Below are positions 1 through 64,000 of a stretch of 64,000 bases of DNA, piece after piece. Under the pieces are notes generated by a model, which worked only from the letters and a program-made list of their open reading frames with translations, was not told the origin of the DNA and searched no databases. The stretch comes from Mesohalobacter halotolerans (GTDB lineage Bacteria > Bacteroidota > Bacteroidia > Flavobacteriales > Flavobacteriaceae): assembly GCF_006120725.1 (NCBI RefSeq), contig NZ_SWMU01000004.1:1-64000 (forward strand), given 5' to 3'. Every line of letters starts with the position of its first letter. Within the stretch, counting starts at the first letter, position 1. A program made the position numbers and the translations under genes.

Positions 1-1660
1 TTGACTCCGCCGGTGGCGTCGGGTTGAGTTTCATAATAGGTGACATTATGAGTACTCGAGTTTTGGTTAGGCCCTAACACAGTAACAGTATTCGATGTCA
101 GGTCAAAACTTGAAGTCGCCGTACCGGTGCCATCATCACAGTTTTCCAGATTTTCGAGAGGCAGAATGATCTCTACGTCATAAAATTCTACACTAAAGTC
201 GGCAGTCGCATAGCATTCGCTATCGTTAACATTTGCAGCTCTAATGAAAATATCTTCCTGAGCATTAGCCGGCTGGTAGTTAGCGGGATTTGGAATAGGA
301 TTATCGCCTGTATTGGCATCAGCAGCAGTATTGTGGTAAGTAATTTGTGTTTCACCGGCATTGAGTATTCCAAGATTGGCAGCATCGTACTGGGTCAGAT
401 CGAAAACAGGAGTAGCTGTAAAATCACTGCACTGAGACAGTGTTACAGGTGGGTTAAGGATTTCCGGTTCTTCGGTCACACTAATTGTGAAATCGACAAT
501 AGCAAAGCAGGAAGGATCAGTAATGTTTTGAACTCTGGCCCAGATGGGTTGTGGGTTGGAGGCGTTGGTATAGTTATCCGGATTTGGAATAGGACTGGCG
601 CCACCTTGTGCATCAGCAAATGAAGTGTGATAAGAAATACTATGGGTGGTAGCATCCTGATTTGGTCCAAAGATCGCAGTATTTTGTTCGGTCAGGTCAA
701 ACTGGCTTATGCCGGTATTTCCTGTAGCTTCACAGAGAACAATTGGTCCGGGGTCGTTAGCTTCAACATTAAAGATCTGAATGTTAAAACTGGCTGTGGC
801 AAAACAATTACTGTTATTAATATTTTCCGCACGAACGAAAATGGTTTCAGAAGTAGACCCCGGATTATAATTGGCCGGGTCTGTGATTGGATTTGTACCC
901 GCATCGGCATCGGCCTGGGTGTTGTAGTAGGAGAGCTGTGTATCGACGGCATTGGCAATACCCAAGGTTGCGGCATTATTCACTGTAAGATCAAAAACCT
1001 GTGTGCCGGAAAAATCACCGCACTGCGATAGGGAAGGTGTTTGGGTGATTTCCGGTTCTTCAATGATGTTGAGTACAAAATCACTTACCGCAAAACAACT
1101 GGGATCATTGTTATTCTGTACCCTTACCCAAACGGTCTGCGGGTTGGATGTATTGGTATAATTATCGGGATTGGGGATTGGATTAGCACCGCCCTGAGCA
1201 TCTGCATTTGAGATGTGATAGGAAATACTGTGGGTGGTAGAATCCTGATCAGGCCCAAATACGGTATTATTTTGCAGAGTGAGGTCAAATTGGGTTTGGC
1301 CGGTATTGCCTGTTGGAGTACAAACGGCAATGTCGTCCGCCTGATTGGCTTCGACATCGAAGATTTGAATGGTAAAGCTGTCAACGCTAAAGCAATCAGC
1401 GCTGTTGATGTTTTCTGCACGCACAAAAATGGTTTCAGAAACTGACCCCGGATTATAGTTGGCCGGGTCGGTGATAGGGTTAGTGCCCGCATCAGCATCG
1501 GCTTGGGTATTGTAGTAAGTCACTTGCGTCTCAGCAGTATTGGCAATGCCAAGGGCAGCAGCGTCGTTTTGGGTCAAATCAAAGGTTTGGGTTAAGGTGA
1601 AATCACCGCATTGACTTAGATCCTGAGGTGGAGTTGTGATTTCGGGGGTTTGAAACACTT
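1..1660 (-). repeat. Tandem repeat of about 588 bp inside the giant secreted protein gene
   Basis: Two alternating types of about 98-residue unit repeat at the DNA level. A block starting GACCCCGGATTAT occurs at 856 and again at 1444, and a block starting GCRCC occurs at 598 and 1186. Both pairs are exactly 588 bp (196 codons) apart. A more diverged third copy occupies about 200-400. Unit A carries ADADAGTNPITDPANY and unit B carries THSISYH plus NADAQGGANPIPNP. The repeated part is visibly richer in G and C than the 1660-3755 part of the same gene. Confidence 0.8.
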
Positions 1661-3755
1661 CCAACTGAAAAGAATCGACGTTAAAGCAATTATTGTCATT
1701 ATTTTCAATCCTATACCAAATAGTAACAGAGGTTATCATTGTTAAAATATAGTTTGTTGGATTTACTATACCATTAACATTATCTATGGCATCTTGTTCA
1801 CTTTCAAAATATTGAATAGTGAAATCGCTTGCATTTTGACCATCTAAAAGAGCAGAATTATTTAAATTAAGATTAAAAGTTGCTTCACCATTAACAAAAC
1901 AAGATTCAAGATTATCAGGTGGACCATTAGTTATTCCAGCTTCCAATAACATAAAAGACCCCGTTTCAAAACAATTTCCATTTAAATCTTCAATACGTAC
2001 ATAAATAGTTTCTGGTAAACTATTTGTAGTGTACATCTCTGGTGATGGTATTGGATTTTGATCGTTATCGGCATCAATTTGAGAATTATGGTAACTAATA
2101 TTGTATAAGCTAGGATCTTGTGTCCCCAATATATTAGAATCATTCACAGTCAAATCGAACTCAACTGGAAATGTAGGATCACATACAGTTAGGTCTTCAA
2201 GATTTTCAATTTCAGGATTAGGTAATACATTAACACATATCGTTTCTGTAAATTCACAATTAAAATCATCTAAAACTACGTAATCATAACAATTAGATCC
2301 AACAGTACTGGGAGTTACTGTAATCTGGCTACCTTGACCTTCAAAACCTGTCCAATTTTCGTCAACAATTTGAGGTTCAAATGAGGCATCAGGTGGTATA
2401 ATATCAGGGTCGAAATTTAAAAACCATTCAAAAATATAGCCATTGTCTATCCCTAAATTGTCTGTGATTTGAATAGTCCAATCACCATTAAGTGGTACAC
2501 CTACTAAATTATTAAAAGAATCAACAGGCGCATAGTCTCCTGGAGCAATAGCTTGTCCCGGCGTAGGTCCACCTGTTGGCACTGTAGGGCCATTAACTAA
2601 TTGAGTAGTTGCCGTATTTGTAAAACAATATTCAAATCCTACACCAGGATCTAAGCTACCATCATCAAGAGCTTGTCCTAAAAAGGTACCTCCACCACCT
2701 GGAAAGGTTTTAAAAAATATTTGAGTACCGTCGGGAGCTATTAATATGATATCTAAATCACCCAAAAAAGAATGCTCAATATTAATGCAAACCTCTAAAA
2801 TATCATTAGGATCTTGTAATGTTTGATTATCATCGAAACAGTCAACAGGAATTGTTGAAAAATATGAATCATTAGCGTTAGAGTCAGGTAAAAAAGTAGT
2901 TTCGCTTACAGGAATTGTACATTCCTCTTCAAATGGAACCGTATCAGCTTGTGCTGTTAACTGAATAGATTCCCCTAAACAAACTTCAGTCTGATCTGCG
3001 GTCAAAGTTATTTCTGGTTCTGTTCCAACTTGAACTTGTAAATCAATTGTTTCAGAATTACAGTTTGGGTAATTGGCCGTCAAACTTACAATGTATAAAC
3101 CTGGCGCACTATAAGTTGTACTTGCTATTTCACCACTTCCAACTTCACCATTGTCAAAATCCCAATCGTAAGTGACTAAACTTAGATCCCCTGTAGTTAA
3201 GGTGGCATTTGCATCAAATGTAATTTCATCATCTAAACATACCTTATAATTATTTCCATCAATAACTGATGGAGTTACACTATCAATATCTGGGGTAATT
3301 ACTGGACAAGGCTCTCTACAACTAATAATTGCCTCCCACCCAGCGGCTTCAAAAAACGTGTTAGAAGAAAATTCTATAGTTAAACAGCCCGATAGGTTTG
3401 CATCCGACGCTGTGATAGAAGCTAATTGAGGATTGCTTGCCAAATCATCTGTAAATGTTCCAATAATTTGGGCGGGATCGGCAGTATCTGCGTCGTAAAT
3501 GACCATTTGATCTTCACCGTCGTTATTCACTAGAAAACTCACAAAGTCTAAAACCACACGCATATCCTGCATATCCGGGCAAATTGTAATTGTAAAATCT
3601 TCACCTGTTCCATAATCGTCAACTGCACCGCCAGAGTCAAAAAAGGTACCGCTACATTGGTTAAAAGTACCGTCCTGCATTAATATGTCTTGGGCTGAAG
3701 TTATACTAAAAATGATTGAAAATACTGTAAAATATATAAACTTAAATCGCTTCAT
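1..3755 (-). CDS. Giant secreted repeat protein (CUB-like, PKD, P-domain, tandem repeats), partial at C-terminus
   Basis: Read on the minus strand, an open frame starts at ATG 3755-3753 and stays open to the window edge, giving about 1,250 residues with no stop. It begins with a signal peptide (MKRFKFIYFTVFSIIFSITSAQ). A CUB-like segment follows (about 23-145, ending EAAGWEAIISC), then a PKD-like segment (about 150-240, with DWDFDNG). A proprotein-convertase P-domain-like segment covers about 290-450 (HSFLGDLDIILIAPDGT, GDWTIQITDN). From about residue 505 come Cys-containing units with FDLT, ADA.GTNPI.DP.NY and IFVRAEN signatures. This architecture is typical of Bacteroidota proteins exported by the type IX system, often with a gliding-motility type B C-terminal signal, but that end is outside the window and is not seen. 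Likely cell-surface or secreted; specific function unknown. Confidence 0.85.
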   Translation of the reverse strand, partial: MKRFKFIYFTVFSIIFSITSAQDILMQDGTFNQCSGTFFDSGGAVDDYGTGEDFTITICPDMQDMRVVLDFVSFLVNNDGEDQMVIYDADTADPAQIIGTFTDDLASNPQLASITASDANLSGCLTIEFSSNTFFEAAGWEAIISCREPCPVITPDIDSVTPSVIDGNNYKVCLDDEITFDANATLTTGDLSLVTYDWDFDNGEVGSGEIASTTYSAPGLYIVSLTANYPNCNSETIDLQVQVGTEPEITLTADQTEVCLGESIQLTAQADTVPFEEECTIPVSETTFLPDSNANDSYFSTIPVDCFDDNQTLQDPNDILEVCINIEHSFLGDLDIILIAPDGTQIFFKTFPGGGGTFLGQALDDGSLDPGVGFEYCFTNTATTQLVNGPTVPTGGPTPGQAIAPGDYAPVDSFNNLVGVPLNGDWTIQITDNLGIDNGYIFEWFLNFDPDIIPPDASFEPQIVDENWTGFEGQGSQITVTPSTVGSNCYDYVVLDDFNCEFTETICVNVLPNPEIENLEDLTVCDPTFPVEFDLTVNDSNILGTQDPSLYNISYHNSQIDADNDQNPIPSPEMYTTNSLPETIYVRIEDLNGNCFETGSFMLLEAGITNGPPDNLESCFVNGEATFNLNLNNSALLDGQNASDFTIQYFESEQDAIDNVNGIVNPTNYILTMITSVTIWYRIENNDNNCFNVDSFQLEVFQTPEITTPPQDLSQCGDFTLTQTFDLTQNDAAALGIANTAETQVTYYNTQADADAGTNPITDPANYNPGSVSETIFVRAENINSADCFSVDSFTIQIFDVEANQADDIAVCTPTGNTGQTQFDLTLQNNTVFGPDQDSTTHSISYHISNADAQGGANPIPNPDNYTNTSNPQTVWVRVQNNNDPSCFAVSDFVLNIIEEPEITQTPSLSQCGDFSGTQVFDLTVNNAATLGIANAVDTQLSYYNTQADADAGTNPITDPANYNPGSTSETIFVRAENINNSNCFATASFNIQIFNVEANDPGPIVLCEATGNTGISQFDLTEQNTAIFGPNQDATTHSISYHTSFADAQGGASPIPNPDNYTNASNPQPIWARVQNITDPSCFAIVDFTISVTEEPEILNPPVTLSQCSDFTATPVFDLTQYDAANLGILNAGETQITYHNTAADANTGDNPIPNPANYQPANAQEDIFIRAANVNDSECYATADFSVEFYDVEIILPLENLENCDDGTGTATSSFDLTSNTVTVLGPNQNSSTHNVTYYETQPDATGGV

Positions 3756-4013
3756 AAATACTTAATTATTGAAAAAAAATTGGCTTTTGCCAATAGAGGC
3801 GAAAAGTAATAAAATTATCTTAAAGCAATACAAGTAAATTAAATTAATAAATCGATAGAAGATTAAACACTTCAAGGACTATTATCGTCTTACATCGTGT
3901 TCGCAAATTAATTATCATCCGAATCCACCTTGAAACTTATCCTAAAGCCGTGTTAACAATAGCCAATAAAATGAGTTTTCGTAGGTTAAGATTTCAAAAC
4001 ACTCAAAAAAAAC

Positions 4014-4021
4014 TATCTTTG
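4014..4021 (+). promoter_or_regulatory. Promoter -7 element of folE-cysS-yidD
   Basis: TATCTTTG matches the Bacteroidota -7 consensus TAnnTTTG and lies 16 bases before the folE start, so the leader is very short. No TTG is seen at the expected -33 distance, so only the downstream half is supported. Confidence 0.55.
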
Positions 4022-4037
4022 CAAATATTTATTAACT

Positions 4038-4715
4038 ATGAGTTTAGAAGAAAAATTGTCTGAGATTGAAGAGTTAGGTCATAATCATATTGGTACCTCA
4101 AGTGAGACCCCATTACGCCAGGATGCTTTTGAATTAAGTGATGAAGACAAAATAAAACGTATTCATACTAATATCAAAGACATTATGCATACTTTAGGTT
4201 TAGACTTGACAGACGATAGCCTTAATGGTACACCTCAACGTGTAGCCAAAATGTTTGTCAACGAAATATTTTCAGGTTTAAAGCCTGAAAACAAACCTAA
4301 AATGTCAACTTTTGAGAACAAATACCGTTATGGGGAAATGCTGGTCGAAAAAAACATCACCGTATATTCTACTTGCGAGCACCATTTGTTGCCTATTGTA
4401 GGTAAAGCACATGTGGCCTACATATCTTCAGGACAAGTTATTGGGCTTTCAAAAATGAACCGAATTGTTGATTATTTTGCCAAACGTCCACAAGTTCAGG
4501 AACGATTGACTATGCAAATTGTAAAGGAGTTACAAGAGGCTCTAGATACAGATGATGTTGCCTGCGTTATCGATGCTAAACATCTTTGTGTGAACTCGCG
4601 TGGCATAAGAGACATTGATAGTAGCACTGTAACTAGTGAATTTGGAGGCCAATTTAAAAATAAAGATGTCAAGAAAGAGTTTTTAGATTATATCAAACTC
4701 GATACAAGCTTTTAA
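4038..4715 (+). CDS. folE: GTP cyclohydrolase I (first copy)
   Basis: Converts GTP to 7,8-dihydroneopterin triphosphate, the first step of tetrahydrofolate and other pterin synthesis, in the cytosol. The 225-residue protein has the FolE core: zinc-site Cys113 in STCEHHLLP, His115/His116, the [10 protein letters not shown] and QVQERLT segments, and Cys184 in [12 protein letters not shown]. This last motif resembles the E. coli type (C-x-x-x-R-G-I-R-D) more than the CMMMRGV type of the second copy at 25561. The first 35 residues are a charged, family-variable extension. It leads an apparent operon with cysS, whose start is 4 bases after this stop. Presence of two folE genes is discussed in the findings. 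Confidence 0.95.
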
Positions 4716-4719
4716 ATTT

Positions 4720-6204
4720 ATGACATTATATAAAAACCAAACACTCAAGATATACAATTCATTATCTGGGCAAAAGGAGGATTTTAAGCCTTTAAACGAA
4801 GGTCTTGTCGGGATGTACGTTTGCGGACCAACGGTTTACAACAAAGTCCACTTGGGTAATTGCAGAACGTTTATCTCTTTTGATTTAGTTTTTAGATACC
4901 TCAGGCATTTGGGCTATAAAGTTAGATACGTTCGCAATATCACTGATGCTGGTCATCTTGAAAATGATGCAGAAGAAGGCGAAGATCGCATTGCTAAAAA
5001 AGCCAGATTAGAAGAAATAGAACCCATGGAAGTGGTTCAAAAATATACCGTTGACTTTCACAATACACTTCAAAAATTCAATAATCTGCCGCCAAGTATA
5101 GAACCAACAGCAACAGGTCATATTGTTGAACAAATTGAGATTATCAAAACTATTATCAATAAAGGCTTGGCCTATGAAGCTAATGGCAATGTATATTTTG
5201 ATGTTTTGAAGTATCATGAAAATGAACACTACGGCATTTTGAGCAAACGAAAACTAGAAGATCTCATTGCCAACACCCGAGAACTCGCCGGGCAGTCCGA
5301 TAAAAAAAACCCTCAAGATTTTGCCTTGTGGAAAAAAGCAGAACCTCAACATATCATGCGTTGGCCATCTCCTTGGGGTGTGGGTTTTCCCGGTTGGCAT
5401 TTGGAATGTACCGTGATGAGTTCAAAATATCTAGGCGAAGAGTTTGACATCCATGGTGGCGGTATGGACTTAAAATTTCCTCATCATGAATGTGAAATTG
5501 CTCAAGGCACAGCAGCCAATGGAAAACAACCCGTAAGGTATTGGATGCACGCCAATATGCTGACATTGAATGGTAAAAAAATGGCGAAAAGTACCGGGAA
5601 TAATATTTTACCGGATGATCTCTTCAGTGGTGATAATGAAAATTTATCTAAAGGCTATCACCCTTCAGTTGTGCGTTTTTTTATGTTACAGGCCAATTAT
5701 AGAAGTGTTTTAGATTTTTCTGATGAAGCTTTAAGCTCTGCTGAAAAAGGTTTTGACAGACTTATGAAAGCTATTGAAAGCTTAAACTCATTACAAGCCT
5801 CAAAATCCTCAGACATCAACGTCAAAGCCTGGAGACAATCTTGCTACGATGCCATGAATGATGACTTTAATTCGCCAGTTTTAATAGCCCAACTTTTTGA
5901 AGCTGTAAAACATATTAACGCTTGCAAACACGGAAAATTAAATCTAACTGAAAATGACATTCAATTGTTATCTAAAACCTTAAAGGCGTTTAGTTTTGAA
6001 GTATTAGGTTTAGAAGAAATTGACGAAAAAACTAGTGAAAGTCAACATGAAGACCAACTCATTGAATTGTTGATTGAATTGAGAAATGAAGCACGTGCAA
6101 ACAAGGATTTTAAACAAAGTGACAAAATTAGAGACCAATTGGTTAATATGGGAATTCAGCTCAAAGACACTGCAGAAGGTACAACTTATGAAATCTCATC
6201 ATAA
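4720..6204 (+). CDS. cysS: Cysteine--tRNA ligase
   Basis: Charges tRNA-Cys with cysteine using ATP. The 494-residue length is normal for class Ia CysRS. Seen in the sequence: the first zinc Cys in [15 protein letters not shown] (the HIGH box reads HLGN), further zinc ligands in WHLECTVM and [21 protein letters not shown], and the KMSKS loop as [14 protein letters not shown]/anticodon-binding helical tail is at about 390-490. Starts 4 bases after folE and is followed 9 bases later by yidD, so the three are probably one transcript. Confidence 0.97.
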
Positions 6205-6213
6205 ATTAAGGTT

Positions 6214-6453
6214 TTGAAAATTTTGAAATCCATCTTGGTTTTCCCTTTTCTGGTTTTAATTAAAATATATCAGTATTTGATATCACCATTAACCGCAGGT
6301 AGTTGTCGATTTCAGCCCACATGCTCACATTATTCTTATGAAGCATTACAAAAACACGGTTTATTAAAAGGACTAAGATTGTCTGTTATAAGAATATCTA
6401 AATGTCATCCTTGGGGAAAATCCGGTTATGACCCGGTTCCCGACAAAGATTAG
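6214..6453 (+). CDS. yidD: Membrane protein insertion efficiency factor YidD
   Basis: 79 residues. YidD is a small amphipathic inner-membrane-associated protein thought to help YidC/SecYEG insertion of membrane proteins. The family signature is complete: [27 protein letters not shown] and [13 protein letters not shown]. An N-terminal hydrophobic helix (about 4-17) is followed by the three-Cys domain. The best start is TTG 6214, because no ATG is available and an AAGG lies just before it. Third gene of the folE-cysS-yidD unit rather than the rnpA-yidC context seen in many bacteria. Its TAG overlaps the stop codon of the convergent OmpA gene (6450-6453). Confidence 0.93.
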
Positions 6454-7157
6454 TCATTGGTTTGTGTTAATGCTTCTTCTTTTAATTCTTCAGAAGCATA
6501 AAAACCAAACTCCACTCGCCTGTTACGTTGTCGATTTTCTTTGGTGTCGTTATTCACTTTAGGTTGATTTTCACCAAAGGCTTTGGTTTTAATTCGACTA
6601 GCATCTATGCCTTTCTCAACTAAATAGTCCTTAATCGATTGTACACGTTCTTGAGATAATTGCATATTGACTTCTTCATTTCCATTAGCGTCTGTATGAG
6701 TTTCTATAATCAAATGGACTTTAGGGTTTTCTTTTAATACAGACGCAATAATATCTAAGTTTTGCTTTGAATTATAATTTAAATTTGTTTTTCCCGTATT
6801 AAAATAAAAATCTGATGTAGAATTAAACTCTAATATAAGACCTTCTCCTGCTCTAAGTAACTCCGAATAATCTATAGTTTCTTGTAATTGACTAGCTATT
6901 TTGTCCATTTCATTTCCTATATAAGCCCCAGCCTTATCGCCTATGACATTTTTGATGATGGCAGAATATATAGTAAGGCTTTCTTCATTGTCAAAATTGA
7001 CAGATCCCGTTATGGCAATATCGCTTTGGGGATTGATATAATCTGTACTTTGACTCGGTTTTGTCTCAACTGTTTTTTTGGTATTGCCACAAGCAAGAGC
7101 CAAAAAGCAAATTGCAAAGCCGATGAAAAGGTGTTTTGACATAAGATGATATTTCAT
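6450..7157 (-). CDS. OmpA-family outer-membrane lipoprotein
   Basis: A lipoprotein with a C-terminal peptidoglycan-binding OmpA domain, expected to tether the outer membrane to the wall. The N-terminus has a hydrophobic stretch and lipobox LALAC, so Cys is the lipidation site. Residues about 115-225 form the OmpA domain: [45 protein letters not shown], and [14 protein letters not shown] with the NxxxxRRVE signature. The start could be ATG 7157 or the internal ATG 7142 (MSKHLFIGF); the latter gives a more standard signal peptide. Single gene, convergent with yidD with overlapping stop codons. Confidence 0.9.
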
Positions 7158-7196
7158 TCAAAAATACAAAAAATTAAGCTTCAAGATTACTTTAGT

Positions 7197-9176
7197 CTAA
7201 AATTCAAGTAATTCATCTACAGCTTGCTTAAGCCTGGAATTTGCTAAGTAAATTTTCTCCAAATTTTCAGCAAAAGGAATGGGCGTGTCTAAGCTGCAGA
7301 CTCTCTTAACAGGTGCGTCTAAAAATTGAAAAGCATACTCACTGATCCAAGCTGAAATTTCAGCAGCAACACCACCAAACTCCGAATCTTCCTGTAAAAC
7401 TACAACTTTATTGGTTTTTTTAACCGTTTCCAATATAGAAACATTATCAAGTGGCTTTAAAGTTTTTAAATCCAATATTTCAAAAGTGTCTTCAGGATAA
7501 GATTCAAGCAAAGCTAAAGCCCAGTGTACACCCATGCCGTAAGTAATGATACTGATCTTGTTTCCTGAATTTACAATATTTGCCTTACCGATTTCTTGCG
7601 TATAATAACCTTCATGTACTGGTGATTTTAAACTTCTGTACAGTGCTTTATGCTCAAAAAACAAAATTGGATTGGGGTCTTCTACTGCCGCACATAAAAG
7701 CCCTTTGGCATCTTCAGGGAATGCGGGATACACTACCTTAAGTCCAGGAGTTTTTGTAAACCAAGCTTCATTGGTTTGACTGTGAAAAGGTCCAGCACCA
7801 ACTCCTGCACCGCAAGGCATTCTAATTACTACATCTGCATTTTGCCCCCAACGGTAATGAACCTTGGCCAAATAATTAACAATAGGATTAAATCCAGAGG
7901 AGACAAAATCACCAAATTGCATTTCTACAACAGACTTGATATCATAAATACTTAGACCCATAGCAGCTTCAATGACACCGGATTCACAAATAGGTGTATT
8001 GCGAACCCGATCCTGCCCAAATTCCTCTACAAAACCTTCTGTAATTTTAAAGACACCACCATATTCTGCAATATCCTGCCCCATAATGACCATATCATTA
8101 AATTTGCGCATTGCCAGTCGGAGACCAGCAGAAATGGCATCAACATAACGGAGCGATTTTGTGTTATGATTCTCAATTTCAATAGGTTTAAGCTTATGTG
8201 GGGAAAACACATCACAGCTTTCGTCTTCAAGTGTTGATTCTATATCGGGCTCATCATAAGCTATCTTGAGATGTTCATCAATTTCTGCTTTTATAGTCTG
8301 TTTGATATCCTCTATTTCAGAGTTTTCAATTATAGATTTTTCGAAGAGAAAATTTTCATAACTATCTACTGGATCTCTTTCTTTCCAGTGATCCATAAGC
8401 TCATCAGGTACGTATTTGGTTCCACTAGCTTCTTCGTGACCACGCTGTCTAAAAGTTTTAAATTCGATCAAAACAGGCTTTGGCTTTTTTCGAACCTCTT
8501 CAAATATATAAGTCATTTTTTCATAGACTTCAGCAATATTATTGCCGTCAATAATATGAGATTCTATACCATAGGCGGCACCTCTATCTGCCAAATCTTC
8601 AATAAAATATTGTTGAGAAGATGGTGTAGACAATCCATAACCGTTATTTTCTATACAAAACACCACAGGCAGTTGCCAGACCGAGGCAATATTTAAAGCT
8701 TCATGAAAATCACCTTCACTGGTTCCGCCTTCTCCCGTAAACACACAAGTGGCCTTATTGGTCTTTTTGAGTTTCTGAGCTAAAGCAATACCATTAGCCA
8801 CGCCCAATTGTGGACCAAGATGAGAAATCATCCCTACGATCTTATAGTCTTGAGTTCCAAAATGAAAACTTCTGTCTCTACCATTGGTAAAACCACCTGC
8901 TTTGCCTTGCCATTGTTTAAATAATCGATGAAGTGGAATTTGTCTTGTTGTAAAAACACCCAAATTTCTATGCATAGGCAAAATATACTCGTCATCTTTC
9001 ATAGCAAGCGTTACACCAACTGCAATGGCTTCCTGTCCTATCCCACTAAACCATTTAGAAATCTTGCCTTGCCTGAGCAAAATGAGCATTTTTTCTTCTA
9101 TTAGTCTAGGTTTGAGTAGTTTTTTATAAAGCTTGATGTAGGTTGCTTTATCAAGCTGTTGGGTGTCAATTTGCAT
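7197..9176 (-). CDS. 2-oxoacid dehydrogenase E1, alpha and beta subunits fused
   Basis: A thiamine-diphosphate-dependent decarboxylase, E1 of a pyruvate or branched-chain 2-oxoacid dehydrogenase complex. Residues about 1-330 are the alpha part: GIGQEAIAVG, RNLGVFTTRQ, and the cofactor motif GEGGTSEGDFHEALN ending in ENN (about 148-178). Residues about 345-659 are the beta part: SAGLRLAMRKFNDMVIMGQD, ESGVIEAAMGLS, RMPCGAGVGAGPFHSQTNE and the C-terminal transketolase domain. Alpha and beta are separate genes in many bacteria; fused forms of this size are common in Bacteroidota. No E2 or E3 gene is nearby, so substrate (branched-chain versus pyruvate) is not decided. Confidence 0.92.
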   Translation of the reverse strand: MQIDTQQLDKATYIKLYKKLLKPRLIEEKMLILLRQGKISKWFSGIGQEAIAVGVTLAMKDDEYILPMHRNLGVFTTRQIPLHRLFKQWQGKAGGFTNGRDRSFHFGTQDYKIVGMISHLGPQLGVANGIALAQKLKKTNKATCVFTGEGGTSEGDFHEALNIASVWQLPVVFCIENNGYGLSTPSSQQYFIEDLADRGAAYGIESHIIDGNNIAEVYEKMTYIFEEVRKKPKPVLIEFKTFRQRGHEEASGTKYVPDELMDHWKERDPVDSYENFLFEKSIIENSEIEDIKQTIKAEIDEHLKIAYDEPDIESTLEDESCDVFSPHKLKPIEIENHNTKSLRYVDAISAGLRLAMRKFNDMVIMGQDIAEYGGVFKITEGFVEEFGQDRVRNTPICESGVIEAAMGLSIYDIKSVVEMQFGDFVSSGFNPIVNYLAKVHYRWGQNADVVIRMPCGAGVGAGPFHSQTNEAWFTKTPGLKVVYPAFPEDAKGLLCAAVEDPNPILFFEHKALYRSLKSPVHEGYYTQEIGKANIVNSGNKISIITYGMGVHWALALLESYPEDTFEILDLKTLKPLDNVSILETVKKTNKVVVLQEDSEFGGVAAEISAWISEYAFQFLDAPVKRVCSLDTPIPFAENLEKIYLANSRLKQAVDELLEF

Positions 9177-9288
9177 GTGAAAGTTTATTATTAATACTAA
9201 ATTATAACATTTAAATGACTAGTACAGAGTTGACGATTAAAATTTATACTTATATGACATTTTTTAATTCAATAATACAATAAAAATG

Positions 9289-9296
9289 TATATTTG
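9289..9296 (+). promoter_or_regulatory. Promoter -7 element before DUF2911 gene
   Basis: TATATTTG is a perfect TAnnTTTG element 27 bases before the ATG at 9324. There is no TTG at the ideal upstream distance. Confidence 0.5.
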
Positions 9297-9323
9297 ACTT
9301 GAAAATAAAAAACTCAATCCACT

Positions 9324-9890
9324 ATGCCAAAGGCTTTAAAAATCGCATTTTTTATTATCGCCGGACTTGTGATTGTGGGAATTGCTGGTTTTTACATCAT
9401 GAAAGCCAACACAAAAAAATTCAGCCCAGAAGAGCTTGTCGTCTTTAAAGAAGATAGTCTACAAATAGAAGTCTTTTACAACAGGCCTTACAAGAAAGGA
9501 AGAGATATTTTTGGTAGTCTAGTACCTTATGGCGAGGTCTGGCGAACTGGAGCCAATGAAGCCACAACATTCAAAACCAATCAAGATTTAATTATCGACG
9601 GGTCCTTACTTGAAGCAGGGAAATATACATTATGGACCATTCCTAATGAAACGTCTTGGGTAGTCATATTTAATGATAAAATGTACAATTGGGGTGTAAA
9701 TTTCTCTGACGGTAAAGCCTCGCGAATAGAAGAATTTGACGCATTAAAAATAGAAGTCCCTTTTTCAAAAAATTTAAAAACTATTGAACAGTTTACCATC
9801 TATTTTGATGAACAGTTTGGAGATATAAATATGTTTTTAGCTTGGGATGACATTGTTGTTCCAGTTTCTCTAAAACCCTCTGATACGTAA
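9324..9890 (+). CDS. DUF2911 family membrane-anchored protein
   Basis: 188 residues with one N-terminal membrane segment or uncleaved signal (ALKIAFFIIAGLVIVGIAGFY, about 4-25, split by charged ends) and a periplasmic or extracellular domain. The domain matches the DUF2911 family seen in Bacteroidota: VFYNRPYKKGRDIFG, LVPYGEVWRTGANEATTF, LEAGKYTLWTIP and YNWGVNFS. Biochemical function is unknown. Separated by 11 bases from the meaB-like gene, so the two may be co-transcribed from the promoter at 9289. Confidence 0.85.
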   Translation: MPKALKIAFFIIAGLVIVGIAGFYIMKANTKKFSPEELVVFKEDSLQIEVFYNRPYKKGRDIFGSLVPYGEVWRTGANEATTFKTNQDLIIDGSLLEAGKYTLWTIPNETSWVVIFNDKMYNWGVNFSDGKASRIEEFDALKIEVPFSKNLKTIEQFTIYFDEQFGDINMFLAWDDIVVPVSLKPSDT

Positions 9891-9901
9891 AACTTATTCG
9901 T

Positions 9902-10942
9902 TTGAATAACCATATTAATCCTAAATATAAAAGCTCACTTCAAAAGAGAAAGAGTTTATCTACAAAAAACTTACTTCAACGGTTAATTAATGGGGATAAA
10001 GTTGCTCTTAGTCAATCTATAACTCTAATAGAAAGTGAACAAAAAAAGCATCAAAAACTTGTAGACAAACTTATCACCTCGTCTTTACCGCATTCAGGCC
10101 AGTCTATTAGAATTGGCATTACAGGAGTGCCTGGTGTTGGCAAAAGCACATTTATTGAAGCCTTTGGTAAAATGCTTATACGAAAGGGGAAACGCATTGC
10201 AGTTTTAGCTGTAGACCCAACAAGTTCAGTCTCAAAAGGTAGCATTTTGGGAGATAAAACTCGAATGCAGAGTTTAGTAAATGAAAAAAATGCTTTTATA
10301 AGACCCACGGCTTCAGGAAGTTCTCTCGGTGGTGTAGCACGTAAAACAAGAGAAAATATTATTCTCTGTGAGGCAGCTGGGTATGATGTAATCCTTGTAG
10401 AAACTGTCGGAGTAGGTCAAAGTGAGACCGCAGTACACAGCATGACAGATTTCTTTTTGTTGTTAAAACTGGCCGGCGCCGGAGATGAGTTACAAGGCAT
10501 AAAACGCGGCATCATAGAAATGGCTGATGTCATTTTGATTAACAAAGCAGATGGCGAAAACCAAAAAGCAGCAAAGCAAGCTCAAATGGAATTTAAAAGA
10601 GCGCTTCATTTATATCCTGAAAAACAAAGCAAATGGGCGCCAAAGGTCAAGTGTGTTTCTTCATTAAACAATGACGGTATAGGCAAGGTTTGGGACATGA
10701 TAGAATCCTATAAAAATAAAACCATTGAAAACGGGTTTTTTCATCAAAATCGATTTGAACAGCAAAAGTTTTGGTTATACGATAGCTTAAATCAAAAGCT
10801 AAAACAAAACTTTTATGACAATCCTAAGTTGAAATCTAAGCTCAAAACTTATCTTACGCAAATTGAAAAGCAAGAGATTTCATCATTCAAAGCAGCTGAC
10901 GAATTGTATAAATATTATTTAGATTTGCTTAACGCAAAATAA
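9902..10942 (+). CDS. meaB: MeaB/ArgK-type G3E GTPase (methylmalonyl-CoA mutase chaperone)
   Basis: MeaB proteins load and protect adenosylcobalamin-dependent methylmalonyl-CoA mutase. Seen: Walker A GVPGVGKS (residues about 75-82), AVDPTSSVSKGSILGDKTRM, RPTASGSSLGGVARKT, the switch segment VILVETVGVGQSE, and NKADG for guanine recognition. The 346-residue length is normal. The start is a TTG at 9902; no upstream ATG is available. The mutase genes are not in this window, which is usual enough since they can lie elsewhere. Confidence 0.92.
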   Translation: MNNHINPKYKSSLQKRKSLSTKNLLQRLINGDKVALSQSITLIESEQKKHQKLVDKLITSSLPHSGQSIRIGITGVPGVGKSTFIEAFGKMLIRKGKRIAVLAVDPTSSVSKGSILGDKTRMQSLVNEKNAFIRPTASGSSLGGVARKTRENIILCEAAGYDVILVETVGVGQSETAVHSMTDFFLLLKLAGAGDELQGIKRGIIEMADVILINKADGENQKAAKQAQMEFKRALHLYPEKQSKWAPKVKCVSSLNNDGIGKVWDMIESYKNKTIENGFFHQNRFEQQKFWLYDSLNQKLKQNFYDNPKLKSKLKTYLTQIEKQEISSFKAADELYKYYLDLLNAK

Positions 10943-10960
10943 TATTGAGATCTATATTTT

Positions 10961-10987
10961 TTGAATCAAAAAAAATCATTACATTTG
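10961..10987 (+). promoter_or_regulatory. Promoter of rpmE2
   Basis: TTG at 10961-10963 and TACATTTG at 10980-10987 (a perfect TAnnTTTG), 16 bases apart. Because this promoter lies inside the longer open frame that begins at 10945, it argues for the downstream ATG at 11011. Confidence 0.6.
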
Positions 10988-11010
10988 CACTCCGTAAAAA
11001 TAGAGTACCT

Positions 11011-11283
11011 ATGAGAAAAGGCATACATCCAGAAAATTATAGATTAGTTGCGTTTAAAGACATGTCTAATAACGATGTGTTTATTACAAAATCTACTGCA
11101 GAAGCAAAAGAAACAACAGAAATAGACGGTGTTGAATATCCATTAGTCAAATTAGAAATTTCCAGAACCTCTCATCCATTTTATACTGGTAAGACTAAAT
11201 TAGTTGACACAGCTGGTCGAATTGATAAATTTAAAAACAAATACAAAAAATTCAAGAAAAAGGAAACTAAGGAAGAAAAGTAA
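11011..11283 (+). CDS. rpmE2: 50S ribosomal protein L31, type B
   Basis: 90 residues from ATG 11011: MRKGIHPENYRLVAFKDMS, then SRTSHPFYTGKTKLVDTAGR and KKFKKK. This is the type B L31, the paralogue lacking the four-Cys zinc site of type A, commonly the form used in Bacteroidota. The longer frame with a TTG start at 10945 is rejected because a promoter lies within it. Monocistronic, closed by a strong terminator at 11305-11340. Confidence 0.95.
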   Translation: MRKGIHPENYRLVAFKDMSNNDVFITKSTAEAKETTEIDGVEYPLVKLEISRTSHPFYTGKTKLVDTAGRIDKFKNKYKKFKKKETKEEK

Positions 11284-11304
11284 TTTTTCGATTATATTAA
11301 AATT

Positions 11305-11340
11305 AAACCCCAATTCTCAGAATTGGGGTTTTTTGTTTTT
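11305..11340 (+). terminator. Rho-independent terminator after rpmE2
   Basis: A perfect 9-bp stem CCCCAATTC (11308-11316) and GAATTGGGG (11320-11328) around loop TCA, followed by a T-rich run. Confidence 0.9.
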
Positions 11341-11372
11341 AAATAGTTTATGAAAATCAAATTCAGTAAACC

Positions 11373-12170
11373 TTACATTTTCTTAATTTTAATATTTCTA
11401 AACCATACATCATCACCGTGATCTTGCAGACCAATATAACCTTCTTTAGCCACATCAGCCCAGTTCTCGTTTAATTCAGGAAATTTACTATTGGCTACAT
11501 CTTCTTCCCATTTTGGCGTCCATAAATGGTATTCAACCACAGTTTTGCCATTTTGTTTGTGCACGACAGTCCCTTTATAGACTATGATTTCAACTTGATT
11601 CCATTCACCAACAGGTTTAGCATTTTGAGGTTTTGCCGGGTAAATATCGTACAGAGAACCTGCTTGTCTATTACCATCGGTACCTAACATGGCATCTGGA
11701 TGTTTTTCATTATCTAGCACTTGCATTTCAGGAGCTGTTTCCCAAATAAAATTATAATCGTCTGATTCTCTACCTAGATAGAATATGCCTGAATTACCAC
11801 CTTCTGAAATCTTCCATTCTAATTTTAAATGGAAGTTGTCAAATTTTTTGTCGTAAAGAATGTCACCACCGTTTTCTGAACCTGCTTCACCTCTTCCGGA
11901 ACCAGCCATAAAGAGTGTTCCGTCCTGAACTTTCCAATCTGATGGAAAACTATCCTTATTGTAACCACGCCAACCTTCACTATTTTTTCCGTTAAAAAGC
12001 AATTTCCAGCCATCTTCTTTTTCTTGTTGAGATAAAGTGTTAGGGGCTGTTTTGACTGATACATCTTTTTGATCTGTATTTTCAACAACCTCTTTTTCTT
12101 CTGTTTTAGATTTTCCGCAAGCAATAATCAAAAGTGCAATTACAGGTAATAATAAAATTGATTTTCTCAT
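11373..12170 (-). CDS. DUF1080 lipoprotein (3-keto-disaccharide hydrolase family)
   Basis: 265 residues. N-terminal signal with lipobox LLIIAC, so a lipoprotein, probably outer-membrane or periplasmic. The rest is the DUF1080 / 3-keto-disaccharide hydrolase jelly-roll fold: GWKLLFNGKNSEGWRGY, LFMAGSGRGEAGSENGGDIL, FHLKLEWKISEGGNSGIFY, APEMQVLDNEKHPDA and the closing EGYIGLQDHGDDVWFRNI. Family members act on glycosides oxidised at the sugar C3. It lies 62 bases downstream of a Gfo/Idh/MocA oxidoreductase on the same strand, a pairing that fits a 3-keto-sugar route. Confidence 0.88.
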   Translation of the reverse strand: MRKSILLLPVIALLIIACGKSKTEEKEVVENTDQKDVSVKTAPNTLSQQEKEDGWKLLFNGKNSEGWRGYNKDSFPSDWKVQDGTLFMAGSGRGEAGSENGGDILYDKKFDNFHLKLEWKISEGGNSGIFYLGRESDDYNFIWETAPEMQVLDNEKHPDAMLGTDGNRQAGSLYDIYPAKPQNAKPVGEWNQVEIIVYKGTVVHKQNGKTVVEYHLWTPKWEEDVANSKFPELNENWADVAKEGYIGLQDHGDDVWFRNIKIKKM

Positions 12171-12232
12171 TGTTTTATTGTTTTTTTAATTTAAAATTAG
12201 TTTTATCGTTTATCCTTTTTAGTAGTTCTGGT

Positions 12233-13720
12233 TTAATATGACCATCCATTTCTATAGGTGTGTTTTACATATTCTTCAGCTGCTTTTTTAGCATTAATGG
12301 TTTCATATTGAGTATCAAACTTAGGATCTCCATCAATTACTTCAAAACTATCTGTGCTCACCACTCTAATTTCTTCATTATCTGCAATGTTTGTGATTTT
12401 CATATTTTCTGCGTCCCATTCAAGTCGTCTTCTTAAGTCTTGTAGTCTCACCGCAAGATTACCGGCAACAACAACTTCATTTAAAGGTCCGGCATAAGAA
12501 AAGTTTGAACTGGCTTCTACTCTGTTTTTCTTTTTCTCTTTTGCTGCACGTACCCAGTCCATTTCATGACCACCTTCCATGGCTTTAGGAATTCTTCTTA
12601 ATTCGCCAGTTGTAGGAGGTGGATTATCTTCTCGTCCAATAATAAATGGATTCATCGCATAAGTTCCGCAAATCAATGTGCCTTTGGTTCCATAAAAAAT
12701 AGCTCCACCCCAACCTTGCTGGTCTCCAGGGTACATTCCTGGTTTTAAGCCTTCAGGACGATCTGGTTTTAAGCCACCATCATACCACGTAAATTCTACA
12801 GGAGGCATATTAATTTTACCCTTTTTAGGTCTTTGACCAAAGTAATAGGTCACTTTTTCAGCTACTGGAGCACTTTCTGTATTAACTTGTGAAGAACTCG
12901 CCTCAAACGCATAAGGAAATCCAAGTTCTAGAGCTTTATAAGCTGGATCCATAATATGACAAGCCATATCTCCTAAAGCGCCTGTGCCAAAGTCCCACCA
13001 AGCTCTCCAATTCCATGGTGTATAGGCAGGATGATAAGGTCTTTCAGCAGCAGGTCCTAAAAATAAATCCCAATCTAGCGTGTCGGGTACCGCATGTTTT
13101 TCAGTAGGTCTTTGTAAACCTTGTGGCCAAATTGGTCGGTCTGTCCAAGCGTCTACTTTTTTCACTTCTCCAATTTCACCGTTCCATATCCACTCGCAAA
13201 CTTTTCTCATATCATCAGAAGAGTTGCCTTGATTTCCCATTTGTGTTGCTACTCCTGTCGTTTTAGCTAATTCAGCTAATTTTCTAGATTCATAAACAGA
13301 ATGTGTCAGGGGTTTTTGAAGATAGATATGTTTACCCGCAGACATGCTGTCTTTGGCACTAACATAATGGGTATGATCTGGTGTACTGATCATCACAGCA
13401 TCAATATCCTTATCCATTTCCTCAAGCATTATTCTATAATCTTTATATTTTTTAGCTTTTGGATAATCATCAAAACACTTTTTAGCATAAGACCAATCTA
13501 CGTCTGCCAGTGCAACAATATTTTGAGAGCTCATATTTCTTAAGTTACCACGTCCCACTCCACCGACGCCAATACCAGCGATATTGAGTTTATCACTAGG
13601 AGGTGTATATCCCAGTCCTGAGACTACATGGCTGGGAACTACCGAAACGCCAGCTGTGGCAATACTCACATTCTTAATAAAATTACGCCTTGAAAGAATA
13701 CTGTTTTTGATTTTATCCAT
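12233..13720 (-). CDS. Gfo/Idh/MocA family oxidoreductase with Tat-type signal
   Basis: 495 residues. The N-terminus carries a twin-arginine-like signal (SRRNFIKNVSIATAGVSVVP), so export in folded form with bound cofactor is likely. It is followed by a Rossmann domain (LNIAGIGVGGVGRGNLRNM) and the family motif HIYLQKPLTHSVYESRKLA, whose EKP-type Lys is present as QKP. The C-terminal part resembles secreted Bacteroidota members (DFGTGALGDMACHIMDPAY, WDLFLGPA). Likely oxidises or reduces a sugar with NAD(P); substrate unknown. Transcribed with the DUF1080 gene. Confidence 0.9.
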   Translation of the reverse strand: MDKIKNSILSRRNFIKNVSIATAGVSVVPSHVVSGLGYTPPSDKLNIAGIGVGGVGRGNLRNMSSQNIVALADVDWSYAKKCFDDYPKAKKYKDYRIMLEEMDKDIDAVMISTPDHTHYVSAKDSMSAGKHIYLQKPLTHSVYESRKLAELAKTTGVATQMGNQGNSSDDMRKVCEWIWNGEIGEVKKVDAWTDRPIWPQGLQRPTEKHAVPDTLDWDLFLGPAAERPYHPAYTPWNWRAWWDFGTGALGDMACHIMDPAYKALELGFPYAFEASSSQVNTESAPVAEKVTYYFGQRPKKGKINMPPVEFTWYDGGLKPDRPEGLKPGMYPGDQQGWGGAIFYGTKGTLICGTYAMNPFIIGREDNPPPTTGELRRIPKAMEGGHEMDWVRAAKEKKKNRVEASSNFSYAGPLNEVVVAGNLAVRLQDLRRRLEWDAENMKITNIADNEEIRVVSTDSFEVIDGDPKFDTQYETINAKKAAEEYVKHTYRNGWSY

Positions 13721-13871
13721 CTTGATTGTTTTGGGTTAATATTTTAAGGATATAAATTTAATAAAAAAATCTTTAATTCAGGTCTTTGGTTTTTGTAAGA
13801 TAGTTACATATCCCTGTTTATTTTTACGCAGTTCATAATTTTTTTTAAATTTATAATGTAAAAATTAATAT

Positions 13872-14843
13872 ATGAAAAAAATTGCTGTTGTAGGACCAAT
13901 TCCTAGAGATACCATAAGTACCCATCATGATGAAGTTATAAAAAAATACGGCTGCATCACACATCCATGCATTGCTTTAGCAAAACTTATGAAAAACGAC
14001 GGTGAAGTTTATCCAATATCTCATATTCATAAAGCGGATGAAGAAGACATAAAATCTTTATTTTCAGATTATAAAGCCATAAAAACTCAAGGGGTTTCAT
14101 CTTCAAATAATGCAGGAACTGTAATATTTCTTGACTTTGTAGATCAAAATAATAGACGTGAAAAACAAACAGCATTTATGTCGCCAATACTTCCTGAGGA
14201 TGTACAACCTTTCCTCAATGTAGATGCTTTTGTGTTTGTGCCTATAAGTGATTTTGAGATTCCTTTACAAACTTTACAGTTTATCAAAGCCAATTCTAAG
14301 GCTAAAATAATATTTGATGCCCATGGCCCCACGACAAGTGTCACCACTCAAGGTGACCGATTGCGACGATTTTGGATAGAAATCAAACAGTGGTTACCTT
14401 ATATTGATATCCTTAAAATGAATCTCGAAGAATCTCAGTGTTGCTGGTTTAAATCTGAATATGACTTAAATGAAATGCAAGCTTATGATGACCAACATAA
14501 AGAACACCTTGACGATTTAGCTAAATTTGTCTTACAACATAAAACGTCGCATTTGTATATAACCTTAGATACCGAAGGTTGTGTTCACTACACTTTATCT
14601 CAAGATAAAACCATAGAAAAGACTTTTATTAAATCCATGAAAATGGAAGATGTTATAGACACAACTGGATGTGGCGATAGCTTTGCCGGTGGTTTAGCTT
14701 ATGGATTTGCATATCACAGTAATCCAGTAATTGCTGGACAATACGCTAATATTCTAGGCGCACTTCGTACTCAAGGTAAAACCTTTGATGTTTTTAAAAG
14801 TAAAGAAGACACAAATAAAATTTTAGAGTCTTATTACAATTAA
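13872..14843 (+). CDS. PfkB/ribokinase-family carbohydrate kinase
   Basis: 323 residues. Phosphorylates a sugar or nucleoside with ATP. The diagnostic PfkB signature DTTGCGDSFAGG is at about residues 263-274, with the catalytic Asp at about 269. The N-terminal GPIPRDTISTH region is consistent with substrate binding, and FDAHGPTTSVT and ITLDTEGCVHY lie in the core. Stands alone between divergent and convergent neighbours, so the substrate is not indicated. It stops 3 bases before the convergent icd stop. Confidence 0.88.
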   Translation: MKKIAVVGPIPRDTISTHHDEVIKKYGCITHPCIALAKLMKNDGEVYPISHIHKADEEDIKSLFSDYKAIKTQGVSSSNNAGTVIFLDFVDQNNRREKQTAFMSPILPEDVQPFLNVDAFVFVPISDFEIPLQTLQFIKANSKAKIIFDAHGPTTSVTTQGDRLRRFWIEIKQWLPYIDILKMNLEESQCCWFKSEYDLNEMQAYDDQHKEHLDDLAKFVLQHKTSHLYITLDTEGCVHYTLSQDKTIEKTFIKSMKMEDVIDTTGCGDSFAGGLAYGFAYHSNPVIAGQYANILGALRTQGKTFDVFKSKEDTNKILESYYN

Positions 14844-14846
14844 GAT

Positions 14847-17072
14847 TTAAGCATCTATAATACGGTTTAAGGTTTTACTGATTCTCATTTGCTGTGTAAC
14901 TAATTTTTCATCGGGTTTATAATACCCTTTAATATCCACAGGTTGACCTTGTGCGTCAATGAACTCTTGTAAGATTTCAGCTTCAGATTCATTTAATCGC
15001 CTATAAACCGTTTCAAATTTTAATTTTAAATCTTCATCTTTATCTTGTTTAGCCAGTGCTTGGGCCCAAAATTTGGCAATGTAAAAATGGGTAGAACGGT
15101 TATCAGGTTCATTCACTTTTCTAGATGGAGATTTATCTTGTTTTAGGTATTGAGAATTGGCATAATTTAGTGCTTCAGCTATGATGCGAGCTTTTCCGTT
15201 ATCAGTTTTTTCAGCAATATCTTCTAGTGAAACAGCTAATGCTAAAAACTCGCCCAAAGAGTCCCATCTCAAATGACCTTCTTTTAAAAATTGCTGAACG
15301 TGTTTTGGTGCAGAGCCTCCAGCTCCAGTTTCATACAATCCACCACCGGATAATAATGGTACGATAGAAAGCATCTTTGCACTTGTATTTAGCTCTAATA
15401 TTGGAAATAAATCTGTAAGATAGTCTCTTAAAACATTTCCAGTCACAGACACGGTGTTTTTCCCGGCTTTGACTCTATCTAAAGTATAGTCCATGGCATC
15501 CATAGGATTCATGATTTTAATGTCTAATCCCGTCGTATCATGATGCTTTAAATAGGTATTGACTTTTTCTCTTAAGTTGGCGTCATGAGCTCGATTTTCA
15601 TCTAACCAAAACACTGCAGGTGAACCGGTTTGTTTGGCACGCGTGACGGCGAGTTTAACCCAATCTTGAATTGGTAAATCTTTAGTTTGGCACATTCGCC
15701 AAATGTCACCTTTTTCAACATGATGAGAAATTATGACTTCGCCCATAGTATTTACAACTTCTACAACACCTGCTTCAGGAATTTCAAAAGTTTTGTCATG
15801 CGATCCGTATTCTTCTGCTTTTTGTGCCATAAGACCTACATTGCAAACATTTCCCATAGTGGCCGGATCGAATGCGCCATGTGTTTTACAGTAGTCAATT
15901 ACAGATTGATAAATCCCTGCATAACTTCTATCTGGTATAATAGCTTTCATATCTTGAAGCTCGTCGTTTTTGTTCCACATCTTACCAGAAGATTTGAAAG
16001 CTGCTGGCATAGAAGCATCAATAATGACATTACTAGGAACGTGTAAATTTGTAATCTCCTGGTGAGAATCTACCATTGCTAAATCGGGTTTATCTGTGTA
16101 GAGATCTTCAATACTGGACTTTATTTCTTTTGCTTTTTCCGAATCGAGCTGATCCAATTTGTTATAAAGATCTCCGATTCCATTATTAGGATTAAAGCCA
16201 ATTTCGTTTAATTCTTCGACATATTGATTTATAATTTCTTTATAAAACACCTTAACTACATGACCAAAAATAATGGGATCAGACACTTTCATCATTGTCG
16301 CTTTAAGGTGAACAGAAAACAACACCCCTTTATCTTTAGCATCTTTGACTTGATCTTCTAGAAAGGCAATGAGATTTGACTTACTTAAAACCGATGCGTC
16401 GATAACTTCCCCCTTTTTTAAGACAGTACTGTCTTTTAAAACATGCGTTGTACCAGATTTTGACTTTAGTTGAATTTTTACATCATCAGCTTCATCTAAG
16501 ACCACAGACTTTTCAGAACCGTAAAAATCTCCATCTGTCATATGTGCGACATGAGACTTAGAATTTTTATCCCATTCGCCTAGTTTATGGGGGTTTTCTT
16601 GTGCAAAGTCTTTGACGGGTTGAGCAACTCGTCTGTCGGAATTTCCCTCCCTTAAAACTGGGTTTACAGCACTTCCTAGTACTTTAGCATATCTAGATTG
16701 AATCGCTTTTTCTTCTTCTGTATTTACTTGCCTTGGATAATCCGGTATATCATAGCCCTTATCTTGTAATTCTGTAATAGCTGCTGATAACTGAGGAACA
16801 GAGGCAGAAATATTGGGTAATTTGATAATATTGGCTTCAGGTTGTTTAACCAAATCTCCTAAAAACCCTAAAGCGTCTTCTTCTTTTTGCTCAGCTGTTA
16901 ATCTATCATTAAATAATGATAATATTCTCGAAGCTAAAGAAATATCCTTAGACTCAATTTCTATATCGGCAGAGTCAGTGAATTTTCTTACAATTGGTAA
17001 AAAGCTATAAGTTGCTAAAGCAGGAGCTTCATCTGTTTTGGTGTAATATATTTTTGCGGTTTGAATTGTCAT
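14847..17072 (-). CDS. icd: Isocitrate dehydrogenase, NADP-dependent, monomeric type
   Basis: 741 residues, the length of the monomeric IDH-II family rather than the about 415-residue dimeric form. Oxidatively decarboxylates isocitrate to 2-oxoglutarate in the TCA cycle. Seen: [19 protein letters not shown] at the N-terminus, [12 protein letters not shown] (substrate site), [26 protein letters not shown]-type segment around 295-310, [10 protein letters not shown], and [19 protein letters not shown]. It stands alone with its promoter region at 17073-17140. Confidence 0.97.
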
Positions 17073-17144
17073 ATTAAGGTTTGTTTAAGGCGTGCTAAAA
17101 TAATAAAAATTAGCTCATATTGAGGTTAATATTATATGTATATC

Positions 17145-17178
17145 AAAAAAAAAGCCCTCATTTTGATGAAGGCTTTTA
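17145..17178 (-). terminator. Terminator downstream of rplS
   Basis: On the minus strand the transcript forms AAAGCC-TTCA...TGAG-GGCTTT followed by a run of T. The arms are 17151-17160 and 17167-17176 with one mismatch. It lies between the rplS stop (17197) and the icd start. Confidence 0.8.
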
Positions 17179-17196
17179 TCGTATTTTTAAACTAAT

Positions 17197-17547
17197 TTAT
17201 TTTTTTACTTGGTCTTTAATCCTCGCTTTTTTACCAGTCAAGTTTCTAAAGTAATAAATTCTAGAACGTCTAACGTCTCCGCGTTTATTGACCTCTATTT
17301 TTTGAATGGATGGCATGTTTATAGGAAATATTCTCTCTACTCCTACTGTCCCACTCATTTTACGAATAGTGAATGTTTTTGACATTCCAGAGCCTTTAAT
17401 TTGCAAAACCGTTCCTCTAAAAAACTGGATACGTGTTTTTTGACCTTCTTTAATTTCATAGTAAACTGTAATGGTATCTCCACTTGAAAAATCAGGAAAG
17501 TCTTTTTTTTCAATGAATTCGTCTTGAACGTATTTTAATAAATCCAT
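17197..17547 (-). CDS. rplS: 50S ribosomal protein L19
   Basis: 116 residues from ATG 17547 (MDLLKYVQDEF), matching the family length. Core motifs: FPDFSSGDTITVYYEI, RIQFFRGTVLQIKGSG, FTIRKMSGTVGVERIFP and KRGDVRRSRIYYFRNLTGKKARI. L19 sits at the interface with the 30S subunit. The frame extends upstream to 17688, but that region contains the promoter (17615-17644) and encodes no L19-like sequence. Single-gene unit rather than rpsP-rimM-trmD-rplS. Confidence 0.97.
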   Translation of the reverse strand: MDLLKYVQDEFIEKKDFPDFSSGDTITVYYEIKEGQKTRIQFFRGTVLQIKGSGMSKTFTIRKMSGTVGVERIFPINMPSIQKIEVNKRGDVRRSRIYYFRNLTGKKARIKDQVKK

Positions 17548-17614
17548 GATAAAATGTATTATTGTAAATGCTTTAGAACATACACGATTTTCGCCAGTGG
17601 TTATAAAGCGGGTG

Positions 17615-17644
17615 CAAATATATTCTAATTTTATTACACCGCAA
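17615..17644 (-). promoter_or_regulatory. Consensus promoter of rplS
   Basis: Read on the minus strand: TTG (17644-17642), 19 bases, then TATATTTG (17622-17615), an exact match to the Bacteroidota TTG-N19-TAnnTTTG promoter. It leaves a leader of roughly 60 bases before the rplS ATG. Confidence 0.75.
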
Positions 17645-17673
17645 AACAAATAAAATAAAAACAGAAAAAACAC

Positions 17674-18189
17674 ATGGATTTTAAGCAATATATCAGAGAA
17701 GTCCCAAACTTTCCTAAACCAGGTGTGAGTTACAAAGATATCACCCCATTACTTCTTGAACCCCGAATTGTAAATCTTTGTGTAGAAGCCATTTGTGACA
17801 ACATTCCACCGCAGAAGCAAATCCACAAGGTTGTTGGCATAGAGTCTCGAGGATTTTTACTATCGACACTTATTGCTCAAAAGTTGAATGCTGGTGTGGT
17901 ATTAGTTCGTAAACCCGGAAAACTTCCTTATAAAACCCATACAAAATCTTACAGCTTAGAATATGGAGAAGACGCTATTGAAATGCATGTAGATGCTGTT
18001 AAAAAAGGTGAAAATGTCCTCATACATGATGACGTTTTGGCCACAGGAGGCACGGCAAAAGCTACAAATGAATTGGTTGAAATGTGTGGCGGATTGGTGG
18101 TTCAGAACAACTTTTTAATCGAGCTCGAATCTCTTCAAGGTAGAGGTCAATTATTAAATCAGGAGATTTACAGTTTAATGATGTATTAA
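17674..18189 (+). CDS. apt: Adenine phosphoribosyltransferase
   Basis: Salvages adenine to AMP using PRPP. 171 residues, the normal APRT length. Seen: REVPNFPKPGVSYKDITPLL, the base-binding VVGIESRGFLL, RKPGKLPYKTHTKSYSLEYG, and the PRPP loop IHDDVLATGGTAKA (about 117-130). Divergent from rplS, with both promoters in the 126-base gap. Confidence 0.96.
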   Translation: MDFKQYIREVPNFPKPGVSYKDITPLLLEPRIVNLCVEAICDNIPPQKQIHKVVGIESRGFLLSTLIAQKLNAGVVLVRKPGKLPYKTHTKSYSLEYGEDAIEMHVDAVKKGENVLIHDDVLATGGTAKATNELVEMCGGLVVQNNFLIELESLQGRGQLLNQEIYSLMMY

Positions 18190-18234
18190 AAATCTTGAGT
18201 TAGCAACCGTTTACCAGTTGGTTTTTTTTAATAT

Positions 18235-19074
18235 TTACTGGTCTTTCAACCTGATTCCTTCCCCTTTTAAAATTTCTATCTGTTTGTCTTTATACAAACT
18301 CCCAATTGCTTTTTTAAAGGCTTTTTTACTAATATTGAACCTATTGTAAATAGCTTTGGGATCAGATTTGTCGTGGTAAGCTAAGAATCCTTCATTATCT
18401 TTTAAAATCTCATAAATTTTTTGGGCATTGGGTTCTATGCTTTTATAACCAAATTTTGAAAGTGTCAAATCAATTTTATGGTCAGACCTGATTTTTTTGA
18501 TGTATCCTTTAAGTTGATCACCTGTTTTATAGTCTACAAAGACTTCATCAAAATACAATAATCCAAGATGAATATCATTGATGATCATGTTATACCCTAA
18601 ATCTGTTTTATTGGTTACAATAAGATCAACTTCATCAAACTCTTTGACCGTCAGTATAGAATTATCTACAAAATGATTGACTTTGCTTGAAGCTACCAGA
18701 CGTTGGCTTTCTTCGTCTAGAAAACAAAAAATAAGATATGTCTCTCCAACCTCCATTTTATATGCTTGTTCTGCAAAGGGAACAAATAGGTGTTTTTCTA
18801 ATCCCCAATCTAAAAACGCACCGTGATGACTCACATCAACACATTTTAGCATGGCAAATTCATCAAGTTTAACTTTAGGAGTTAAAGTAGTAGCGACTGG
18901 ACGCTCATCGTGATCTAAATAAACAAAAACTTGCAATTCTTCTCCAATTTCAAAAGACTCTGGTTTGTATTTATTAGGCAATAAAACCTCGTCACCATTT
19001 TTATTCCTAAGAAACAGTCCAGGTTCGGTATCTCGATCTATTATTAAAGTATGGTATTCACCTATTGTTAGCAT
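18235..19074 (-). CDS. S1-domain RNA-binding protein, CvfB-like
   Basis: 279 residues built from S1-like OB folds (PGLFLRNKNGDEVLLPNKY at the N-terminus, then CVDVSHHGAFLDWGLEKHLFVPF) and a C-terminal winged-helix region (about 215-279: AKAIYNRFN-type segment, KKAFKKAIGSLYKDKQIEI). This is the layout of the CvfB / YitL family, conserved RNA-binding proteins of poorly defined role. The gene follows the LYS1-like dehydrogenase by 22 bases on the same strand. Confidence 0.85.
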   Translation of the reverse strand: MLTIGEYHTLIIDRDTEPGLFLRNKNGDEVLLPNKYKPESFEIGEELQVFVYLDHDERPVATTLTPKVKLDEFAMLKCVDVSHHGAFLDWGLEKHLFVPFAEQAYKMEVGETYLIFCFLDEESQRLVASSKVNHFVDNSILTVKEFDEVDLIVTNKTDLGYNMIINDIHLGLLYFDEVFVDYKTGDQLKGYIKKIRSDHKIDLTLSKFGYKSIEPNAQKIYEILKDNEGFLAYHDKSDPKAIYNRFNISKKAFKKAIGSLYKDKQIEILKGEGIRLKDQ

Positions 19075-19096
19075 GGTATAAGTTTATAGGTTCAAT

Positions 19097-20302
19097 TTAG
19101 GATTTATCCTCTACAAAATCTTGTAAATAGGAGAATCTTTTAGTGAGTTTACCCTCATGAGTAATCAAGGAACGCTCTAGAATACAGTCTTTATCATGGT
19201 TAAAAAAGGCTGGAATAACGTGTTTTGCAAACATATCACCAAAACCCTCACTGGCATCTTTGGGTAATTCACAGGGTAAATTGTCTACGGCCATTACACC
19301 TATTGCATTTTCATTCCTAAAGTCAACTTCTTTCTCATTTACAGGATCGTAACCATAAAATGGATTGTCTATAGTTGATGGTCTAATGGTTGAAGCCACA
19401 GGACCGTCGATGTCACAACTGATATCCGCTACAATTTTTATATTAAAATCAGGATGTTTGGCATCTTGTCGAGTGAATAAAAAAGGCGCATTATCACCAT
19501 AGAAATGACCGGCTATAAATAGATCTGAGACCTTAGCAAATTTCATAAAATCAGATTCATAAGGTGTTGGATCTTTAAAAAACCTTTTGACATCTCCTGC
19601 ACTACCATCTTTTCGTTTGTTGTAATCCATCACTTTTGCAATGGTATAAACAGGTTCTTGGTACATTTTGCTCAGATAGTCTTCAACACTTACTTCTTTT
19701 ATTTTTAAGTGTTCTAAAATTTCTCTAGCACCACGCGCTACCTTGCCAGATCCAGTCAATATAATTTTAATATTAGGAATTGTTATGGCATCAAGCTCCA
19801 CTAAAACAGCGTTTAAGTCGGGTAAGTTTTCGACTTTAGGAAGTTCAAAACTTTGGTGCATTTTGCCTAGTAACCTCAATCCATTGTATGCGCCGACTAA
19901 ACCTGCATATCGACCAAAGCCTATCAAGCGATTGCCTTTGGAATCTGTAATAACTTCATGATCGTGTAAATTGATGTTTTTTTGAAGTATAGCTTGCAGT
20001 AATTTTCTGTTATAGTCTTGTTTTTTGATGGTATGAGAAAAGAAAAAATACGATTTATTTGGGATCAATGCATCAATAGGAACTTCTTTTACACCAAGTA
20101 ATACATCGCAATCTGAAAGGTCTTCTTTTACTAAAATACCATGATTTCTATAGGATTCATCAGAAAAAATTCGAATGTCTGATGGTTCAACAACAAATTG
20201 CAATGCTTTGTAAGTATTTTCAATATTCTTTAGTTGGTGTGGAGAAAACACAACTCTTCGGTCTGGCGGTGATTTCCTTTCTTTGATGATGCCTATTTTC
20301 AT
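19097..20302 (-). CDS. LYS1-like saccharopine/alanine dehydrogenase family protein
   Basis: 401 residues. N-terminal AlaDh/PNT-type domain: MKIGIIKERKSPPDRRVVFS, LGVKEVPIDALIPNKSYFFF, HTIKKQDYN. A nucleotide-binding part with IILTGSGKVARGAREIL (about 180-196) follows. The sequence is most like the NAD-dependent saccharopine dehydrogenase (lysine-forming) family found in Bacteroidota. No lysine or saccharopine gene is nearby, so the actual substrate is not established. Likely co-transcribed with the S1-domain gene. Confidence 0.8.
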   Translation of the reverse strand: MKIGIIKERKSPPDRRVVFSPHQLKNIENTYKALQFVVEPSDIRIFSDESYRNHGILVKEDLSDCDVLLGVKEVPIDALIPNKSYFFFSHTIKKQDYNRKLLQAILQKNINLHDHEVITDSKGNRLIGFGRYAGLVGAYNGLRLLGKMHQSFELPKVENLPDLNAVLVELDAITIPNIKIILTGSGKVARGAREILEHLKIKEVSVEDYLSKMYQEPVYTIAKVMDYNKRKDGSAGDVKRFFKDPTPYESDFMKFAKVSDLFIAGHFYGDNAPFLFTRQDAKHPDFNIKIVADISCDIDGPVASTIRPSTIDNPFYGYDPVNEKEVDFRNENAIGVMAVDNLPCELPKDASEGFGDMFAKHVIPAFFNHDKDCILERSLITHEGKLTKRFSYLQDFVEDKS

Positions 20303-20380
20303 TTAATATATTTTACGCATTTAATAATGTTGCGAAAATAATATATATTTTACAAGTGACTTGACCTTTATGCTAATATA

Positions 20381-20418
20381 AAAAAACGCACCCGGCAAAG
20401 ATGCCAAAGTGCGTTTTC
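20381..20418 (-). terminator. Terminator downstream of the ABC1 kinase gene
   Basis: A stem with arms AAAACGCAC (20383-20391) and GTGCGTTTT (20409-20417), plus an inner GGC/GCC pair, is followed on the minus strand by T residues. Confidence 0.85.
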
Positions 20419-20436
20419 AACCAACCAAACCAATCT

Positions 20437-21747
20437 TTATGCGATGTATTTTTTGTAGTCGTTAACTTTAATGTGGGCTTTCAAATCGTGAAGTAAATTG
20501 TAAAGTCCAAAAAAAGTTCTATTGATGTAAAGGAAATGCTTACTACCACGATTGCCATTCATTTTTCTCAACGTTTGATCTTGACTATATTTTTCACTAA
20601 GTGATGACACATTTTGCCAAAATTCCTCATCACCAAAATCAAAGTTTTCTTTATGGAAAGGACTTGTAAATAAGCTCAACATTTCATGAAATAAAGCTGA
20701 AAAATATTGAATTTCCTCTTGTGAATCATCAGGTCTTAAGATTTCTAACTCGTATAATTTTTTTAAAAAGAATTCTTTATTGTTGATATTTTCAGGTACT
20801 GCCAATTCGAAATATGGTGTATAAAATTTGAGTGGTATTTTCTTTATACATCCAAAATCTATAGCTATCAATTCTTTATTTTCATTGATTAAAAAGTTAC
20901 CCGGATGTGGATCTGCATGAACTTCTTTTAAGTGATGGATTTGATACATATAAAAGTTCCATAGGGTTTGACCTATTTTTTGCCCGTCTTTAAGATCAAA
21001 ATCAGTTTTAGCAAATTCGCTCAAATGTAGTCCATCCATCCAATCCATTGTAATGATACGCTGGCTTGATAGTTCAGGATAATATTTAGGAAATATGAGG
21101 TTTGGAATATGAGCACATGCTTCTGAAATAACTTGGCTTTGTTTGACTTCTAAGACATAATCTGTCTCTTCTAATAGCTTGTGTTCTACCTCTTTAAAGT
21201 ACTTTTCAGAATCTTTTCCTTTCAAATTAAACATTCTTACCGCGACAGGTTTAACCATGGCTAAATCTGAACTTATACTGTCAGCTACTCCGGGATATTG
21301 AATTTTCACAGCAAGTTTTTTCCCATCTTTTTCGGCTTTATGTACTTGACCAATACTGGCAGCATTGACCGATTCAGCAGTGAAGTGATCAAACAATTGT
21401 TCTGGATAGTCGCCATGGTATTTTTTAAATGTTTTTCTTACTAAAGGTGCTGACAATGGCGGTACGCTAAATTGCGATAAACTAAATTTTTCGACGTAAG
21501 CATTAGGTAAAAGACTTTTTTCCATCGAGAGCATTTGAGCCACCTTTAGCGCACTACCTTTTAAACTTTTTAGACCATTATAGATATCAGAAGCATTGCT
21601 TTCATCAAGTTCGTCGCGACTATAATTTTTGTCAAATGCTTTCTTTGAGTAGTATTTTAAGTAATTACCCCCAATTTTAGCACCTGTTTTAACCATTCGT
21701 GAAGTACGGTTAAATTTTCCGGTTGGTATTTTATCTATGGTTTTCAT
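20437..21747 (-). CDS. ABC1/UbiB/ADCK family atypical kinase
   Basis: 436 residues of the AarF/ABC1/UbiB kinase-like family, whose bacterial members support quinone or lipid metabolism. Seen: the A-rich loop NAASIGQVHKAEKDGKK, VKIQYPGV with the ATP-site Lys, catalytic HADPHPGNF (about 285-293) and metal-binding IDFGCIKKI. The family's N-terminal KxGQ motif appears here as ALKVAQMLSMEK, that is KVAQ. The start is directly adjacent to the TetR stop (21748), so the two form an operon; this pairing is common in flavobacteria. Confidence 0.9.
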   Translation of the reverse strand: MKTIDKIPTGKFNRTSRMVKTGAKIGGNYLKYYSKKAFDKNYSRDELDESNASDIYNGLKSLKGSALKVAQMLSMEKSLLPNAYVEKFSLSQFSVPPLSAPLVRKTFKKYHGDYPEQLFDHFTAESVNAASIGQVHKAEKDGKKLAVKIQYPGVADSISSDLAMVKPVAVRMFNLKGKDSEKYFKEVEHKLLEETDYVLEVKQSQVISEACAHIPNLIFPKYYPELSSQRIITMDWMDGLHLSEFAKTDFDLKDGQKIGQTLWNFYMYQIHHLKEVHADPHPGNFLINENKELIAIDFGCIKKIPLKFYTPYFELAVPENINNKEFFLKKLYELEILRPDDSQEEIQYFSALFHEMLSLFTSPFHKENFDFGDEEFWQNVSSLSEKYSQDQTLRKMNGNRGSKHFLYINRTFFGLYNLLHDLKAHIKVNDYKKYIA

Positions 21748-22410
21748 TTATTGCATACGTTCTTTAAAAAGGAACTTCCCAAAATCGATGACTTGTTCGA
21801 GTGGTGTGTTATCAAATACATCAAAAATGGTATTTACAGATTTTTCAATAGCAACATCTGTTTTTTCAAATTCAGCAGAATTATCATCTATCCAAAATTT
21901 GAGCAAAAACATAAATTGAATCCAAGCGCCTTCAGAAAACACACTTTCATTGCGTTTGAGTAGACTTATTTGTTTGTCATCATTATCAATTTCAATTAAT
22001 TCTTTAGCAAAAGATTTAATGTGTTTTCGCAGACTTTTAAGTTGAGCCATATTTTTTGTCATATCATTGTTTTCATCGAGTGTAAACAAGACATAACTTC
22101 TATTGGCCGTAAGCACTTCAAAAAAAGTGTAGAAGAAAATCAACATTTTTTCTCTGCTGCTGTATTCTTCGTAGCCATCAGCTTTTGAAATTACTTCTAT
22201 GGTATTTTGATAAAAACTGTCCCATATATGTTGCTTTAAACCTTTAAAACTGCCGAAATGTTTATAAAAATCAGCTTCTTTAATTTTTAAATCTTTAGCA
22301 AATTTGTAAACTGATTTAGGTTCATGTTCATGTTCTAAAACATAATTCATATAAGCCTCAACAATATTAGGTTTAGAAGACTTTTTTTTGGTTTTGGTTT
22401 GCGTTGCCAT
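21748..22410 (-). CDS. TetR/AcrR-family transcriptional regulator
   Basis: 220 residues. The N-terminal helix-turn-helix lies at about residues 14-60: IVEAYMNYVLEHEHEPKSVY, FAKDLKIKEADFYKHFGSFK, GLKQHIWDSF. The alpha-helical C-terminal part is unlike characterised ligand domains but typical of a flavobacterial TetR group found next to ABC1 kinases. It probably regulates itself and the downstream kinase, as the stop and the kinase start abut. The effector is unknown. Confidence 0.88.
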   Translation of the reverse strand: MATQTKTKKKSSKPNIVEAYMNYVLEHEHEPKSVYKFAKDLKIKEADFYKHFGSFKGLKQHIWDSFYQNTIEVISKADGYEEYSSREKMLIFFYTFFEVLTANRSYVLFTLDENNDMTKNMAQLKSLRKHIKSFAKELIEIDNDDKQISLLKRNESVFSEGAWIQFMFLLKFWIDDNSAEFEKTDVAIEKSVNTIFDVFDNTPLEQVIDFGKFLFKERMQ

Positions 22411-22532
22411 GTTAAAATGATTTGTAACAAAAATAACGTATTGTTTAATTATTTACTTAAAATATTAAACAAAGTTTTGTTAAAAATTAATTTTAGGGTC
22501 TGCTCCAATTCTAAAGTGTGAAGTTGGAATTC

Positions 22533-22763
22533 TTATTCCTCGTTTTGAAATGTTTTGAGTTTATTCTTAAGTTTTGTAGTGGTCTCATCTTTTTCCTTTA
22601 CAGCTTGTTTAAAGTGACTATAACTTGTAATTAATTAGATCATAAGCATCAATGTTCTAATCTCACCAAAATCATATTCAAAAACATCAATGACATCCAA
22701 GAAAAAAGCGATGAGAAATATGACGATAGAAGTTACGGCAACTTGTCTGTAAATAGATTTCAT
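22533..22763 (-). pseudogene. Small membrane protein gene interrupted by one in-frame TAA
   Basis: Read on the minus strand from ATG 22763: MKSIYRQVAVTSIVIFLIAF, then FLDVIDVFEYDFGEIRTLML, then MI, then TAA (22637-22635). The same frame continues as LITSYSHFKQAVKEKDETTT and KLKNKLKTFQNEE before a second TAA at 22535-22533. The first part has one membrane helix and the second is a charged helix, so together they look like a single 76-codon protein broken by one stop. It starts 18 bases after the uvrB stop and is probably co-transcribed. No homologue is recognised. It could be a 42-residue protein that truly ends at 22635, with chance coding downstream. Confidence 0.55.
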
Positions 22764-22781
22764 TTATAAAATGATTTTATA

Positions 22782-24788
22782 TTAAGAACTTACTTTTATT
22801 TGTTTTTCTAAGACCTTCAGCTGATCACGATATTTGGCTGCTTGCATAAAGTCGAGTTCTTTAGCGGCATGCTCCATATTTTTTCGGGTTTTTGTCATGA
22901 GTTTTTTAAGGTCTTTTTTACTCATGTATTCAATTTCTTCTTCGGCCGCTTTTAAACTTTCTTCAGTTTCTACAGGATCTTGTTGCAAAACTTTTTCTTT
23001 ATACAAGACAGACTTAAGCGACTTCTTTAAAGCCTGAGGCGTAATGTTGTGTTTTTCATTGTATTTCATTTGTTTTTCACGGCGGTATTCCGTTTCATCA
23101 ATGGTTTTTTGCATACTATCGGTGATTTTATCGGCATACAAAATCGCTTGGCCTTCCAGGTGACGCGCGGCACGACCAATGGTCTGGGTTAAAGTACGGT
23201 TACTTCTCAAAAACCCTTCTTTATCAGCGTCTAAGATGGCAACAAGAGAAACTTCTGGTAAATCCAAGCCTTCTCTCAGGAGATTCACGCCAACCAAAAC
23301 ATCAAAAATACCTTTGCGTAAGTCTGTCATAATTTCTACGCGTTCCAATGTGTCAATATCAGAATGAATGTAGCGGGTTTTGATATCGACTCGGCTTAAA
23401 TATTTAGTCAATTCTTCAGCCATACGTTTGGTTAAAGTCGTCACTAAAACCCGTTGGTCTTTTTCGACACGTTGGTGAATTTCTTCAATCAAATCATCTA
23501 TTTGGTTTTCGCTAGGTCGCACATCAATAGTCGGATCCAGCAAACCGGTTGGACGAATCACTTGTTCAACATATACGCCTTCTGTTTTTTGAAGTTCGTA
23601 ATCTGCCGGTGTCGCACTGACATAAATGACTTGATTTTGGAGGGCTTCAAATTCTTCGAGTTTTAAGGGTCGGTTGTCCATGGCAGCAGGAAGCCTGAAG
23701 CCGTATTCCACCAAATTTTCTTTACGCGAGCGATCTCCACCATACATGGCCCCAACTTGCGGAATAGTCACATGACTTTCATCGACAATCATCAAATAAT
23801 CATCAGGAAAATAATCCAGCAAACAAAAAGGTCGCGAGCCAGGACTTCGTCCATCGAGGTATCGGGAATAGTTTTCAATTCCAGAACAATAGCCGAGCTC
23901 TTTGATCATTTCTAAGTCAAAATTGGTGCGTTCTTCTATTCGTTTAGCCTCAAGCGGTTTTCCTTGATGTTTAAAAAATTCAATCTGTTTACCCAAATCC
24001 AATGCAATTTGGTCAATCGCTGAATTCAATCGCTCAGGTGAAGTCACAAAAATATTGGCAGGATAGATATTCAATCTGTCGTATCGCTCTAAGATTTCAT
24101 AAGATTGCACATCAAACGCTTCAATCTCTTCAATTTCATCGCCAAAAAAGTGAATGCGGTAAGCAATATCTGCATACCCAGGAAAAACATCTACGGTATC
24201 ACCTTTAATTCGGAAATTTCCTCGTGTAAATTCAGCGGTTGTTCGCGAATACAAACTTTGCACTAAGCGTTTTAAAAATTCGGTTCTTGAAATCTCTTGG
24301 TGAATTTCTAAAGTAATGACGTTTTTTTGAAATTCTAAGGGGTTACCAATACCATATAGACAACTTACTGAAGCGACGACCAATACATCGCGACGCCCAG
24401 ACAATAAGGATGAGGTCGTACTCAGGCGCAATTTTTCAATTTCTTCATTAATAGATAAATCCTTTTCAATATACGTATTGGACGAAGGTATAAACGCTTC
24501 CGGTTGATAATAATCGTAGTAAGACACAAAATATTCCACCGCATTTTCAGGAAAAAATTCTTTGAACTCATTGTAGAGTTGTGCCGCTAAAGTTTTATTG
24601 TGTGCTAAAACTAAAGTTGGTTTTTCAACTTTTTCAACCACATTGGCCATTGTAAAAGTTTTACCTGAACCAGTTACTCCTAAAAGGGTTTGAAAGCGTT
24701 CATTGTGATTTAAACCCTCAGTAATCTTTTTAATAGCTTGTGGCTGATCGCCTGTGGGTTTAAAATCAGATTTTAGATTAAATTTCAT
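22782..24788 (-). CDS. uvrB: Excinuclease ABC subunit B
   Basis: Damage-verifying helicase-like subunit of UvrABC nucleotide excision repair. 668 residues, normal length. Seen: Walker A GVTGSGKTFTMANV (about 38-51), the beta-hairpin region YFVSYYDYYQPEAFIPSSNTY, the DEXH-type IVDESHVTIPQVGAMYGGDR, VGVNLLREGLDLPEVSLV, QTIGRAARH, and a C-terminal UVR motif (KELDFMQAAKYRDQLKVLE) that contacts UvrC. Monocistronic apart from the broken small gene that follows. Confidence 0.98.
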   Translation of the reverse strand: MKFNLKSDFKPTGDQPQAIKKITEGLNHNERFQTLLGVTGSGKTFTMANVVEKVEKPTLVLAHNKTLAAQLYNEFKEFFPENAVEYFVSYYDYYQPEAFIPSSNTYIEKDLSINEEIEKLRLSTTSSLLSGRRDVLVVASVSCLYGIGNPLEFQKNVITLEIHQEISRTEFLKRLVQSLYSRTTAEFTRGNFRIKGDTVDVFPGYADIAYRIHFFGDEIEEIEAFDVQSYEILERYDRLNIYPANIFVTSPERLNSAIDQIALDLGKQIEFFKHQGKPLEAKRIEERTNFDLEMIKELGYCSGIENYSRYLDGRSPGSRPFCLLDYFPDDYLMIVDESHVTIPQVGAMYGGDRSRKENLVEYGFRLPAAMDNRPLKLEEFEALQNQVIYVSATPADYELQKTEGVYVEQVIRPTGLLDPTIDVRPSENQIDDLIEEIHQRVEKDQRVLVTTLTKRMAEELTKYLSRVDIKTRYIHSDIDTLERVEIMTDLRKGIFDVLVGVNLLREGLDLPEVSLVAILDADKEGFLRSNRTLTQTIGRAARHLEGQAILYADKITDSMQKTIDETEYRREKQMKYNEKHNITPQALKKSLKSVLYKEKVLQQDPVETEESLKAAEEEIEYMSKKDLKKLMTKTRKNMEHAAKELDFMQAAKYRDQLKVLEKQIKVSS

Positions 24789-24979
24789 AGCTACAAAATA
24801 AGTAAAATATTTATTTCAAAAGTCTGTTGACAAGCTTTAATTCACGTTTTGTTAACTGTATATCACTTCTGGTGCTAATTCAAATTTTATGCTGACAAAT
24901 AAAGTTTAGTAATCAATCAACCGGTCACAAAAGTTGGATTTAAGGCTTAAATCTACCAGCTGCTAACAATTCGTTAAAG

Positions 24980-25012
24980 TTGATTATTTTGTTTAATATT
25001 TAAATACTTTTG
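24980..25012 (+). promoter_or_regulatory. Promoter of msrA-folE
   Basis: TACTTTTG at 25005-25012 matches TAnnTTTG; a TTG lies 22 bases upstream at 24980-24982. The element overlaps a TTG that would give a longer msrA frame (25010), so the ATG at 25031 is preferred. Confidence 0.6.
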
Positions 25013-25030
25013 TTGAACAAAATTAAACTA

Positions 25031-25558
25031 ATGTCAGAAGCTATATTTGCCAATGGATGTTTTTGGTGTACCCAAGCCGTGTTTCAGCGTTTAAAAGGCG
25101 TTGAAAGTGTACGATCAGGATTTACTGGTGGCACCATTAAAAATCCAGCCTATCGCGAAGTTGTGATGGGAAATACAGGACACGCCGAGGCTATTCACAT
25201 TGTTTACGATGAAAATGTTATTGATTATGACATTTTGCTTTATGTGTTTTTTTCTACACACGATCCGACGACACTAAACCGACAAGGTTACGACGTTGGC
25301 ACACAATATCGCAGTGCTATTTTTTATAAAAATGATTCTCAAAAACAAACTGCAGAACGCGTTATCAAAACACTTAATGCCGAAGTTTTTGATGACAAAA
25401 TTGTAACCCAGCTCCAACCTGCAACAGCATTTTATGAAGCTACCAAAGAGCATCAAGATTTTTACAATAAAAATACAGAATACCGCTATTGCCAATTGGT
25501 GATTGAACCTAAACTGAAAACGCTAAAAGACAAATTTTCACCCTATTTAAAATCATAA
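25031..25558 (+). CDS. msrA: Peptide-methionine (S)-S-oxide reductase
   Basis: Repairs oxidised methionine. 175 residues from ATG 25031 ([20 protein letters not shown]). The catalytic Cys is the first one in GCFWC, and the family's SGFTGG and [11 protein letters not shown] segments, [20 protein letters not shown] and EHQDFYNKN are all present. No MsrB domain is fused. It precedes a second folE by 2 bases, so both come from one transcript. Confidence 0.96.
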
Positions 25559-25560
25559 TC

Positions 25561-26148
25561 ATGTCATATCAATTATTTGAAGAATACCAAAGTCATACCA
25601 CTTCAGACCTTAAAGAAAATTTCCATAATATCTTAGAACAAATCGGAGAAGATCCATTACGCAATGGGATTGTAAAAACACCTGAGCGCGCTTCAAAAGC
25701 GATGCAATTTTTAACGCAAGGTTACAATATTGACCCGCAAGACATCTTAAAATCGGCCATGTTTGACGAAGACTATAAAGATATGGTTATCGTCAAAGAC
25801 ATCGAACTTTATTCGCTTTGCGAACACCATATGTTGCCATTTTTTGGTAAAGCGCATATTGCTTACATACCTAATGGTCAAATTGTTGGTTTAAGTAAAT
25901 TGCCACGCGTTGTAGACGTTTTCGCAAGGCGATTACAAGTCCAAGAGCGTTTAACACACGATATTTTAGAGTGTATTAATACGACGCTTAAACCCAAAGG
26001 CGTAGCAGTCGTTATCGAAGCGCAACACATGTGTATGATGATGAGAGGTGTTCAAAAGCAAAATTCGGCGACGACCACTTCTGGCTTTAGAGGTCAATTT
26101 GAAGAAATTCAGACAAGAAATGAGTTTTTGAAATTGATTGGGCATTAA
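25561..26148 (+). CDS. folE: GTP cyclohydrolase I (second copy)
   Basis: 195 residues with a complete FolE core: zinc-site Cys87 in SLCEHHMLP, His89/His90, [20 protein letters not shown] and Cys158 in [12 protein letters not shown]. The CMMMRGV form is the common bacterial and eukaryotic type and differs from the CVNSRGIRD form of the 4038 copy. The two proteins are clearly paralogous rather than a recent duplication, because most residues outside the active-site blocks differ. Overall role as for the first copy; co-transcribed with msrA. Confidence 0.95.
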
Positions 26149-26205
26149 ACTTTTTTCGGCTTCGGCTATCTAAAAGACTATATTAGTCCCCAAAATTATA
26201 AGTAT

Positions 26206-28059
26206 ATGAATTATTTCAAGATAGCTTCTGTTTTATTATTACTGAGTTTTAACTCTTTTATCCTGGTTGCTCAAAACAATTTTGTAAAAGAAAACTACAA
26301 TAAAACAGAAGTTGATATTCCTATGCGAGATGGTATAAAGTTGCATACGACCATTTACTCGCCAAAAGATACATCTCAGGCTTACCCTATTTTAATGCAA
26401 CGCACGCCATATAGTTCAAGACCTTATGGTAATGATAAGTACAGAAAACGTATTGGCCCTAACGAACTTCTGATGAAAGAAGGTTACATCATTGTATATC
26501 AAGATGTACGTGGTCGCTGGATGAGCGAAGGCATTTACGACAATATGCGGGCTTACATTCCTAAAAAGAAAGGAAAAGCTGTTGATGAAGCTTCAGATAC
26601 CTACGACACGATAGAATGGCTGGTTAACAATGTTGAAAATAATAATGGTAAAGTTGGGGTTTGGGGCATTTCTTACCCAGGATTTTACTCAACTTACAGC
26701 TTGTTATCCAACCATCCAGCTTTGGCAGCGGTTTCACCACAAGCGCCTATCGGTGATTTCTACTTTGATGATTTTCACCATAATGGTGCTTATTTTTTAA
26801 GCTATTGGTTAGCAACTACTGTGTTTGGGTATGAAAAGACTGAGCCAACTGCTCAATCCTGGTACGGTGATAAGTTTCCTCAAATAGGAACTCGAGATCA
26901 ATACCAGTTTTTCTTAGATAATATGCCGCTGAGTAAATTGGATCAATTTTATGGTGAAGACAACGTCTTTTGGCAACAGTTAAAAGAGCATCCAAATTAT
27001 GATGAGTTTTGGCAATCTCGAGGTATTATTCAGCATTTAGACGACATTGATATTGAACCTGCGGTAATGACTGTTGGTGGTTTATTTGATGCCGAAGACC
27101 TCTATGGTCCACTTCATACTTATTCAGAAATTGAAAAACACAATGATTTTTACAATATTTTTGTGTTTGGTCCATGGAGTCATGGGCAATGGGCTATTAC
27201 GAGTACTCGCAATGCCGTTGGCAATGTATATTTTGGTGATGATATTTCTAACAACTACCAAAACAATATTGAAACCCCATTTTTCAATTATTTCCTGAAA
27301 GGTAAAGGCAGTATTAATGAATTATCAGAAGCCCATATTTATGATACCGGCATGATGCAATGGAATGACTATGAGGTTTGGCCACCAAAAAACACTACTG
27401 AAACCGAATTCTTTCTAGGGGATAATCAGAGTTTGAGTACAACTTCAAACCCAAAATTTAAAAATACTTTTGTAAGCGATCCTCAAAAACCTGTACCCTA
27501 TACAGAAGACATCAAAGTGGTTTTTACGCCAAGAAAATACATGACCGACGATCAACGTTTTGCAGCACGCCGACCTGATGTATTGGTGTACGAAACTGAA
27601 GTCTTGGAAGAAGATATGAAATTTGTGGGTGATATTGTCGCTCATCTCAATGTCTCTACAACTGGAACAGCAGCCGATTGGGTCGTGAAAGTGATTGATG
27701 TCTTTCCCGGTGATGCTAAAGACCCTGAGGAAATGCAAGATCATTTAAAAATGAGCAATTACCACATGATGGTGAGAAGCGAAGTGATGCGCGGTCGTTA
27801 CAGAAACAGTTTTGTAAATCCAGAGCCGTTTACCCCAAATAAGAAGACTCAAGTCCAAATAGAATTACAGGATATCAACCATACTTTTAAAAAAGGCCAT
27901 AAACTACAAATTCAGATTCAAAGTTCGTGGTTTCCTTTGATCGACATGAACCCTCAGACTTATGTAGACAATATTTTTGAGGCTGAAGAAGACGATTTTC
28001 AAAAGCAAACGCATACGATTTATGGGGATTCAAGTATCATATTCTATCGATTACAATAA
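26206..28059 (+). CDS. Secreted CocE/NonD-family alpha/beta hydrolase (X-Pro peptidase-like)
   Basis: 617 residues with signal peptide (YFKIASVLLLLSFNSFILVAQ). The alpha/beta-hydrolase domain holds the nucleophile Ser in VWGISYPGFYSTY, the Asp in GGLFDAEDLYGP and the His in FGPWSHGQW, so the triad is complete. The PepX C-terminal jelly-roll domain runs from about 380 to the end (FVGDIVAHLNVSTTGTAADW, GHKLQIQIQSSWFPLIDMNP). Family members hydrolyse esters, acylated antibiotics or X-Pro dipeptides; substrate unknown. Monocistronic, closed by a terminator at 28079. Confidence 0.92.
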   Translation: MNYFKIASVLLLLSFNSFILVAQNNFVKENYNKTEVDIPMRDGIKLHTTIYSPKDTSQAYPILMQRTPYSSRPYGNDKYRKRIGPNELLMKEGYIIVYQDVRGRWMSEGIYDNMRAYIPKKKGKAVDEASDTYDTIEWLVNNVENNNGKVGVWGISYPGFYSTYSLLSNHPALAAVSPQAPIGDFYFDDFHHNGAYFLSYWLATTVFGYEKTEPTAQSWYGDKFPQIGTRDQYQFFLDNMPLSKLDQFYGEDNVFWQQLKEHPNYDEFWQSRGIIQHLDDIDIEPAVMTVGGLFDAEDLYGPLHTYSEIEKHNDFYNIFVFGPWSHGQWAITSTRNAVGNVYFGDDISNNYQNNIETPFFNYFLKGKGSINELSEAHIYDTGMMQWNDYEVWPPKNTTETEFFLGDNQSLSTTSNPKFKNTFVSDPQKPVPYTEDIKVVFTPRKYMTDDQRFAARRPDVLVYETEVLEEDMKFVGDIVAHLNVSTTGTAADWVVKVIDVFPGDAKDPEEMQDHLKMSNYHMMVRSEVMRGRYRNSFVNPEPFTPNKKTQVQIELQDINHTFKKGHKLQIQIQSSWFPLIDMNPQTYVDNIFEAEEDDFQKQTHTIYGDSSIIFYRLQ

Positions 28060-28078
28060 CTACAAACACCGTAAAAGA

Positions 28079-28117
28079 AAAAACCCTGCAAGACTATAAG
28101 ATTTTGCAGGGTTTTTA
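28079..28117. terminator. Bidirectional terminator between hydrolase and redoxin genes
   Basis: An 11-bp perfect stem: AAACCCTGCAA (28081-28091) with TTGCAGGGTTT (28104-28114), loop of 12 bases, T run on the plus side and A run on the other. It serves the plus-strand hydrolase and the convergent minus-strand redoxin. Confidence 0.9.
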
Positions 28118-28135
28118 AATTCAGAATAAAATATA

Positions 28136-28753
28136 TTAGAGCGTTTTAATAGAACACCCAATTGCTTTAGTTGTTTTTATTTCCGGCTTTTCTCCATTTA
28201 ATAAAGCATCAACTGCATTTTCAACATATTTTTCTTTGACAGCACTGGCATCTCTGGAACTATCATCAATAGCTCCGATGTATTCTACAATGTATTGCTC
28301 ACCTTCTTTTTGTAGAACATAAGTATGCGGAGTTTTTTTAGCCCCGTATTGAGGATAGATTTTTTGACCTTTGTCCTGTAAATAAGGAAATGTAAAGCCT
28401 TTGAGTTTGGCCTTGGCTTGCATTTTTTTCATGGTGTCATCTGGTTGAGCTTTAGGGTCATTGGGATTGATGGCAATGACCGGGAAGCCTTTTGGTTTAT
28501 ATTTTTTGTCCAAGGCGATAATGCGGTCTTCATTAGCCACAGCATAGGGGCAAGTATTACAGGTAAAGATGACGATAAAACCTTTTGCATCTTGGTAATC
28601 TGAAAGGGATACCATACTACCGTCGATATTCTCAAGTTCAAAATCAGTGGCAGCGTCGCCAATTTCATAACCTTCTTTGTCGGTTTTTACACCAAATGCT
28701 GATGCAATTATAATCGCTGTAATTACAAACACGAATTTGAGTGTTGTTTTCAT
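28136..28753 (-). CDS. Exported thioredoxin-fold redoxin (AhpC/TSA-like)
   Basis: 205 residues. An N-terminal hydrophobic signal (TLKFVFVITAIIIASAFGV) is followed by a redoxin domain: GDAATDFELENIDG, FIVIFTCNTCPYAVANEDRI with Cys65 and Cys68, VIAINPNDP and KTPHTYVLQ. The CNTC spacing gives a CxxC-type site, so a periplasmic thiol oxidoreductase or peroxiredoxin-like protein is likely. Follows the TlpA-like gene by 4 bases; the pair is probably one operon. Confidence 0.88.
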   Translation of the reverse strand: MKTTLKFVFVITAIIIASAFGVKTDKEGYEIGDAATDFELENIDGSMVSLSDYQDAKGFIVIFTCNTCPYAVANEDRIIALDKKYKPKGFPVIAINPNDPKAQPDDTMKKMQAKAKLKGFTFPYLQDKGQKIYPQYGAKKTPHTYVLQKEGEQYIVEYIGAIDDSSRDASAVKEKYVENAVDALLNGEKPEIKTTKAIGCSIKTL

Positions 28754-28757
28754 GGTT

Positions 28758-29291
28758 TTAATTTATAAAGGTTTGTATTTCAGTTTCTAATTCTTCCTGC
28801 GTAAAAGATTGCTCGTAAAATTTACGTTTGTCTTTATTATAGATTAAGGTCGCCGGAATAGCGCCAGACCAACTTTGAGCAATATCATTAATCCAGAATT
28901 GTTCATTGGTATCATCAAGGTGCAGTACTTTGGGTTGGATATTTTCTTTTTTAACATAAGGGATCAATCTGCTGTTTTTCATTTTAGGAAAGTCCAAACT
29001 CACCAAAATTACTTTTACATTTTGATCTTTATATATTGAACTCACGTTTTCAAAGTAAGGCAATTCTTTTACACAAGGTGCACACCAGGTCGCCCAAAAA
29101 TTGACCACGTAGGTGGTGTTGTCTTTTTTATTTAACCAAGGTTTTAGTTGGCTGTAATTTAAAGTCGGGATATTTTCATTGACCTCTACTGTTTGGTCAA
29201 TATTACCATTTTTAACCTCATTTGAAGGGTGTTCCTTTTTACATGAAATTATCAAAAATACAATGCAACAAAACCTTATCAACTTATTCAT
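28758..29291 (-). CDS. TlpA-like thioredoxin lipoprotein
   Basis: 177 residues. Signal with lipobox IISC (Cys17), then a thioredoxin-like domain with NFWATWCAPCVKELPYFE; Cys70 and Cys73 form the WCxxC active site. A cis-Pro-type IPATLIYN is near the C-terminus. Likely a periplasmic thiol-disulfide oxidoreductase that reduces envelope proteins, working with the redoxin encoded next to it. Confidence 0.92.
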   Translation of the reverse strand: MNKLIRFCCIVFLIISCKKEHPSNEVKNGNIDQTVEVNENIPTLNYSQLKPWLNKKDNTTYVVNFWATWCAPCVKELPYFENVSSIYKDQNVKVILVSLDFPKMKNSRLIPYVKKENIQPKVLHLDDTNEQFWINDIAQSWSGAIPATLIYNKDKRKFYEQSFTQEELETEIQTFIN

Positions 29292-29414
29292 AACTTAAAA
29301 ATAATAAAATAACAGACACAGCCACTTTTCTATTAACTTAAACTTAAGACCAAACGCTTTACTTAAAATTGCCTATCATGTTTTGAATTTTAGAAAAATG
29401 TTTCAATGTTTTAT

Positions 29415-30257
29415 TTACCACCACACCACAAAGTCCTCAAAATAGTCTCCTGTTTTGGTTTTTCGCCACAGCATTTGAGAACGTTTTTGATGAATTTTTG
29501 GTTTTAGCAATTGTTCTGCCTTATTAAAATCATACCATCTGTAGTGTGCTTCAGGCTGCCCTACCCATTCTCGTTTTTGTGGAATGTAAAACAACATTTC
29601 AGAATGTTTAAAAGCTTTAAACGTTTCAAAATTATAAAATTTACCCTGAATACAGTCAGCGTTGGTATGGTTTAGTTGCAGACCTTCATCCTCTAAAGGC
29701 AAATAGAGTTTTGCTTTGTAACAAATGTTAGTTTCAATCTGTTCAGCATCTATGTTTAAAGATTCAATCAGTCTCTTTGCCTGTAGACTTTTACAGATTT
29801 TCAATTGATGCGTTTTGAGCTTATGGACTTTGTAATCTAACCTATCTTTAAGGTTAGGACCAATCCACGATTCGATATCGGTATGGTTTTGATTTCCTCT
29901 ATAGACGTAAAATTTGCATATCAATTCAAGATGAATCCATTTCTCACGATTACAATCGAAGAACAAAAAGTCAAGTTCTCCCAAGGTAATTTTATCATCA
30001 CGAACCTGTAAACTGTGGTGGATCGAATGAAAATTATTGATTTGCTCGAGATAGGACTTCATGAAGAACTCCGCACGCTTACCTAGATATTTATGTTTTT
30101 GCAACTGCTTAAAATCTAAATGACCAACATCACAGTTCGCATAATTAGAGGTCTCAAAAGATTCTACTGAAAAAACTTTAGTTTTAGAAAATAAATTAGG
30201 TATTTTGAGAAATCCTGTAAATTGATTGTTTACTGAGCGATCTTTTGTCAATTTCAA
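29415..30257 (-). CDS. DUF1853 family protein
   Basis: 280 residues with no signal peptide. Sequence features match the DUF1853 family: KRAEFFMKSYLEQ, LGELDFLFFDCNREKWIHLE, ELICKFYVYRG, GPNLKDRLDYKVHKLKTHQL, and a C-terminal VWW. The E-x-D-F...H-L-E-L-x-C-K-F pattern is reminiscent of PD-(D/E)XK nuclease folds (acidic pair then E-x-K), which is an inference only. Function unknown. Stands alone. Confidence 0.75.
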   Translation of the reverse strand: MKLTKDRSVNNQFTGFLKIPNLFSKTKVFSVESFETSNYANCDVGHLDFKQLQKHKYLGKRAEFFMKSYLEQINNFHSIHHSLQVRDDKITLGELDFLFFDCNREKWIHLELICKFYVYRGNQNHTDIESWIGPNLKDRLDYKVHKLKTHQLKICKSLQAKRLIESLNIDAEQIETNICYKAKLYLPLEDEGLQLNHTNADCIQGKFYNFETFKAFKHSEMLFYIPQKREWVGQPEAHYRWYDFNKAEQLLKPKIHQKRSQMLWRKTKTGDYFEDFVVWW

Positions 30258-30277
30258 TGATTAGTATGATTATTAAG

Positions 30278-30307
30278 CTAAAAAAATAAAACCTACCCAA
30301 AGGTAGG
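30278..30307 (-). terminator. Terminator after the small secreted protein gene
   Basis: Arms CCTACC (30292-30297) and GGTAGG (30302-30307) around CAAA, followed on the minus strand by TTTTATTTTTTT. Confidence 0.8.
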
Positions 30308-30351
30308 AATTATCTCTAAAAATTTAAAGTTTCAAAGTAAATGTACAACAC

Positions 30352-30723
30352 TTATTTTTCAGGTGTCTTTTTATCTTCATCTTCCTTTAAAGCCAGATAT
30401 TTTTGAAATTTTTCCGAACTTAAAAGTGATCTTATCTTTTGATTGTGTGAGCGTTTCAAAGCTTCAATCTCAGTTTTGTTGTTATTGGATGCATTTTGTT
30501 TTCGAATAGCAACCATTTGTTGAGCATAAAGTAAGTTAATTTGACCTAGACTTTCAGCCTCTTTTGCATCAAGATTAAGCTGTTGAACCTCATATTTTGT
30601 CATTCGCTCAGCCATAGCATCAGCTGAATTGGTTTTTTCATATTGCACCTGTGCCAAACTTAAGTTGAAAATAAAGAGAAATGATAAAACTAAACCAGAC
30701 TGAATAAACTTGATAGTTTTCAC
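30352..30723 (-). CDS. Small secreted protein, function unknown
   Basis: 123 residues. A clear signal peptide (IKFIQSGLVLSFLFIFNLSLAQ after MKT, cleaved near AQ-VQY) leads a helical, charged mature part: ADAMAERMTKYEVQQLNLD, EAESLGQINLLYAQQM, and HNQKIRSLLSSEKFQKYLAL. The pattern of amphipathic helices with a final SxEQF-like segment is similar in style to small Spy/CpxP-type or DUF4890-type periplasmic proteins of Bacteroidota, but no firm family is recognised. Confidence 0.7.
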   Translation of the reverse strand: MKTIKFIQSGLVLSFLFIFNLSLAQVQYEKTNSADAMAERMTKYEVQQLNLDAKEAESLGQINLLYAQQMVAIRKQNASNNNKTEIEALKRSHNQKIRSLLSSEKFQKYLALKEDEDKKTPEK

Positions 30724-30828
30724 AATTAATTTTTTTTAAATTTATAATTAATTATTCAAAATTATTGCTTGCATAAAGTTAAACCCAATTTATCACTAAA
30801 CAAATCTACTCCTATAGGAATCATGAAT

Positions 30829-31536
30829 TTATTCATTGATAAGTGTATCTAAACCAATCAATGCCATTTCTTTAAAACTTTTTTCGCGGTCTTCTGCTGA
30901 GGTATGTGCACCATTAATTAAAGAATCTGAAATGGTCAATATTCCCAAAGCCTGTAATCCAAATTTGGCAGCTATGGTGTAAAGTGCTGCTACTTCCATT
31001 TCAACACACAAGACATTATATTTTGCCCAAATATCGTAATACCCTTTTTGGTCTGCGTAAAAAATATCTGAGGAGAAAACATTGCCAGCGTGATATTTAA
31101 TATTGTGGGTTTTAGCAATGTCAATAGCTTTTTTAAATAATTCGAAATTTGCAGTTGGAGCATAGTCACTGCCATTAAATTTGAGACGGTTAAAAGACGA
31201 GTTTGTAGAAGCCGACATGGCAATCACTATATCTCTTAATGTGACATTTTTCTGAAGTGAACCCGCACTTCCAACTCTGATTAATGATTTGACTTCATAA
31301 TCATTGATTAATTCTTCAATGTAAATACTTGCCGAAGGGATACCCATACCAGTACCTTGTACAGAAACACGTTGCCCTTTATATTCCCCCGTATAGCCAA
31401 ACATATTTCTTACTTCATTATAACAAAATGCATTGTCTAAGAAGGTTTCTGCGATCCATTTTGCCCGTAATGGATCTCCAGGAAGTAAAATTTTATCGGC
31501 AATCTCACCTTTTTTTGCACTAATGTGTATACTCAT
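30829..31536 (-). CDS. deoD: Purine-nucleoside phosphorylase, DeoD type
   Basis: Phosphorolysis of purine (deoxy)nucleosides. 235 residues, standard for the hexameric DeoD type: MSIHISAKKGEIADKILLPG, phosphate-binding GDPLRAKW and RVGSAGSLQ, catalytic Glu in VEMEVAALYTIAAKFG, and Asp in ISDSLINGAHTSAEDRE. Begins 4 bases after deoC, so both form a nucleoside catabolic operon. Confidence 0.96.
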   Translation of the reverse strand: MSIHISAKKGEIADKILLPGDPLRAKWIAETFLDNAFCYNEVRNMFGYTGEYKGQRVSVQGTGMGIPSASIYIEELINDYEVKSLIRVGSAGSLQKNVTLRDIVIAMSASTNSSFNRLKFNGSDYAPTANFELFKKAIDIAKTHNIKYHAGNVFSSDIFYADQKGYYDIWAKYNVLCVEMEVAALYTIAAKFGLQALGILTISDSLINGAHTSAEDREKSFKEMALIGLDTLINE

Positions 31537-31540
31537 AATA

Positions 31541-32197
31541 CTAATAGGTTTTGTTTGATATTCTACCTTCTACGATCTCTACTCCGGAAGAGGTTCCTAA
31601 TCGAGCAACACCAAGATCTATGTAAGCCTTGGCCGTTTTATAATCTCGTATCCCACCGGAGGCTTTAATCTGAACATTTTCAGAAATGTTTTCTTTCATC
31701 ATTTTCACGGCTTCAAGTGTCGCGCCGTGGGCACTAAACCCCGTGGAGGTTTTTATAAAATCTGCCCCGGATTTAGAAACAATTTGACTTATTTTAGCCA
31801 ACTCCTCTTTCGTTAACAGGCTAATTTCAACAATGACCTTGAGCACTCGCTTTCCGACGGTTGATTTAAGACTTGTAATTTCGTTTTGGATTTGGTCGTA
31901 GGCTTTGTCTTTTAACCAACTTACATTGATAACCATATCAATTTCATCAGCTCCGTTTTTGAGAGCATTTTGAGTTTCAAATACTTTGGTTTTTGTTGTA
32001 TTTGAACCCAATGGAAAACCCACAACAGTACAAACTTTTACAGGACAATCTGACAAAAGTTGAGAAGCTGTTTGCACATAATGTGGGTGGATGCAAACCG
32101 ATGTAAAATTGTAAAGTTTAGCTTCTTTACATAAGTTTTCTATTTGACTGTGAGTAGCATCTGCTTTTAATAAAGTGTGGTCAATGTAATGATTCAT
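31541..32197 (-). CDS. deoC: Deoxyribose-phosphate aldolase
   Basis: Cleaves 2-deoxyribose 5-phosphate to acetaldehyde and glyceraldehyde 3-phosphate. 218 residues: IDHTLLKADATHSQIENLC, VCTVVGFPLGSN, GADEIDMVINVSWLK, the VLKVIVEISLLTKEEL strand, the Schiff-base Lys in FIKTSTGFSAHGAT, and KASGGIRDYKTAKAYI. Upstream gene of the deoC-deoD operon, divergent from the ribosomal array. Confidence 0.96.
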   Translation of the reverse strand: MNHYIDHTLLKADATHSQIENLCKEAKLYNFTSVCIHPHYVQTASQLLSDCPVKVCTVVGFPLGSNTTKTKVFETQNALKNGADEIDMVINVSWLKDKAYDQIQNEITSLKSTVGKRVLKVIVEISLLTKEELAKISQIVSKSGADFIKTSTGFSAHGATLEAVKMMKENISENVQIKASGGIRDYKTAKAYIDLGVARLGTSSGVEIVEGRISNKTY

Positions 32198-32525
32198 AAT
32201 TTCATTAAAATTTTGGATAAATATAAAGATTTTGAGTACTAGATTTTTTTAAAGTAAACCATTTATTCTATTAATTATGAAGATGAGTTCTGAAGTCGAA
32301 TAAATTTCCTTAAAAAAATTAATCAAAAGTCACGTAAAAAATTATCCTTCGCAGTTGATATAATATGGAAATTAATTGACAAAAATGTTACTAAATAATA
32401 TAAATTGACTATTTGAAAAATAAATTTTAGGAATATTTAGATTTAGTTGTGAGTTTGGTTTGTTTAGTAAAAATATATTTCTACATTTGCAAACCCGAAA
32501 AAATAGGGTAATTTTATTTAATATT
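32198..32525. other. Intergenic region between deoC and rpsL
   Basis: 328 bases, very AT-rich, between divergent operons. It contains the rpsL promoter at 32460-32489. No further ORF, hairpin or repeat that I can support is seen. Confidence 0.7.
32460..32489 (+). promoter_or_regulatory. Consensus promoter of the str-S10 ribosomal operon
   Basis: TTG at 32460-32462, 19 bases, then TACATTTG at 32482-32489: exact agreement with TTG-N19-TAnnTTTG. It decides the rpsL start at ATG 32526, since the longer frame beginning at 32460 would start on the promoter itself. Confidence 0.8.
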
Positions 32526-32900
32526 ATGCCAACAATTTCACAATTAGTAAGAAAAGGAAGAAAGACCACTACTAAGAAGAGTAAATCGGCTGCTTTGGAT
32601 TCTTGTCCTCAACGTCGTGGCGTATGTACTCGTGTTTACACAACAACACCAAAAAAACCTAACTCCGCAATGCGTAAAGTTGCTCGTGTAAGGTTAACAA
32701 ATGGTAAAGAAGTAAATGCTTACATCCCCGGTGAAGGACACAATCTCCAAGAGCACTCGATAGTATTAGTAAGGGGTGGAAGAGTAAAAGATTTACCTGG
32801 TGTTAGGTATCACATCGTTAGAGGTGCACTAGACACAGCAGGTGTAGAAGGAAGACTGCAACGCCGTTCTAAGTATGGTGCAAAACGTCCAAAAAAATAA
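32526..32900 (+). CDS. rpsL: 30S ribosomal protein S12
   Basis: 124 residues from ATG 32526 ([13 protein letters not shown]), normal length. Decoding-centre protein. [20 protein letters not shown] carries the Lys (in KKPNSA) whose change gives streptomycin resistance; it is wild type here. Also [19 protein letters not shown]. First gene of the array; the gap of 106 bases to rpsG is the longest within the str-S10 section. Confidence 0.98.
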
Positions 32901-33006
32901 ATCAGTAAAATAGTTAAAAGTTGAATATTACGTGTTCAAAACAATCTTAAGATTAGGATTTAACAACGAGTAAACATCAACTATAAACTAAAAACTCAAA
33001 AAAGAC

Positions 33007-33483
33007 ATGAGAAAAAGATTAGCAAAAAAACGTTCCATTATACCCGATCCAAAATTTCATGACCCTTTGGTCACACGCTTTGTGAATATGTTGATGTGGG
33101 ACGGCAAAAAATCTGTAGCCTTTGATATTTTTTATCAAGCTATTGAAATTGTTGAAGAGAAAAAACAAGATGATGAAAAGACAGCTTTAGAACTTTGGAA
33201 GGATGCATTATCTAATGTGATGCCTCACGTAGAAGTTAGAAGCCGTCGTGTTGGTGGTGCAACTTTTCAAATCCCAACACCTATAAGACCTGACCGTAAA
33301 GTTTCAACCGCGATGAAATGGTTGATTCTTTTCGCAAGAAAGCGAAATGAAAAATCAATGCCTTCTAAACTTGCAGCTGAAATTTTAGCAGCAGCTAAAG
33401 AAGAAGGAGCCGCTGTAAAAAAACGCGTTGATACGCATAGAATGGCAGAAGCTAACAAAGCATTTTCACATTTTAGATTCTAA
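33007..33483 (+). CDS. rpsG: 30S ribosomal protein S7
   Basis: 158 residues, normal length. S7 nucleates assembly of the 30S head and binds 16S r[23 protein letters not shown] at the N-terminus and the conserved [19 protein letters not shown] and [20 protein letters not shown] are present. fusA starts 5 bases after its stop. Confidence 0.98.
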
Positions 33484-33488
33484 AGATA

Positions 33489-35603
33489 ATGGCACAAAGA
33501 GATTTAAAATACACAAGAAACATCGGTATTGCAGCACATATTGATGCTGGCAAAACAACAACAACCGAAAGAATATTATATTATACAGGTATTTCTCATA
33601 AAATAGGTGAAGTACATGACGGTGCAGCAACAATGGACTGGATGGAGCAAGAACAAGAACGTGGTATTACCATTACGTCTGCAGCTACGCACTGTACATG
33701 GCCATACCGCGATAAGGAATATATCGTCAACATTATTGACACACCAGGTCACGTCGACTTTACCGTTGAGGTAGAGCGTTCATTACGCGTACTCGATGGT
33801 GTGGTTGCGCTGTTTAGTGCTGTTGATGGGGTTGAACCTCAGTCAGAAACGGTTTGGAGACAAGCTGATAAATATAAAGTTCCACGTTTAGGATTTGTAA
33901 ATAAAATGGACCGACAAGGTTCAGACTTTTTTATGGTTTGTAATCAAGTAAAAGAAATGCTTGGTGGTAACCCGGTTCCTTTACAAGTTCCAATTGGTGA
34001 AGAAGCCGATTTTAAAGGTGTTGTTGATCTTATATCCAAAAAAGCAATCATCTGGAATGACGAAGATATGGGTATGACTTACGAAGAAGTTGATATTCCA
34101 GAAGAACTTCAAGAAACCGTTGATAAATACAGAGCAGAATTAGTAGAAGCTGTTGCCGAGTATGATGACGAATTGATGGAAAAGTTTTTTGAAGATGAAA
34201 CTTCAATTACCGAAGACGAAATCATTGCTGCGCTTAGAGCGGCAACTATTGATATGTCTATCATACCAATGATGTGTGGTTCTGCATTTAAAAACAAAGG
34301 TGTGCAGGCGATGCTCGATGCAGTTATGAGGTACTTACCTTCTCCAATAGATGTTGAAGCTATTGAAGGTACTAACCCTGAAACTATTGAAGTTGAAAGT
34401 AGAAAACCTAATGTTGAATCCCCTTTTGCAGGATTAGCATTTAAAATTGCTACAGATCCATACGTAGGTCGATTAGCCTTCTTTAGAACTTATTCAGGTA
34501 CACTTGAAGCAGGTTCGTATGTTTTAAACACACGATCAGGTAAAAAAGAACGTATTTCTAGAATGTACCAAATGCATTCTAATAAGCAAGAACCAATAGA
34601 TAAGATTGAGGCTGGCGATATAGGAGCAGCAGTTGGTTTTAAAGACATTAAAACTGGTGATACCCTCACCGACTTAAAACACCCTATCGTTTTAGAATCT
34701 ATGACATTCCCAAAACCTGTGATTGGTATTGCAGTTGAGCCTAAAACTAAAGCTGATGTTGAGAAAATGGGAGTTGCTTTACAAAAACTTGCTGAAGAAG
34801 ACCCCACATTTGTTGTCAAAACTGATGAAGCCTCTGGACAAACTATCATCTCAGGTATGGGTGAATTACACCTGGATATCTTAATTGATAGAATGAAGCG
34901 TGAATTTAAAGTAGAAGTCAATGTTGGTGAACCACAAGTAGAGTATAAAGAAGCTGTAAAGAAAACCGCAAGTCACAGAGAAGTTTACAAAAAGCAATCT
35001 GGTGGTCGTGGTAAATTTGCAGACATCGTATTTGAAATGGGTCCTGTTGATGAAGAATTTGAAGAAGAAGGGCTACAGTTTATAGATGAAATTAAAGGTG
35101 GTAGAATACCTAAAGAATTCATTCCATCCGTTCAGAAAGGATTTGAAGAAGCTATGAAAAATGGACCCTTGGCTGGTTTCCAAATGGATAGTTTAAAGGT
35201 CACCTTAAAAGATGGCTCTTTCCACCCTGTAGATTCTGATCAACTGTCTTTTGAGCTAGCATCAAAGTTAGGATATAAAACAGCTGCAAAATCAGCTGGA
35301 GCTGTAATTCTAGAACCTATGATGAAAGTAGAAGTAGTAACACCTGAAGAAAATATGGGTGATATTGTTGGTGACTTAAACAAACGTCGTGGACAAGTGA
35401 ATGACATGTTCGATCGTTCAGGTGCCAAAATTATTAAAGCAGTGGTTCCTCTTTCTGAAATGTTTGGATATGTTACAACCTTAAGAACATTATCGTCTGG
35501 AAGAGCAACTTCCACAATGGAGTTTTCTCATTACGAAGAGACACCATCTAATGTTTCAGAACAAGTAGTAGCCGAAGCAAAAGGAACGACATCTAACGAA
35601 TAA
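33489..35603 (+). CDS. fusA: Elongation factor G
   Basis: Translocation GTPase. 704 residues. G1 [17 protein letters not shown] (about 18-34), G2 [10 protein letters not shown]3 [10 protein letters not shown]4 NKMDRQ and the domain III-V motifs [26 protein letters not shown] and [16 protein letters not shown] are all seen. Flanked by rpsG and rpsJ; no tuf gene follows, in contrast to enterobacterial str operons. Confidence 0.98.
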
Positions 35604-35613
35604 TACTTGAACA

Positions 35614-35919
35614 ATGAGTCAAAAAATTAGAATAAAATTAAAGTCATACGATCACAATTTAGTTGATAAATCAGCTGATAAGATTGTAAAAACAGTTAAA
35701 ACCACTGGTGCCGTAGTCACAGGTCCAATTCCACTTCCTACAAAGAAGAAAATATTTACAGTGTTACGTTCACCTCACGTCAATAAAAAAGCTAGAGAGC
35801 AGTTTCAGTTAGATTCTTACAAGCGATTGTTAGACATTTATAGCTCTTCATCTAAGACAATTGACGCTTTAATGAAGTTAGAATTGCCAAGTGGAGTAGA
35901 AGTTGAAATAAAAGTATAA
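35614..35919 (+). CDS. rpsJ: 30S ribosomal protein S10
   Basis: 101 residues, normal length: [40 protein letters not shown] and [20 protein letters not shown]10 is also the NusE antitermination partner. First gene of the S10 block, 10 bases after fusA, so the str and S10 units are joined. Confidence 0.98.
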
Positions 35920-35944
35920 TAAATTTAATTAAATCAATAAACAA

Positions 35945-36559
35945 ATGTCTGGGTTATTAGGAAAAAAAATAGGTATGACCAGCTTATATGACGAAAACGG
36001 AAAAAACATTCCGTGTACCGTAATACAAGCTGGGCCATGCACAGTTACCCAAGTCAGAACCAGTGAGGTTGACGGGTATGACGCGCTTCAAATTGGTTTC
36101 GATGACAAATCAGACAAAAACGCTACCATGGCTGAAAAAGGCCATTTCAAAAAAGCGGATTCATCTGTCAAACGAAAAGTTGTCGAATTTCAAGATTATG
36201 AAGACGAATTTAAATTAGGAGATCAAATTACAGTCGACATCTTTAAAGAAGGTGAGTTTGTAGATGTTTCGGGAATCTCGAAAGGAAAAGGATTTCAAGG
36301 GGTTGTAAAACGCCATGGATTTAGAGGTTCTGAACAAACACACGGTCAACAAAGTATGCTGAGAGCTCCTGGTTCAGTTGGCGCTGCTTCTTATCCTGCT
36401 AGGATTTTTAAAGGCATGAGAATGGGCGGCCAAATGGGAAATAAAAAAGTAAAAGTTACTAACCTTAAAGTGTTAAAAGTTGTAGAAGATAAAAATCTAC
36501 TTGTGGTTAAAGGATGCGTCCCAGGCCATAAAAACACTTACCTAACAATTCAGAAATAA
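35945..36559 (+). CDS. rplC: 50S ribosomal protein L3
   Basis: 204 residues: [38 protein letters not shown], and the [12 protein letters not shown]-terminus. L3 shapes the peptidyl transferase region. Stop and the rplD start overlap at base 36559 (TAATG). Confidence 0.98.
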
Positions 36560-37188
36560 TGAAAGTAGAGGTATTAGACATAAAAGGAGAAAAAACAGGT
36601 AAAACGGTAAACCTTTCTAAAGATGTATTTGGTGTTGAACCAAATGATCACGCTGTTTATCTAGATGTAAAACAACATCTTGCCAGCAGAAGACAAGGTA
36701 CGCATAAGGCTAAGGAGAGAGCTGAAATCAAAGGAAGTACTCGAAAAATTAAAAAACAAAAAGGGACAGGAACAGCCAGAGCCGGGAGTATTAAATCACC
36801 TATCTTCAAAGGCGGTGGTCGTGTATTTGGTCCTCAACCAAGAAATTATCGTTTTAAATTGAATAAGAAATTGAAGCGCCTAGCAAGAGCTTCTGCCCTA
36901 TCTCAAAAAACAAACGACAAAGAATTATTAGTTGTTGAAAACTTCACTTTCGATAACCCAAAAACTAAAGAGTTTTTAAATGTTTTAGAAAATTTGAAAC
37001 TTGAAAATAAAAAATCGGTTTTTGTGTTTGCAGATGCAAATAATAATGTATATTTGTCGTCCCGTAATTTGAAGAGACATAAGGTCTTAACAGCCTCAGA
37101 ATTAAATACTTACACGATTTTAAATAACGATGTTTTGGTATTATCTGAGTCGGTAATAGAATATTTAGAACAAAACTTGAATCAATAG
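36559..37188 (+). CDS. rplD: 50S ribosomal protein L4
   Basis: 209 residues. The extended tunnel-lining loop RKIKKQKGTGTARAGSIKSP and GGGRVFGPQPRNYRFKLNKK are present. In E. coli L4 also regulates the S10 operon; no such leader is recognised here. Shares a base with the rplC stop and is followed by rplW after 2 bases. Confidence 0.97.
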   Translation: MKVEVLDIKGEKTGKTVNLSKDVFGVEPNDHAVYLDVKQHLASRRQGTHKAKERAEIKGSTRKIKKQKGTGTARAGSIKSPIFKGGGRVFGPQPRNYRFKLNKKLKRLARASALSQKTNDKELLVVENFTFDNPKTKEFLNVLENLKLENKKSVFVFADANNNVYLSSRNLKRHKVLTASELNTYTILNNDVLVLSESVIEYLEQNLNQ

Positions 37189-37190
37189 CT

Positions 37191-37481
37191 ATGAGTATTT
37201 TAATTAAACCTATTATAACAGAAAAAGCTACAGAAGATAGTGAGTTAAACAATCGCTTCTCTTTTTTTGTGGATAATAAAGCCAATAAAGTTCAAATCAA
37301 AGAGGCTGTTGAAAGTACTTATGGCGTTACTGTTGATAAAGTGAGAACAATGAATATTAAACCAACAGTTAAAACAAAGTATACTAAAACAGGGATGGTT
37401 ACAGGAACAACAGATGCTTTGAAAAAAGCGATTGTACAAGTCTCTGAAGGTGATACTATTGATTTATACAGTAATCTTTAA
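37191..37481 (+). CDS. rplW: 50S ribosomal protein L23
   Basis: 96 residues: LIKPIITEKATEDSELNNR, NKANKVQIKEAVESTYGVTV and VDKVRTMNIKP. L23 at the tunnel exit is the docking site for trigger factor and the signal recognition particle. In frame and spacing with rplD and rplB. Confidence 0.97.
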   Translation: MSILIKPIITEKATEDSELNNRFSFFVDNKANKVQIKEAVESTYGVTVDKVRTMNIKPTVKTKYTKTGMVTGTTDALKKAIVQVSEGDTIDLYSNL

Positions 37482-37490
37482 TTTTAAGAC

Positions 37491-38315
37491 ATGCCTGTAA
37501 AAAAACTAAAACCAATAACGCCAGGTCAGCGATTTAAAATTGTAAATGGATTCGACACCATCACAACTGACAAGCCGGAAAAGTCTTTGCTTGCTCCGAT
37601 AAAAAAATCTGGTGGTCGAAACAACCAAGGAAAAATGACTATGCGCTATCGCGGTGGTGGTCATAAAAAACGTTACAGAATTATCGATTTTAAAAGAAAT
37701 AAATCTGATATGCCTGCAACGGTAAAATCTATTGAATATGACCCAAACCGTACTGCATTCATAGCATTGATTCAGTACAAAGATGGTGAAAAGGCCTATA
37801 TTATTGCACCTAGTGGATTAAAAGTTGGTCAAACGGTTCAGTCTGGCAACAAAGCCGCAGCAGACATTGGCAATGCCTTGCCACTATCTAACATCCCATT
37901 TGGTTCAATAATATCTTGCATAGAGCTTGTGCCAGGTAAAGGCGCTGTTATGGTAAGAAGTGCAGGAACATTTGCTCAGCTCACTGCCAAAGAAGGAAAG
38001 TATGTAACGATTAAATTGCCTTCTGGTGAAACTAGATTGATACTTTCTGACTGTAAGGCAATGGTTGGTGCAGTTTCTAACAGTGATCATCAATTACTCA
38101 TTGGCGGAAAAGCTGGAAGAAGTCGTTGGTTAGGTAGAAGGCCGAGAACAAGACCTGTTGTTATGAACCCTGTAGATCACCCAATGGGCGGTGGTGAAGG
38201 ACGAGCTTCTGGCGGTCATCCTAGATCACGTAAAGGGGTTCCTGCAAAAGGATTTAAAACCAGATCTTTAACCAAATCAAGTAACAAACATATCTTAGAA
38301 CGTAAAAATAAATAA
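37491..38315 (+). CDS. rplB: 50S ribosomal protein L2
   Basis: 274 residues, normal length: [38 protein letters not shown], and the peptidyl transferase-proximal [20 protein letters not shown] followed by KTRSLTKSS. One of the most conserved ribosomal proteins. Confidence 0.98.
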
Positions 38316-38317
38316 TC

Positions 38318-38590
38318 ATGGCAAGATCACTCAAAAAAGGACCTTACGTTCATTACAAATTAGAAAGAAAAGTGGCTCAAAATGTAGAGTCAGGAAAGAA
38401 ATCAGTAATTAAAACTTGGTCAAGAGCATCTGTGATAACACCAGATTTTGTAGGTCAAACAATTGGCGTACATAATGGTAAGCAATTCGTGCCGGTATTT
38501 ATTACTGAAAATATGGTAGGTCACAAACTTGGTGAGTTTTCACCAACACGTACATTTAGAGGACACACCTTAGCTAAAAACAAAAAGTAA
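38318..38590 (+). CDS. rpsS: 30S ribosomal protein S19
   Basis: 90 residues: [58 protein letters not shown] and TRTFRGH. Binds the head of the 30S with S13. Two bases after rplB. Confidence 0.98.
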
Positions 38591-38602
38591 CAATAGACTA
38601 TC

Positions 38603-39010
38603 ATGGGAGTTAGAAAAAAACAACGTGCTGATGCTATAAAAGAAAGTAAGTCCAATTTGGCTTTTGCTAAATTGAACAATTGCCCTACTTCACCAAGAAA
38701 GATGAGATTAGTGACTGATCTAGTAAGAGGTATGGAAGTTGAAAAAGCCTTGCAAGTCTTAAAATTTAGTAAAAAAGAAGCTGCACAACGTGTGGAAAAA
38801 CTTTTACTTTCAGCTATTGCTAACTGGCAACAGAAGAATGAAGATGCAGATATCGAACAAGCTGGTTTATTTATTAAAGAAATAAAAGTAGATAGCGCCA
38901 GAATGCTTAAAAGACTGAGACCAGCACCACAAGGTAGAGCACATAGAATCAGAAAACGTTCAAATCATGTAACCTTAGTTTTAGGTGAAAACAACAATTT
39001 AGAAAGTTAA
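38603..39010 (+). CDS. rplV: 50S ribosomal protein L22
   Basis: 135 residues: [34 protein letters not shown], and the tunnel loop region [20 protein letters not shown]. Begins [16 protein letters not shown], a short family-typical Bacteroidota extension. Confidence 0.97.
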
Positions 39011-39016
39011 AAAAAT

Positions 39017-39730
39017 ATGGGACAGAAAACAAACCCGATAGGAAATAGATTAGGCATCATTAAAGGTTGGGAATCCAACTGGTATGGTGGTGATGATTAT
39101 GGCGACAATATTGCAGAAGATGATAAGATAAGAAAATATATCCACGCTAGATTGATAAAAGCTAGTGTTTCACGAGTGATTATTGAGCGCACGCTTAAAA
39201 TCGTTACGGTTACAATAACTACAGCCAGACCAGGTATAATTATTGGAAAAGGCGGTCAAGAAGTTGATAAACTCAAAGAGGAACTCAAGCAAATTACTAA
39301 TAAGGAAGTTCAAGTTAACATTTTTGAAATCAAAAGACCTGAACTAGATGCTCATTTAGTGGCTTCGAGTATTGCGAGACAAGTAGAAAATAGAATTTCA
39401 TACAGAAGAGCTATAAAGATGGCTATATCTGCAACCATGAGAATGAACGCAGAGGGAATAAAAATTCAAATTGCTGGCAGACTTAACGGTGCTGAAATGG
39501 CACGTGTTGAATCCTATAAAGAAGGAAGAATTCCATTATCAACCTTTAGAGCAGATATAGATTATGCTCTAGTTGAAGCTCATACAACTTATGGTAGATT
39601 AGGCATTAAGGTTTGGATTATGAAAGGTGAAGTTTATGGTAAAAGAGAATTATCACCATTAGTTGGGTTACAGAAAAAAGGAGGAAAAAATACTAAGTCT
39701 AATCGTTCAAGATCTAGACGTAGAAAATAA
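39017..39730 (+). CDS. rpsC: 30S ribosomal protein S3
   Basis: 237 residues: [20 protein letters not shown], the KH-domain [19 protein letters not shown], and [16 protein letters not shown] followed by [19 protein letters not shown]. The C-terminus ends in a basic tail ([11 protein letters not shown]). S3 is part of the mRNA entry helicase site. Confidence 0.98.
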
Positions 39731-39742
39731 AATATTGTAAGC

Positions 39743-40162
39743 ATGTTACAACCAAAGAAAACTAAATACCGAAAGCAGCAGAAAGGTCGAATGAAAGGCA
39801 ATTCTAGTAGAGGTCATAGGCTATCTAATGGAACATTTGGGTTAAAGTCTTTAGACGCTTCTTTTATTACGGCTCGTCAAATTGAGGCAGCCAGAATTGC
39901 TGCAACCAGATTTATGAAAAGAGACGGTAGTTTATGGATAAAGATATTTCCAGATAAGCCTATAACAAAAAAACCACTTGAGGTAAGAATGGGTAAAGGT
40001 AAAGGTGCTGTAGAATATTATGCTGCAGTTGTCAAGCCGGGAAGAATTATGATTGAGATTGGTGGTGTAAGTCAAGAAATAGCAAAAGAAGCATTAAGAC
40101 TGGCAGCACAAAAATTGCCTGTAAAAACAAAATTTGTTGTCGCTAGAGATTATCAACAATAA
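39743..40162 (+). CDS. rplP: 50S ribosomal protein L16
   Basis: 139 residues: [59 protein letters not shown]. It sits by the A-site tRNA. The Arg-bearing KGKG loop of the family is intact. Confidence 0.98.
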
Positions 40163-40170
40163 AAACGATT

Positions 40171-40362
40171 ATGAAACAATCTGAAATATTAAAGTTATCC
40201 GATGCTGATTTGGTTGAAACAATGGAATCAACCAAACAAAAAATAACTGAGCTTAAGATGGCTCATACTTTAACACCATTGGAAAACCCAATGCAAATCA
40301 GAACTTTGAGAAGATCTGTTGCGAGAATGAAATCGGAAATCAGCAAAAGAAATTTAGTTTAA
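40171..40362 (+). CDS. rpmC: 50S ribosomal protein L29
   Basis: 63 residues: MKQSEILKLSDADLVETMES, AHTLTPLENPMQIRTLRRSV and ARMKSEISKR. Small two-helix protein at the tunnel exit next to L23. 8 bases after rplP. Confidence 0.95.
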   Translation: MKQSEILKLSDADLVETMESTKQKITELKMAHTLTPLENPMQIRTLRRSVARMKSEISKRNLV

Positions 40363-40374
40363 TTCCTCATAATA

Positions 40375-40632
40375 ATGGAAAAAAGAAATCTAAGGAAAGA
40401 ACGAATCGGAATTGTCACAAGCAATAAAATGCTTAAATCAATTGTCGTGTCTGAAGTCAAAAAAATTAAGCATCCCATCTATGGGAAGTTCGTTCTTAAA
40501 ACAAAAAAATATGTCGCTCACGATGAGAAGGAGACCTGTAACGAAGGCGATACAGTAAAAATAATGGAAACAAGACCTCTGAGCAAAACAAAGCGTTGGA
40601 GATTAGTTGATATAATTGAAAGAGCTAAATAA
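40375..40632 (+). CDS. rpsQ: 30S ribosomal protein S17
   Basis: 85 residues: [39 protein letters not shown], and [20 protein letters not shown] followed by WRLVDI. Primary 16S rRNA binding protein. Confidence 0.97.
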
Positions 40633-40634
40633 TT

Positions 40635-41003
40635 ATGGTACAACAAGAATCAAAATTAAGAGTAGCCGACAATACAGGTGCCAAACAAGTTTTGGTCATA
40701 AGAGTATTAGGTGGTACCAAAAAAAGGTATGCCAGTGTCGGTGATAAAGTTGTTGTTAGTGTAAAAGAAGCAACACCAAATGGCAGTATAAAGAAAGGTG
40801 CAGTTTCTACAGCAGTAATCGTTAGAACCAATAAAGAAGTGAGAAGACCAGATGGCTCTTACATCAGATTTGACGACAACGCATGCGTGTTATTAGATCC
40901 TACTGGTGAGATGAGAGGAACTCGTGTTTTTGGACCGGTTGCAAAAGAACTGAGAGAAAATAAGTTCATGAAAATTGTTTCATTAGCACCAGAAGTGCTT
41001 TAA
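40635..41003 (+). CDS. rplN: 50S ribosomal protein L14
   Basis: 122 residues: [58 protein letters not shown] and [20 protein letters not shown]. Universal protein length and motifs; two bases after rpsQ. Confidence 0.98.
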
Positions 41004-41013
41004 AATTATAAGG

Positions 41014-41328
41014 ATGAAAAAGTATAAAATTAAAACTGGAGATACCGTAAAAGTCATTACTGGTGAAAACAAAGGCCAAGAAGGAAAGGTATTAAAAGTA
41101 TTATACGATTCTGATAAAGTGATTGTTGAATCGGTAAATATGATTAAGAAACACTTAAAACCAAGTGCACAGAATCCACAAGGTGGCATTCAAGAAAAAG
41201 AAGCTCCTATTCATATATCTAATGTGGCACTGACAGATAAAAATGGAAACCCGACGCGTGTTCGTTACGAAATCCAAGACGATAAGAAAGTAAGGGTTTC
41301 AACTAAAACTAAAGAAGTAATAAGCTAG
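41014..41328 (+). CDS. rplX: 50S ribosomal protein L24
   Basis: 104 residues with KOW motif: [39 protein letters not shown] and [11 protein letters not shown]. Assembly initiator protein of the 50S subunit. Confidence 0.97.
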
Positions 41329-41330
41329 TT

Positions 41331-41882
41331 ATGGAATATGTACCTAGATTAAAAGAAGAATATCAGACAAGAGTCAAGAAGAATCTTGTTAAGGAATTTA
41401 GCTATTCCAATACTATGGAAACCCCAAAACTTCAAAAAATAGTTTTGAGTAGAGGTGTTGGAGAAGCTATCGCAGACAAAAAACTGATTGACCACGCAGT
41501 AGATGAATTATCGAGAATTGCTGGTCAAAAAGCTGTACCGACCATGTCAAAGAAAGACGTAGCATCTTTTAAGTTAAGAAAAGGGATGCCAATCGGTGCT
41601 AAGGTCACACTTAGAGGTCACAGAATGTATGAGTTTTTAGATAGGCTCATTACTTCTGCTCTACCTCGAGTAAGAGATTTTAACGGGATAAAACCTGATG
41701 GTTTTGACGGAAGAGGAAATTATAACTTAGGAATAACTGAACAAATCATTTTTCCTGAAATTAATATTGATAAAGTAAATCGTATATCTGGTATGGACAT
41801 CACTTTTGTGACATCTGCCAATACCGATAAAGAAGCAAAAGCATTATTAACAGAATTGGGTTTGCCTTTTAAAAAGAATTAA
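41331..41882 (+). CDS. rplE: 50S ribosomal protein L5
   Basis: 183 residues: [60 protein letters not shown] and [20 protein letters not shown]. Binds 5S rRNA. Followed one base later by rpsN. Confidence 0.98.
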
Positions 41883-41883
41883 T

Positions 41884-42153
41884 ATGGCTAAAGAATCAAT
41901 GAAAGCGCGCGAAGTAAAACGCGAAAAATTAGTAGAGAAATATGCTGAAAAACGTAAACGCCTAAAAGAAGAAGGTGATTATGAAGCATTACAAAAACTT
42001 CCAAAAAACTCATCTCCGGTGAGATTACACAATCGCTGTAAACTTACAGGAAGACCTAAAGGTTATATCAGAACATTTGGAATCTCTAGAGTCATGTTTA
42101 GAGAAATGGCAAACAAAGGTTTAATCCCAGGAGTTAAAAAAGCAAGCTGGTAA
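41884..42153 (+). CDS. rpsN: 30S ribosomal protein S14 (zinc-free type)
   Basis: 89 residues: [40 protein letters not shown] and [20 protein letters not shown]. The single Cys and the long form identify the zinc-independent (C-minus) S14 rather than the short CXXC type. Confidence 0.97.
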
Positions 42154-42169
42154 TTTAAAAGTAGTAAAA

Positions 42170-42568
42170 ATGAATTTAGATCCTGTATCAGATTATTTAA
42201 CCAGAGTTAGAAACGCAGTAGCTGCCGGTCATAGAACGACAGAAATCCCTGCCTCTAACCTTAAGAAAGAAATGACAAAAATTCTTTTTGACCAAGGTTT
42301 TATATTAAGTTATAAGTTTATCGACGATGATAAACAAGGTATTATAAAAATAGCCTTAAAATATGATAAACTTAGTCAAGAACCAGTGATTAAGAAAATT
42401 CAGCGTATCAGTACTCCTGGTCTTAGAAAATACGCTGGCCACGACGAAATACCTCGTATACTTAACGGACTTGGAATATCTATCGTATCCACGTCTAAAG
42501 GTTTAATGACAGGCAAACAAGCCCAAAGGAATAATGTTGGTGGCGAATTACTTTGTTACGTATATTAA
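42170..42568 (+). CDS. rpsH: 30S ribosomal protein S8
   Basis: 132 residues: MNLDPVSDYLTRVRNAVAAG, YDKLSQEPVIKKIQRISTPG, LRKYAGHDEIPRILNGLGIS and a C-terminal VGGELLCYVY. In E. coli S8 represses the spc operon; no target site was recognised here. Confidence 0.98.
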   Translation: MNLDPVSDYLTRVRNAVAAGHRTTEIPASNLKKEMTKILFDQGFILSYKFIDDDKQGIIKIALKYDKLSQEPVIKKIQRISTPGLRKYAGHDEIPRILNGLGISIVSTSKGLMTGKQAQRNNVGGELLCYVY

Positions 42569-42588
42569 TATAGAATAAAAGATTAGTT

Positions 42589-43131
42589 ATGTCTAGAATA
42601 GGAAATAGTCCAGTTAAAATACCAGAAAGTGTTGAGGTTAAACTCGAGGACAACTCTATATCCATAAAAGGTAAACTTGGTGAACTGACTCAAAAATTTG
42701 AGGACGTCAAAGTCAAGCAGGAAGACAATGAAATTATCATTGAACGCCCAAATGATAACAAAAATATTAAATCTAAGCACGGTTTATACAGAGCACTCAT
42801 TAACAATATGATAAAAGGCGTGACTGAAGGATACACCAAAGAACTAGAACTGGTTGGTGTGGGTTACCGAGCATCAAACCAAGGACAAAAATTGGATATA
42901 GCTATTGGATTTTCTCACAATATCGTCATGCAGTTGGCACCAGAAATTAAGGTCGAAACCGTTACTGAAAAAGGGAAAAATCCACTCATCAAACTCACAT
43001 CACATGACAAGCAACTTGTAAGTCAAGTCGCTGCAAAAATAAGATCCTACAGAAAACCTGAACCTTATAAAGGGAAAGGAATCAAGTATGTTGGTGAATA
43101 CATAAGAAGAAAAGCAGGTAAATCAGCATAA
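42589..43131 (+). CDS. rplF: 50S ribosomal protein L6
   Basis: 180 residues: [78 protein letters not shown]. Two tandem L6 domains; located near the GTPase centre. Confidence 0.98.
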
Positions 43132-43133
43132 TT

Positions 43134-43484
43134 ATGAGATTTTCTAAACAAAAAAGAAGAAAAAAGATTCATCAAAGAATCAGAAGAACAATAAAAGGTA
43201 CAGCATCTAAGCCAAGACTATCTGTTTACAGAAGTAATTTTGAGATTTATGCTCAACTCATAGATGATGTAAATGGAAACACATTAGCATCTGCGTCTTC
43301 AAGAACTGATGTATCTAAAGATAAACCAAAGGTTGAAAGATCGAAAGCTGTTGGAAAAGCTATTGCAGAAAAAGCAGCAAAATTAGATATTAAAGAAGTC
43401 GCTTTTGATAGAAGTGGGTATTTATATCATGGTAGAATCAAATCATTGGCTGAAGGAGCCAGAGAAGGTGGATTAAAATTTTAA
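43134..43484 (+). CDS. rplR: 50S ribosomal protein L18
   Basis: 116 residues: [59 protein letters not shown] and [13 protein letters not shown]-type ending. 5S rRNA binding protein. Confidence 0.97.
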
Positions 43485-43488
43485 GTAT

Positions 43489-44013
43489 ATGTATCAAGAT
43501 TATAAAAATGTAGAATTTGTAAAACCAGGAGGTTTAGATCTAAAAGATAAACTTGTTGGCGTACAACGTGTGACTAAAGTTACCAAAGGTGGTCGTGCAT
43601 TTGGTTTTTCAGCCATTGTAGTCGTAGGAGATGAAAACGGTGTTGTTGGTCACGGTTTAGGTAAATCTAAAGAAGTGGCTGACGCCATTGCTAAAGCAGT
43701 AGAAGATGCCAAGAAAAACTTGGTGAGAATTCCACTAAACAAAAGTACTCTTCCTCACGAACAAAAAGGTAAGTATGCGGGCGCAAAAGTCTCTTTGTTT
43801 CCAGCATCTGAAGGTACAGGAGTTATTGCAGGTGGTCCTACTAGGATAGTACTTGAATCTGTTGGTGTACATGACGTATTGTCCAAAAACCAAGGTTCTA
43901 CAAATCCACATAATGTTGTAAAGGCAACTTTTGATGCTTTATTACAATTGAGAAATGTTGATACTGTAGCCAAGCAAAGAGGAATATCAATCGATAAAGT
44001 ATTTAACGGATAA
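43489..44013 (+). CDS. rpsE: 30S ribosomal protein S5
   Basis: 174 residues: [58 protein letters not shown] and [21 protein letters not shown]-terminal double-stranded RNA binding domain plus S5 C-terminal domain; the KGGRAFGF loop linked to spectinomycin response is normal. Confidence 0.98.
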
Positions 44014-44025
44014 TAGCTTTTGAAA

Positions 44026-44208
44026 ATGTCAAAAATATTAGTTACAAAAACAAAAAGTGCAATCAAGAGAACCAAACAGCAAAAGTTAACTCTTGAAGCC
44101 TTAGGTTTAAAAAAAATAGGTCAAAGTGTTGAACATCAAGATACACCAAATATTTTGGGTATGATTGACAAAGTCAACCATTTGGTAAGTGTTGAAAAGA
44201 TCAAATAA
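44026..44208 (+). CDS. rpmD: 50S ribosomal protein L30
   Basis: 60 residues from ATG 44026 ([20 protein letters not shown]), matching family length. The TTG at 44020 would add only two residues. [20 protein letters not shown] followed by [14 protein letters not shown] completes it. Non-universal protein, present here between S5 and L15 as usual. Confidence 0.95.
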
Positions 44209-44215
44209 GATTACT

Positions 44216-44668
44216 ATGAAATTACATGAATTAAAACCAGCTAAAGGATCTGTAAAGGGTAAAACAAAACGTCTTGGACGTGGAGAAGGTTCTGGTACAG
44301 GAGATACAGCTGGACGTGGTCATAAAGGTGCTAAATCAAGATCTGGTTATTCCAAAAAAATTGGTTTCGAAGGCGGTCAAATGCCATTACAGAGACGTAT
44401 ACCTAAATTTGGTTTCACCAATAGGAATCGTGTTCAATATAAACCTGTTAATCTATCAGATTTACAAGCCTTGGCTGATAATAAAAAAATAAAAGATTCA
44501 GTAGATAAGGAAACATTAGTATCATTAGGTCTTGTAAAGAAAAAAGATTTGGTTAAGATTTTAGGTAATGGCGAAATTGAAACCAAATTGAAAGTCAAAG
44601 CTCACCAGTTTTCTAAAACAGCAAAAGAAGCTATTGAGAAAGCGGGAGGCGAAGCTATAACACTATAA
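44216..44668 (+). CDS. rplO: 50S ribosomal protein L15
   Basis: 150 residues from ATG 44216 ([20 protein letters not shown]). The frame opens upstream at 44189 but that would overlap rpmD, and the family starts with [45 protein letters not shown] and the C-terminal domain are seen. Confidence 0.97.
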
Positions 44669-44678
44669 TATTTAGTCA

Positions 44679-46022
44679 ATGCAATTTATTGAAACGATAA
44701 AAAATATTTGGAAAATAGAAGAGCTCAAGAACAGAATCCTTCTGACCTTGGGCTTATTAATCGTTTACAGATTTGGAGCACAAGTCGTACTTCCTGGTGT
44801 AGATGCATCTCAATTAGCGAACTTAGGTAGCCAAACGGAAGATGGTATTTTAGGTTTGCTTAATGCATTTACCGGTGGTGCATTTTCTAATGCTTCAGTT
44901 TTTGCATTGGGTATCATGCCTTATATTTCTGCATCTATTGTTGTGCAGTTAATGACTATTGCTATCCCCTATTTACAAAAACTTCAAAAAGAAGGTGAAA
45001 GTGGAACCAAAAAAATTACGCAAATCACACGTTGGTTAACTATTGGTATTACTTTAGTACAAGGTCCTGGTTACATTTACAATCTATATAATATTCTCCC
45101 AAGTGGTGCCTTTATGGTCCAGAGCGATACATTATTTATTACATCGGCTGTAATTATTCTAACTTCTGGTTGTATTTTCGCTATGTGGTTAGGTGAAAAA
45201 ATTACAGACAAAGGCGTAGGTAACGGTATTTCTCTCCTCATCATGGTAGGTATTATTGCACGTTTGCCTCAATCCTTCGCACAAGAATTATCTTCAAGAG
45301 TTGGGGATGATGGCTCCGGTGGTCTCATTCTTATTTTAATTGAACTCGTCATCTGGTTTATTATTATACTAGCTTCAGTTTATTTGGTAAAGGCGGTTAG
45401 ACAGATACCGGTTCAATACGCAAGAAAAAACGCTTCTGGTAAATATGAGAAAAATATTTTTGGTGGTGCAAGACAGTTTATACCATTAAAGTTAAATGCT
45501 TCTGGTGTAATGCCTATCATTTTTGCACAAGCGATTATGTTTGTTCCGGCTGCGTTAGCTGGATTATCTGACACCGCTACTGCAAAAGGTATAGCTGCGG
45601 AATTCAACGACATGTTCGGTCTATGGTACAACATTGTTTTTGGACTACTCATCATTATTTTCACTTATTTTTATACAGCTATTACAGTCCCAACCAACAA
45701 AATGGCTGATGACCTTAAAAGAAGTGGTGGTTTTATACCTGGTATTCGACCTGGAACCGAAACCGCCGAATATTTAGATAAAATCATGTCTCAAATCACA
45801 TTACCAGGTTCAGTATTTTTAGCAATCATTGCAGTCTTTCCTGCCGTTATTGTCTCATTACTAGATGTTCAAGCAGGATGGGCTCTATTTTTTGGCGGGA
45901 CATCATTGTTGATAATGGTTGGCGTTGCTATTGATACTATAGATCAAGTCAATGTTTATTTGTTGAATAAGCATTACGACGGATTAATGAAATCAGGTAA
46001 AAACAGAAAAGCAGTTGCATAA
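44679..46022 (+). CDS. secY: Protein translocase subunit SecY
   Basis: Central channel of the Sec translocon in the inner membrane. 447 residues with ten predicted membrane helices. Seen: [15 protein letters not shown] near TM1, the plug-region [32 protein letters not shown] in TM2, the cytosolic C5-type loop [18 protein letters not shown], and [20 protein letters not shown]. Lies between rplO and infA. Confidence 0.98.
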
Positions 46023-46024
46023 CT

Positions 46025-46240
46025 ATGGCTAAACAACCCTCAATAGAACAAGACGGAACAATCGTAGAAGCATTATCAAATGCGATGTTTAGAGTAGAAC
46101 TAGAAAATGAGCATATTGTTACAGCTCATATATCCGGTAAGATGAGAATGCATTATATTAAACTCTTACCAGGTGATAAAGTCAAATTAGAAATGAGTCC
46201 TTACGATTTAACTAAAGGACGTATAACTTATAGATACTAA
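46025..46240 (+). CDS. infA: Translation initiation factor IF-1
   Basis: 71 residues, normal length: [58 protein letters not shown]. Directly follows secY; no map or adk lies between, which is usual for many flavobacteria. Confidence 0.98.
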
Positions 46241-46244
46241 AATT

Positions 46245-46361
46245 ATGAAAGTAAGAGCATCAATCAAAAAGAGAAGTGCAGATTGCAAAATTGTAAGACG
46301 TAAAGGTCGCCTTTATGTGATCAATAAAAAGAACCCAAAGTTTAAACAAAGACAAGGTTAG
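46245..46361 (+). CDS. rpmJ: 50S ribosomal protein L36 (reduced zinc site)
   Basis: 38 residues: [20 protein letters not shown] then [18 protein letters not shown]. Very short frame read directly from the sequence between infA and rpsM. The canonical zinc ligands Cys11, Cys27 and His are Ser, Asn and Phe here; only the second Cys (residue 14) remains. This is the form commonly seen in Bacteroidota and indicates a zinc-free L36. Confidence 0.96.
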
Positions 46362-46363
46362 TT

Positions 46364-46738
46364 ATGGCAAGAATCGCAGGTGTAGATATCCCAAAACAAA
46401 AAAGAGGCGTGATAGCGCTCACTTATATTTATGGAATAGGTAAATCAAGAGCTCATAGAATTCTTGAAGACGCAAAAGTAGATCCTAATAAGAAAGTCTC
46501 TGATTGGGATGATGCAGACATATCGGGTGTTCGTAATGCTGTGTCGCAATTTACTATAGAAGGTGAATTAAGATCACAAACCCAAATGAGCATCAAGCGC
46601 CTTATGGATATTGGCTGCTTTAGAGGTGTTAGACATAGATCTGGTTTACCCCTAAGAGGACAGCGTACCAAAAACAACTCTCGTACCCGTAAAGGGAGAA
46701 GAAAGACTGTAGCTAATAAGAAAAAAGTAACTAAGTAA
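46364..46738 (+). CDS. rpsM: 30S ribosomal protein S13
   Basis: 124 residues: [59 protein letters not shown] and [19 protein letters not shown]. Contacts the P-site tRNA and bridges to the 50S. Two bases before rpsK. Confidence 0.98.
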
Positions 46739-46740
46739 TC

Positions 46741-47124
46741 ATGGCTAAATCTAATACAAAAAAGCGTAAAGTCACAACAGATGCATTTGGCGAAGCTCAT
46801 ATTTTTGCCTCATTTAATAATATTATTGTATCGCTTACCAATAATAATGGTGAGGTAATCTCATGGTCTTCAGCTGGAAAAATGGGTTTTAGAGGAAGTA
46901 AGAAAAATACACCTTATGCTGCTCAATTGGCTGCAGAAGACGCAAGCAAAGTTGCCCACGAAGCAGGTCTTAGAAAAGTAAAAGTTTTCGTTAAAGGTCC
47001 TGGTAATGGAAGAGAATCTGCAATAAGAGCTTTGCATAATTCAGGTGTTGAAGTGACAGAGATTATCGACGTTACTCCTATCCCACACAATGGTTGTCGT
47101 CCACCAAAAAGAAGACGCGTTTAA
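46741..47124 (+). CDS. rpsK: 30S ribosomal protein S11
   Basis: 127 residues: [60 protein letters not shown] and [13 protein letters not shown], the usual C-terminus. A gap of 69 bases to rpsD follows. Confidence 0.98.
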
Positions 47125-47193
47125 TTTGATCATAAAATTTGGTTATCGAAGGAAAGACCTTAATTCATAACCTGTAAATCTAAATAAAATACA

Positions 47194-47799
47194 ATGGCAA
47201 GATACACTGGTCCTAAAACTAAAATTGCTCGTAAATTTGGCGAGCCCATTTTCGGCGATGACAAATCGTTTGAAAAGAAAAAATATCCACCTGGCCAACA
47301 CGGTAACAATAGAAGACGTGGTAAAAAATCTGAATATGCTATCCAATTGATGGAAAAGCAAAAGGCAAAATATACTTACGGTATATTAGAGCGACAATTC
47401 AGAAATATGTTTGAAAAAGCCAATAGTGCAAAAGGCATTACAGGTGAAGTCTTACTTCAGATGTGTGAAAAACGCTTAGATAACGTTGTCTACAGACTTG
47501 GATTATCGCCTTCTAGAAGTGGTGCAAGACAATTGGTTTCTCATAAACACATCACCATCAATGGTGAAATTGTAAATATCCCTTCTTATCAAGTAAAAGT
47601 TAATGACGTTATTGGTGTTAGAGAAAAATCTAAATCATTAAGCGTTATTGAAGAGTCTCTTTCAAACTCTTCAGCTGTTTATGAATGGTTAAGCTGGAAC
47701 TCTGAAAAGAAAGAAGGCACTTTCGTAAGTGTTCCTGAAAGAACACAAATTCCAGAAAACATAAACGAACAGTTTATCGTCGAATTATACTCTAAATAA
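47194..47799 (+). CDS. rpsD: 30S ribosomal protein S4
   Basis: 201 residues: [40 protein letters not shown], and the S4 RNA-binding segment [20 protein letters not shown] followed by [12 protein letters not shown]. Primary 16S binding protein. Confidence 0.98.
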
Positions 47800-47819
47800 T
47801 AATTAGATACTACAACACT

Positions 47820-48812
47820 ATGGCATTATTCAATTTTCAGAAGCCCGATAAAGTAATTATGATTGACTCCTCTGAGTTTGAAGGTATATTTGAGTTTAGA
47901 CCTTTAGAACCAGGATATGGTCTTACCGTAGGTAATGCATTAAGACGAGTCCTATTATCTTCTCTAGAAGGTTTTGCAATAACATCTATTAAAATTGAGG
48001 GCGTTGAGCATGAGTTTTCGACAATTTCAGGCGTAGTTGAAGACGTTACTGAAATCATACTCAATCTTAAGCAAGTAAGGTTCAAACAACAAATTGAAGA
48101 TAATGATACAGAATCTGCGGTAATCAGCGTTTCTAATCAAGATCAACTTACTGCTGGTGATTTTCAAAAACACCTTTCCGGGTTTCAGGTATTAAATCCT
48201 GAACACGTGATTTGTAATATGGATAAAAAAGTATCTTTAAACATGCAAATCACAATAGAAAAAGGAAGAGGTTACGTTTCAGCTGAAGACAATAAAAAAG
48301 ATGAAGCGCCTTTAGGGACGATATTTACAGATTCAATTTATACCCCAATCAAAAATGTTAAATACAGCATTGAAAATTACAGGGTAGAGCAAAAAACCGA
48401 TTATGAAAAATTAGTTTTTGAAATTGTAACTGATGGTTCTATCCACCCTAAAGATGCTCTGACTGAAGCTGCAAAAACATTAATACACCACTTTATGTTG
48501 TTCTCCGACGAAAGAATTACGCTCGAGACTGAAGAAATGGCTCAGACAGAAACTTACGATGAAGAAGCGCTTCACATGAGACAACTACTCAAATCTAAAC
48601 TTGCTGATCTTGATTTATCTGTAAGAGCTTTAAACTGTTTGAAAGCCGCTGAAGTTGAAACTTTAGGAGACTTAGTTTCTTACAACAAAAATGATTTGAT
48701 GAAATTTAGAAACTTTGGTAAGAAATCATTAAGTGAACTTGAAGAGTTGGTAAGCAATAAAGGTCTTGACTTTGGTATGGATTTAACACGCTATAACCTT
48801 GATAAAGACTAG
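47820..48812 (+). CDS. rpoA: DNA-directed RNA polymerase subunit alpha
   Basis: 330 residues. N-terminal dimerisation domain: [61 protein letters not shown]-terminal domain about 250-330 with [20 protein letters not shown] and [13 protein letters not shown], which contacts promoter DNA and activators. Twenty bases after rpsD and 14 before rplQ. Confidence 0.99.
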
Positions 48813-48826
48813 AAAATTAATTTAAA

Positions 48827-49429
48827 ATGAGACACGGAAAGAAATTTAATCACTTAAGTCGCAAGTCTGCCCATAGAAAATCTATGCTGGCTAATATGGC
48901 TTGCTCTCTTATAGAACACAAGAGAATTAATACTACAACGGCAAAAGCAAAAGCATTGAGAACTTTTGTTGAACCTCTAATTACCAAGTCAAAAACTGAT
49001 ACTACCCACAACAGACGTATCGTTTTTTCAAAACTTAGAGATAAATATGCTGTTGCAGAATTATTTAGAGAAGTCGCACCAAAAGTAGCATCTAGGCCAG
49101 GTGGATATACGAGAGTTATAAAACTTGGTAATCGTCTTGGAGATGCCGCTGAGATGGCCATGATCGAAATAGTAGATTTTAATGAAATTTACAGCCCTAA
49201 AGGCAAAAAGAAGAAAAAATCAACACGTCGTGCTGGTAAAAAAACGACTAGCCAAGCAGAAACTAGTAAAACAAAGGATAAGTCTGCTTCTCACGATGAT
49301 GAATCTAAGCATAAAAAAACCGAGGATAGAAAGCCTAATGATTCTGTAAAAACTAAATCGGAAGACCCTAAAACACAGGAGAAATCATCTGAAGAAAAAA
49401 ACCAAACTAAAGATGACGAGAAAAAATAA
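48827..49429 (+). CDS. rplQ: 50S ribosomal protein L17 with long charged C-terminal tail
   Basis: 200 residues. The L17 core is residues 1-123: [60 protein letters not shown]. Then about 77 residues of Lys/Glu/Asp/Ser/Thr-rich low-complexity tail ([14 protein letters not shown] ... [14 protein letters not shown]). Bacterial L17 is usually about 115-130 residues; extended forms occur in Bacteroidota. Last gene of the array, followed by a terminator. Confidence 0.96.
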
Positions 49430-49458
49430 TTATCAAATCAATTATATTTACTAATTTT

Positions 49459-49490
49459 AAGGGATAAATTTAATGTTTATCCCTTTTTTT
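49459..49490 (+). terminator. Terminator of the ribosomal protein array
   Basis: Arms AAGGGATAAA (49459-49468) and TTTATCCCTT (49476-49485) around a 7-base loop, then a run of T. It separates rplQ from carA. Confidence 0.88.
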
Positions 49491-49504
49491 ATATTTAAAA
49501 TATC

Positions 49505-50608
49505 ATGAGATACTACAAAAAGAAAGATGCCATACTTATTTTAGAAGATGGTACTCAATTTAATGGAAAAGCTGTTTCAAATAACCAGAATACCGCCTTT
49601 GGAGAGATATGTTTTAATACAGGTATGACGGGTTATCAAGAAATATTTACAGACCCATCTTATCACGGGCAACTTATGGTAACTACTAATGCTCATATTG
49701 GCAACTATGGGGTACACAAAGAAGAAAATCAATCAGATTCTCCAAAAATTGCTGGTCTTATTTGTAAAAATTTCAGCTATAACCCATCTCGTCCTTCATC
49801 TGATCAATCGCTTGAAGAATTTTTAAATCAATCTAAACTCTTTGCAATATCAGACATAGACACTAGAGCTTTAGTTAGACACATTAGAAAACATGGTGCA
49901 ATGAATGCTGTAATATCAACTCAAATAGACGATATTGACAATTTAAAAAAGAAATTAGAAGAATATCCTAAGATGGACGGTCTTGAATTAGCTTCAAAAG
50001 TTTCTACCAGTAAACCTTATTTTTTTGGAAACAACAATTCAAACTATAAAATCGCAGTTTTAGATTTAGGCGTTAAAACTAATATTCTAAAATATTTGGC
50101 TGAAAGAGAAGCCTACTTGAAAGTGTTTCCATACAATAGCAGTATTGAAGATTTGATGTCTTTTAAGCCTGATGCCATATTTTTATCTAATGGTCCCGGT
50201 GACCCTCAACCTTTAAAATCTGCAGTTAAACTTGCAAAAAAAGCCATAGAACAAAATATTCCTACTTTCGGTATTTGTTTAGGTCATCAAGTTATTGCTT
50301 TATCTCAAGGAATTTCAACGTTTAAAATGCACCACGGCCACCGAGGTATTAATCATCCTGTAATGAATTTAGTTACAGGAAAATCTGAAATTACATCACA
50401 AAACCATGGGTTTGCTGTTAATAAAGATGAAGCAGAAAGTCATTCTGGTGTTGAAATTACTCACTTACATCTTAACGATCAAACTTTGGCTGGATTTAAA
50501 CTTAAAGGCAAAAAATGCTTTTCTGTTCAATATCACCCTGAAGCTGGACCTGGTCCTAATGATGCCAATTATCTATTTGATGATTTTTTTAAAATTTACT
50601 CAGCATAA
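49505..50608 (+). CDS. carA: Carbamoyl-phosphate synthase small subunit
   Basis: Glutaminase subunit feeding ammonia to CarB for pyrimidine and arginine synthesis. 367 residues: LEDGTQFNGKAVSNN, GMTGYQEIFTDPSYHGQLM in the N-terminal domain, and a class I amidotransferase domain with nucleophile Cys258 in FGICLGHQV and catalytic His-Glu in QYHPEAGPGPND. carB is not in this window. Begins 15 bases past the array terminator, a placement known in flavobacteria. Confidence 0.97.
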   Translation: MRYYKKKDAILILEDGTQFNGKAVSNNQNTAFGEICFNTGMTGYQEIFTDPSYHGQLMVTTNAHIGNYGVHKEENQSDSPKIAGLICKNFSYNPSRPSSDQSLEEFLNQSKLFAISDIDTRALVRHIRKHGAMNAVISTQIDDIDNLKKKLEEYPKMDGLELASKVSTSKPYFFGNNNSNYKIAVLDLGVKTNILKYLAEREAYLKVFPYNSSIEDLMSFKPDAIFLSNGPGDPQPLKSAVKLAKKAIEQNIPTFGICLGHQVIALSQGISTFKMHHGHRGINHPVMNLVTGKSEITSQNHGFAVNKDEAESHSGVEITHLHLNDQTLAGFKLKGKKCFSVQYHPEAGPGPNDANYLFDDFFKIYSA

Positions 50609-50611
50609 ACG

Positions 50612-50641
50612 AAAAAAGGCGGCTTTTTAGCCGCCTTTTAT
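50612..50641. terminator. Bidirectional terminator between carA and the fasciclin gene
   Basis: Perfect arms AAAAGGCGGC (50614-50623) and GCCGCCTTTT (50630-50639). It sits between convergent genes and has A and T runs on both sides. Confidence 0.92.
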
Positions 50642-50658
50642 TTAAATGAATACAAAAC

Positions 50659-51177
50659 TTATGGTAATATCACAGTATCAATAACGTGAATTACACCATT
50701 AGATGATTTAACATCGGTCTTTATTATTGTAGAAGTATTTCCTTTGGCATCCATAATTACAGCACTATCATTTTTTGTTGTAACTGTAAAACTGTCGCCA
50801 CTTACTGTTTCAACTTTTAATTTACCACCATTTTTCTTTACGGCAGTTAATACATCAGAAGCCATTAAATTTCCTTTGACAACATGGTATGTCAATACCT
50901 TTTGTAAAGTGGTTTTGTTTTCAGGCTTTAGTAGGTTACTTAAAGTTTCTTTAGGTAACTTCCCAAATGCATCATTTGTTGGAGCAAAGACTGTAAATGG
51001 GCCTTTCGACTGGAGTACGTCGACCAATTCAGCAGCTTTTACAGCAGTTACAAGTGTGGAAAAATCGTCAATACTTGCAGCATTTTTTACAATATCATAA
51101 GAAGATTTCTGTGCATTCACAGATGTCGCAAAAATTAACATTGCAATTAAACTGGTACTTTTAATCATTTTTTTCAT
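50659..51177 (-). CDS. Secreted fasciclin-domain protein
   Basis: 172 residues. Signal peptide (MIKSTSLIAMLIFATSVNAQ) then one fasciclin/FAS1 domain (about 35-172): FSTLVTAVKAAELVDVLQSK, GPFTVFAPTNDAFGKLP (the H1 motif), KVLTYHVVKG (H2 motif), and the closing SNGVIHVIDTVILP. FAS1 domains mediate cell adhesion or surface interaction; exact role unknown. Alone on its strand. Confidence 0.93.
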   Translation of the reverse strand: MKKMIKSTSLIAMLIFATSVNAQKSSYDIVKNAASIDDFSTLVTAVKAAELVDVLQSKGPFTVFAPTNDAFGKLPKETLSNLLKPENKTTLQKVLTYHVVKGNLMASDVLTAVKKNGGKLKVETVSGDSFTVTTKNDSAVIMDAKGNTSTIIKTDVKSSNGVIHVIDTVILP

Positions 51178-51304
51178 AACAATATATATTTATTAGATAT
51201 AATACATAGATAGTTAAATTGTATCTTTAATTCTCATTATTTTAATTAATTTAACTTCAATACACAAAACGTTTAAGACTATTTTTATCTTATCAATCTT
51301 TTAA

Positions 51305-52687
<1,383 letters not shown>

Positions 52688-52710
52688 AACTTGATTGAAA
52701 TCATTTTTTA

Positions 52711-52764
52711 AAAAACCTATTCTGCTTACTTTTAACGATAACTTAAGTTGAATAGGTTTTTTTG
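52711..52764 (+). terminator. Terminator between eno and gltA
   Basis: A 12-bp perfect stem AAAAACCTATTC (52711-52722) and GAATAGGTTTTT (52750-52761) with a 27-base loop, then T residues. The loop is unusually long but has minor internal pairing (CTTA/TAAG). Confidence 0.75.
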
Positions 52765-52800
52765 TGTTTCAGCTTAACGCCTATTTAACAATTCATTCGT

Positions 52801-52808
52801 TATATTTG
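52801..52808 (+). promoter_or_regulatory. Promoter -7 element of gltA
   Basis: TATATTTG, a perfect TAnnTTTG, 35 bases before the gltA ATG (52844). No TTG lies at the optimal upstream distance. Confidence 0.5.
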
Positions 52809-52843
52809 AAGATAATCAATAAAAATTTTATAAAATATTACAT

Positions 52844-54130
52844 ATGACTGCTAAAATTGAATTTGACGGAAAACAATACGAATTACCTGTAACTGTTGGT
52901 ACAGAAAATGAACACGGTATAGACATCTCTAGTTTAAGAAGTGCTTCAGGGGGTTTGATTACCTTAGATAGAGGTTTTAAAAACACGGGATCTTGCGAAA
53001 GTGCAATTACATTCTTAAATGGTGAACAGGGTATTTTGCGTTATCGTGGATATTCAATTGAAGACTTAGCAGAAAATGCCAGCTTTCTTGAAGTGGCGTA
53101 TTTATTAATTTTTGGAGAATTACCCTCTCAACAAGAGCTTGATAAATTTCACCAAGATATCAAAGACGAATCTTATGTTGATGAAGAAATGAAAAAAATT
53201 CTCGATGGATTCCCACGCTCTGCACATCCTATGGGCGTTGTGTCATCGCTGACAAGTGCTTTAATTGCATTCAATCCCTCATCTGTAGATGTGAGTTCTG
53301 AAGAAGATATGTACAAATCTATAGTCAAAATACTTGCCAAATTTCCTGTGCTATGTGCTTGGGCCTTGAGAAAACGAACAGGACAACCATTAGACTATGG
53401 AGATAGCTCTTTAGGATATGTAGAAAATATCCTTAAAATGATGTTTAAAAAGGCAAACGAAGATTATAAGATAAATCCTGTGGTAGCATCGGCTTTAAAT
53501 AAACTTTTAATACTTCACGCCGACCATGAGCAAAACTGCTCTGCTTCTACAGTAAGAATTGTTGGTTCGTCACACGCCGGGTTATTCGTTTCTATTTCTG
53601 CTGGAGTTGCAGCCTTATGGGGACCACTACACGGCGGTGCAAACCAGGCAGTGATTGAAATGCTAGAGGGCATCAAAGAAGATGGTGGTGACTCTAAAAA
53701 ATACATGCAAAAAGCAAAGGATAAAGAAGACCCATTCAGGTTAATGGGCTTTGGACACCGCGTTTACAAAAACTTTGACCCAAGAGCAAAAATCATTAAA
53801 AAATCTGCTGATGAAGTTTTAGGCGATTTAGGAATTGAAGACCCTGTCCTTGATATTGCTAAAGGATTAGAAAAAGAAGCTCTTGAAGATGATTATTTTG
53901 TCAAGCGAAAGTTATATCCAAATGTTGACTTCTACTCAGGTATAATTTATAGAGCACTTGGTATCCCTACTGAAATGTTTACCGTTATGTTTGCCTTAGG
54001 TAGACTTCCAGGCTGGATTGCTCAATGGAGAGAAATGCGCCTCATGAAAGAACCTATTGGAAGACCAAGACAAATTTATACCGGTGAAAACCATAGGCCA
54101 TATGTAGACATTGATGAAAGACATAACTAA
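52844..54130 (+). CDS. gltA: Citrate synthase
   Basis: Condenses acetyl-CoA and oxaloacetate, entering the TCA cycle. 428 residues, normal for the type II enzyme: TAKIEFDGKQYELPVTVGTE, GILRYRGYSIEDLAENASF, LILHADHEQNCSASTVRIVG, active-site His in HGGANQAV and FGHRVYKNFDPRAKII, and the Asp/Arg in DFYSGIIYRALGIPTEMF. An azurin gene follows after 17 bases, so they may be co-transcribed. Confidence 0.98.
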   Translation: MTAKIEFDGKQYELPVTVGTENEHGIDISSLRSASGGLITLDRGFKNTGSCESAITFLNGEQGILRYRGYSIEDLAENASFLEVAYLLIFGELPSQQELDKFHQDIKDESYVDEEMKKILDGFPRSAHPMGVVSSLTSALIAFNPSSVDVSSEEDMYKSIVKILAKFPVLCAWALRKRTGQPLDYGDSSLGYVENILKMMFKKANEDYKINPVVASALNKLLILHADHEQNCSASTVRIVGSSHAGLFVSISAGVAALWGPLHGGANQAVIEMLEGIKEDGGDSKKYMQKAKDKEDPFRLMGFGHRVYKNFDPRAKIIKKSADEVLGDLGIEDPVLDIAKGLEKEALEDDYFVKRKLYPNVDFYSGIIYRALGIPTEMFTVMFALGRLPGWIAQWREMRLMKEPIGRPRQIYTGENHRPYVDIDERHN

Positions 54131-54147
54131 AAATAAAAAACCTACTT

Positions 54148-54660
54148 ATGAAATTGAGTAATATTTCTTTTTTGTTGTTACTTTTAATAGTAACCTCTTG
54201 TGGCAATTCTACAGATGATAAAAAAGAAGAGAAACAATCTATAAAAATTAATCAACCTACATCTGAACAACAAGAAGCAGAAGATGGCGTAACAGAAATT
54301 CTATTAACAGGCAATGATCAAATGCGTTTTAACTTAAAACAAATTAAAGTCAAAGCTGGAGATAAGGTCAAATTGACGTTAAAACATATAGGAGAACTCG
54401 ATGTAAACGTTATGGGTCATAACTTTGTTTTACTTGAACCAGAGACAAATATCAACGATTTTGCCTCACGTGCAGTAGCCGCAAAAGATAACGATTACAT
54501 TCCTGAAAATACTGAAAATGTTATTGTGCATACAAAAATGATTGGTGGTGGCGAACAAACCTCTATTACATTTGATGCACCCAAAAAAGGAGTGTATGAT
54601 TTTATATGTAGTTTCCCGGGTCATGTAGCTTTAATGCAAGGAAAATTTATTGTTGAATAG
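54148..54660 (+). CDS. Azurin-like blue copper lipoprotein
   Basis: 170 residues. Signal with lipobox VTSC (Cys18), a short acidic linker, then an azurin domain: DQMRFNLKQIKVKAGDKVKL, and type 1 copper ligands His91 (VMGHNFVL), Cys154 (FICSFPGHVALMQGK), His159 and Met163, all present. Likely carries electrons in the periplasm or at the outer membrane. Located 17 bases after gltA on the same strand. Confidence 0.94.
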   Translation: MKLSNISFLLLLLIVTSCGNSTDDKKEEKQSIKINQPTSEQQEAEDGVTEILLTGNDQMRFNLKQIKVKAGDKVKLTLKHIGELDVNVMGHNFVLLEPETNINDFASRAVAAKDNDYIPENTENVIVHTKMIGGGEQTSITFDAPKKGVYDFICSFPGHVALMQGKFIVE

Positions 54661-54678
54661 TTTTCAACTCCCACAGTC

Positions 54679-54804
54679 CATCTGAACTTGTTTCAAATTT
54701 CATTTTTTCAATCAATCTGAACTCGTTTCAAATTAGATTTTCTTTGTCAATCTGAACTTGTTTCAGATTACATTTAACCTGTCAATCTGAACTTGTTTCA
54801 GATT
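54679..54804. repeat. Four tandem palindromes with an exact 35-bp period
   Basis: The 21-base element AATCTGAACTTGTTTCAGATT, with arms AATCTGAA/TTCAGATT, recurs at 54679, 54714, 54749 and 54784, each followed by a different 14-base spacer. The two right-hand copies are perfect palindromes; the two left-hand ones carry TTCAAATT. Similar dispersed elements are common in flavobacterial genomes; this array sits between azurin and the symporter and ends just before that gene's promoter. Confidence 0.85.
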
Positions 54805-54825
54805 CCTATTTTATCCCTAAATTTG
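54793..54825 (+). promoter_or_regulatory. Promoter of the sodium:solute symporter gene
   Basis: TAAATTTG (54818-54825) is a perfect TAnnTTTG; a TTG (54793-54795) lies 22 bases upstream inside the last palindromic repeat. The ATG at 54843 is 17 bases downstream. Confidence 0.5.
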
Positions 54826-54842
54826 TCCACATAATTTTATAG

Positions 54843-56282
54843 ATGCTGAGTCCTACATTTATTTTACTCCTCATTGCAGGATATTTTGTTGTTTTAATTG
54901 GTATTTCTTTTTTAACTAATAAAACTGGGAGCAACGCCGAATTTTTTAAAGCTAACAATAAGTCACCTTGGTATCTGGTGGCTTTTGGCATGATAGGTGC
55001 ATCACTCAGCGGCATTACTTTTATCTCTATTCCAGGAACGGTAGAATTTTCAGCATTTAGCTATTTTCAAGTGGTTCTGGGCTATACTATTGGTTATGCC
55101 GTCATCAGTCTGGTGTTGATGCCTTTATATTACCGATTGAATTTGACTTCAATTTACACCTATCTCGACCAGCGCTTTGGATTTTACGCTTATAAAACAG
55201 GAGCGTCATTTTTTCTACTATCACGTATTGTTGGTGCAAGTTTTAGATTGTTTTTAGTCGCTGGCGTGTTGCAATTAATTGTCTTTGATAGTTTAGGCGT
55301 GCCGTTTTATGTCACGGTAACTATCACTATCCTGTTGATATGGGTTTACACGTTTAAAAGCGGGATTAAAACCATTGTTTGGACAGACAGTTTACAAACT
55401 TTGTTTATGTTATTGGCGTTAGGGGTTTCCATCGTTTTTTTATTGCAAAATTTCGATATTTCAGTCGGTGATATTCCCGCATATTTGAGTGAAAATACCC
55501 AAGCCAAAATTTTCTTTTTTGAAGATTGGCGTTCTTCTGATTTCTTTTTTAAACAATTTTTATCCGGTGCATTTATCGCTATCGTCATGACAGGGCTAGA
55601 CCAAGATATGATGCAAAAAAATCTAACCTGTAAAAATCTAAAAGATGCTCAAAAGAATATATTTTCGTTTACCATTATTTTGACCGTGGTCAACTTTTTA
55701 TTTTTATTTCTAGGCTTATTATTAACAAATTATGCCAATAATAATGGTATCAGTGCGCAAAAAGATGACTTGTTTCCTGCCATTGCCATGCAAGGTGAAT
55801 TAGGTATTGCAGTAGCTGTTTTCTTTTTATTAGGTCTCATAGCAGCAGCCTACTCAAGCGCAGATAGTGCATTAACTTCACTAACAACCTCTTTTAGCAT
55901 TGATATTTTAGATATTGAAAACAGATATCCAAAGCATAAACAAGTTAAAATCAGAAAGTTAACGCATGTTGCAATTTCATTAATTTTAATTCTTGTAATG
56001 TTAATTTTTCAATATGCCATAAGCGACAAAAGTGTCATTAATAAGTTGTTTGAGTTTGCAGGCTATACCTACGGACCGCTTTTAGGGCTATATGCTTTTG
56101 GCATGTTTACCTCAACAAAAATCAAAGACAAATTAGTGCCTCTGGTTGCAATTCTCTCCCCTATTTTATCTTATACAATTAGTGTGAATGCTTTAAGCTG
56201 GTTTGGTTTTGAATTTGGTTTTTTCATTTTAATTTTAAATGGTTTATTGACTTTTTTAGGGCTCATACTGATTCGTCGATAA
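54843..56282 (+). CDS. Sodium:solute symporter family protein
   Basis: 479 residues with about 13 hydrophobic helices of the SSS family, inner membrane. Seen: LIAGYFVVLIGISFLTNKTG in TM1, GASLSGITFISIPGTVEFSA, VLGYTIGYAVISLVLMPLYY, TGLDQDMMQKNLTCKNLKDA, and GLIAAAYSSADSALTSLTTS, the family signature near TM8. Substrate not predictable: sugar, nucleoside or amino acid members look alike. Convergent with the CoA-binding gene and overlapping it by 27 bases. Confidence 0.92.
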   Translation: MLSPTFILLLIAGYFVVLIGISFLTNKTGSNAEFFKANNKSPWYLVAFGMIGASLSGITFISIPGTVEFSAFSYFQVVLGYTIGYAVISLVLMPLYYRLNLTSIYTYLDQRFGFYAYKTGASFFLLSRIVGASFRLFLVAGVLQLIVFDSLGVPFYVTVTITILLIWVYTFKSGIKTIVWTDSLQTLFMLLALGVSIVFLLQNFDISVGDIPAYLSENTQAKIFFFEDWRSSDFFFKQFLSGAFIAIVMTGLDQDMMQKNLTCKNLKDAQKNIFSFTIILTVVNFLFLFLGLLLTNYANNNGISAQKDDLFPAIAMQGELGIAVAVFFLLGLIAAAYSSADSALTSLTTSFSIDILDIENRYPKHKQVKIRKLTHVAISLILILVMLIFQYAISDKSVINKLFEFAGYTYGPLLGLYAFGMFTSTKIKDKLVPLVAILSPILSYTISVNALSWFGFEFGFFILILNGLLTFLGLILIRR

Positions 56283-56621
56283 TAAAACTAAAGTACAGGC
56301 TTCTTCAATTTTGATGTTTTCAGCTCTAAGCTTAGGATAAAAGTCTGGATTTTCGGTTCCAGGATTAAAAATTACACGCCGGGGCTTTAAACTGATAATA
56401 TATTCGTAATAGTCTATTTGATTTTTAGCATTGAGATAAAGGGTAACGGTATGAATTTCATTAAAATCCGGTTTATCCTTATGCACTTTAACCCCATCTA
56501 TATTCATTTCTCTACGACCGACAGCAAAAACCTCATGATTATGTTTTTGAAGAAGTTGTAAAGCTTTGTAAGCATAACGTTGAGGTTTATCAGAGGCGCC
56601 GATGATTAATGTTTTCAACAT
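56256..56621 (-). CDS. CoA-binding domain protein
   Basis: 121 residues, a free-standing CoA-binding (Rossmann) domain: LIIGASDKPQRYAYKALQLL, HNHEVFAVGRREMNIDGVKV, VTLYLNAKNQIDYYEYIISL and ACTLVLLSTNQY. Binding of CoA or a nucleotide is expected from the family; function unknown. Its last 27 bases overlap the symporter's coding end in the opposite direction. Confidence 0.88.
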   Translation of the reverse strand: MLKTLIIGASDKPQRYAYKALQLLQKHNHEVFAVGRREMNIDGVKVHKDKPDFNEIHTVTLYLNAKNQIDYYEYIISLKPRRVIFNPGTENPDFYPKLRAENIKIEEACTLVLLSTNQYEP

Positions 56622-56696
56622 AAATTATTGATTTGTTGATTTAATATTTAGATTTGTTTTGATGCAACTTAGGTATATTTAACCACAATTTCAACT

Positions 56697-57149
56697 ATGC
56701 AGTTTAAAAAATTGACAGATGAGATAAGTTTTGATGTCGCAGAATACGTCAAATCGTATCTCAATTTTCATAAAAATCGAAACATCAATTTGTATTTAGG
56801 TTGCGATAGCCACAACCGCTTAAAAACCACTTACGCTACAACTTTGGTTTTTAATGTAGGGGCAACCGGTTGTCATGTGATCTATCAAAAAGAAGTTGTT
56901 CCGCTTATCACCGATATGTGGACACGACTGTGGGGCGAAGCCGAACGCTCTGTAGAAACCGCATTATATCTTCGGGAACGCGGCATAGAAATCGATACCA
57001 TAGATTTAGATTATAATATCGATCCCGCTTACAAATCCAACAAATTGGTCTCTGCAGCTGTCGGTTATGTAGAATCTCTGGGATTTAAAGCTCGGGTCAA
57101 GCCTGAACTTTTACCTGCGGTTTATGCAGCGGATCATATTGTGGGGTAG
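56697..57149 (+). CDS. YkuK-like (DUF458) predicted RNase H-fold protein
   Basis: 150 residues: DVAEYVKSYLNFHKNRNIN, LYLGCDSHNRLKTTYATTLV, VVPLITDMWTRLWGEAERSV, DLDYNIDPAYKSNKLVSAA and LPAVYAADHIVG. The acidic GCDSH and DLDYN segments fit the catalytic pattern proposed for the YkuK family with an RNase H-like fold; activity is not demonstrated. Last conserved gene before the accessory region. Confidence 0.8.
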   Translation: MQFKKLTDEISFDVAEYVKSYLNFHKNRNINLYLGCDSHNRLKTTYATTLVFNVGATGCHVIYQKEVVPLITDMWTRLWGEAERSVETALYLRERGIEIDTIDLDYNIDPAYKSNKLVSAAVGYVESLGFKARVKPELLPAVYAADHIVG

Positions 57150-57304
57150 GATTAATTAAGACCTGTTTTACCACTTAACAATACCTATAAAATCATGGTC
57201 TTAAACGTCTTAGGTTGTAAGAGCAAATCAAGTATTGTTTGTATAATTTCTTAAACCTGAAAAAGATTTCTATTTTTAAAGTCTAAAAATAACTGATCTC
57301 CTTT

Positions 57305-60300
57305 ATGCCAACTGTAAACAAAATTATTGATAGTATTTCAAACCAAAACATCAGTCTTTTTTTTGAAAACAAAATCACCTCTTTTAAACCCGAAAAAGAA
57401 GTTTTTACAAATTTAGTTAAGCAGGATGCACCTTTCTCAGATCCTGTAAAGATTGGTTAGGCAACCTTAAAAGACAGCAATGAACTTTTGGTGTTTAGTT
57501 GTAAATATGAAGGTGAACTGTCTGAGCGTAGTGCCAAAAAACGACAGTTTGAAATAGCCAAAAAAGTACTTAAAGATGTCTATAAAGATGGCGTAATATT
57601 TGTTTTCTACGATGCTCAAGGTAATTTTAGATTTAGTTTTTTACGTAGAAATTATGGTAATAAATCTGAAAAATATACTAATTGGAAAAGATATACCTAT
57701 TATGTAGATCCAGTTAAGCAAAACAAAACGTTTAAAGATAGAATTGATAATTGCAACTACAACAGTTTAGACCACATCCAAGAAGCCTTTAGTGTAGAAC
57801 CCTTAAATAAGAAATTTTATCAAGATATAGCCAAAACATTTTTTGAACTCATCAGTGGTAAATACAGGGTGGGTTCAAAAACCATAAACGTCAGTCAACC
57901 TTTGTTAGAGTTGCCGTCTACACCCTATACTAGTAACGAAACCATTTACAAAGAATTTGCTGTCCGGCTTATTGGGCGCAGTATATTTTGTTGGTTTTTA
58001 AAAAACAAAAAATCAAACGCTGGACGCCCGCTTATGCCAGAGAGCTTATTGTCTTCTACTGCGGTTGAGCAACAGCAAAAAAACTATTACCACAACGTTC
58101 TCGAAAAACTGTTTTTTTTAATTTTAAACAAAAAAACAGAAGACCGCAAAGCTTTTGATTTGCCGCCAGAAGCAAACCAAATTCCTTTTTTAAATGGCGG
58201 TCTATTTGAAGCCCATAGCGACGACTTTTTTGACAATAACAAACCCAATTATGCACTAAAAATTCCCGACACTTGGTTCACAAATTTCTTTGAAACCTTA
58301 GAGCAATACAACTTTACCATAGACGAAAACAGCATCAACGATTCAGAAGTGACTATTGACCCCGAAATGCTCGGTACTATCTTTGAAAACTTACTGGCAG
58401 AAATAGACCCCGATACCGAAAAAAGTGCACGTAAAGCCACCGGAAGTTTCTATACACCAAGAGAAATTGTAGATTATATGGTAGAGCAATCGCTTGTGCA
58501 ATACCTGAAAACCAAAACTACACTTACTAACGAAACCGCACTTTTAAATTTATTTCAGGAAACACAAGAAGATGAAGTGTTTTCTAATACTGAAAAAGAA
58601 CAAATTTTAAACGCCCTAAGCAGCGTAAAGATTTTAGACCCGGCCTGTGGCTCAGGTGCATTTCCTATGGGTGCTGTCAACAAAATTATCAAGGCTTTAG
58701 AGCAATTAGACCCCGATGCAGAATGGTGGAAAGAACAACAGGTCAAACTCATCCCAAACCCTGTGGCCAGAAAAAACTTGAAAGCCAAGTTAGAAAAATC
58801 TACCAGCGATTATGCACGCAAACTGGGCGTGATACAAAACTCTATTTACGGCGTAGATATACAACCTATTGCTGCAGAAATCTCAAAACTGCGTAGCTTT
58901 TTAAGCTTAGTGATAGACGAGAATATAGATGACAATGCACCCAATCGTGGCATAGAACCTTTACCAAATCTTGAGTTTAAATTTGTCACGGCTAATACAC
59001 TAATTGGCTTACCAGAAGCAGAAAACCAACAATTAGGAATGTTTGATGATATGGAAGAGCTTCAGGCATTAGAAGAATTAAGAGAAGAATATCTACAAAG
59101 CTATAGCAAGAAAAAACAAAAAATAAAAGACAAATTTCTTAAAACACAGAAAAAAGCTTTTAAAGGTACTCATAATCTGTTTGCAGATCAAAATAGTCGC
59201 AGTTACAAACTGGTTAGTTGGAATCCATTTAAAAATGAGCCTTCATCATGGTTTGACCCACAATGGATGTTTGGCATAGATAAGTTTGACGTGGTGATTG
59301 GGAATCCACCATATGTTTCTTTTGGAGCAAGAGGAGTTGGTAAATTAATAAAAGAAAAAAAAGAACTATTTAAATTATTATTTAAAAATTCAGCAGAATA
59401 TAAGATTAATATATATGCTCTTTTTATGGAAAAAGGGATTAGTTTATTATCTGAAAGCGGTGTTACTAGTTATATAGTGCCTGATAGTTTCTTATTAGGA
59501 AGATATTTTTCAAAAATCAGGAACTATATATTGAAAAGATGTACGATACAAAGTTTAATGTTAATTAAAGCAGAAGTTTTCAAAAGCGCTTCGTTAGGAC
59601 AGTCTGTTGTCTACGTTTTAAATAGAAAAATTGATAAAAGTAATAAAATTAAAGTTTTGTTAAGTAGAAAAGTTAATGAATTAGAAAATTCAAGTTATAT
59701 TAAATTCACTTTTCCTCAAAATTATTATGATACAACTGATTATAATAGATTTAGAATGCTTTTTAATAAAGATGATTATGAAATAATTAAAAAGATTGAT
59801 TCAGTTGGAGAAAAGTTAGAAAATTATTTTAGAGGACACACAGGAGTGCGTTCTAAAATTGGTCAAAAAAACATTATTTTCGATACCCCTTCTAAAAAAA
59901 CTTATAAAAAGGGAATTATTTCAGGTGGGCAAATACACAAATTCAATATTGATTATGAAGGTCATTATTTAAATATAGATCCTAATATTTTACACGGAGG
60001 AGGCTTTAGAAAAGAAATTATAGAAAATGACAAAATCTTAATTAGACAAACAGCTGATAATTTAATCTGTGCAGTAGATTCTAATAATTATTATCACTTA
60101 AATAATGTTCATTCTTTTTCACCAATAAATAAAAAGTTAAACATCAATTATGTGTGTGGAGTTCTTAATTCAAGATTAATTAATTTTTATTATAACAAAA
60201 TTTCTCTAGAAGAGGGTAGAGCAATGGCTCAAATAGATATTGAGGTAATTGAAAAGATACCTATTCCATACGTTAATGATAGTATTCAAATCAAAATATC

Positions 60301-60457
60301 AAATTTGATTAATCAAATTACAGATAATATTGAGGCTATAAATGAAGAATTTGAATTAATAATTTACAAACTCTACAACCTGACTTATCAAGAAGTTTTA
60401 ATCATCGACCCCGAATTTAGCTTAACCCAAGAAGAATATGATAATTATAAAATTTAA
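57305..60457 (+). pseudogene. Eco57I-class restriction-modification methyltransferase interrupted by an in-frame amber stop
   Basis: Reading from ATG 57305 (MPTVNKIIDSISNQNISLF), frame 2 stays open for 51 codons, hits TAG at 57458-57460 after DPVKIG, and then continues in the same frame to 60457. The protein would be about 1,050 residues. The piece after the stop begins ATLKDSNELLVFSCKYEG. Methyltransferase motif I DPACGSGAFPMG is at residue about 445 and motif IV NPPY at about 667. The rest is a probable target recognition region with much more AT-rich codons. The N-terminal LSERSAKKRQF...YKDGVIFVFYD part resembles the N-terminal region of large Eco57I-type enzymes. One base (CAG or GAG to TAG) would explain the stop; suppression or an internal start (TTG 57488) cannot be excluded. 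Confidence 0.85.
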
Positions 60458-60512
60458 TAAAGATAATAACATTTAATAATAAATAAGTTACATGTATAAA
60501 TGCTTTTAACCC

Positions 60513-60543
60513 CTATAAAACAAAGCGTTTTATGATTTTATAG
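60513..60543. repeat. Inverted repeat CTATAAAA/TTTTATAG with nested alternative
   Basis: Arms CTATAAAA (60513-60520) and TTTTATAG (60536-60543). A nested, overlapping alternative pairs ATAAAAC (60515-60521) with GTTTTAT (60527-60533). It lies 56 bases after the methyltransferase stop and could act in mRNA 3'-end formation. Confidence 0.45.
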
Positions 60544-60551
60544 AATTTGCT

Positions 60552-60569
60552 ACCCTCATTCATGAGGGT
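60552..60569. repeat. Short palindrome ACCCTCAT/ATGAGGGT
   Basis: Perfect 8-bp arms at 60552-60559 and 60562-60569 around TC. There is no T run after it, so it is not a typical terminator. Confidence 0.5.
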
Positions 60570-60626
60570 TACAAACAAAAGCAATAAAAGTCAATTAAAA
60601 ACAGACTAATGTTTAAAATATTTTTT

Positions 60627-60683
60627 TACCATTCGTGTAACTATAAGACTTAATTTTTAGGTTGTTTTGTAACATAAAAGGTA
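60627..60683. promoter_or_regulatory. 57-bp palindromic element, copy 1 (possible AbiEi operator)
   Basis: Begins TACCATTCGTGTAAC and ends GTAACATAAAAGGTA, with imperfect outer arms (TACC..GTnAC) and an inner arm pair around AATTTTT. It differs from copy 2 at 3 of 57 positions (by eye) and lies 104 bases upstream of it. Confidence 0.65.
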
Positions 60684-60730
60684 AAAGTTTTTAGTTTGAC
60701 AGTAGCTACATAAAAAAAATAAACTATATT

Positions 60731-60787
60731 TACCATTCGTGTAACTATAAGACCTAATTTTTAGGTCTTTTTGTAACATAAAAGGTA
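60731..60787. promoter_or_regulatory. 57-bp palindromic element, copy 2, abutting the AbiEi start codon
   Basis: Same element as copy 1, with a better central palindrome AAGACCTAA/TTAGGTCTT. Its last base directly precedes ATG 60788. AbiEi proteins in characterised type IV systems repress their own promoter by binding inverted repeats, so this is a plausible operator pair. Confidence 0.65.
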
Positions 60788-61588
60788 ATGGCAGATAGCG
60801 TATATATTTCAAAAAATCTTGATGAGCAACAACTTCAATTTATGAAGTTATTAGAAGCTTATGAAGTTTTGTATTTCAATATGCAAAATATAGAACAACA
60901 AATCGGGAAATCATTTAATAACCTAAACGAAATATTAGAAAATTTAGTAGATAAAGAATTGTTAATTCGTTTAGAACGCAGTAAATATGCAGTAAACAAT
61001 TATAGCAACACCAATGTACTGGCAACGTTTATAAGTAAAAACAGCAGCATAGCCTATTGGTCGGCTTTGCACTACCATAACCTTACCGAGCGTTTTCCAA
61101 ACATCCTATTTGTAAAAACCACCCAACGTAAACGAGATACGCAAATTCTAGGCACAACTGTAAAGTTCATAACTGTAAAAAATTATAAAAATATAGGAAT
61201 ACAACACATAGGTTATGGCGCTGATAGCTTTAAGATTACAGATGTTGAAATGACGCTAATAGATTGTTTTGACCAACCACGCTATGCAGGCGACTTTGAA
61301 GACCTTATAAAAGCCTTTGTAAGTGCAAAGCTTACCAACAGCAAGTTAGTGGCATATGCCAAAGCCTACAACAATATTGCGGTGACTAAACGCTTAGGGT
61401 TTTTAGCTGAACACTTTCGAGCTGAACAATTAAAATCCTTTATAAAATTTGCTAAATCAAAAGTTAATAAAAAATATAGCCTTATAGATGCCGGCGGTTT
61501 AGAACAAGGAGAATTTGTAAGCCAATGGAAATTACGACTCAATGTATCTTATGATAATTTAAAAGCCATGGCGCAAAACACCTATTAA
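60788..61588 (+). CDS. AbiEi-like antitoxin/transcriptional regulator
   Basis: 266 residues. N-terminal winged-helix segment (about 10-70: FMKLLEAYEVLYFNMQNIEQ, LNEILENLVDKELLIRLERS) followed by an AbiEi C-terminal-type region: STIAYWSALHYHNL-like ISKNSSIAYWSALHYHNLTE, LGTTVKFITVKN, DVEMTLIDCFDQPRYAGDFE. AbiEi is the antitoxin and autoregulator of type IV toxin-antitoxin AbiE systems. Start at ATG 60788, immediately after an operator-like repeat. Nine bases before the AbiEii gene. Confidence 0.85.
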   Translation: MADSVYISKNLDEQQLQFMKLLEAYEVLYFNMQNIEQQIGKSFNNLNEILENLVDKELLIRLERSKYAVNNYSNTNVLATFISKNSSIAYWSALHYHNLTERFPNILFVKTTQRKRDTQILGTTVKFITVKNYKNIGIQHIGYGADSFKITDVEMTLIDCFDQPRYAGDFEDLIKAFVSAKLTNSKLVAYAKAYNNIAVTKRLGFLAEHFRAEQLKSFIKFAKSKVNKKYSLIDAGGLEQGEFVSQWKLRLNVSYDNLKAMAQNTY

Positions 61589-61597
61589 GTTCAATAC

Positions 61598-62446
61598 ATG
61601 ATATTACAAAAAGAAATTATTGAGCAAGCAAAGCAATGGCAAGTACCGGCAGATACGGTAGATAAAGACTATGTATTAGGGCATTTTTTGTCGGTATTTA
61701 TAGAAAAATATAAAGATGACTTGGTCTTTAAAGGCGGTACATGTCTAAGAAAATGTTATATTGAAAATTATCGTTTTTCAGAAGATTTAGATTTTACAGC
61801 CGTTGATAAAGCATTTGTTTTAGAGCAAAAGACACTTTCAAAAATTGTTAAGCAAGTCACCGCTCAAACCGGTATCTTGTTTTTTATAGAACCAATAAAG
61901 AAATTATTGTTTAAAAACGAATTAAAAGGCTACCAAGTTAAACTCAAATATTGGGGTGCAAATCACTCCAGAAATCAAGCTCCACCACCTCACAATAGAT
62001 GGAATACTAAAATAAAACTCGAGATAAGCACAGATGAATCTTTGTTATTAGAATCTTCAACACAAGTCATCATGCATCCTTATTCAGATGCGTTGACAGG
62101 GCTTAACAACATTAACTGTTATGATTTAAAAGAAGTTATATCAGAAAAGTTAAGAGCACTAAAGCAAAGATCTTACACAGCGCCCAGAGATTTTTATGAC
62201 TTGTATTACCTGACAAAGGATTTTAATAAAGAAGACTGGCATACCATAAAACTCTATTTCTTAAAGAAAATGAAGTTAAAGAATTTAGAATATACTTCTC
62301 CAAAAGATTTAATTGAAGAATCTAAACTTACCAATGTAGAAAAAGCTTGGAAAAATAGCATACAGCATCAAATCAAAATAGAAAATCAAGCAGATGCTCA
62401 TAAAATTATAACAACTGTAGCCCAACGCATAAAAAAATATTTATAA
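61598..62446 (+). CDS. AbiEii-like nucleotidyltransferase toxin
   Basis: 282 residues. Diagnostic nucleotidyltransferase motifs: FKGGTCLRKCY (GG-x-T-x-x-R) and RFSEDLDFTA (SEDLDF catalytic acid pair) near residues 45-68, then GYQVKLKYWG and DLKEVISEKLRALKQRSYTA with PRDFYDLYYL. AbiEii/AbiGii toxins modify tRNA or GTP and cause growth arrest in phage abortive infection. All key residues are intact. Co-transcribed with AbiEi (9 bases) and with the helicase (1 base). Confidence 0.9.
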   Translation: MILQKEIIEQAKQWQVPADTVDKDYVLGHFLSVFIEKYKDDLVFKGGTCLRKCYIENYRFSEDLDFTAVDKAFVLEQKTLSKIVKQVTAQTGILFFIEPIKKLLFKNELKGYQVKLKYWGANHSRNQAPPPHNRWNTKIKLEISTDESLLLESSTQVIMHPYSDALTGLNNINCYDLKEVISEKLRALKQRSYTAPRDFYDLYYLTKDFNKEDWHTIKLYFLKKMKLKNLEYTSPKDLIEESKLTNVEKAWKNSIQHQIKIENQADAHKIITTVAQRIKKYL

Positions 62447-62447
62447 A

Positions 62448-64000
62448 ATGGCCAATAACTTTATTTCAAATAAAAGCCCACAAAAAACCTTAAGCGGTCG
62501 CTTAAACAACATCATAAAATTCAGTAAAGAATTACGATGGTTGGTAGGTTTCTTTTACTTCTCAGGTTGGAAAGAAGTCTATCAAAATCTTAAAAATAAT
62601 CCAGATATTAAAATAAAACTTTTAGTAGGCTTACAGGTGGGCAATCACTTAGAGAAAATATTTGAACACGACGTGCAAGATTTAAATTTAAGTAGTGATG
62701 AATATTTTAATGATTTTATGACCTCAATGGGTTTTGCTGTAAATAACGAGCAACAAGACACCAAAGCCTTTTATGAGCAAGTTCATTTTTTTCTGGATAT
62801 GATTCGTCAAGAACGTTTAATCATCAAAAAAACCAGAGAACCCAATCATGCCAAATTGTATTTGTTTGAAATGAATGACGAAGAACGAGCCAAGCATAAT
62901 TTTGAGGGCTATCTTATCACAGGCAGTAGCAATCTAACACGAAGCGGTTTGCAAGGCCAACAAGAATTTAATGTAGAGATTAAAGATTATGGCTACGAAG
63001 AAGCTGTAACCTATTTTGAAGAATCATGGGAATTGGCTATCCCTATTACAGAGTTAGACCAACGCAAACAGCATTTAATTGACTTTATCATTCACCGTTC
63101 TCAAGCCGCATTAGTCAAACCATTTGAAGCTTATGCCTTAGTCTTAAAAACCTATTTAGATCTTCAAAACCAGAAGAAACTAAAACCACAGGTAGAGCGC
63201 TTGCTTGAGGAAAACGGTTTTAAAAAATTTTCATACCAATTAGATGCAGTCAATCAAGCCATTGGTATAATAGAAGAAAATAATGGTGTTGTCATTGCAG
63301 ATGTGGTAGGCTTAGGCAAATCGGTTATCGCTTCGTTAATTGCTCGTCATTTAGATACTAAAGGTATTATTTTATCTCCTCCGGGTCTTATTGGTAATTG
63401 GGAAGACAAAACAGGCTGGGAAGGCTATGTTAGAAATTTTGAGTTGAATGGATGGCGTGTTTACAGTCGTGGTCAGGTTGAAAATCTCGCAGAAGATTTT
63501 GATGATACAGACATTGAAACCGTTATTATAGATGAAGCACATAACTTTAGAAATCAAGATACTGCTGCTTATGAAGCTTTAGTTCAAATATGTAGAGGTA
63601 AAAAAGTAATATTACTTACGGCAACACCGTTTAACAATTCGCCGGCAGATATATTTTCTTTATTAAAACTATTTATCATTCCAGGCTTGTCAACAATAAC
63701 ACTTGAAAACAATTTAGAAGGTTTATTTAGAAGTTATACTTATAGATTTAATAAACTATCTGATATATTAAAAAACTACAATTCTAATAATCCAGATAAA
63801 CGAGACAAAGCTGAAAAATTATACATTAAATTATTAGATAAAGAATTACCTGTTGACCCTAAAATTGTTCGCCAAGAATCGGCAAGATTGGCTAATAAAA
63901 TAAAAGAAGTTATTTCACCAGTAGTGATAAGAAGAAACCGTATAGACTTAGAAAACGATCATGAATACAGCCAAGAAATAGGCGACCTTCCTAAAGTCGC
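62448..64000 (+). CDS. PLD-domain/SNF2-like helicase, partial (runs off window)
   Basis: Starts at ATG 62448, one base after the AbiEii stop; about 517 residues are visible and the 3' end is missing. N-terminal PLD-like nuclease domain (about 1-190): NNIIKFSKELRWLVGFFYFS, His134 in HAKLYLF, and ITGSSNLTRSGLQGQQEFN. Helicase motor: Walker A DVVGLGKSVIASLIARHL (about 285-302), IIDEAHNFRN (motif II, about 361), and LLTATPFNNS (motif III). Such PLD-plus-SF2 proteins act as restriction or defence effectors in several systems. Here it is tied to the AbiE pair. Confidence 0.9.
   Translation, partial: MANNFISNKSPQKTLSGRLNNIIKFSKELRWLVGFFYFSGWKEVYQNLKNNPDIKIKLLVGLQVGNHLEKIFEHDVQDLNLSSDEYFNDFMTSMGFAVNNEQQDTKAFYEQVHFFLDMIRQERLIIKKTREPNHAKLYLFEMNDEERAKHNFEGYLITGSSNLTRSGLQGQQEFNVEIKDYGYEEAVTYFEESWELAIPITELDQRKQHLIDFIIHRSQAALVKPFEAYALVLKTYLDLQNQKKLKPQVERLLEENGFKKFSYQLDAVNQAIGIIEENNGVVIADVVGLGKSVIASLIARHLDTKGIILSPPGLIGNWEDKTGWEGYVRNFELNGWRVYSRGQVENLAEDFDDTDIETVIIDEAHNFRNQDTAAYEALVQICRGKKVILLTATPFNNSPADIFSLLKLFIIPGLSTITLENNLEGLFRSYTYRFNKLSDILKNYNSNNPDKRDKAEKLYIKLLDKELPVDPKIVRQESARLANKIKEVISPVVIRRNRIDLENDHEYSQEIGDLPKV

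Follow-up and report, generated by a model that had tools for sequence, protein, structure and literature searches.

The 182-base stretch between a cupredoxin-like lipoprotein gene and a sodium:solute symporter gene of Mesohalobacter halotolerans carries four copies of a small tagged palindrome, arranged head to tail with an exact period of 35 bp. The array was probably formed by local head-to-tail amplification of a TGTC-tagged REP, without acquiring a dedicated role in the regulation of the symporter gene. A single REP would first have inserted in the 3' part of the cupredoxin transcription unit; slippage or unequal recombination, probably aided by the hairpin, would then have duplicated it together with adjacent DNA as a unit of 35 bp. 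The window referred to below is the whole stretch of DNA analysed, 64,000 nucleotides in length.

Organisation of the array

The tandem array extends from position 54676 to 54815 on the + strand. The two flanking genes lie on the same strand and encode a 170-residue cupredoxin-like protein (54148 to 54660; Pfam PF00127, E 6e-19), whose lipoprotein signal was recognised by eye, and a 479-residue symporter (54843 to 56282; PF00474, E 1e-18). TRF finds 4.0 copies with a period of 35 and a score of 173, the highest of its five rows for the window. The 21-mers start at 54679, 54714, 54749 and 54784 and are separated by three 14-nt spacers, all different, in agreement with a previous sequence-only reading of this DNA.

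The two copies on the 3' side are perfect, whereas those on the 5' side have decayed. Copy 3 (54745 to 54772, + strand) has a TGTC tag, an 8-bp stem and a CTTGT loop, and scores 44.9 bits with R1, a covariance model built from 20 aligned copies of the same genome; copy 4 (54780 to 54807, + strand) scores 45.0 bits. Copy 1 (54675 to 54702, + strand; 35.2 bits) starts at the 15th base past the cupredoxin stop codon, has the tag AGTC and retains 6 of 8 stem pairs. Copy 2 (54710 to 54737, + strand; 34.1 bits) has the tag AATC and 7 of 8 stem pairs. Counted over the 25 nt of tag and hairpin, the four copies depart in order from the perfect unit by 3, 4, 0 and 0 letters, so that the earlier claim of decay from right to left holds for the division into perfect right and decayed left copies but not for a smooth gradient. 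The predicted folding energies are -0.4 kcal/mol for each of copies 1 and 2, -6.7 kcal/mol for copy 3 and -6.5 kcal/mol for copy 4; the last two were equalled by 0 and 3 of 200 shuffles, respectively. The broken stems of copies 1 and 2 indicate that hairpins are not being maintained there.

The 15-nt core has ten matches with up to three mismatches in the window, against a mean of 3.07 in 100 shuffles, one of which also reached ten; the matches with fewer than three mismatches are the four array copies only. The exact 21-mer recurs elsewhere in the genome, at C5:110710 and C1:759334, and is thus not restricted to the window.

The repeat unit and its class

In the 20 aligned copies the unit consists of a TGTC tag followed by an 8-bp stem and a 5-nt loop. 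The second, third and fourth letters of the tag (G, T and C) are each conserved in at least 90% of the copies and the loop length in all 20. Pairing is found in 95% of the 160 stem cells, and 16 cells have changed on both sides; neither figure was reached in 500 shuffles, although two of five covariation measures stayed at shuffle level (pairs with both-side changes, 93 of 500; further pair types, 156 of 500). If one arm is displaced by one, two or three columns, pairing falls to 21-54%. The first stem pair is A-U in 17 of the 20 copies, the second AU in nine, UA in six, CG in four and another pair in one, and the 3' tails are varied (CTA, CTC or CTT, ACA, and others).

R1 gave at least 26 matches at 11 places in the M. 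halotolerans genome at E 0.1; 20 of these are the model's own seeds and six are new. The copies are scattered singly and in both orientations. Counting this genome, at least 19 of 40 genomes were positive at E 0.01 and at least 53 of 120 family genomes, one per genus, at E 0.001, these counts being lower bounds with at most 150 or 62 of thousands of first-look candidates scored per genome. The suggestion that related palindromes form a dispersed flavobacterial family is borne out by this distribution.

The main text of Di Nocera, De Gregorio and Rocco (2013; PMC3733652) describes CGTC-tagged REPs as having an unpaired CGTC, TGTC or CCTC tag at one end, a stem of 8-9 bp, a loop of 4-5 nt and a 3-nt tail, mostly CCA. 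They are dispersed and extragenic, often lie near 3' ends, have no associated transposase or dedicated enzyme, and include Gramella forsetii of the Flavobacteriaceae among their named carriers. The tag, stem and loop of the window unit match this description, and on its sequence the unit is a TGTC-tagged REP of the CGTC/TGTC superfamily. Family 2 (8-bp stem, 5-nt loop) is the nearest by description. Also shared, as far as that text goes, are the intergenic position, often between convergent genes, and the lack of a Y1 transposase. The window unit differs in that its inner stem is mostly CTGAA, while the short tail and the second stem pair agree only in part.

Two other systems are comparable, so far as the papers' main texts describe them. 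The BIMEs and GTAG REPs with RAYT transposases (PMC2817692) likewise have small tagged hairpins, clusters, head-to-tail modules and an adjoining gene for a DNA-cutting enzyme. However, BIME modules contain inverted REP pairs, which the window array lacks, and GTAG REPs carry the tag GTAG and a Y1 transposase, in place of which are found here TGTC and, at other places in the genome, a GIY-YIG nuclease. Neisseria dRS3 (CGTC-1), placed in the same superfamily in PMC3733652, is also clustered, but its clusters are interleaved with other repeat families, whereas here the tandems are of unit plus spacer.

A RAYT-associated GTAG REP was considered and rejected: the tag is TGTC, and no Y1_Tnp gene was found in the M. 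halotolerans genome. In 27 genomes of the genus 61 Y1_Tnp matches are listed; the 44 stretches sampled, two of them overlapping, cover 46 of these and have no copy at E 0.05. Nor does Y1_Tnp follow copy number, as G018 has seven Y1_Tnp matches and no R1 match, against at least 26 copies and no Y1 in M. halotolerans. The Y1_Tnp-like matches of G003, G019, G010, G013 and G018 lie within open frames of 929-1282 aa, far above the size of ordinary IS200 transposases.

A search of Rfam gave a single match at E 1, below the gathering score and outside the array (54161 to 54234). The exact 24-mer occurs in two IMG/VR stretches and a broader form in 14, with no 35-bp arrays seen in these repeat-bearing stretches. 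One IMG/VR contig encoding a portal-like protein, so read by eye, has a CGTC-tagged copy with the same 24-mer beside an inverted copy (L314 7336-7470, L315).

Head-to-tail arrangement

According to the main text of PMC3733652, HH dimers predominate in the CGTC-REP class, head-to-tail (HT) dimers are negligible and clusters are rare, a rule that is stated there as an organisational tendency and not as part of a structural definition. In M. halotolerans the HT arrangement is recurrent. Among 14 neighbouring pairs no more than 200 bp apart, 11 are HT, two have their tags inward and one has them outward. An HT spacing of 35-36 bp is found at five places: the window array, C5:110675, C1:759298, C4:89611 and C4:487980. 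Over all loci the spacings are 20, 23, 24, 35, 36, 37 and 50. The strict tandem is unusual, as had been proposed, since HT pairs of the exact core occur in only two of 299 family genomes, M. halotolerans included. A looser search, for a full copy followed by a tag plus left arm, was positive in six of the 71 repeat-bearing genomes, five of the six belonging to this genus; in G001 and G158 the second unit is no more than a half. The literature searched contained nothing on arrays of this kind, and the papers matched by the core sequences are unrelated by title.

The spacers of three unlinked loci in the genome are alike in sum, only one of 2000 shuffles being as good, in a test on seven spacers at three loci chosen by eye. 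By locus pair the values are 0.011 (C6-C4), 0.0055 (C4-C5) and 0.29 (C6-C5). Judged from these partly shared spacers, some arrays may have a common origin and not have been born on the spot. If the founding duplications were random, varied spacing would be expected, and the recurrence of 35-36 bp at five places counts against this.

A dense cluster in G010 (C1:1016489-1017508; L200 990-2009) contains 50-bp, 36-bp and spacer-free 24-bp HT units around a GIY-YIG gene.

Changes of length at orthologous sites

The gene order around the window array is conserved in G010 and G013. The gap between the cupredoxin and symporter genes holds four copies in M. halotolerans, two in G013 and none in G010. 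The G013 copies keep the spacing of 35 and have an identical right end (the 28 letters of copy 4). Neither of the two outcomes that would have spoken against the earlier reading, a 21-mer confined to this array or a spacing lost in relatives, was observed. On the 3' side of infB there are two copies in M. halotolerans as against four in G013. The array on the 3' side of ribD comprises, in M. halotolerans, two full copies at a spacing of 36 together with two half units; in G013, three full copies at 37, again with two halves; and in G010, a single full copy with seven half units of 20 nt. The names infB and ribD come from translations read by eye. Orthologous arrays thus differ by whole units, as compared between species by their sequences, and amplification, one of three roles or origins offered by the sequence-only reading, is the best interpretation of these differences.

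Recent tandem duplication leaves identical units behind, and such units are found in G010, at 50 bp, and as half units of 20 and 23 nt in G010 and G239, respectively.

Between the cupredoxin and symporter genes there is one extra small ORF in G013 and there are two in G010, with none in the window (window 54661-54675; L129 2081-2425; L211 2295-3382). The missing ORFs suggest that a deletion with one end at the array may have occurred in the window.

Growth of the arrays

The amplification could be sharpened, without being opposed, by a polar mode of growth. A polymerase copying towards the hairpin would stall inside it, slip back by one unit and recopy, so that new whole or half units (tag plus left arm) would appear beside the terminal complete hairpin while older ones were pushed off and decayed. 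This is a possibility that we regard as rather unlikely. The ribD half units of G010 have, from 5' to 3', 4, 4, 0, 0, 0, 0 and 0 mismatches from GTCAATCTGAACCCAAACTT and are followed by the complete hairpin, and in G239, of another genus, three variant half units of 23 nt precede five identical ones and then one complete hairpin. The window array is likewise intact on its 3' side. However, among the 71 repeat-bearing genomes the order is half-then-full at four loci (the orthologous ribD sites of M. halotolerans and G010, G001 C1:464035 and G013 C29) and full-then-half at two (G001 C23 and G158 C17, among the 18 rows of the looser search). The half-then-full search of the 71 R1-positive genomes gave seven rows, the other three being spacer-free pairs of full copies. 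In addition, G307 has its half unit on the 3' side, and bit scores do not rise steadily along C4:89611-89746 of M. halotolerans or along C57 of G013. Polarity as a rule was rejected, four loci against two being too few to set a direction, and growth beside the hairpin is a lead and not a result.

The exact two-half pattern occurs in two of 27 genomes of the genus, and a search of 397 family genomes for three half units found four. In G239 (L285 1433-1640) and G010 (L039 1362-1530), runs of 5' halves of 23 and 20 nt, respectively, lead to one complete hairpin, with a C/A-rich filler ending in AACTTGTCA. The finds in G307, G054 and G331 (L284, L282 and L283) are of mixed or other forms with a related core; they show a second repeat type, with the core CTGAGCG..AGTCGAAG or CTGAGCTTGTCGAAG, that has comparable partial units. 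The partial-unit pattern may extend beyond one REP family.

Alternative explanations

Among the readings that compete with amplification, the strongest is that the array is a transcript 3'-end element, its hairpins slowing the decay of the cupredoxin mRNA from its 3' end or stopping read-through into the symporter gene, but this is unlikely. The position of copy 1 shortly behind the cupredoxin stop codon would suit such a function. Seven of nine other copy-bearing places, the C4:488 kb cluster being outside this count, lie between convergent genes as judged from mechanical ORFs, and in G010 a terminator-like hairpin of -14.2 kcal/mol stands where the array would be. The predicted fold of the whole gap has a z of -2.07 and is better than in 195 of 200 shuffles, the other five being as good. 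Nevertheless, no terminator-like site (a GC-rich stem followed by a T run) was found in 54100-54900, and two of the four hairpins barely fold. The transcript stabilisation envisaged by the sequence-only reading is not favoured by these predictions.

Other copies do lie inside terminator-like inverted repeats, 13 of 71 scored blocks being at or above 99% of a null of 416 pairings with swapped flanks; at least two pairs among the 13 are apparently orthologous. The test took in 75 loci, namely those of the M. halotolerans genome, two others and 60 picked by hand among the matches listed; one locus without a recognised copy and three at contig edges were left out. Eleven blocks score above the highest null pairing (L028, L033, L036, L015, L038, L232, L234, L224, L229, L269 and L270). 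In such places REPs, single or paired, occupy the loop of the inverted repeat, as in AAAGCTGTCTCAAAAC...GTTTTGAGACAGCTTT. The window array is not so placed (L013, score 7.5), and the idea that it was inserted inside a terminator was rejected, there being no such inverted repeat around it.

It is improbable that the arrays were inserted as concatemers, whereby an enzyme, conceivably the repeat-bracketed GIY-YIG nuclease described below, would move a unit of about 35 nt, made up of hairpin and spacer, and multimers would integrate. Equal spacing at five places and partly shared spacers would be accounted for, but not the spacings of 20, 23, 24, 37 and 50 at other loci. The results for Y1_Tnp given above, both for the M. 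halotolerans genome and for the sampled stretches of the genus, also argue against it.

The array reaches the symporter promoter region. The octamer TAAATTTG (54818 to 54825, + strand) agrees with TAnnTTTG, the consensus of the flavobacterial -7 box given in PMC9723704; it is conserved in both G013 and G010, and the symporter ATG is at 54843. Copy 4 supplies a TTG (54793 to 54795, + strand), 22 nt before TAAATTTG, just as had been noticed earlier. This TTG, a possible upstream promoter element judged by its sequence, is present in G013 and lacking in G010. That a regulator of this promoter uses the palindromes as binding sites is nonetheless highly improbable. The strict period and the end of the last copy, only 10 nt before the -7-like box, are what such sites might show. 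On the other side, copies 1 and 2 have decayed, G010 has no copies, and no core (up to two mismatches) lies within 1500 nt upstream of any of the 74 homologous symporter genes, out of 80, for which the scan was correctly placed. Unrelated genes have the same element behind them. The proposal of protein binding fares poorly also in its geometry: spacing varies by locus from 20 to 50, and 35 bp is 3.33 helical turns at 10.5 bp, which is no whole number. The overlap of this possible promoter element with copy 4 appears incidental and the array seems to have no dedicated part in symporter regulation.

A degenerate CRISPR array is most improbable, for in spite of the short palindromic repeat and regular spacing, the spacers between the 21-mers are only 14 nt long and partly resemble each other, and copies are scattered singly in both orientations.

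GIY-YIG nuclease genes among the repeats

Short GIY-YIG genes are associated with these REPs. The product of an ORF of about 112 aa lying between copies in clusters has a GIY-YIG domain (PF01541; E 7e-16 to 1e-16 for three tested). The M. halotolerans gene (C4:488057-488401; L206 6058-6402) is within the largest REP cluster of the genome. In tblastn searches such a gene lies beside REPs at eight of 80 places in the genus (in M. halotolerans, G010, G001, G021, G024, G004, G011 and G023), whereas the 69 stretches of the genus retrieved for unrelated purposes contain none (Fisher p 0.006). In other genera it was found at four (G156, G102, G069 and G129) of 40 REP places, chosen almost in their listed order. 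When pooled, 12 of 120 REP places have the gene versus three of 149 control stretches (p 0.005); the stretches compared are non-independent, the M. halotolerans and G010 sites being orthologous and G001, G021 and in part G024 sharing flanking genes, and they are of unequal length. The gene is absent from the remaining 72 of 80 and 36 of 40 places, and from the 18-kb REP cluster of G026.

Inverted copies with their tags outward bracket ten of the 12 REP-adjacent genes. In the genus, the 3' end of all eight genes coincides with, or is closely followed by, an R1 copy on the opposite strand, and the 5' end of seven is closely preceded by one on the same strand (L206, L210, L215, L346, L362, L373 and L385, with L384 having no 5' copy). 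In other genera both bracketing copies are present at three of four genes (L419, L399 and L406, the last a fragment of 69 aa), while the fourth, L408, is unbracketed. G331 (L283) shows this layout too, its repeats having a different core. The genes on either side are not the same in G004, G011, G023 and the site shared by M. halotolerans and G010, showing that the unit of GIY-YIG gene and REPs occurs at several places. In G013 (L335; C96:11700-15400) this last site retains four REP copies and flanks of 84-88% identity but lacks the gene.

L371 has a further GIY-YIG match, weaker than the first and some 1.5 kb away from the closest copy. Among 80 symporter stretches from other taxa, three contain weaker GIY-YIG genes, in each case without a tagged hairpin in the surrounding 250 nt, and none of the 16 repeat-bearing IMG/VR stretches has a GIY-YIG gene.

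From the arrangement of these sequences we infer that the nuclease may move or multiply REPs, the window array included. As a whole, the reading that the short GIY-YIG nuclease serves C/TGTC-tagged REPs as their dedicated enzyme, in the way that RAYT serves GTAG REPs, is put forward as a tentative one. The complete element would then be the gene between two inverted REPs with tags outward; REP pairs with tags outward would be internally deleted forms and single REPs remnants; and tandem arrays like the one in the window would be driven by cuts that the nuclease makes at REPs. The gene is bracketed by copies at some places here, whereas the main text of PMC3733652 does not contain the term "GIY". 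No literature on GIY-YIG with REPs was found, the one paper containing both words, PMC9465073, being unrelated as far as its available text goes.

Implications

The arrays at the cupredoxin-symporter, infB and ribD sites, which differ by whole units between sister species, are a place to watch array growth, and array length could serve as a strain marker in this genus. How C/TGTC-tagged REPs spread without a transposase is a question left by the 2013 paper (PMC3733652), to judge from its main text. A nuclease gene that recurs between inverted copies, in several genera and at several sites, is a concrete candidate for the enzyme of these REPs.
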